Positions 1 to 24,758 of a stretch of DNA of 24,758 nucleotides are shown here, piece after piece. The position numbers and the translations under genes are program-made. The stretch spans positions 1 through 24,758 of the IMG/VR virus record IMGVR_UViG_3300042470_001114; one strand, 5' to 3'. The notes below the pieces were generated by a model. That model saw only the letters and a list, made by a program, of their open reading frames with translations, searched no databases and was not told where the DNA came from. Origin of the DNA: a virus. Every line of letters begins with the position of its first letter. Position 1 is the stretch's first letter.

Positions 1-54
1 TATTCATGCGCCACAATTATGACACAAAACACTTACGTATTCAACTACTTAGGA

Positions 55-936
55 TTATCTAGCAAGAATTTTAACAACATCACCTTTTAAGTACTGCTGA
101 TTTGTTTCAGGTGGTCCACTACCGTAATTTTGAATCGCTAGTCTAACATATGGATGATATCCTGTGATAGTCTCGCCAACTGTTTGAGTTACGCCTGTAG
201 GATAAGGTAAGGCATTGGCATTGCCATAAACAACAGTGTTACCAATACTATAAGCACGTGAAAAGTCTGCAATATTGCTACCTTCTATAGTAATGTTACC
301 ACAAAATTCTTCAATGCGATATTGAAGGGTAAGCATTTGCGCATCTTCATTCTTTATTTCACTACTATAATAAGTCTTTGGTTGTGGCTGTGTACTATTG
401 CCACCTTGCATTGCATTACCCTGTGTTGGTCTAGGATGGGTAGGAATAGTTACATCTAATGATGGAAGAACAGCGGGGAATATGCTATCAGTAATAACCA
501 AATCTCCACGTGCAATACCACTTGCATTAGTAAATACTGCAGATCCTGCGGTATCCGTATTAACCCACGGTGTATTGGTTAATTCAATCGTATAGTAGCA
601 ATATTGTGGGGGTACTTGATTTACTTCAGATATTGATAATTCTAAATTAAAAATACCTGTAACGGGCAAGTTAGGAGTTAATTGTTTGGTTAATAATAGC
701 TCAGTGCCATTATTGTTTAGAACACGAAAATACAAATACTTTCCTGCCAAATTGATTGGTTTTTGGTCTTGATTAATAAATGCAAATTCAAGCACATTAT
801 CAACACCACGATTTAACATTAGTTGTTTAGCATACACAGTACTATATCTCCTTGTTGCAATAGATCCTGCAGAACTTAATAAAACTACATATTGTCTTTG
901 ATTATATAAATACATTTGCGTTTGATATGCAGCCAC
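55..936 (-). CDS. Probable virion structural protein (baseplate/fibre-like)
   Basis: 293-aa protein, unrecognised at the family level. Its make-up is that of a phage structural protein: Gly/Asn/Thr/Pro-rich, no cysteine cluster, no membrane segment or enzyme motif. Residues about 45-80 (VLEFAFINQDQKPINLAGKY and what follows) resemble the beta-sandwich start of BppU-like baseplate proteins. A Pro/Gln/Asn-rich linker near 170-190 leads to a second beta-rich domain. The start is GTG at 936, chosen because AAAGGA lies 9 nt upstream; an ATG at 915 is the alternative. A late-promoter-like CATAAATA lies just upstream, as expected for a virion gene. Function is inferred from composition and context. 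Confidence 0.6.
   Translation of the reverse strand: MAAYQTQMYLYNQRQYVVLLSSAGSIATRRYSTVYAKQLMLNRGVDNVLEFAFINQDQKPINLAGKYLYFRVLNNNGTELLLTKQLTPNLPVTGIFNLELSISEVNQVPPQYCYYTIELTNTPWVNTDTAGSAVFTNASGIARGDLVITDSIFPAVLPSLDVTIPTHPRPTQGNAMQGGNSTQPQPKTYYSSEIKNEDAQMLTLQYRIEEFCGNITIEGSNIADFSRAYSIGNTVVYGNANALPYPTGVTQTVGETITGYHPYVRLAIQNYGSGPPETNQQYLKGDVVKILAR
905..912 (+). promoter_or_regulatory. T4-type late promoter, plus strand
   Basis: Exact TATAAATA on the plus strand, about 50 nt upstream of the only plus-strand gene. The predicted start site near 918 gives a leader of about 45 nt. It lies inside the first codons of the divergent structural gene. In T4 this octamer is recognised by gp55-RNA polymerase with gp33 and the gp45 clamp. 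Confidence 0.5.
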
Positions 937-957
937 GTTAAAGGTTCCTTTATAGTA

Positions 958-965
958 TATTTATG
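958..965 (-). promoter_or_regulatory. Late-promoter-like motif, minus strand
   Basis: CATAAATA on the minus strand, one mismatch to the T4 late octamer, 21 nt before the GTG of the structural gene. The predicted start site falls near 952, right at the AAAGGA ribosome site, so the leader would be very short. It overlaps the ATG of the plus-strand gene. Confidence 0.35.
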
Positions 966-1337
966 TCATCAGATTTCTTAAAAAAATTGAGTGCAAACCA
1001 TCCATTCATAACTGTTTGCGCATATGCAGGACAAGAATACATTGGTGTCATACAAAATCGTGACGATGATGTAACTACTTTTTATGATTACGGAGCAATC
1101 ATAGAACAAGAACTAAAAAAATTATTTTTAGAACTTGGTGATGTATGGTGGTGGGAAAGTAATCGACTTATACCCATTAACATATTTCTTAAAGATGAAT
1201 GGTCGCCATTTAAACCCTATCTTAAAACCTTTAATAATAAATCATTAACAATAATACATGGTCCTGCCACTAGTATAAGTGAATTAACCAAAAGACGCAT
1301 CAAGCGACGAAGTATCACTCTCGTCAAGCGCATGTAA
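963..1337 (+). CDS. Conserved T4-like phage protein, plus strand
   Basis: 124-aa protein and the only supportable plus-strand gene here. It has an N-terminal SSDFLKKL segment, a central acidic then Trp-rich stretch (LELGDVWWWESNR), and a very basic C-terminus (KRRIKRRSITLVKRM). I recall similar proteins in marine T4-like phages, but no function. An exact late promoter lies 50 nt upstream. No good Shine-Dalgarno is seen; AAAGG is 18 nt away. Its last 54 nt overlap, antisense, the 3' end of the DnaE-like gene, so the two transcripts converge. Product unknown. Confidence 0.75.
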   Translation: MSSDFLKKLSANHPFITVCAYAGQEYIGVIQNRDDDVTTFYDYGAIIEQELKKLFLELGDVWWWESNRLIPINIFLKDEWSPFKPYLKTFNNKSLTIIHGPATSISELTKRRIKRRSITLVKRM

Positions 1338-1907
1338 TCCCAACTCATCAAGCAAATTCATATGCACTATAACTAAATGTGCATATGCAATACTATGGGA
1401 TTTCTTAAATGAATATCCGTCATTACCTTGGTCCCATACAGTTAGCGCAACATCTGCCCATGATTTACCAATCAAATGCCGCTTCCCAGGCCGTATCACC
1501 GATAAAAACATTGCCATTCTAGGGATTGAATCAATCTCTTGTGGCATTTTAAGCATACTGTCATAATGATCCCCAATATGAATTAGTTTTTGGAAGAATT
1601 CTTTTTCCTTTAATCTACTCCATTGTGGATCACGCATTAATTCAGTTAAATGTTCTTCATCACGTACATATTTGTAAATCCATACATTTAAAAAATCTAG
1701 TTTAACATAACCACGATTTTCTGCTTCATGATAATTTAGTGCGCTCCAATCATTAATAGGATCATAAGGTATCTCGGTTACGTATACGCCTGTAGGATGC
1801 TTACGTAGTTTATTGTTTGATTTAAGGTGTGCAGAAACGTGTCTAATATGTTGCAATATATCATCACGATTTGCAAAATCTATATCAATATCACTTTTGA
1901 ATTTCAT
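1284..1907 (-). CDS. Miniature DnaE-like (Pol III alpha) protein
   Basis: 207-aa protein whose motifs follow, in order, those of bacterial replicative polymerase DnaE. SDIDIDF at residues 5-11 matches the DFDVDF palm motif (Asp8 and Asp10 would be the E. coli 401/403 pair). KHPTGVYV at 36-43 matches KHAGGVVI. GYVKLDFL at 66-73 matches LVKFDFLGL (Asp71 equals Asp555). IRPG near 138-141 matches the finger-region FRPG. GYSFKKSHSIAYAHL near 164-178 matches the YxFNKSHSAAYA motif. DnaE itself is about 1,100 aa; the PHP, thumb, beta-binding and OB parts are absent and the fingers are strongly shortened. It is last in the UvsW operon, with an ATGA overlap to the zinc-finger gene. Whether it polymerises DNA is unknown. 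Confidence 0.75.
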   Translation of the reverse strand: MKFKSDIDIDFANRDDILQHIRHVSAHLKSNNKLRKHPTGVYVTEIPYDPINDWSALNYHEAENRGYVKLDFLNVWIYKYVRDEEHLTELMRDPQWSRLKEKEFFQKLIHIGDHYDSMLKMPQEIDSIPRMAMFLSVIRPGKRHLIGKSWADVALTVWDQGNDGYSFKKSHSIAYAHLVIVHMNLLDELGLHALDESDTSSLDASFG

Positions 1908-2593
1908 AATTGGTGCTGTACTAATGTGCTTTTAATTTTATTATTAGTGGCTTTTTCACGATATACTTTTATTTTCCATATATCAGGGTTAATATAATCG
2001 TAGATAATCTTAACTTGATCATCATTTAACCGTGACAAAAAATCAATGGCAGTATCAGAATTATACAATACCCATGGACTGATCATACCTTGATATATTT
2101 TTTGACATAGACGATTTTCATTTAAAAACTTAAATGCGTCTTTAATTTGTATATTTTCATCACGACACATTTCTTCTAATGTGCCCAAACTACGATTTGT
2201 GGCATCATCAACATCTTCGGTTTTTAAATAATCGATTAAAAACTTAGAATATTCCTTATCACTACACCATAAATTAATTGGCACTTTATGTGAAATGAGA
2301 TAATCAATAAAGTAATGAATGTTAATGACGTTAGTGTTTAAACAGTAGGTAGCAAACTGCATGAATGCCATATAGTATGGGCTACGTGTAAAATCAATAT
2401 AATCTGTCTTTTTAGTTGATGGGTGATGTTTGGTGAAATAAAATTTCCACGCACCATGCGCATAACGATTTACTTGCATGTCACGTTCTAACCACCTACG
2501 TTTTGGTTCACAAAGATGCTTAATGAATAATTTTTCTCTGACAAAAACTTTATTACAAAATTCACATGTATTATTTGCCACACTGTTGCTCAT
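1904..2593 (-). CDS. C2HC zinc-finger conserved phage protein
   Basis: 229-aa protein starting with a classic-looking zinc finger: CEFCNKVF at residues 10-17, then KHLC, giving C-x2-C-x12-H-x2-C. The rest is helical and charged, with no enzyme motif that I recognise. Similar finger-led proteins sit in replication regions of marine T4-like phages (recollection, function unknown). It overlaps the upstream gene by 23 nt and the downstream DnaE-like gene by 4 nt, so translation is probably coupled. A DNA- or protein-binding role beside the DnaE-like product is inference. Confidence 0.75.
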   Translation of the reverse strand: MSNSVANNTCEFCNKVFVREKLFIKHLCEPKRRWLERDMQVNRYAHGAWKFYFTKHHPSTKKTDYIDFTRSPYYMAFMQFATYCLNTNVINIHYFIDYLISHKVPINLWCSDKEYSKFLIDYLKTEDVDDATNRSLGTLEEMCRDENIQIKDAFKFLNENRLCQKIYQGMISPWVLYNSDTAIDFLSRLNDDQVKIIYDYINPDIWKIKVYREKATNNKIKSTLVQHQL

Positions 2594-3146
2594 ACTCTGC
2601 TAATTCCTCATCAGTAACATGTTTAGATAAAATTTCAATATCAATTAATTTCATTGATGGAAATAATTGTGCTAATCGATACTTCTTATTTTGCTCAGTA
2701 GATAATTGTGTACTTAACTCACGAATAGACACAGTATCTGCAGTATTATATATTTTACTCAAATAATCCGAAAAATCTTTTGATTTACTATTGGTTTTTA
2801 ATTCACTAATTTTATTGCTTAATTGTGGTATCCATTGGTGAAATTGTTTACCCATATCAGGACTAACTATACATAACATTAACCACTGCAATTTTGGATG
2901 ACGTTGTACATACTCATTAAACACATGCTTATTGGCAAATTCTTCAGTTGCTAGTACGTAATACTTACCAACCTCACCCTGTTTTTTGATTGAACTAACC
3001 CAATGCAACATCATGTAGGGTACAAACTTCTTTTGTTGTTCCTCAGTTAAGCTATCAAAATATCCGTAGTCTTTGCGATCTAATGCGTCGAGTGCGGCAA
3101 ATAGATCAAAGTCAACATTTTGTAATTTTAAATCAGAATCCTTCAT
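2571..3146 (-). CDS. Possible clamp-loader small subunit (gp62-like)
   Basis: 191-aa helical protein, close to the 187 aa of T4 gp62. Residues about 12-100 follow the layout I associate with phage clamp-loader A subunits: FDLFAALDALDRKDY, then a Pro-x-Met helix (FVPYMMLHW), then NKHVFNEYVQRHPKLQWLML and a WIPQ segment. No ATPase motif, as expected for gp62. gp62 works with gp44 to load the gp45 clamp, but no gp44 ATPase is visible in this window. It overlaps both neighbours in the UvsW operon. The assignment rests on pattern memory and could be wrong. Confidence 0.45.
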   Translation of the reverse strand: MKDSDLKLQNVDFDLFAALDALDRKDYGYFDSLTEEQQKKFVPYMMLHWVSSIKKQGEVGKYYVLATEEFANKHVFNEYVQRHPKLQWLMLCIVSPDMGKQFHQWIPQLSNKISELKTNSKSKDFSDYLSKIYNTADTVSIRELSTQLSTEQNKKYRLAQLFPSMKLIDIEILSKHVTDEELAEYEQQCGK

Positions 3147-3384
3147 TTGAGCCTAATGATAATGTTAGTAATGTCATTTCTTCCTCGTTACTGACCACAT
3201 AATAAAATGTTTCTAAGTACATATCTTGAGTCACCCTAAAAGTAGTAACGATTGTTTTACCTGTTTTTTGTTTATACCAATCTCTTGTAGTTTTACAAAC
3301 TAAAATGAGGTTAGGATCATCTATGCATGCTATCTCAAAGTCTTTTTTAATCCTATGATATTCATGTCTAGGAAGTTCAAACAT
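3133..3384 (-). CDS. Conserved hypothetical protein
   Basis: 83-aa soluble protein of unknown function. The N-terminal half is basic and mixed (LPRHEYHRIKKDFEIACIDD), the middle has DWYKQKTGK, and the C-terminus is beta-like and ends SLGSNEGF. No motif or membrane segment. The start forms a TAATG overlap with the preceding gene and the stop lies 14 nt inside the next, so it is translationally coupled in the UvsW operon. Confidence 0.65.
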   Translation of the reverse strand: MFELPRHEYHRIKKDFEIACIDDPNLILVCKTTRDWYKQKTGKTIVTTFRVTQDMYLETFYYVVSNEEEMTLLTLSLGSNEGF

Positions 3385-3884
3385 TAAAATGCCTGTTTAT
3401 AATCTACAATTTCACTATTACGACTAATTTCTTTAACAAAGTATATACAACGTGGTTTTTCCCCATCATCTATTGGTACACAAAGAAATTGACCGTTCTT
3501 TAACCTTGGTGCAAACCAAGTAACATCATGATATATATCAATAATTTCAATGTCAAGAAAGGTTGGTCTAAACCCACTAATAGGATTAAATTGAAATGCT
3601 TTAAATCCACGATCATTAATGCTTGTTAGTGGTACAGTTTCAAGATCACCAAACTCAGGTTCGCCAATCAATATTTGCCAATCTAAGGGCATCTTAATTG
3701 TTATATCATCAATGCGCAATACAAGCGCAGGACTGTTGAATGATTCTAAAAAGATTAACGGAATAAAAAAATAATCGACTGCGGTAGGATTGCTATTGTC
3801 TAGTATAGCAAACCGTAGATCATCAATTTCTTCAGGTAAATTTTCCAAATTAAATTTAACATCATCCAATAATAGTATGTTCAT
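3384..3884 (-). CDS. Conserved hypothetical protein downstream of UvsW
   Basis: 166-aa acidic, beta-rich protein with no recognised domain. It has repeated hydrophobic-acidic stretches (LPLDW-like MPLDWQILIGEPEFGD, LDIEIIDIYHDVTWFAPRL) and a C-terminal KPRCIYFVKEISRNSE segment. The stop-start overlap with UvsW (ATGA) and the TAATG overlap with the next gene place it in the replication/recombination operon. Function unknown; a partner role with UvsW would be guesswork. Confidence 0.65.
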   Translation of the reverse strand: MNILLLDDVKFNLENLPEEIDDLRFAILDNSNPTAVDYFFIPLIFLESFNSPALVLRIDDITIKMPLDWQILIGEPEFGDLETVPLTSINDRGFKAFQFNPISGFRPTFLDIEIIDIYHDVTWFAPRLKNGQFLCVPIDDGEKPRCIYFVKEISRNSEIVDYKQAF

Positions 3885-5338
3885 TTATAGTTCAACTTTT
3901 CCATTGTAAAAGGATAATTCGCTTCTTTGTAAAATGCTTTTCGCTGTGTCAAATGACGTTTAGAAAATTTACAACTTGAAGTAATATCCCATATTTGCAC
4001 AAAATCTTTATCTTCAGCTTTGCGCAATCCACGCCCAATACTTTGTATTACACGTACGAAACTCTTACCTGGCTCGATAAAGACTAAATTAAAAATTCTT
4101 GGTATGTTAATACCTACTGCTGCTACACCATAGGTTGCAACAATAATTTTCTCATCTTGCACCGCAACCTCTGCATATTCTTCTTTACGTTTTTTATTGC
4201 TAGTTGTACCACTGACAAATACTGAATTAGGTAAACGTTTTACTAACTCTTTTCCTGCTGTAATACGATCTACCAATATAAGAGTATTACCACTTTCCTT
4301 TATTTTGTCAATAATATTGGCAATTTCATCCAACCTATTATCTTGTTCTAGTAAATATTTCAATTCACTTTGATAATTCTTAAACAGTGAATGATCTTGT
4401 AATTGTACTACGTGCACATGGCAGTTTGCCAATACCCCACGATCTTGTAAATCAGTTGCAGCTAGCTTATTAATAACAGGTCCAATACAAGTTAACAATG
4501 CCTCTGACGCAAACTTTTCTTTTGGTACTGTTCCTGTTAATCCCCATCGTATAGCTATTTTAGACATAGACCCACTTAACATTGATTTAAGCACATCTGC
4601 TTTAGCCATATGGCATTCATCAATAATCAATGCTACCACATCTTCAATAAATTCTTGTATCGTAATGTCACCAACACCATCTTGAGTATTTTTAATAATA
4701 TTGTTTAAGCTTTGCCAAGTAACAATAGTATGTGTGCGTCCTAATTCTTTTCTGTCTCCAAAATATACACCAACATCTAAGTTTAAATTCTTATAATCTT
4801 CTTCAGTTTGTGTTACTAATGACTTGTTTGGGACAATAACCAAAGTCCTACCAAATGCCTCACAACTATGACTTAATGCTGCTGTAATCAATGTTTTACC
4901 CGCACCTGTGGCAATCTCTTGCACACATTGTGGATTGGCTAGAAATTGATTAGTTATTTCAATTTGATAATCACGTAAGATAATAGGTTCGCCTACTTTA
5001 GGATGACCTGTAGGCCATACATGACTTGCAAAAGTCTGTTCAGTTACACTGTTAAATGTAAACGATTGCTTGTAATCACGTATATCATCAAGCTCAATAT
5101 CATATCCACGTTCTTCAAGATATGGAATAATTTGATCAAGCAGGTTGATATACGTACTACCCCCTAGTTGGAAATAGGATACTTTCCCGCTCCAACGACC
5201 GAGTTTGACTGCTGGCATGTATCGTGCGCCTGGCATCTCGTACTCAAATCGTTTTACTAAGGTTTTTCTGTCATCTAGATGAAGTCCTTCTATTTTTACG
5301 TTGACTTCATCTTTTACAATAATTTTGGCAGTAGGCAT
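3881..5338 (-). CDS. uvsW: UvsW-type DNA/RNA helicase
   Basis: 485-aa superfamily 2 helicase; T4 UvsW is 503 aa. The N-terminal domain (FEYEMPGARYMPAVKLGRWS at about 31-50) matches the UvsW substrate domain (T4 FSFEADGYRFNPRFRYGNWD). Motif I is ATGAGKT at 143-149, motif II DECH at 240-243, motif III GLTGT at 266-270, and motif VI QSIGRGLRK lies near the C-terminus. UvsW unwinds R-loops, branch-migrates forks and Holliday junctions, and in T4 turns off origin-dependent replication late in infection. No Shine-Dalgarno is visible. The ATG follows an early-type TTGACA/TATACT promoter and an exact TATAAATA, consistent with T4, where uvsW is a late gene. First gene of a six-gene overlapping operon. 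Confidence 0.95.
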   Translation of the reverse strand: MPTAKIIVKDEVNVKIEGLHLDDRKTLVKRFEYEMPGARYMPAVKLGRWSGKVSYFQLGGSTYINLLDQIIPYLEERGYDIELDDIRDYKQSFTFNSVTEQTFASHVWPTGHPKVGEPIILRDYQIEITNQFLANPQCVQEIATGAGKTLITAALSHSCEAFGRTLVIVPNKSLVTQTEEDYKNLNLDVGVYFGDRKELGRTHTIVTWQSLNNIIKNTQDGVGDITIQEFIEDVVALIIDECHMAKADVLKSMLSGSMSKIAIRWGLTGTVPKEKFASEALLTCIGPVINKLAATDLQDRGVLANCHVHVVQLQDHSLFKNYQSELKYLLEQDNRLDEIANIIDKIKESGNTLILVDRITAGKELVKRLPNSVFVSGTTSNKKRKEEYAEVAVQDEKIIVATYGVAAVGINIPRIFNLVFIEPGKSFVRVIQSIGRGLRKAEDKDFVQIWDITSSCKFSKRHLTQRKAFYKEANYPFTMEKLNYK

Positions 5339-5347
5339 GTGTTTATA

Positions 5348-5355
5348 TATTTATA
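5348..5355 (-). promoter_or_regulatory. T4-type late promoter of uvsW
   Basis: Exact TATAAATA on the minus strand, 9 nt before the uvsW ATG. The predicted start site is near 5342, which gives a leader of only a few nt. Confidence 0.55.
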
Positions 5356-5358
5356 ATC

Positions 5359-5386
5359 AGTATAACTTAAATTCTTGGTATGTCAA
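5359..5386 (-). promoter_or_regulatory. Sigma70-like early promoter of uvsW
   Basis: TTGACA (5386-5381), 16-nt spacer, TATACT (5364-5359), directly after the intrinsic terminator of the upstream ATPase gene. It shares TTGACA and TATACT with the promoters at 6544-6572 and 15398-15426. Confidence 0.65.
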
Positions 5387-5387
5387 T

Positions 5388-5419
5388 AAAAAAGGAGTAA
5401 TTGGTTACCCAATTACCCC
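5388..5419 (-). terminator. Intrinsic terminator after the AAA+ ATPase gene
   Basis: On the minus strand an 11-bp stem with one mismatch (GGGGTAATTGG / CCAATTACTCC), a GUAA tetraloop of GNRA type, and six U residues. It lies 20 nt past the ATPase stop codon and directly before the uvsW promoter. Confidence 0.85.
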
Positions 5420-5439
5420 AACTTACTACAGGAGATATC

Positions 5440-6510
5440 TTAACGATTCTTGTACATCAAGGTACGCTCAACAACTTGTTTCCAACGATCACCCTTACGT
5501 ACCATATAATCAGCAACATATACAAAAGTACGTAAACTAAACGACTTAAATTTTGTTGCGTTGGTTTCAATGTAAGCAAACAACTCATCAACTTGTTCAG
5601 CGGTTAGGTCAAAGTTAGCGAAGAAACCACCATCATTTTGCAAATCCTCATGTAATTGTTTAGCACGTAGCACAATGTGTCTTGCTGATGAACACTGTAC
5701 TTCAATAGATTTCCAACGTGTTTCCATCGCTTGTAGGTGATTCTTTAAATTTGAATCACGCATTTTGTTTAAATCAAGGTTAGTGATAAAAATCAGGTTA
5801 CCCTTGAACACAAAACTTTCAGGAATATCTTCCCTACGTAGTTGCGCACTGTTTGAGCGAATGTTTATTCTACGTTCTCCTGTGGTTGCTAGTGCTGCTT
5901 TGAGCAAGTTTAGCATTTCAGGATTAAAGAAAATTGCATCACAGTCATCAAACACTGTAATATAATTTGCATCACTACCTTCAAACAAGATTTTGTACAG
6001 GTGTACGGGTGAATCACCTAGTGAACCACGTATGATTTGAAACTTTTCACGTGTACCACCAACATTCGTAAATGTTGCGTAACGGTCAAGCACTGATTCT
6101 ACGATATGGGTTTTACCGCTACCACCCCCACCGCAAATGAATAATCCACCTTTTTCTTCACCACGTAGCATATCTTCAATATGCTCCTCAAGGTTTTCAA
6201 AATCTTCTCTAAACCATTGCTTAATTTGTTCATCAGTGGGTTCAGGCTTTGCAACAGGTTCATCTGCTGTAAATTTTACAGGTGCTTTTTTAGGCACTGT
6301 AACAGTATTATTATCAGTTATTTCACAATTAGTTACCACAATAGTAGGTTTCTCCGAAATTTTTCCGCTTGGTTTCACCAACAAGCGATCTTTATTTAGT
6401 ACAACATATTCGTTGGGACGGGTACCTGGTTGGTGAATTTGAAACTTAGTACCGCTAGGAATAGGCTTATCAAAATACTGACCTTCAAACACAGTAATAA
6501 ACTTGGGCAT
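5440..6510 (-). CDS. AAA+ family ATPase
   Basis: 356-aa P-loop ATPase. Residues 1-75 form a beta-rich N-terminal domain (MPKFITVFEGQYFDKPIPSG) followed by a Lys/Pro-rich linker. Walker A is GGGGSGKT at 127-134, Walker B ITVFDDCD at 184-191, sensor-1 ITN near 242-244, and a candidate arginine finger lies in METRW near 265. It is not gp44: the clamp-loader motifs around the P-loop differ. The substrate is unknown; a role in DNA metabolism is inferred from its place beside UvsW. ACGGAG lies 7 nt upstream of the ATG. It is monocistronic, between a near-consensus promoter and a strong terminator. Confidence 0.85.
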   Translation of the reverse strand: MPKFITVFEGQYFDKPIPSGTKFQIHQPGTRPNEYVVLNKDRLLVKPSGKISEKPTIVVTNCEITDNNTVTVPKKAPVKFTADEPVAKPEPTDEQIKQWFREDFENLEEHIEDMLRGEEKGGLFICGGGGSGKTHIVESVLDRYATFTNVGGTREKFQIIRGSLGDSPVHLYKILFEGSDANYITVFDDCDAIFFNPEMLNLLKAALATTGERRINIRSNSAQLRREDIPESFVFKGNLIFITNLDLNKMRDSNLKNHLQAMETRWKSIEVQCSSARHIVLRAKQLHEDLQNDGGFFANFDLTAEQVDELFAYIETNATKFKSFSLRTFVYVADYMVRKGDRWKQVVERTLMYKNR

Positions 6511-6543
6511 CTTTAGCTCCGTTGTTTGTCAATCGATTTGAGT

Positions 6544-6572
6544 AGTATAGCAGGGTGTTGAAACTATGTCAA
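6544..6572 (-). promoter_or_regulatory. Near-consensus sigma70 early promoter
   Basis: TTGACA (6572-6567), exactly 17 nt, TATACT (6549-6544), on the minus strand about 34 nt before the AAA+ ATPase ATG. The -35 element overlaps the stop codon of the upstream gene. Confidence 0.8.
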
Positions 6573-6970
6573 CTAATTAATGATGCGAATTGTGGCTTAG
6601 ATTTTATGTATGCAATGGCACGATCAATATCATCTTCACTAACACCTTCCATACTGTATATGTATGTAGCTTCATCACGTGATATTGGATATAATTGTAG
6701 TTTTTTTACATCATTGTTAAAAAAGCAATTATCAGGAGGGGAATCATGAATACCGTCAACATCAATCCATTTATTACTATTAGGAATGGTTACTACAACA
6801 TGGCAGTATTCAATAACATCTTCTTCGTCAAAATCGTCATAATAAGTCCCACCCCAAGCAGCTAGTGGATAATTAGTCAAATCATGTAAAGCAATCGCAA
6901 ATGCATCGCACATACCACTTCTATATAACGATGCGTCTGACTTTTGTTCTAACAATTCAACGATTTTCAT
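6569..6970 (-). CDS. Hypothetical protein, possible papain-like fold
   Basis: 133-aa protein. The order GMCDAFAIAL (Cys21), YCHVVV (His57), WIDVDG (Asp70/Asp72) recalls the Cys-His-Asp arrangement of papain/transglutaminase-like folds, including small phage proteins with a GxCxxFAxAL helix. Catalytic activity is inference only. The ATG at 6970 was chosen over an upstream TTG at 6985. No Shine-Dalgarno is present; GATAAATA lies 5 nt upstream instead. The 3' end overlaps the -35 box of the next promoter. Confidence 0.7.
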   Translation of the reverse strand: MKIVELLEQKSDASLYRSGMCDAFAIALHDLTNYPLAAWGGTYYDDFDEEDVIEYCHVVVTIPNSNKWIDVDGIHDSPPDNCFFNNDVKKLQLYPISRDEATYIYSMEGVSEDDIDRAIAYIKSKPQFASLIS

Positions 6971-6975
6971 GTTAA

Positions 6976-6983
6976 TATTTATC
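6976..6983 (-). promoter_or_regulatory. ATAAATA motif just before a start codon
   Basis: GATAAATA on the minus strand, one mismatch to the late octamer, 5 nt before ATG 6970. If it is a late promoter, transcription would begin at the start codon itself. It sits in an inverted repeat (GTTAAT / ATTAAC). Could be chance in AT-rich DNA. Confidence 0.3.
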
Positions 6984-6985
6984 AA

Positions 6986-7282
6986 TTAACGAATACTGTA
7001 AGGGTCAAGAAACACTCGTCCATCGTTAGTAACATACAAATACTCTACATTAGGAACATTACCTATAGGGCGATAATAAGCGATTTCACCATCATGTCCA
7101 TCTTCATCATAAAGTACATCGTAGCAATCAACTTGCTTAAAACGTACTTCTTTACCTGTATGATGACTAGTTACAAAAAACTGTTGCGGGAATTTACCAC
7201 CGAAATACGTATTAGATAAACCTAAAACTTTATTTGTTTTATCAAAGTCACAATATTGAAGGGGTATACGTTGAAGGTCCAT
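6986..7282 (-). CDS. Conserved hypothetical protein
   Basis: 98-aa soluble protein, rich in aromatic and acidic residues (YCDFDKTNKVLGLSNTYFGG, YDEDGHDGEIAYYRPIG). No known motif, no membrane segment. The start has a good ribosome site: AAAGGA 8 nt before the ATG. A TTGACA/TATCAT promoter precedes it. Function unknown. Confidence 0.65.
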   Translation of the reverse strand: MDLQRIPLQYCDFDKTNKVLGLSNTYFGGKFPQQFFVTSHHTGKEVRFKQVDCYDVLYDEDGHDGEIAYYRPIGNVPNVEYLYVTNDGRVFLDPYSIR

Positions 7283-7309
7283 ACTTGCGTCCTTTGTTAA
7301 GATACAAGT

Positions 7310-7339
7310 ATGATATATCTAAATTGATACTCTTGTCAA
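7310..7339 (-). promoter_or_regulatory. Probable sigma70-like promoter
   Basis: TTGACA (7339-7334), 18-nt spacer, TATCAT (7315-7310), on the minus strand. The -35 lies in the last codons of the upstream gene. Start site near 7303, about 20 nt before the ATG of the 98-aa gene. Confidence 0.5.
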
Positions 7340-7600
7340 TACTTTCTTTTTCTGTGGTTTTAATGATACACTAAAATGTGTCGCTTGTGGTTTTTTTACA
7401 ACTTTGTCTGCAAGGTATTGATACTTAGCACTAACCTCAGCTTCTTTTAAAATTTGTTTCACTGTATTAAATTTGTCCATTGGAATACGATAAAACCCAC
7501 GATCTAACAAATGTTCTGCTAATTGTTGATCACCTGACAACCCTATTGCTTGCCATAGTGTAAAGTTGTTTTTAATGGTTGATGATTCAATATGTGACAT
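7319..7600 (-). CDS. Hypothetical protein
   Basis: 93-aa protein with a helical N-terminal two-thirds (QQLAEHLLDRGFYRIPMDKF resembles a small helix-turn-helix but without clear support) and a Lys-rich tail (KPQKKKVLTRVSI). AGAGGTAATT directly precedes the ATG. It follows the GIY-YIG-like gene with an 8-nt gap. Function unknown. Confidence 0.6.
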   Translation of the reverse strand: MSHIESSTIKNNFTLWQAIGLSGDQQLAEHLLDRGFYRIPMDKFNTVKQILKEAEVSAKYQYLADKVVKKPQATHFSVSLKPQKKKVLTRVSI

Positions 7601-7608
7601 AATTACCT

Positions 7609-8250
7609 CTATTTTAATAATGAAAGTTCTTGATCCATACTACGACCATGCTCGTTACGTGGTCCTGTCCATACGTTAGTCTTGGCTTCACCTGTTACAC
7701 GATTAGCCCATAGTTCACAAAATGCACTATGTGGGCTAGTATCATATGTTTTACCGTTTTCATGGCAAATAAATGAACCATCTGCGTTTACAGTGAAACT
7801 AACTTTAATAGGATTACCATTAGTGTCATTTTTAGATTGGCTAAATGTTTGTCCTGCTAATTCTGCTACACGATCACGTGATTTATTACTTGTAATATAT
7901 TTTGCTGCAGCAGGTTCAAGGTCAGTTGGGTTAACATTTTGTTCGCTTGCACCGTAAATATCCATAAATTTAGACACACGTTCAACTAACATACCATCAG
8001 TATCTTCAAACCATTCACCTTGCATACGTTCAGGCAATATAGCATGTAACAATTTTTCAACTCTGCTCATACTATCAACTTGCCAATACTTAATCATTGT
8101 ATAACCAATAGTAAACTTAGTGCTGTTTAGTGCGTTTTCTCTGCTTGGTACGTTAATACTTTTGCCAACTTTTTTCTCAGTAAGTGAACTAATATCCTTA
8201 CCGCTATAGTGATAATAGCCACCAACGTAGATATAACCTGAATCTGTCAT
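7609..8250 (-). CDS. T5orf172/GIY-YIG-like nuclease-domain protein
   Basis: 213-aa protein. Residues 1-110 fit the T5orf172 (MUG113) branch of the GIY-YIG fold: GYIYVGGYY, KKVGKSINVPSRENAL, a hydrophobic strand, VEKLLHAIL, then GEWFEDTDGMLVERV. The C-terminal part (GSFICHENGKTYDTSPHSAF ... ELWANRVTGEAKTNVW) resembles a DUF4357/RAMA-like DNA-binding module. This architecture suggests a DNA-acting, perhaps homing-type or modification-sensing protein; the active-site arginine/glutamate set was not verified. The start at 8250 was chosen because GGAG sits 9 nt upstream; in-frame ATGs further up lack this. Confidence 0.7.
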   Translation of the reverse strand: MTDSGYIYVGGYYHYSGKDISSLTEKKVGKSINVPSRENALNSTKFTIGYTMIKYWQVDSMSRVEKLLHAILPERMQGEWFEDTDGMLVERVSKFMDIYGASEQNVNPTDLEPAAAKYITSNKSRDRVAELAGQTFSQSKNDTNGNPIKVSFTVNADGSFICHENGKTYDTSPHSAFCELWANRVTGEAKTNVWTGPRNEHGRSMDQELSLLK

Positions 8251-8297
8251 ATGGGTAATCTCCATGTAAATTTTAGGTATTGTAGCAAAACGATAAT

Positions 8298-8324
8298 AAA
8301 AAAGCACAGACTAGCTGTGCTTTT
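8298..8324 (-). terminator. Intrinsic terminator after the 92-aa late gene
   Basis: 10-bp perfect stem (AAAAGCACAG / CTGTGCTTTT), 5-nt loop, then a U run on the minus strand, 22 nt past the stop codon. It could also work on the plus strand. Confidence 0.85.
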
Positions 8325-8345
8325 AAGGATTGAAATTATCCTAAA

Positions 8346-8624
8346 TTACTTTGTTTTGGTCATGCTTTGTGAAGCGTGGTTAACAAAGTTGTACATAGTT
8401 TCTGCAGTTTTAAGGACTTGTTCAATGCCTGGGAACTGAGGCATACCTACGGTAGTTGTGACAACACCTTTATCATCACGTTGTACGCTCATTTCCCAAC
8501 CGTGAAACTTACTATGGTATTCCTCGCTGATTAGGTCTTTAGCCATTTTAAGGATTTCTGTACGGATTTCATAACCGTTTTTGTTGAATTTTACTTCAGT
8601 TTTTGGTAGATCAAAATTAGACAT
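8346..8624 (-). CDS. Conserved late phage protein
   Basis: 92-aa protein: SNFDLPKTEVKFNKNGYEIR, a helix (TEILKMAKDLISEEYHSKF), a WEMSVQRDDKGVV hairpin, and a C-terminal helix. I recall similar YEIRTE-type proteins in marine T4-like phages, without known function. AAAGGAG lies 9 nt before the ATG. An exact late promoter with a 5' stem-loop leader lies upstream and a terminator downstream, so it can form its own late transcript, possibly abundant. A virion or late host-interaction role is inference. Confidence 0.8.
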   Translation of the reverse strand: MSNFDLPKTEVKFNKNGYEIRTEILKMAKDLISEEYHSKFHGWEMSVQRDDKGVVTTTVGMPQFPGIEQVLKTAETMYNFVNHASQSMTKTK

Positions 8625-8657
8625 GCTACTCTCCTTTCTGTGTGTATGTGTCTATCT

Positions 8658-8680
8658 TGAGTGCACCCTATGTGCGCTCA
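8658..8680 (-). promoter_or_regulatory. 5'-terminal stem-loop in a late leader
   Basis: On the minus strand TGAG and GCAC pair with GTGC and CTCA around a 5-nt loop, with one internal mismatch. The predicted start site (about 8679) puts the hairpin at the very 5' end of the mRNA. Such 5' hairpins protect some phage and bacterial mRNAs from decay; that role here is inference. Confidence 0.5.
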
Positions 8681-8684
8681 AATG

Positions 8685-8692
8685 TATTTATA
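8685..8692 (-). promoter_or_regulatory. T4-type late promoter
   Basis: Exact TATAAATA on the minus strand, 61 nt before the ATG of the 92-aa late gene. Confidence 0.65.
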
Positions 8693-8709
8693 CTATATAC
8701 TATTGTATA

Positions 8710-8838
8710 TTACAATTTTTTAGGATGACGTGGGGTTAAAAAATCCCATTCTTCACCAAGTACATATTGATGGTGCAATTTTTCATCAATATAGGCAACA
8801 AGTGCTAATGAACCAAGTATAAAATAAGCCAACATCAT
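8710..8838 (-). CDS. Tiny membrane protein
   Basis: 42-aa product starting MMLAYFILGSLALVAYIDEK: one N-terminal hydrophobic segment (about 2-17), then a charged tail with WDFLTPRHPKKL. GGGAAAG lies 5 nt upstream, and the previous stop is TAATATG-linked to this start. Fourth gene of the late small-protein operon. Function unknown. Confidence 0.6.
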   Translation of the reverse strand: MMLAYFILGSLALVAYIDEKLHHQYVLGEEWDFLTPRHPKKL

Positions 8839-8839
8839 A

Positions 8840-8947
8840 TTACTTTCCCATCAATTTTACTGCACTTTGCCATTTACCCCTGCGTGTTAAATGACTAGCT
8901 AACAACCCTTGACACCATATTTCGTATATCATTTTTAAAATTGTCAT
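8840..8947 (-). CDS. Tiny basic protein
   Basis: 35-aa product, MTILKMIYEIWCQGLLASHL then a basic end with RRGKWQSAVKLMGK. The ATG at 8947 was chosen for its ATGA overlap with the upstream stop; an ATG at 8953 is possible. Amphipathic, probably membrane-associated or partner-bound (inference). No family recognised. Confidence 0.5.
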   Translation of the reverse strand: MTILKMIYEIWCQGLLASHLTRRGKWQSAVKLMGK

Positions 8948-9063
8948 TGCCATTTTCCCATGCCACGTTGATATTCACTCATAAATCTGCGAGCACGTGC
9001 TTGCCCACTTGCTTCTAAGGTTTTAAAAATTTTATAAGCGATACTACTTAAAAAAGTAATCAT
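8944..9063 (-). CDS. Tiny basic protein
   Basis: 39-aa product: short hydrophobic start (MITFLSSIAYKIF), then a basic helix (ASGQARARRFMSEYQRGMGK). Composition recalls DUF1127-like small proteins of proteobacteria, but the match is loose. Start and stop both form ATGA overlaps with neighbours, which supports it as a real, coupled gene. Confidence 0.5.
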   Translation of the reverse strand: MITFLSSIAYKIFKTLEASGQARARRFMSEYQRGMGKWQ

Positions 9064-9239
9064 TTGTTATATTCCTTGTAGGATTTGTATTCAAACTCTT
9101 TAATATAACTATCAAGAGTTGCAGCATCTGTAATGCTTTTTGTACTTAAATAACGCTCCAAACGATGTTGGTAACCATCTTTTGGAAACATTTCAGCTAA
9201 ACGCTCAAGGATATTGAGCATAAATTGTGATATTAACAT
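9060..9239 (-). CDS. DUF3563-like small protein
   Basis: 59-aa product, first gene of the late small-protein operon. Residues about 8-50 (LNILERLAEMFPKDGYQHRL, YLSTKSITDAATLDSYIKEF) follow the DUF3563 pattern of proteobacterial small proteins: an Asp-Tyr/Tyr-Leu helix, then an x-A-x-x-L-(D/E)-x-x-I-(R/K)-E-(F/L) helix. Family match is from memory. The ATG at 9239 was chosen over a TTG at 9245 because GGAG lies 7 nt upstream. Such a host-like protein in a late operon suggests acquisition from a host. Confidence 0.65.
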   Translation of the reverse strand: MLISQFMLNILERLAEMFPKDGYQHRLERYLSTKSITDAATLDSYIKEFEYKSYKEYNK

Positions 9240-9270
9240 TTTCAATCTCCATGTGTATGTGTATCAATTT

Positions 9271-9278
9271 TATTTATA
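9271..9278 (-). promoter_or_regulatory. T4-type late promoter
   Basis: Exact TATAAATA on the minus strand, 32 nt before the first gene of the small-protein operon and just downstream of a terminator. Start site near 9265. Confidence 0.65.
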
Positions 9279-9305
9279 TGTTGCAGTGCGTCAAAGACTT
9301 AGGAT

Positions 9306-9329
9306 AAAAAAGGCACCGAAGTGCCTTTT
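9306..9329 (-). terminator. Intrinsic terminator with UUCG tetraloop
   Basis: Minus strand: GGCAC, UUCG, GUGCC, then a U run; AAAA before the stem can extend pairing with the Us. The C(UUCG)G loop is an especially stable tetraloop. It overlaps the stop codon of the frameshift ORF. Confidence 0.9.
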
Positions 9330-9546
9330 ATACTGTTTGATATACTTCATCAAACTTGATTAACGCTAACTGCCTAGCTAACCATAACCTAAATTTAATT
9401 CTTGGTGATATATCATCATTTTCTGTAACGATTCTAATTCTAGTAAGATTACGTCCTATACTATCATCAAATACATAAACTTCATAATCATCATCAAAAT
9501 CTTGTTTAGGTTGTAGTACAACGTCTTTATGACGTGCTAAAATTAT
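9328..9546 (-). CDS. 72-codon ORF with no start codon; possible -1 frameshift extension
   Basis: An open frame of 72 codons (product begins IILARHKDVVLQPKQ and ends ARQLALIKFDEVYQTV) that ends at the UUCG terminator. It contains no ATG, GTG or TTG between its upstream in-frame stop and its end. It is in the -1 frame relative to the secreted 47-aa gene and joins it exactly at that gene's end, where the codons are GCA AAA AAA TAA, i.e. the heptamer A AAA AAA before the stop. The composition (DFDDDYEVYVFDDSIG, a Trp-containing helix) looks like real protein. Alternatives are a sequencing or mutational indel in the A7 run, start at ATA or ATT, or a relic. Confidence 0.5.
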   Translation of the reverse strand: MILARHKDVVLQPKQDFDDDYEVYVFDDSIGRNLTRIRIVTENDDISPRIKFRLWLARQLALIKFDEVYQTV

Positions 9547-9686
9547 TTTTTTGCAGGAGCGTCTTTCTTTTCTTCTTTCTTAGCTTCTGCTTTAGGAGCG
9601 TCTTTCTTTTCTTCTTTCTTAGCATCTGCTGCAAATGCGCTTACTGCGAAAAGTGCAGCAAATAGTGTTGCGAATAATTGTTTCAT
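9543..9686 (-). CDS. Secreted Lys/Glu/Ala-rich small protein
   Basis: 47-aa product with a textbook Sec signal peptide: MKQ, hydrophobic LFATLFAALFAVSA, and cleavage after AFA (about residue 19). The mature part is two copies of a charged unit, AKKEEKKDAP, encoded by two 30-nt perfect repeats. Such peptides are common in proteobacterial genomes, so host origin is likely (inference). It would act in the periplasm; function unknown. The only ribosome site is a weak AAAGAAA. A structured leader or terminator lies 14 nt upstream. Confidence 0.75.
   Translation of the reverse strand: MKQLFATLFAALFAVSAFAADAKKEEKKDAPKAEAKKEEKKDAPAKK
9555..9623. repeat. Two 30-bp direct repeats, 39-bp period
   Basis: Identical 30-nt copies at 9555-9584 and 9594-9623, followed by near-identical 6-nt flanks. 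They encode the repeated charged unit of the secreted peptide and could change copy number by slippage. Confidence 0.9.
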
Positions 9687-9699
9687 GATATTTCTTTAT

Positions 9700-9747
9700 A
9701 AAAAATGCTCTCTTATCCTTACGGACTAAGTTAATATCTCGCAGAGC
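9700..9747 (-). promoter_or_regulatory. Structured leader ending in a U run (terminator or attenuator)
   Basis: Minus strand: GCTCT pairs with AGAGC. Inside it a second hairpin stacks directly on the 3' side (CTTA-G-TCC / GGATAAG with a GUAA tetraloop), leaving a 12-nt unpaired strand GCGAGATATTAA. An A and six Us follow. It ends 14 nt before the ATG of the secreted peptide. It may simply terminate the long upstream operon; the two-part fold also suits an attenuator. No known riboswitch class recognised. The remaining part of the 9687-9819 gap has an 6-bp hairpin GTAAAC/GTTTAC at 9786-9802 and no gene. Confidence 0.5.
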
Positions 9748-9819
9748 AACTTAATATTAACTATACTATTACTATTAACGCATGAGTAAACAAAAAGTTT
9801 ACACAATAATTATTTATTT

Positions 9820-9984
9820 TTAGCCACCACGCCCACTTCTACGTACCACTGTAGCATTACCAAATCCTTTACTAGGTTTGGGTGATGGTGGTTTAAACCC
9901 ACCTTTTTGTGGGAATTGCTGTTTAGCCTTGGCTTCATTAGCCATATTAATAAATGGATTTTTTGATTTCTTTTGCTCAGTCAT
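9820..9984 (-). CDS. Small basic low-complexity protein
   Basis: 54-aa product, very basic: MTEQKKSKNPF, a Lys/Gln-rich helix, then Pro/Gly/Ser/Lys-rich sequence (KPPSPKPSKGFG) ending RRSGRGG. Likely disordered and perhaps nucleic-acid binding (inference). The ATG at 9984 was chosen for AAAGGAG 8 nt upstream. It overlaps the end of the preceding gene by 8 nt. Confidence 0.7.
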   Translation of the reverse strand: MTEQKKSKNPFINMANEAKAKQQFPQKGGFKPPSPKPSKGFGNATVVRRSGRGG

Positions 9985-10399
9985 TGTTTTCTCCTTTAAC
10001 AGATTGTAAATAATCGTACACACTGCCATACAGTAACATCATGGTACCAATACGCTCATCATATAATTTTACTTGAATATGAAATTTTTTAAATGTACCG
10101 TTACCATTTAGAAATTCTATGTAGTATGGACTTTTAATATGCTTGTCTAAATCAAGCAATGTTTTAGCATCTACAGCAGTGCGATAAGTTTTCATTCTAT
10201 TATCTATATCCCACATTTTTACTGTAGTGCTGCTTATTTTAGCTTCTTGAAATCGTTTTTCACCATAATCAGATAGTCGCCACCCACCTTGGGGACGTTG
10301 GTCCATCCAAAACATTTCAGGTAAATGTAGATCAATAGTGTTTTCAGTCAACTGAAGAATTTTAGCTGCAACTGCCATTCTGTCAGAAAGTGGGTTCAT
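9977..10399 (-). CDS. Conserved hypothetical protein
   Basis: 140-aa protein with a mixed fold. Segments AKTLLDLDKHIKSPYYIEFL and LYDERIGTMMLLYGSVYDYL look like a conserved core; I recall similar phage proteins without function. ATGA overlap with the upstream gene. No motif for catalysis. Confidence 0.7.
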   Translation of the reverse strand: MNPLSDRMAVAAKILQLTENTIDLHLPEMFWMDQRPQGGWRLSDYGEKRFQEAKISSTTVKMWDIDNRMKTYRTAVDAKTLLDLDKHIKSPYYIEFLNGNGTFKKFHIQVKLYDERIGTMMLLYGSVYDYLQSVKGENND

Positions 10400-10689
10400 G
10401 CGTCAGGATAAACTTTAGTTCCCTGATTCAAGAATACAACAGAAAATTTATCTGTCATAAATTGTTTATTGAGTTTTTTACAAAGATTGCGAGCGTGGCC
10501 TGGGTTGCTGAAGCTTGTTTTTTTATACTTGGGCACAGCATTGCTATCATAATGATGACTATTTTTTAAATTAATAGGTTGATCATCATAAAAAATAGCC
10601 CAAATACCTGCTGCTTCTAACACTTGGTCAACTTTATATGTTTTCTTGTCTACCATTTCAACAAGAATTTTAGGCTGTGAACGTGACAT
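10396..10689 (-). CDS. Conserved hypothetical protein
   Basis: 97-aa protein. The core WAIFYDDQPINLKN ... KYKKTSFSNPGHARNLCKKL and the C-terminal TDKFSVVFLNQG resemble a conserved small family in T4-like marine phages (recollection; function unknown). The ribosome site GGAGG is formed by the last Gly-Gly-Arg codons of the preceding gene, 9 nt before the ATG. Confidence 0.7.
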   Translation of the reverse strand: MSRSQPKILVEMVDKKTYKVDQVLEAAGIWAIFYDDQPINLKNSHHYDSNAVPKYKKTSFSNPGHARNLCKKLNKQFMTDKFSVVFLNQGTKVYPDA

Positions 10690-10880
10690 TAAAATCTACC
10701 TCCATTAACTTGTACTTCAATAACATCGGTAGTAGATTGCTTTTCTATTACTTTGTCAGCGAGCAATTTAGCGATCTCATCACGTAAAGATCTTGCCTCA
10801 CTAAGTGGCATTATAAAGTCACGATTTGATGTATTATCAATAGCTCCAACTCTGTCAATAAACTTTTTTATGTGAATCAT
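10689..10880 (-). CDS. Conserved hypothetical protein
   Basis: 63-aa protein from ATG 10880: MIHIKKFIDRVGAIDN, then DFIMPLSEARSLRDEIAKLL and a C-terminal VIEVQVNGGRF strand. This resembles a small family found in many T4-like phages, function unknown. No Shine-Dalgarno; CATAAATA lies 5 nt before the ATG and also contains the stop codon of the upstream gene. Confidence 0.7.
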   Translation of the reverse strand: MIHIKKFIDRVGAIDNTSNRDFIMPLSEARSLRDEIAKLLADKVIEKQSTTDVIEVQVNGGRF

Positions 10881-10885
10881 ATCAA

Positions 10886-10893
10886 TATTTATG
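10886..10893 (-). promoter_or_regulatory. ATAAATA motif just before a start codon
   Basis: CATAAATA on the minus strand, 5 nt before ATG 10880, overlapping the TAA of the upstream gene. The predicted late start site would be at the ATG itself. Low confidence in AT-rich DNA. Confidence 0.3.
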
Positions 10894-11335
10894 CAGAATT
10901 TGCCTCTTCCAAAGTATTGTAAGGACCATGATAAGGATATCGCTGTACAAAAATATACTTTGGGCAAAAGAGAACTTGCCATACATCATTCATTTTAATC
11001 TTAAAATATCCTGCAGCATGGTAACATTTACTCTTGTTTGTCTTTGTGTAAACGTGTAATTTTCGTTTTACATCATATACATTATTATATGTTTTACCCT
11101 CAGTAGGCCATTTAGCAAATGGTATATGTGCGTTGTAATGTTTTTTATGTGGTTTTTCAAACTCAATGGACTTGGTTTTTTCAATAGATTTAGTATCATC
11201 AAAATGTGTGATAGTACCATCGATTGATCTAAAATCATATCCATTACCACTTGCTTCAACATTACCTATTTTGTGGTTGCCATCTGTAACCACCCAATAT
11301 TGGTTTTTAATAATTGGTTTAGCTTTAAGTATCAT
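10889..11335 (-). CDS. Conserved hypothetical protein
   Basis: 148-aa protein, basic, beta-rich and aromatic. N-terminal YWVVTDGNHKIGNVEASGNG and a C-terminal AGYFKIKMNDVWQVLFCPKY, QRYPYHGPYNTLEEA pattern. No enzyme motif. The 49-nt gap upstream (11336-11384) has no terminator or clear promoter, only TTTACA and GATAAATT, which could be a weak promoter. Function unknown. Confidence 0.7.
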   Translation of the reverse strand: MILKAKPIIKNQYWVVTDGNHKIGNVEASGNGYDFRSIDGTITHFDDTKSIEKTKSIEFEKPHKKHYNAHIPFAKWPTEGKTYNNVYDVKRKLHVYTKTNKSKCYHAAGYFKIKMNDVWQVLFCPKYIFVQRYPYHGPYNTLEEANSA

Positions 11336-11384
11336 GTAAATAATTTATCTCAAAAATAGCCGCTTGTAAAGCATTTAGGATATA

Positions 11385-11624
11385 TTACTCATCAATCTCG
11401 CCAAAATTTGTAATATATCTATTTCGTAAAGGACTAGCAACATCAAACAATCCTGATTCAACAAGCTTTAGAAAAATAGGATTGATGGGCATACCTATAA
11501 AATTAGTATTTGCAATAACAGGTATTTTATCATCAGAATAGTCTAGTTTCATATTGCCAATAACATAGCCTGTACCATAAGATTCATCAACATCATATTT
11601 AACAAAATCACCAAGTTTAAACAT
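11385..11624 (-). CDS. Hypothetical protein
   Basis: 79-aa protein, MFKLGDFVKYDVDESYGTGY: a small beta-barrel-like start of the type seen in SH3-like or KOW-like folds (weak inference). The ATG at 11624 was preferred to one at 11633 because AAAGGA sits 8 nt upstream of it. It overlaps the end of the upstream gene. Confidence 0.6.
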   Translation of the reverse strand: MFKLGDFVKYDVDESYGTGYVIGNMKLDYSDDKIPVIANTNFIGMPINPIFLKLVESGLFDVASPLRNRYITNFGEIDE

Positions 11625-12009
11625 TTTCTTCATCCTTTGCTATACGTGCGTTTTTTAAATCAAACCAAGCTAATACTTCTTTTGATTCTAAATCTCTAAC
11701 TAAATTTTTAATATGTAAGGTTAATTTATGTTTTTGATAGTCATAAGCAGGTTGGTTGTTTATTGCTTCATCCCAATCACGTGTATTAAATGCACCACAA
11801 TAGTAAAGTTTTTCAAACGTTTGCTGTAAACATGTTTTCATTTGTGGAGTGCAATATACACCTGATGATATTTCCATAGCTAAACACAAAGCTTGTGCAT
11901 GTGTCATCACTAAACCATTCCAATAAACAATATACTCATCATATTTTGGAAGATATACTAAAACAGGTTTAGCATCAAGTATACTCCAACTATGTTCAGG
12001 TCTATTCAT
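11617..12009 (-). CDS. Hypothetical protein
   Basis: 130-aa protein from ATG 12009 (MNRPEHSWSILDAKPVLVYL). GGAAG lies 3 nt upstream and the start overlaps the nucleotidyltransferase stop by 8 nt. Central LVMTHAQALCLAMEISSGVY helix and a C-terminal charged helix. No family recognised. Coupling to the nucleotidyltransferase gene may mean a shared job (inference). Confidence 0.65.
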   Translation of the reverse strand: MNRPEHSWSILDAKPVLVYLPKYDEYIVYWNGLVMTHAQALCLAMEISSGVYCTPQMKTCLQQTFEKLYYCGAFNTRDWDEAINNQPAYDYQKHKLTLHIKNLVRDLESKEVLAWFDLKNARIAKDEENV

Positions 12010-12625
12010 ATTCTTCCATTGAAGTAAATTTCCAAGCACTGATATCATTCTGTACAATATTTTCAATCAACCCATCAACAGGGCGATACCCATAGGTACA
12101 ATATTTTACTAAACGTTTTGCAGCTTGTGGTTGTAGCGGATAATTCATTCGCAAAATTTTATGACGAATATCACTTGCAGTATGTTCACCCATAACCCAA
12201 TTTGTACCATCTGTTCCTATTTGACACACACTAATATCAAAACTATTAACTACATCCTGTAAACTATCATAAAAACGTTTAGTGATAATTTGTACAGTCC
12301 AATACCGTCTAATCTTTGATTTGGAAACATAAGCGTAAGTTAAAGCATTTTCTGTATGATATTTTTCTTGTACAGTAGCCTGAGCATGTAATCTTTGTTT
12401 TAACTCTTTTACTTGATTACTATCAACACAAAAAATATCAATATCAGCTTGATCTATGGGTTTATGTTGATACCATTGTAAACATGACCCACCCGCAATA
12501 AAAGGACCTTGTGGTGTGGGACATATTACCCTAACAGGTTCTTGATCATCTGCATGAACTAAAGGATAATCCTTCTTAGGTTCTTCAGGTTTACCAAATA
12601 AATCATCAAAAGAAAAGCGACTCAT
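12002..12625 (-). CDS. Pol-beta-superfamily nucleotidyltransferase-like protein
   Basis: 207-aa protein with the core of the Pol-beta nucleotidyltransferase fold: GGS at 45-47, then DIDIF with Asp61 and Asp63 as the metal-binding pair. VNSFDISVCQIG near 127-138 supplies the third Asp. After this a helical part follows (AAKRLVKYCTYGY). Proteins of this shape occur in many tailed phages; targets may be nucleotides, RNA or proteins and are not known here. ATGA overlap with the upstream 72-aa gene. Confidence 0.75.
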   Translation of the reverse strand: MSRFSFDDLFGKPEEPKKDYPLVHADDQEPVRVICPTPQGPFIAGGSCLQWYQHKPIDQADIDIFCVDSNQVKELKQRLHAQATVQEKYHTENALTYAYVSKSKIRRYWTVQIITKRFYDSLQDVVNSFDISVCQIGTDGTNWVMGEHTASDIRHKILRMNYPLQPQAAKRLVKYCTYGYRPVDGLIENIVQNDISAWKFTSMEEYE

Positions 12626-12840
12626 GCAATTTTTTTATCTTGGAGCAAAGTTTCAAAAGTGCCAAACAATTGTTCAAATTTTACAGCATAAATTGTTTCC
12701 AACCCTAGCAAATAGTTTGAAATTTGATCCTTAGTAAAGTTATCATTTTCAAGCACTTGCACGTTTAACAATTTAATTTCATCCGTAATACCCCAACAAC
12801 CTAAAATTTGTTGTTCTAAATCAAAACGATCTGCCATCAT
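12622..12840 (-). CDS. Conserved hypothetical protein
   Basis: 72-aa acidic helical protein (MADRFDLEQQILGCWGITDE ... LLGLETIYAVKFEQLFGTFE). It recalls a short protein family of marine T4-like phages, function unknown. AGGAG lies just before an ATGATG start and is provided by the end of the upstream paralogue-family gene. Confidence 0.7.
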   Translation of the reverse strand: MMADRFDLEQQILGCWGITDEIKLLNVQVLENDNFTKDQISNYLLGLETIYAVKFEQLFGTFETLLQDKKIA

Positions 12841-13111
12841 ATTCTCCTATACCAAAACGTTGTTGTATAACTTGTTTTACTGCAATAAGTGCTGCGTTCC
12901 AACTTGGTGTATCGTAGGGGTCACCATCAGTGCCAACTCCACTATAACCACGCAAATCATCGCATACATTGGAACATTCTGCAAGCACTAATTCAGTTAA
13001 TTTCATTAAATCTGCTAATGCAGGTTCACTATGTACACCATATTTTGGGCTAGCATATTCTGTACGTAATACATTTGCTTGTCTAGCTATTTCAATAATT
13101 TTACTGTTCAT
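12821..13111 (-). CDS. Paralogue-array protein E (divergent member)
   Basis: 96-aa member of the five-copy family in this region. It begins MNSKIIEIARQAN, has LTELVLAEC in the centre and ends near VIQQRFGIGEYDGRSF. It is the most divergent, with a longer middle and a tail after FGIGE. Its stop and start codons overlap neighbours. Unknown function; see the other four copies. Confidence 0.7.
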   Translation of the reverse strand: MNSKIIEIARQANVLRTEYASPKYGVHSEPALADLMKLTELVLAECSNVCDDLRGYSGVGTDGDPYDTPSWNAALIAVKQVIQQRFGIGEYDGRSF

Positions 13112-13353
13112 TAATTTACGCTCATGTTTCTACTACAATTTTTACCACAATTTTCTGTCCAATTAGTTGATCCTTGGCAATTAGTAAAATAACGATAATT
13201 TCCACCGTCAACAAATCTATATACAGTGCATCCATCATGAGTAAACAATTTATCCACTTTAAAGTCTACACCTGCTGCAGTAGTTGACTCAGGTTGTTTT
13301 GCACTACAAGAAATTAAAGTAAGCAGTGTGAAAAATATAAGAAGGTATCTCAT
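13111..13353 (-). CDS. Small lipoprotein
   Basis: 80-aa product with a lipoprotein signal: MRYLLIFFTLLTLISC with lipobox Leu-Ile-Ser-Cys, Cys16 as lipidation site. The mature part has VDKLFTHDGCTVYRFVDGG and four more cysteines, similar to DUF4884-type small lipoproteins (from memory). Destined for the periplasm or outer membrane. It could act in lysis (Rz1-like) or surface exclusion; both are inference, since Rz1 proteins are usually Pro-rich and lie beside Rz. It sits inside the paralogue array, coupled by ATGA to copy D. Confidence 0.75.
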   Translation of the reverse strand: MRYLLIFFTLLTLISCSAKQPESTTAAGVDFKVDKLFTHDGCTVYRFVDGGNYRYFTNCQGSTNWTENCGKNCSRNMSVN

Positions 13354-13589
13354 TTTTCAATTCCAAAGTGTTTTAATATAATACGTTCACATCTTTTATA
13401 TAATGCTTGATCAACTTTATATTCAATATCGCTTTCATAAAGGTTGGGTTCTAATGATAGTAAGCATTCTTGTATAATAAGGTCAGCAAACTTTTCTATA
13501 GCCTTATGATCATAGTCATCCATACTATCCCAACAACCTTGGGCGGTCAGTCCTGCACGATACATTAGATCCTCAAGGCGACTATTCAT
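13350..13589 (-). CDS. Paralogue-array protein D
   Basis: 79-aa member: MNSRLEDLMYRAGLTAQGCW start, IEKFADLIIQECL core, HFGIEK end. The FGIE codons (GGAATTGAA) serve as the ribosome site of the lipoprotein gene. Start preceded by GGAG from the FGVEE codons of copy C. Function unknown. Confidence 0.75.
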   Translation of the reverse strand: MNSRLEDLMYRAGLTAQGCWDSMDDYDHKAIEKFADLIIQECLLSLEPNLYESDIEYKVDQALYKRCERIILKHFGIEK

Positions 13590-13876
13590 TCTTCAACTCC
13601 GAAATGTTGTTGGATTCCTCTGGCAATCTGCTCTTGGCTAGGAGGCACAGCCCATCTTGTTTCTTTAGCCACATCAGCACATTCCTGAACAATCAACTCG
13701 GCGAACTTTTCTCTACCTTTTTCACACGCAAACAAAAGACTGATGATTTCTGCTGGAGTGGCTACTCGCCATTCGCCATCTTCTCGGCGAAGAATTTCAC
13801 GATCATTGTAATCCCACATGCCATCTATTACAGGTAGTTCAGCCTGTTCAGCCAGTTCCTTAATTCGTTCGTTCAT
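13586..13876 (-). CDS. Paralogue-array protein C
   Basis: 96-aa member from ATG 13876: MNERIKELAEQAELPVIDGM, a 30-residue insertion containing REDGEWRVATPAEIISLLFA, REKFAELIVQECADV, and a HFGVEE end. The best match to the family consensus. AGAAG is the only ribosome site. Base composition of copies B and C is richer in GC than neighbours, which hints at recent arrival or duplication. Confidence 0.8.
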   Translation of the reverse strand: MNERIKELAEQAELPVIDGMWDYNDREILRREDGEWRVATPAEIISLLFACEKGREKFAELIVQECADVAKETRWAVPPSQEQIARGIQQHFGVEE

Positions 13877-13886
13877 TCTTCTAATC

Positions 13887-13970
13887 CTAATTCTTTTGCC
13901 AGCCCCAAACAAAACCAGTGACAAAACCTATCACATAACAGGCCAGCAGTGCCAAACCAATCTCGTTCAT
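13887..13970 (-). CDS. Tiny membrane protein in the array
   Basis: 27-aa product (MNEIGLALLACYVIGFVTGF then VWGWQKN): one transmembrane segment with a short basic tail. ATG at 13970 or 13973; GGAG lies 4-7 nt upstream. Function unknown. Confidence 0.55.
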   Translation of the reverse strand: MNEIGLALLACYVIGFVTGFVWGWQKN

Positions 13971-13973
13971 CAT

Positions 13974-14081
13974 TCAACTCCAAAGATATTTGATTAAGGC
14001 AGCAGCAAATAACAAGTGTATAATACCTTTACAAATAGCAAACACACTTGTCCAGAAAAAGTGTAATTCTAATCGATTCAT
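13974..14081 (-). CDS. Tiny membrane protein in the array
   Basis: 35-aa product, MNRLELHFFWTSVFAICKGI then IHLLFAAALIKYLWS: mostly hydrophobic, one or two membrane segments. Start uses the ribosome site GGAGTTGA from the upstream FGVE codons. The same 16-nt junction (GGAGTTGAATGATGAA) recurs at its own end, before the 27-aa gene. Confidence 0.55.
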   Translation of the reverse strand: MNRLELHFFWTSVFAICKGIIHLLFAAALIKYLWS

Positions 14082-14311
14082 CATTCAACTCCGAAATGTT
14101 CTTTTAATGAAACCACTCCAAGGTTCAACCCGCCCTGAATAGGCATTGGAACTCCTGACCTTTTTATTTTTTCCAGTTCGGAAATACATTCTCTAACAAT
14201 CAACTCGGCGAACTTTTCAGCAAAGTATACATGTTCTTCGCTAGCAAAAGGTGCATGAGCATCTGCCCAATCTTGAGCTTGTTCAGCAAGTTCTCGTATT
14301 TTCTTGTTCAT
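14081..14311 (-). CDS. Paralogue-array protein B
   Basis: 76-aa member: MNKKIRELAEQAQDWADAHA start, AEKFAELIVRECISELEKI core, VSLKEHFGVE end. It starts in a TAATG overlap with the 31-aa gene; the end codons give the ribosome site for the next gene. Function unknown. Confidence 0.8.
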   Translation of the reverse strand: MNKKIRELAEQAQDWADAHAPFASEEHVYFAEKFAELIVRECISELEKIKRSGVPMPIQGGLNLGVVSLKEHFGVE

Positions 14312-14406
14312 TATACTTTCCTATTAAGGACAAACCCTTTAAAGTAGATAAAAAAAGCTTTAGTAACATGCTTCATTTGACGTAAATAATATTGACGGTA
14401 TGACAT
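14311..14406 (-). CDS. Tiny basic protein in the array
   Basis: 31-aa product, MSYRQYYLRQMKHVTKAFFI then YFKGFVLNRKV: basic, aromatic, amphipathic. TAATG overlaps at both ends with array members A and B support it. Function unknown. Confidence 0.5.
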   Translation of the reverse strand: MSYRQYYLRQMKHVTKAFFIYFKGFVLNRKV

Positions 14407-14600
14407 TATTCCATTCCAAAATGTTCTTTAATGGCTCGTGCAGTGGCACTATCACCATTAAACACTGCAAGTTTAACACATTCAAAAAGAATTAAATTAG
14501 CAAATTGCTCTAGATCGGGTTGTGCAAATGGAATCTCAAAGCCTAACCTGTCATACTTTCTTGTAGCCTGTTCAGCTAATAACTTAATTTGTTCATTCAT
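14406..14600 (-). CDS. Paralogue-array protein A
   Basis: 64-aa member and the shortest: MNEQIKLLAEQATRKYDRLG, LEQFANLILFECVKLAV, AIKEHFGME. Family consensus over A-E is MNxxIxxLAxQA, variable linker, EKFAxLIxxEC, variable linker, IxxHFGxE. ATGA overlap with the upstream tiny membrane gene. Function unknown. Confidence 0.8.
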   Translation of the reverse strand: MNEQIKLLAEQATRKYDRLGFEIPFAQPDLEQFANLILFECVKLAVFNGDSATARAIKEHFGME

Positions 14601-14695
14601 TGAATTAGTCCTGTCAATAACATAATTACAGTAGCAATAAAAATTAAAATCATACCAATACCAACTATAACATCATGCATAAGCGATTCATTCAT
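14597..14695 (-). CDS. Tiny membrane protein
   Basis: 32-aa product: MNESLMHDV then one long hydrophobic segment (IVGIGMILIFIATVIMLLTG). GGATTAAAA precedes the ATG. ATGA overlap with array member A. Function unknown. Confidence 0.55.
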   Translation of the reverse strand: MNESLMHDVIVGIGMILIFIATVIMLLTGLIQ

Positions 14696-14705
14696 TTTTA
14701 ATCCG

Positions 14706-14885
14706 TTAAGGGTCAATTATACAACTTTTAAACCTATCTTTAGTATCTAATACAACCTTACCCGATTTTTCTTTACATTTTGCTATATGCTGATCGGTAA
14801 AATAGTACTCTAATTGGATAACATAATGCATGCTAACACAGAAAAAAGCAATACCAACAACAATTTTAAGAATATTACTTAACAT
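14706..14885 (-). CDS. Small membrane-anchored protein
   Basis: 59-aa product from ATG 14885 (MLSNILKIVVGIAFFCVSMH): one N-terminal transmembrane segment, then a mostly charged tail with two cysteines (AKCKEKSGKVV, KSCIIDP). Could be exported with the tail outside the cytoplasm. It overlaps the end of the upstream gene by 11 nt. Function unknown. Confidence 0.6.
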   Translation of the reverse strand: MLSNILKIVVGIAFFCVSMHYVIQLEYYFTDQHIAKCKEKSGKVVLDTKDRFKSCIIDP

Positions 14886-15045
14886 CTTTGGCAATTTGGG
14901 CAAGTTGTTTTAAATCATCATATGTAGTTTGACAATCATACAAAAACCACAGGATATCTGTCAACGGTTTTTTTTGATCAATCATATCCTGTAGCATATC
15001 TACTGTTCGTACATGTTGTACAAACATTGTTCCACCTGAGTACAT
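14875..15045 (-). CDS. Hypothetical protein
   Basis: 56-aa product from ATG 15045 (MYSGGTMFVQHVRTVDMLQD): acidic, helical, ILWFLYDCQTTYDDLKQLAQ. GGAG lies 8 nt upstream, inside the last codons of the preceding gene, which decided this start. Function unknown. Confidence 0.6.
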   Translation of the reverse strand: MYSGGTMFVQHVRTVDMLQDMIDQKKPLTDILWFLYDCQTTYDDLKQLAQIAKDVK

Positions 15046-15046
15046 T

Positions 15047-15367
15047 TTACATGCTCCAATAAAGTTCACTTGAAGGATCACAACAGCGTGGCGTATCTGC
15101 AGGAATCACAACTTTTTCACCTGTCATGTAGTTTTTAACAGTTTTCATTTCTTCAGTGGGTATTTCAACTTTTTCTACCTTCATCATCTTAAGGTAAGAA
15201 TCAGACGCACACATTCTAATTGTGTTGGACTTCCCCATAATTTCAATAATGATCCAAGGGGTCATTTTGTTATTACCTGCAGGGGCAAGAAAGATTTTTT
15301 TGATAGTACCGAGAAGGTTACCTGCTGCGGAATCCCAAGAAATCGTGTCAGTTACATTCAAGTTCAT
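15047..15367 (-). CDS. Conserved T4-like phage protein
   Basis: 106-aa protein: MNLNVTDTISWDSAAGNLLG, a beta-rich middle (TPWIIIEIMGKSNTIRMCAS), SYLKMMKVEKV, then a C-terminal tail with PRCCDPSSELYWSM. I recall close relatives in marine T4-like phages, no function. AAGGAG lies 8 nt before ATG 15367. First gene after the strongest early promoter of the window, so probably made very early. Confidence 0.75.
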   Translation of the reverse strand: MNLNVTDTISWDSAAGNLLGTIKKIFLAPAGNNKMTPWIIIEIMGKSNTIRMCASDSYLKMMKVEKVEIPTEEMKTVKNYMTGEKVVIPADTPRCCDPSSELYWSM

Positions 15368-15397
15368 CTCAATCTCCTTGTTAATCACCATACATGT

Positions 15398-15426
15398 AGT
15401 ATATGAAAAAACAAGGAGTGTGTCAA
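15398..15426 (-). promoter_or_regulatory. Near-consensus sigma70 early promoter
   Basis: TTGACA (15426-15421), exactly 17 nt, TATACT (15403-15398), minus strand; start site near 15391, leader about 24 nt. It opens the long small-gene operon. The upstream gap 15427-15454 has an all-AT 8-bp inverted repeat (TTTTAAAT / ATTTAAAA). Confidence 0.85.
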
Positions 15427-15454
15427 GCGTTTTTTAAATGTTGATTTAAAACAA

Positions 15455-15646
15455 CTACAGATCTTTTATTTCATCGAAACATTTAAGGCAAATTGCTTTA
15501 TGTGCAGGTCCCCTGTTTGGACTAATAGAGGCATTACACATTCTGCATAGTATGAATGCGTGTGTGACAATTTGTCCCTTTTCAGCTTCGTAAATAGGGT
15601 TACCATCACTATAATATCCTAAAATTGGTTTGTCAGTGTTTTCCAT
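15455..15646 (-). CDS. Small zinc-ribbon protein
   Basis: 63-aa protein with a four-cysteine zinc ribbon: CRMC, 16 residues with SPNRGPAHKAI, then CLKC. N-terminal MENTDKPILGYYSDGNPIYE. The ATG at 15646 was chosen over TTG 15658; it directly follows the oxygenase stop codon. Last gene of the UvdE operon. Function unknown; such ribbons bind nucleic acid or protein. Confidence 0.7.
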   Translation of the reverse strand: MENTDKPILGYYSDGNPIYEAEKGQIVTHAFILCRMCNASISPNRGPAHKAICLKCFDEIKDL

Positions 15647-15647
15647 A

Positions 15648-16220
15648 TTAAAATTCAATCCATCCTGTTATAATATACTTATCATTGCTTATTGGTGGAT
15701 TACCACGATGTGTATGTGTAAATCCTGCGGGAAACATTAATACTCTACCTGTTTCAGCTTTTACTCGTTTTGGGTAGTACAAGAACTCTGTTTCTCCACC
15801 TTCATCGACTGTATTTAGGTATACCGTAAAAGTTAATAATCTCACTGCTGTGTCTCTACTTGCAGTTTCACAATGCCAAATATGATACCCACCTCCAATC
15901 AATGTTTTCTGCATTCTAATTTGATGAATGCCATGACTATCTAGTGCAGAAAGAATATCAAATTTATCTGTGTAACTTTTATAAATATTGTCCCATAGAA
16001 TTTTATTGAAGGTTGATGTTATTTCCCTAGATGCTTCCATTCTAACAATAATATCGGTTGCAGTAGGGAAAATTGTGATATCATCTTTTTCATAACGTGG
16101 GGCATAATTCTTTCTTGTATGTCCAAATCCCGAAGATGATAGCGCATCAAAAAATAGTATCGCTTCATTGCAAAATTCAGGACTAAAAACTTTATCCTCT
16201 ATGTAAATAAAATCATTCAT
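15648..16220 (-). CDS. 2OG-Fe(II) oxygenase (prolyl-4-hydroxylase-like)
   Basis: 190-aa dioxygenase. GGGYHIWHCE at 109-118 carries the first iron ligands as His116-x-Glu118, unusual for the more common HxD. EGGETEFLYYPKRV near 140-153 and FPAGFTHTHRGNPP near 163-176 carry the distal His, and KYIITGWIEF closes the double-stranded beta helix. The substrate is unknown: protein side chains or modified bases are possible. It overlaps the 5'-nuclease gene by 8 nt. Confidence 0.85.
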   Translation of the reverse strand: MNDFIYIEDKVFSPEFCNEAILFFDALSSSGFGHTRKNYAPRYEKDDITIFPTATDIIVRMEASREITSTFNKILWDNIYKSYTDKFDILSALDSHGIHQIRMQKTLIGGGYHIWHCETASRDTAVRLLTFTVYLNTVDEGGETEFLYYPKRVKAETGRVLMFPAGFTHTHRGNPPISNDKYIITGWIEF

Positions 16221-17244
16221 GTATTAAATTTCCAACATATGGTTTCTTTAACCAATCTAGATAATAATCTGCTGATTCTGATATTTTAATCAATTGGTAT
16301 TTACCACAAAATCTCATAAATTCTATACCAATTTGCCCAACAGGTTTTTTATTTACAACTTCTGTTATGACTGTATCAAGTGCATCTTTGATTTCTTGTG
16401 GTTGCATAGTCAAATCAATAAGCACACGATTACGTTCATAATCATCTTTGACTTTGTGTTCTATACCGTTATGATCAACCCAATGCTGCTGCATAACATT
16501 GTTCCAATTAAATCCTTTTTTCTCACGATCAGCATAAGCTTCAATCAATCCAATGGTTTTTTTGGTGGATTTTTTACGTACACCTGGGTAAGCACTGAAA
16601 ATATTGTCAGTACTATCACCACGCATACATTTTTCAAACAGTATAAATTGTGGATCACCTAATGTTTTATGCTCTTTGGTTTTGTTGTCAATTACCTTTT
16701 TACCGTTTTCATCAAAGTATCCATCAATGGTAATAAGTTGATTAGCTAAACTATTGTAACGTTGAACATTAGACGCAATCAATTGATCAAAGTCAGTATC
16801 ACTACTTATAATAACATGATCATTATTTGGGTGAAGTTGGATAAAACGTGCAATGATATCGTCTGCTTCCGCATTATTACATCGTATGACTGATACATTG
16901 GTTTTATCGTTAAGAAACTTTATAAACTCATTGTAGGTATTATTAAACAAATCATCTAATTCTACTTCACTTTGTGTTTTTGCAGCTTCTTTAACCATAC
17001 GGTTACGTTTGTATGGTTCGTAAAACTGTTTACGCCAACTACGTCCTTCAAGGGCAAAAACAACATGTACAGGTGCTTGTCCACTAAATTTGCGAACCAT
17101 AGTGTGCGCACTTTGTAGTGTAAGATGTAATGCCATACCAACACGTTCATCATCGGTTTGGCTACGACTAGCAATATATTTTGATTTAAAAAATAAGTTA
17201 GCGGTATCAATAATGATGTACTTAACTGACTTCGGATCTTCCAT
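16213..17244 (-). CDS. Phage 5'-3' exonuclease (RNase H/FEN family)
   Basis: 343-aa nuclease of the T4 RNase H / T5 5'-nuclease type. Acidic metal ligands appear as YIIIDTANLF (N-terminus), EADDIIARF and SSDTDFDQL (middle), and RGDSTDNIFSAYPGVRKKST (helix-hairpin-helix region). FYEPYKRNR is the helical-arch basic motif. It removes RNA primers and 5' flaps from lagging strands. ATG 17244 was chosen over TTG 17250. It overlaps the end of the upstream gene. Confidence 0.92.
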   Translation of the reverse strand: MEDPKSVKYIIIDTANLFFKSKYIASRSQTDDERVGMALHLTLQSAHTMVRKFSGQAPVHVVFALEGRSWRKQFYEPYKRNRMVKEAAKTQSEVELDDLFNNTYNEFIKFLNDKTNVSVIRCNNAEADDIIARFIQLHPNNDHVIISSDTDFDQLIASNVQRYNSLANQLITIDGYFDENGKKVIDNKTKEHKTLGDPQFILFEKCMRGDSTDNIFSAYPGVRKKSTKKTIGLIEAYADREKKGFNWNNVMQQHWVDHNGIEHKVKDDYERNRVLIDLTMQPQEIKDALDTVITEVVNKKPVGQIGIEFMRFCGKYQLIKISESADYYLDWLKKPYVGNLIHE

Positions 17245-17647
17245 TTCCAATGTTCCTTGATCTAACTACACGGATATCAGCGTCACGGTTTCTAGGATCA
17301 GCATCTTGTTGCTCGTATACTTCTAGTGCAATATTACGACAAACTGTTTGGAACCAACGATCAACAATATCAACATCGCTATCTGTTTCACGCAATTTGT
17401 AACCTGCTTTGATCAAGTTTATCACGAACTTATCGTTAAAGTCAAGTTCAAAACTTCCTGAATTAATATTACTTGGATCTACCTCAACACTAGTAATAGC
17501 TACGTAAGGTTCATTGTTATTAGTTGCAATTTCTTTTGGGCTAAGTTGCTCTTCTTTTTTCTTACGTTCTTTTTTTGCTTCAGTTTTTGGTGGTTCGGGT
17601 GGAATAGGTACAGGCTTATTCCACAATGCTTTTAACTTTTCAAACAT
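17222..17647 (-). CDS. Conserved hypothetical protein
   Basis: 141-aa protein. MFEKLKALWNKPVPIPPEPP leads to a Lys/Glu-rich, probably disordered linker (KKERKKKEEQ) and then a conserved-looking domain with FVINLIKAGYKLRETDSDVD and DRWFQTVCRNIALEVYEQ. Seen in marine T4-like phages as I recall, function unknown. GAGG from the UvdE 3' end lies 7 nt upstream. Confidence 0.75.
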   Translation of the reverse strand: MFEKLKALWNKPVPIPPEPPKTEAKKERKKKEEQLSPKEIATNNNEPYVAITSVEVDPSNINSGSFELDFNDKFVINLIKAGYKLRETDSDVDIVDRWFQTVCRNIALEVYEQQDADPRNRDADIRVVRSRNIGNGRSEVS

Positions 17648-18686
17648 AACAATCCTCTACAAGAATCATACTATTCTTTTTATGTTCTTCATACAGCTTA
17701 AAGCTAGCAAGATTTTTTGCTTTGCTTTCGCACATCATATCACCCCATACCCAATGAGACATTGCCCAACGGTTAACTGCACTGTTCCAAAAGAAATCAC
17801 TATGTGCACGTAGGTCTTGTTTCTTATGACCACTTTCAGTTAATAATTGAAAGTTAGGCATAGTATGCTTATCGTGTTTTACCAATACATCCTCACGACT
17901 GACAGAATAATGGATGACAGGGCGCACACCCCTCCAACTATGTATAACCCTATCGATGCGTTCATCATCCAAGGCGATATACTGTCCTGTTTTACACCAA
18001 TGGTGATGAATATCAAGGACAATAGGAACAATATCACTAAGTTGAAGGCAATCATCGAGTCCATAGGTTATTTCTTCGTTTTCAATTGTAATACAACTGC
18101 GGGATTCGGGTGAGAGTTTTGCATACGCACGTCTGAAACCTGTGGCACCTTGTTTACCCGCAAGGTGGACGTTGATCTTAAAGTCCTGAAAGCTTTTTCC
18201 AAACCCCATGTAACGGGCCATATCCGCATGATATTCAAACTCCTTTAACGAATTCTCAACAATATTCTCGTTATCACTAGCAAGAACACAAAACTGACCA
18301 GGATGAAAAGACAAACGTACACCGTTTTCTCTAGCACTATCACCAATAACTGCAAAATGGCGTTCAAGATATCGAACAACATCAGGTTGCTGATAGAAAT
18401 AACTCCATGATGGCTCAGTGTATACAGGAAGGAGATCACTACTAAGGCGAACCATCCTAAGGTCTTCATCTAATTCTCCTACACGTTTGACTAGTAACCG
18501 TGTTGCTTCGATGTTACCCTTCATTAAGTTCCAAAGTTTATCTTCAGCAACACTGCGTACTTGTTTATTTAACCAAGTACGGGTTGTAGTACCTGTATTG
18601 TATTTCTTGCAATCATCAGTGGGTTTGATACCATTGACTTGATCAGCATTGTCAATCCATTTACAGGCAAATCCTAGTCTACGCAT
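17640..18686 (-). CDS. uvsE: UV-damage endonuclease (UvdE/UvsE family)
   Basis: 348-aa TIM-barrel endonuclease. Family motifs: RLGFACKW at the start, VRLSFHPGQFCVLAS (metal-binding His), NVHLAGK, ITIENEE (catalytic Glu), LDIHHHWC, VIHYSVSRE, RAHSDFFWN. UvdE nicks 5' of cyclobutane dimers, 6-4 photoproducts and other lesions. Phages in sunlit water need it, whereas T4 uses the unrelated DenV. Full length for the family. It follows the 68-aa gene by 2 nt and overlaps the next by 8. Confidence 0.93.
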   Translation of the reverse strand: MRRLGFACKWIDNADQVNGIKPTDDCKKYNTGTTTRTWLNKQVRSVAEDKLWNLMKGNIEATRLLVKRVGELDEDLRMVRLSSDLLPVYTEPSWSYFYQQPDVVRYLERHFAVIGDSARENGVRLSFHPGQFCVLASDNENIVENSLKEFEYHADMARYMGFGKSFQDFKINVHLAGKQGATGFRRAYAKLSPESRSCITIENEEITYGLDDCLQLSDIVPIVLDIHHHWCKTGQYIALDDERIDRVIHSWRGVRPVIHYSVSREDVLVKHDKHTMPNFQLLTESGHKKQDLRAHSDFFWNSAVNRWAMSHWVWGDMMCESKAKNLASFKLYEEHKKNSMILVEDCYV

Positions 18687-18688
18687 GA

Positions 18689-18895
18689 TTAAGAATTCTC
18701 AATAAGTTGTGCGGCAAGTTCGTTAAGTTGTTTACGTGGAATAAACAACTCAAAAGTACTAGTCATTATACACTTATTTTTCTCTACATCCCACAGTTCT
18801 CGTGTAAACGTAACATTACGTAAATCAGTAGGTGATACACATGAATCTACATTCATGTATAGTTTAAAGTCAGGACGATCAACAAGATATTTCAT
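18689..18895 (-). CDS. Conserved hypothetical protein, leader gene of the UvdE operon
   Basis: 68-aa protein (MKYLVDRPDFKLYMNVDSCV): beta-rich, with a C-terminal helix RKQLNELAAQLIENS. The ATG at 18895 was chosen over 18907 because GGAGG is 5 nt before it. First product of the TATAAT promoter. Function unknown. Confidence 0.65.
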   Translation of the reverse strand: MKYLVDRPDFKLYMNVDSCVSPTDLRNVTFTRELWDVEKNKCIMTSTFELFIPRKQLNELAAQLIENS

Positions 18896-18911
18896 AACTA
18901 CCTCCATAAGA

Positions 18912-18932
18912 TATCCTAATTATATCAGGATA
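18912..18932. promoter_or_regulatory. Inverted repeat over the -10 box (possible operator)
   Basis: TATCCT, 9 nt, AGGATA: perfect 6-bp arms flanking the TATAAT box of the UvdE-operon promoter and reaching the predicted start site. Its position suits a repressor site. Confidence 0.4.
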
Positions 18933-18947
18933 ATAATAAAATAACAA
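18919..18947 (-). promoter_or_regulatory. Sigma70-like promoter of the UvdE operon
   Basis: TTGTTA (18947-18942), 17 nt, TATAAT (18924-18919) with an extended TG at -15. Start site near 18912, short leader with GGAGG. Confidence 0.75.
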
Positions 18948-18948
18948 T

Positions 18949-18964
18949 GTGGTATTTTTACCAC
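18949..18964 (-). terminator. Weak terminator-like hairpin
   Basis: GTGGTA, AAAA loop, TACCAC on the minus strand, covering the nucleotidyltransferase stop codon, followed by a broken U-rich stretch. Probably only partial termination. Confidence 0.4.
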
Positions 18965-19437
18965 TTTTCGGATTGATTGACCCGTTGCATTTCAGCCTCC
19001 ATAACACGCTTGCGCAATGAACTTGAGCTAAAGCTATGGTCACGCCCATTATAAATTAATTCTATCCCACGGTCAAGGCATATCTGTTTTCCTGTAAAAT
19101 CTTTATCTTTGTATTCAATACCTAGTATTCTCATATCAATAGGCAGAACAAGAAACAAATCTTCAAGGTCTTTTTCTGTATTGTAGATAACAATTTCATC
19201 AACAAAACGTGTAGCACTAAGTTGTATTTGTCGTTCTACGATAGACTGTACAGGTCGATTTTTTGTAGGTCTATCTAAACTAGCATCATTTTGTAGGGCA
19301 GCGATAAGATAGTCACAGTGTTGTTTGGCTTCAGATAACATAGCAATATGCCCTGCATGAAGCAAATCAAATTGGCTACAAGTAATACCAATTTTTAGAC
19401 CACTATTTTTCAGTTCTTTTATACGGTTAAATATCAT
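18958..19437 (-). CDS. Cytidylyltransferase-like nucleotidyltransferase
   Basis: 159-aa Rossmann-type nucleotidyltransferase. GITCSQFDLLHAGHIAML has the HxGH signature at 27-30; RPTKNRPVQSIVERQ near 56-70 and SSSSLRKRV at 137-145 equal the late ISTT/SSSxLR motif. Close to glycerol-3-phosphate or ADP-heptose type cytidylyl/adenylyltransferases; NMN adenylyltransferase is another reading. Likely activates a small phosphate compound with CTP or ATP; substrate unknown. It overlaps the oxygenase by 11 nt. Confidence 0.85.
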   Translation of the reverse strand: MIFNRIKELKNSGLKIGITCSQFDLLHAGHIAMLSEAKQHCDYLIAALQNDASLDRPTKNRPVQSIVERQIQLSATRFVDEIVIYNTEKDLEDLFLVLPIDMRILGIEYKDKDFTGKQICLDRGIELIYNGRDHSFSSSSLRKRVMEAEMQRVNQSEKW

Positions 19438-20062
19438 TTTTCAGCTTTATTAAAAAATTTAGTACGATTCTATATCCTGTTTTTGGATGCGATCCTGCGT
19501 GAAGTACGGATCCATCCATTAAGATTAATTGACCTTTTTTAGATTCAACCTTATGACTTATTTTGAATGGCTTTTCATCGTTTTCAAAAATATACGTAAA
19601 GCCATCTGAGTCGTTGACGTGATATATACCTACGACATACTTATCATCGGGTTTTATCACTTTTTTATCTTTAGTTAAACGATAATAATCGTAATGAGGA
19701 GGATTATAAAGTTTATCAGTCTTATAGAATGTTTGTAAATTAGCTTTAACTTTGACAATACTTTCTATTTTATTTTGGTCAATGTTAATATAATTTATAA
19801 ATTTTTTAATAATTGGATAATATGGAGATATTATCTGATCATCTTCCATAAAAAGATGAGTTAAATGATAATATTCAAAAGTGTTTTCGTCAAAATAGTA
19901 ATCTTTTCTGACTAGATCACCATTTTCATACGAAGTTTCTACCTCATGATATGTAGTTAAATTTAAACCATACCATGGAAAATTTATACGTGTAAATGTA
20001 TCGTATATTTCTTGTTCAAAACTATAAGGTATTGATTTTTCAAATATGTATATAAAAGACAT
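19427..20062 (-). CDS. 2OG-Fe(II) oxygenase
   Basis: 211-aa dioxygenase. PPHYDYYR holds the iron ligands His123-x-Asp125, DGSVLHAGSHPKTGYRIVLN holds His188 and the 2-oxoglutarate-binding Arg198. Tyr/Phe-rich N-terminal half. Similar phage enzymes are common in marine T4-like phages; substrate unknown. Its GGGGGAAG ribosome site is locked in the 12-bp hairpin just upstream, so translation from read-through transcripts should be poor. Confidence 0.87.
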   Translation of the reverse strand: MSFIYIFEKSIPYSFEQEIYDTFTRINFPWYGLNLTTYHEVETSYENGDLVRKDYYFDENTFEYYHLTHLFMEDDQIISPYYPIIKKFINYINIDQNKIESIVKVKANLQTFYKTDKLYNPPHYDYYRLTKDKKVIKPDDKYVVGIYHVNDSDGFTYIFENDEKPFKISHKVESKKGQLILMDGSVLHAGSHPKTGYRIVLNFLIKLKNDI

Positions 20063-20063
20063 T

Positions 20064-20100
20064 AAACTTCCCCCACCTGTTATTTAGATGGGGGAAGTTT
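20064..20100 (-). promoter_or_regulatory. RBS-sequestering hairpin of the 2OG oxygenase gene
   Basis: Minus-strand RNA: AAACTTCCCCCA pairs perfectly over 12 bp with TGGGGGAAGTTT, 13-nt loop, and the start codon begins 1 nt after the stem. The 3' arm contains the only ribosome site. No U run follows, so it is not a terminator. Confidence 0.75.
20081..20088 (-). promoter_or_regulatory. Late-promoter-like motif inside the hairpin loop
   Basis: TCTAAATA on the minus strand, one mismatch to TATAAATA, in the loop of the hairpin. A start site 6 nt downstream is 20075, the first base of the 3' arm. The late mRNA would lack the 5' arm. Confidence 0.5.
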
Positions 20101-20106
20101 GGAAAA

Positions 20107-20334
20107 TTAATAATCTGATTCCATCTTTTTAAGATCTTCTTCCCACATATTTTTAAAATTTTTATTTTTTAAAAATTTTTGGTATTGCTGAAAAGCGTAA
20201 CTACGCATATTGGTTAAATCACGTTCATCATAACGATAACCATAATCCTTACAAAAGTTTAGATAATTTTCTAACTGTTCAAAAATTGGTTCGTTAGTAC
20301 TGAAAAAGTTACGACCTTTACTTGCTTTACTCAT
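20107..20334 (-). CDS. Conserved hypothetical protein
   Basis: 75-aa helical, charged protein from ATG 20334 (MSKASKGRNFFSTNEPIFEQ): LENYLNFCKDYGYRYDERDL and MRSYAFQQYQKFLKNKNFKN. It resembles a short family of marine T4-like phages (recollection), function unknown. AAGGA lies 11 nt upstream. Last gene before the RBS hairpin. Confidence 0.7.
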   Translation of the reverse strand: MSKASKGRNFFSTNEPIFEQLENYLNFCKDYGYRYDERDLTNMRSYAFQQYQKFLKNKNFKNMWEEDLKKMESDY

Positions 20335-20347
20335 ACTGTTTGCTTCC

Positions 20348-20725
20348 TTAAATTTTAATTGATAAACTAGGTTTATAACTACGATAATGTTTGGTGATTG
20401 CTCCACCACTGCTTTCTGTAGTAGTAATTTTAATGTCACTATCTACAAAATGATTTGCTAGACGTTGGAAAAGTTCATCTGAGATTTTACTACAAAAATT
20501 TAAATCATCATCACATTTAGGTTTTCCAATATCAGCTTGATTTACATCTTTGATTACCTGATTAATTACAGAAATATCAAAGTTATTGTTTTTACATTCT
20601 ACTTCAATTGATGTATTAAAAAAGTTTTTAATGCGACTTTTTTTACGAACATAAATTAAACTTTGCTCCAAGACACGTTGTTTGCGTTCTTTCATTGCAA
20701 GAGTTCTTTGTTCAGTATAATCCAT
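20348..20725 (-). CDS. Hypothetical protein
   Basis: 125-aa protein: basic N-terminal helix (EQRTLAMKERKQRVLEQSLI), then a mixed domain with two cysteines (KPKCDDDLNFCSKI) and a C-terminal beta stretch (DIKITTTESSGGAITKHYRS). TAATG overlap with the DUF465-like gene. No family recognised. Confidence 0.65.
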   Translation of the reverse strand: MDYTEQRTLAMKERKQRVLEQSLIYVRKKSRIKNFFNTSIEVECKNNNFDISVINQVIKDVNQADIGKPKCDDDLNFCSKISDELFQRLANHFVDSDIKITTTESSGGAITKHYRSYKPSLSIKI

Positions 20726-20943
20726 TATCTTTCATCACTCCATATTTCGGTCTCACGACCACTTGTGGCTTCAAATTGTAAGCGTTCCAATCTAGTAATT
20801 TCATCTTTTAATTGTAGCTTACGTTTCTTTAAGGTTGTTACTTGCTCAGGAATATAACTCTTTTGATTTTCAATGTCAAGTATTTGTTTGTCAACAAAAC
20901 GATGTAATTCTTCTAAATGCTTGATTCGCTCACGATATGGCAT
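20725..20943 (-). CDS. DUF465/YdcH-like coiled-coil protein
   Basis: 72-aa helical hairpin: RIKHLEELHRFVDKQILDIE, turn, LKKRKLQLKDEITRLERL. This order (HRxLDxxIxxxE, then LKKRKLxLKDEI) is that of the DUF465/YdcH family of proteobacteria. Function unknown even in hosts. Very strong ribosome site AAAGGAGGG, encoded by the last codons (Lys-Gly-Gly) of the preceding gene. Confidence 0.8.
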   Translation of the reverse strand: MPYRERIKHLEELHRFVDKQILDIENQKSYIPEQVTTLKKRKLQLKDEITRLERLQFEATSGRETEIWSDER

Positions 20944-20945
20944 GA

Positions 20946-21287
20946 TTACCCTCCTTTATGATCCTTTACCAAATTTAAAATCAAATCCATTTTTTCTTTA
21001 ATTTCAGCAACAGCAGGATATTCTTTAGCTAATTTCTCAACTTCTCGCTCTTGCGCCATTTTATTTTTTGCCCATTCTAGTATTTCTTGCGTCTCGGTGT
21101 CAAGTTCTATGGTCGGATAATTCCAATTTAAGCATTTCCAATAACTACCATCATTAATTTCCAAACAATTAATGTTTGAATTCCAACGAACATGCCCTGC
21201 ACCTTGTGCGCCTGGGCTGATGTAAATATCAGCGGGATATGTTTGGTTTACTTTTATACCTTTTCCTGTGTTTATAGTTTTAATCAT
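20946..21287 (-). CDS. Conserved T4-like phage protein
   Basis: 113-aa protein in two parts. The first resembles tail-fibre-like repeats (YISPGAQGAGHVRWNSNINC, LEINDGSYWKCL). The second is a charged helix (EILEWAKNKMAQEREVEKLA) with AVAEIKEKMDLILNLVKDH. The same two-part plan occurs in marine T4-like phages as I recall, function unknown. ATGA overlap with the sliding clamp gene. Confidence 0.75.
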   Translation of the reverse strand: MIKTINTGKGIKVNQTYPADIYISPGAQGAGHVRWNSNINCLEINDGSYWKCLNWNYPTIELDTETQEILEWAKNKMAQEREVEKLAKEYPAVAEIKEKMDLILNLVKDHKGG

Positions 21288-22003
21288 AATTGTGCGGGTA
21301 ACATATATTCGTAATTTGCTAAACCACTATCCACTGTAATGCGCATAGCGGGTGAGTCACTGATGTAGATGGATTTGTCGCCTGGGAGGTCCATGATGCT
21401 GATAAATTGTCTAACAGGCCATGAGTATGATTTTGTAACCTTACCCGTAACATTTGCTTCAAACACAAAATTACCACTATGTGTTGTAGCTTTACCCATA
21501 TAAATTTTTAAATCATTGCCTTCTTGTTTTAAAACAAAGGTGTTTTCATCACTATTGGCTTGCATTTGTCGTTTCAATCGTTGGATATTTGCAAGCTTTG
21601 GTTCAAAGTGTATGTTCCATATTGCACCTGCGAACTTAACAGCTTTAACACGTTCTTTAACAAGTAACTCAGACATTAATCTATAATCATTAACAAAATC
21701 ACCATTAGCAGTTTCAAAATGTATTGCAGTTGGTGCTCCTTCATTAGTTCGTGTCATTGTTATTGATGCGTTTTTATCATAATCCTCAAACTTTAAAATA
21801 GTCTTGAGTTTGGTTAAATTAGGCATACCAAACATACCAATAAAATCATCCTGTGCTGTATGGAATACTCCTTGCACAATAACAGTATGATCATCTGCTA
21901 CTGCGTTAATAATAGTTGACTTGTCTGTACCTGTTACTTTAATAAGATCAATAAATCCTAATGAACAAGTATGTTGAATCAAGTCTAATAAATAATCTCT
22001 CAT
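21284..22003 (-). CDS. 45: DNA polymerase sliding clamp (gp45)
   Basis: 239-aa clamp, close to 228 aa of T4 gp45. The fold repeats seen include DYLLDLIQHTCSLGFIDLIK, VQGVFHTAQDDFIGMFGMPN, LTKLKTILKFEDYD and the C-terminal MRITVDSGLANYEYMLPAQL. The trimer tethers the polymerase and, in T4, also activates late promoters with gp33 and gp55, which fits the late motifs of this window. AAAGGA lies 7 nt upstream of the ATG. Own TATAAT promoter after the polymerase gene. Confidence 0.92.
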   Translation of the reverse strand: MRDYLLDLIQHTCSLGFIDLIKVTGTDKSTIINAVADDHTVIVQGVFHTAQDDFIGMFGMPNLTKLKTILKFEDYDKNASITMTRTNEGAPTAIHFETANGDFVNDYRLMSELLVKERVKAVKFAGAIWNIHFEPKLANIQRLKRQMQANSDENTFVLKQEGNDLKIYMGKATTHSGNFVFEANVTGKVTKSYSWPVRQFISIMDLPGDKSIYISDSPAMRITVDSGLANYEYMLPAQL

Positions 22004-22020
22004 GTTTTATCCTTTGTATG

Positions 22021-22048
22021 ATTATAAGACTCTATTGGTAATAATCAA
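22021..22048 (-). promoter_or_regulatory. Sigma70-like promoter of the clamp operon
   Basis: TTGATT (22048-22043), 16 nt, TATAAT (22026-22021), minus strand, in the 58-nt gap between polymerase and clamp. Confidence 0.65.
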
Positions 22049-22061
22049 GTAATTTAGATGT

Positions 22062-24758
22062 TTACTCAAACGTAAACAGCGAATCAAATGTATTATAAAT
22101 GTTAGTGGTTCGTTCTAAGTCCCAATCAAGCCCACCTATTAAGTTATCAATCTTTTTATCTACCAACGTATATTCCATTTCTTTATCATTAAATGGTAAT
22201 TCTGTAAACCATTTTGGCAACCGTAACTCATCTGTTGGGTACGCAATACTTGTAAAATTAAGAACATTGTTCTGTAACTTACACACAATAACCTTAGCAC
22301 CATTAGTAATCTTAGTACTGTAGTTATCATGATTTAACTCACGTAAAAAATTCCAATTAAGGCTTGCACGAACGTGGCCTGGCATGTTGACTTTGCCATC
22401 CTTACTTTTCTTTAATTTTTGTTCATATAGTGTTAGCTTGTTAACTGCTTTAGGACTACCCTTGTTCCAACTAGGCATATCACGCAAACGTTTTTTAAAT
22501 TCAATGATTTGCTGAATTGTATCTTCTTTGGTCGCACCTGCAAGTACACTTTCTAATACACTAAACAAAAATTCTTGAACAAACTTTGGTGTATCCGCAC
22601 GTTTCAAATCTAAGCCCATGGCTTTGATTTTACCTGTAGCACCATTCTTATCTAAACGCTTACCCTCTTTGTCATAGATATTAACTGCATAACGTTTTTT
22701 CGTAATGAATAATCCACGATCAGCTACTAATTCACGACCTGCTACAATAATATTTCCATTCTTTGGTGGACAATGAAAAGCACGATGCATGAAATCAGGA
22801 AATGTTGAATTAACCGTATTACCTAGATCATCGTATATCTCAATCGCATATTCTTTAGTCCAATTCTTTCTTAAATTTTCGTCTTTTGACCAAATAGGCC
22901 ATCCACTAAAATAACAAGAATCAGTATCGCCATAAACAATAGCTTCACCTGTGTGATCATATTCACCTGCAATTAATTCATTTAAGGTTGCACTCATGTG
23001 CTTGACAATTTGCCTACCTGTTAGTGTCGTACTTTGTCCAATACGCTTATCATAAAATCGACAATGTTGATTTAACAATGCACCATATGCAGAATTAAGC
23101 AAAATCTTACGTACAAGTTGTCGCTTATCAAAAAACTCTGCTTCTTCAGGAGTCTTGGCTTCTTTAAGTTGCTTTTGAATTTGTTTACGTTCGCTATACC
23201 ATCTCGTCAACAACCCAGGTATCACCCCCTCATTCTCATAGGTAAAAATTGTACCATTAGCACTTAAGATCCATGGTTTGCCACTATCGAAAATAAGTTT
23301 ATGCACCTCAGCAGCACTGAACTCTTGTGCTTTTCCACGTTCCCATTCTATGGTAATCATGGTATCACGCTCTTGGTTCATTACTGCGGTATATTCTAGT
23401 GTGCCAAATAATCCTTCCCATAAGATAGGACCATCTTCTCCTTCAACTTCTTCATCCTCCGCAACCTTACGATTCTTTTTCTTTTCACGTGCTAATTTTT
23501 GACTTTTGTCATATAAATATTGGTCGGTTAATGTTTGCTTAAGTTGTCCAACAATAGTTTCAGGTGCCATGTTTAATGCACGAATCGTTGATGGATATAG
23601 AGAATTCAAATCAACTGCAGCAATCCATTCATGAATACCTTTTTTAGGGTAAGCGACATATGCACCCGCAGCTTTGGTTTCATCTTCTTCAGTACGATAT
23701 GGTTTATCAGGAATAATAAGCCCACGTGAATGTGCCTCATTAATAACAGCTTGTTCAATCATAGCTACACTACCCATTACGGTAGGCAACAACACTGTAT
23801 TTTGATGTGCAATACTGTTTGCTAAATCTAAGAATTTAAGCTTAGCATGAATCTTATATAACAACATTGTATCTTGTCTGTTATATTCAAGAAATGTTTT
23901 CCAATCTTTGTTATAAAGTTGGTCTAGTGTGCCCTCATATTGGGTTTTCTTTTCTCCAACTTCCATTTCCCCAATATAATCTAATTTATAACTATGACGT
24001 TGTTCGTAGTTATACTTCTTGTATAATTCAAGATAGTCCATGTGTACTCGACCAACCAAGTCATAAGTGACTTGTTTTTGGTCAAACTGCACAAATTCAC
24101 GTTGGCGTGGATATTGATTAAACAGACAAAATCTGCGAGTATCATCCTTAGACATAACTTGGGTAACACGATTAACCATGTATGGAATATCGTATCCTCC
24201 ACTATTCCAACCTGTTAGTACGTCTGCATCTTCAATCAGGTCAAAGAACAAGTTAAACATTTCAATTTCATTTTTACAAACTATGGTATTTTCAAAATGC
24301 TTAACAGTTTCTTTAACTTGTTCTTCAGTATAACCTGTAGGTGGAATACATAATGTAATTAATGCGTCCATCCAATCTAAGTATAAAGAGATTGAGTTTA
24401 CTGCGTTGAATGGGTCATCAGTTGGGGCAAATCCTTTATCAGGATCAAAGTTTACCTCAATATCAAAAAAGCATACATGCAAGTTTGGTGGTGGCATATC
24501 CAAATAATTATCAGATAAGCACCTAAAAACAGGATTAATATCACTTTCAAATATCTGTGATTTAGTCCGATGTATGCGCAATTCTTTTATGAATTCATTT
24601 TTGTTTGACGCTGTAATTTTAGACAAGGAATCTCCGTATACACTACGGTATTTTCCTTTTGGGTCAGTATAGTAAAAAAGGTATTTTGCTTTGTATTCTT
24701 GATAAATGCGTTTACCTTTTTTATCACGTTCGACAATGTGAATTTTATCAGATTCACG
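22062..24758 (-). CDS. 43: Family B DNA polymerase (gp43), 5' end outside window
   Basis: 898 residues visible; the frame is open to the window edge, so the N-terminus is missing. The region before the TTG at 24626 reads HIVERDKKGKRIYQEY and TDPKGKYRSVYGDS, typical of marine gp43, so no start lies there. Exonuclease motifs: FFDIEV (Asp99/Glu101 of the visible part), TGWNSGGYDIPYMVNRV, YNRQDTMLLYKI. Polymerase motifs: A VDLNSLYPS, B KILLNSAYGALLNQ, C YGDTDSCYF, plus KKRYAVN. The C-terminus FDSLFTFE is a likely clamp-binding peptide. Replicates the phage genome with the clamp encoded next to it. Confidence 0.96.
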   Translation of the reverse strand, partial: RESDKIHIVERDKKGKRIYQEYKAKYLFYYTDPKGKYRSVYGDSLSKITASNKNEFIKELRIHRTKSQIFESDINPVFRCLSDNYLDMPPPNLHVCFFDIEVNFDPDKGFAPTDDPFNAVNSISLYLDWMDALITLCIPPTGYTEEQVKETVKHFENTIVCKNEIEMFNLFFDLIEDADVLTGWNSGGYDIPYMVNRVTQVMSKDDTRRFCLFNQYPRQREFVQFDQKQVTYDLVGRVHMDYLELYKKYNYEQRHSYKLDYIGEMEVGEKKTQYEGTLDQLYNKDWKTFLEYNRQDTMLLYKIHAKLKFLDLANSIAHQNTVLLPTVMGSVAMIEQAVINEAHSRGLIIPDKPYRTEEDETKAAGAYVAYPKKGIHEWIAAVDLNSLYPSTIRALNMAPETIVGQLKQTLTDQYLYDKSQKLAREKKKNRKVAEDEEVEGEDGPILWEGLFGTLEYTAVMNQERDTMITIEWERGKAQEFSAAEVHKLIFDSGKPWILSANGTIFTYENEGVIPGLLTRWYSERKQIQKQLKEAKTPEEAEFFDKRQLVRKILLNSAYGALLNQHCRFYDKRIGQSTTLTGRQIVKHMSATLNELIAGEYDHTGEAIVYGDTDSCYFSGWPIWSKDENLRKNWTKEYAIEIYDDLGNTVNSTFPDFMHRAFHCPPKNGNIIVAGRELVADRGLFITKKRYAVNIYDKEGKRLDKNGATGKIKAMGLDLKRADTPKFVQEFLFSVLESVLAGATKEDTIQQIIEFKKRLRDMPSWNKGSPKAVNKLTLYEQKLKKSKDGKVNMPGHVRASLNWNFLRELNHDNYSTKITNGAKVIVCKLQNNVLNFTSIAYPTDELRLPKWFTELPFNDKEMEYTLVDKKIDNLIGGLDWDLERTTNIYNTFDSLFTFE

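Follow-up and report, generated by a model that had tools for sequence, protein, structure and literature searches.

Genes and features around the hairpin

The window, by which we mean the whole stretch of DNA that was analysed, is a viral contig 24,758 bases long. Its T4-family DNA polymerase has its nearest counterparts in the jumbo phages Phosso, Atu_ph07 and CBB (40-48% identity). All genes from 24626 to 15648, from the polymerase to a second oxygenase, lie on one strand. Within this run a strong hairpin stands between a conserved small ORF, g20107, and oxyA, the first gene behind a candidate translation switch. The features discussed below are as follows.

20946-24626 (-): co-directional upstream genes, from which read-through early or middle RNA presumably comes (DNA polymerase, 22062-24626; ORF at the clamp position, 21284-22003; ORF, 20946-21287)
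20107-20334 (-): g20107, conserved small ORF, with its stop 6 nt short of the hairpin
20064-20100 (-): RNA hairpin predicted to hide the ribosome site, 37 nt, kept in the related loci L007, L010, L029 and L034 (5' arm, 20086-20100; loop, 20079-20085, AAATAAC, 7 nt; 3' arm, 20064-20078)
20081-20088 (-): late-promoter-like octamer TCTAAATA, of which TCT belongs to the 5' arm and AAATA to the loop; 20075 is the predicted +1
20070-20074 (-): ribosome site GGGGG in the 3' arm, 7 nt before the ATG; AGGGG in relatives
20063-20075 (-): predicted 13-nt late leader UGGGGGAAGUUUA; 12-13 nt in relatives, and of the same length in T4 I-TevII
19427-20062 (-): oxyA, divergent 2OG-Fe(II) oxygenase of 211 aa, first gene behind the candidate switch
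18958-19437 (-): cytidylyltransferase-like nucleotidyltransferase, overlapping the last bases of oxyA with its start

On the minus strand the sequence from the hairpin through the start codon reads AAACTTCCCCCATCTAAATAACAGGTGGGGGAAGTTT-A-ATG, with one base between the hairpin and the ATG (20062-20060). The 12-bp core, with arms AAACTTCCCCCA and TGGGGGAAGTTT, has no mismatch, and three extra pairs (U.G, C-G and U-A) make up a 15-bp stem. Sequence and fold thus agree with the perfect 12-bp stem holding the oxygenase ribosome site that a preliminary description of this DNA had reported, and the stem extends beyond it. In a 70-nt fold the hairpin reaches -24.3 kcal/mol (z = -4.9; 0 of 200 shuffles equalled it). 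No other hairpin in the window comes near it in strength, and among 446 gene starts in five contigs it ranks first in ribosome-site hiding; an Rfam search gave no match. The GGGGG ribosome site is non-standard, forming one G.U with the anti-SD, and its predicted duplex is good (-8.4 kcal/mol). For the window, the predicted mean unpaired probability of the SD stretch is 0.0 in the read-through RNA versus 0.41 in the late RNA; across the relatives, the window included, it is 0.36-0.77 in an RNA beginning at the predicted +1, and 0.0-0.25 in the long RNA. In the model part of the pairing of the window SD persists in the late RNA, which we count against a switch. On long transcripts, then, a helix is predicted to hide the ribosome site in the manner of the T4-type RBS hairpins of e, soc, 49, I-TevI and I-TevII.

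The HxD and H...R motifs of oxyA are conserved with its counterpart in L007 (L007:6492-7130). The match to Pfam 2OG-FeII_Oxy is weak (E 0.03), with none above the Pfam cut-off, a sequence search of the PDB found no relative, and a model of low confidence resembles PHD2-type prolyl hydroxylases (E 1e-4, TM 0.47). The HxD...H...R motif, together with the jelly-roll fold of that low-confidence model, points to a 2OG-Fe(II) oxygenase. PHROG 274 labels the family 'DNA endonuclease V'. In view of the oxygenase motifs of the sequence and the oxygenase-type fold of the model, we discarded this label, which was probably carried over in annotation. Separately, the polymerase gene of L030 and L031 (at 11875-13308) is interrupted near residues 563-568 by about 1.4 kb that has the look of an intron or another insertion.

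Conservation of the hairpin and variation in the gene behind it

A search with the DNA polymerase yielded 30 loci with a common gene order. In five distinct loci, the window, L007, L010, L029 and L034, g20107 is followed by the hairpin; L005 and L008 are identical to the window at the element, and L009 was grouped with L010. Common to all five are TCTAAATAA, four C-G pairs and, 6-7 nt ahead of an ATG, a GGGG ribosome site; TCTAAATAA is invariant whereas the remainder of the stem and the spacer diverge. In an alignment of four sequences, from which L010 was left out, its box being shifted by one base on each side, 4 of the 15 stem pairs have changed on both sides. In the same alignment 90% of cells are paired, compared with 80% in shuffled and 37-58% in slid versions, and stem covariation exceeds that of all 500 shuffles. 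The folds of single loci have z-scores from -2.2 (L010) to -6.7. The comparison of relatives that had been proposed as a check, for compensatory stem changes and retention of the loop motif, therefore came out in favour of both, and the two-sided changes in these four sequences argue that the structure has been kept by selection. The element is carried by five distinct sequences only, which we also count against the switch, and it is absent from more distant relatives (polymerase 60-70%) and from the wider homologues of the nucleotidyltransferase and of g20107. Among the matches listed, a scan of viral contigs with the general pattern CTTCCCCC...GGGGGAAG was not informative; a tighter clade pattern found three contigs, all of them known already, and nothing further. 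In all five loci the GC-rich core begins at least 11 bases past the g20107 stop, probably too far for a terminating ribosome to reach, and translation of g20107 therefore need not open the hairpin.

The gene behind the hairpin is not constant. The window and L007 have the oxygenase between the hairpin and the nucleotidyltransferase, with its end overlapping the nucleotidyltransferase start. L010, L029 and L034 have no oxygenase, and there the hairpin is followed directly by the nucleotidyltransferase ATG. The oxygenases of the window and L007 are only 54% identical, whereas their neighbours are mostly 93-100% identical (96-99% for g20107, the nucleotidyltransferase and the polymerase), which suggests that the oxygenase gene has been exchanged. 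Late synthesis of the oxygenase had been taken to suggest a late substrate, such as a virion protein or packaged DNA. Since three of the five loci keep the same hairpin without an oxygenase, this does not follow: the proposed switch gives no particular hint of the oxygenase substrate, and on the comparison of these loci it belongs to the position rather than to the oxygenase.

The box in the hairpin and the putative late-promoter motif of the clade

As described previously, TCTAAATA is one mismatch from the T4 late octamer TATAAATA; its placement in the loop holds only in part, with TCT in the 5' arm and AAATA alone in the loop. By T4 spacing, the predicted start does fall on 20075, 6 nt past the motif, where the 3' arm of the 12-bp core begins. 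An octamer of this kind is not significant by itself: 72 sites with at most one mismatch occur in the window versus 96 expected. Its significance comes instead from its being conserved and fixed in position in the relatives. Three properties of the box count against the switch. The predicted +1 base is U. The box carries a C at -12, which is rare in T4 late boxes. In addition, the segment directly after the box is GC-rich in the window, and T4 late promoters are AT-rich there (PMC2988020). By sequence and position, the site has a candidate late promoter placed such that its RNA would be without the 5' arm.

Across the window and four related contigs, no hexamer in the 60 nt preceding ATG codons is more sense-biased than TAAATA (101 sense versus 33 antisense), and ATAAATA occurs upstream of genes 58 times in sense and 7 times in antisense. 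The distance from TAAATA to the ATG has sharp peaks at 5 nt (25) and 18 nt (17), compared with a typical 2-8, and CTAAATA alone, which is the late box of phage Aeh1 (PMC1524935), has a 5-nt peak of 7 with at most 2 at neighbouring distances. The motif precedes, among others, the genes for the tail tube, the head-tail adaptor and virion structural proteins. In T4 the late box occupies -13 to -6 (PMC1524935), so that a spacing of 18 nt sets +1 at 13 nt upstream, just before the ribosome site, and a spacing of 5 nt sets it on the A of the ATG. Judged by its position, the box is the putative late-promoter motif of the clade, and a NATAAATA-like late box before virion genes points to late transcription of the T4 type (gp55). 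A gp55 family protein is encoded in the wider relatives G007 and G008; it was not found in the closest contigs, all of which are fragments.

The 5-nt peak predicts many leaderless late mRNAs. When any base is allowed before TAAATA, the box stands exactly 5 nt before an ATG 41 times versus about 10 for other distances (L154-L168, L171 and L172; in the window at 6970). With A or C before TAAATA, this spacing occurs 8 times in wider relatives, and it is hardly seen in 115 kb of T4 (3), where the peak is weak or absent. Another arrangement, with a long leader, lies at 8625-8692 of the window: ATAAATA 60 nt before the ATG, with an inverted repeat that reads TTGAGCGCACATAGGGTGCACTCAA in the window, is kept in G002 (L165, upstream of 16834).

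We also screened the close set for a box combined with an RBS hairpin, with T4 e and I-TevII as controls, both of which were recovered. The combination was found at 10 of 57 TAAATA sites, and at 0-5 of 36-68 sites for other arrangements of the same letters. Several of these raw counts are orthologues of the hairpin, and loci were therefore also counted once each: where the box lies at 17-18 nt, 5 of 8 distinct loci have an RBS hairpin, compared with 9% (at -5 kcal/mol or better) of starts without a motif at these distances. An HNH endonuclease gene at L154:10396 (-) has the box 18 nt before its ATG in a strong RBS hairpin, and a second at L166:11607 (+) has the same spacing with a weaker one. 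A 55-aa ORF in L158:3461 (-) and L163:2753 (-) has the RBS hairpin CCTCCTGT...ACAGGAGG, with ATAAATA in the loop, 17 nt before the ATG. At least one HNH endonuclease gene in the clade, in G001, has the layout, as do T4 homing endonucleases, which use the RBS-hairpin design (PMC2988022).

A proposed late-only switch, its alternatives and its counterparts

Based on these observations, we believe that the oxyA hairpin is probably a translation switch of the T4 type that restricts expression to late infection. Early in infection, read-through RNA from the co-directional DNA-polymerase operon would cross the hairpin site, and this long RNA would fold the 15-bp hairpin, hiding the ribosome site and leaving the downstream gene untranslated. 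No other terminator-like site was found on the minus strand from 22000 to the hairpin. Late in infection, a gp55-type polymerase would use the TCTAAATA box to start inside the hairpin, near 20075. The resulting RNA, with a leader of 12-13 nt and no 5' arm, would be translated. In the window the switch would drive oxyA and then the overlapping nucleotidyltransferase; in L010, L029 and L034 it would drive the nucleotidyltransferase directly.

A different reading of the site is that it is an intrinsic terminator ending the polymerase operon, which overlaps the start of the next gene by chance and whose loop is incidental or only a promoter. The GC-rich stem does lie right behind a stop codon, a terminator scan lists the site, and L029 has both an A-tract and a U-tract (AAAAACCCC...GGGGTTTTTT). 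However, the U-tract is not conserved, being AAGUUUAA in the window and AUUAUUAU in L010, and the typical terminators of the window (5394-5419 and 9308-9329) have a short loop and six U directly after the stem. Furthermore, a terminator leaves unexplained the invariant TCTAAATAA, its spacing of 17-18 nt to the ATG, and the GGGG kept 6-7 nt before the ATG. We consider termination an unlikely account of the element as a whole, but some of the early RNA could also end here, L029 being the most plausible case.

It is slightly less probable still that the box is a plain late promoter and that the inverted repeat acts at the level of DNA, RNA processing or RNA stability, with no translational silencing. 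The motif alone is a good late promoter candidate, and T4 5' ends can arise by processing (PMC2988020), yet in all the relatives the ribosome site falls within the 3' arm, and the excess of RBS hairpins at starts with the box at 17-18 nt is left without a reason. That a chance hairpin has met a chance octamer is very improbable: one-mismatch octamers are indeed common in this AT-rich window, but coincidence is refuted by the two-sided stem changes and the invariant box in four diverged relatives.

The proposed switch would extend a classical control device of T4, here with a very stable hairpin, to uncultured phages with a polymerase nearest to those of jumbo phages, and the support for it is comparative, going beyond resemblance alone. 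It also indicates that such a switch can outlast the replacement of the gene behind it. More tentatively, and with somewhat more doubt than belief, we suggest that hairpin, promoter and ribosome site form a late-only slot that stays in place as the genes behind it are swapped, an incoming gene becoming late at once, and that leaderless late mRNAs are a second late class of the clade. The proposed switch also yields a simple sequence rule, in which a late box 17-18 nt before the ATG within an RBS hairpin marks a switch and a box 5 nt before the ATG marks a leaderless mRNA; this rule can be used to predict late genes in uncultured phages.

Among jumbo phages, the published passage on CBB and GAP32, whose polymerases are 40-43% identical to that of the window, gives a putative ATAAATA late box before structural genes, as in the present clade, but describes no RBS hairpin or leaderless class with their late promoters (PMC5259590). 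Aeh1, compared by its published description, belongs to another phage lineage; it shares the C at -12 of the late box (PMC1524935), and its mobE the RBS hairpin of a homing endonuclease (PMC2988022). The preliminary description had likened the element to T4 genes e, soc and 49. A T4-type design is upheld by the stem and motif of the relatives, the late motif of the clade and the geometry of I-TevII; the choice of counterparts needs amending, since I-TevII is the closest and the promoters of 49 and soc are placed differently. In gene e, which encodes the T4 lysozyme, a late box likewise lies inside the structure and the ribosome site is hidden in the long RNA only (PMC3014915). Expression from the long RNA is about 100-fold lower (PMC3014915), a precedent for the switch proposed here. 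Gene e differs in having two late boxes, a box 13 nt before the ATG, a shorter late leader and a structure of -12.3 kcal/mol, and in being a lysis gene. I-TevII, the endonuclease of the T4 nrdD intron, has a different gene downstream, its box is TATAAATA and not TCTAAATA, and its hairpin is smaller (8 bp and about -10 kcal/mol, compared with 15 bp and -23.5 kcal/mol in the window). Nevertheless, it has the same layout: a late box in the hairpin loop ending 18 nt before the ATG, a predicted late leader of 13 nt, and the ribosome site in the 3' arm.
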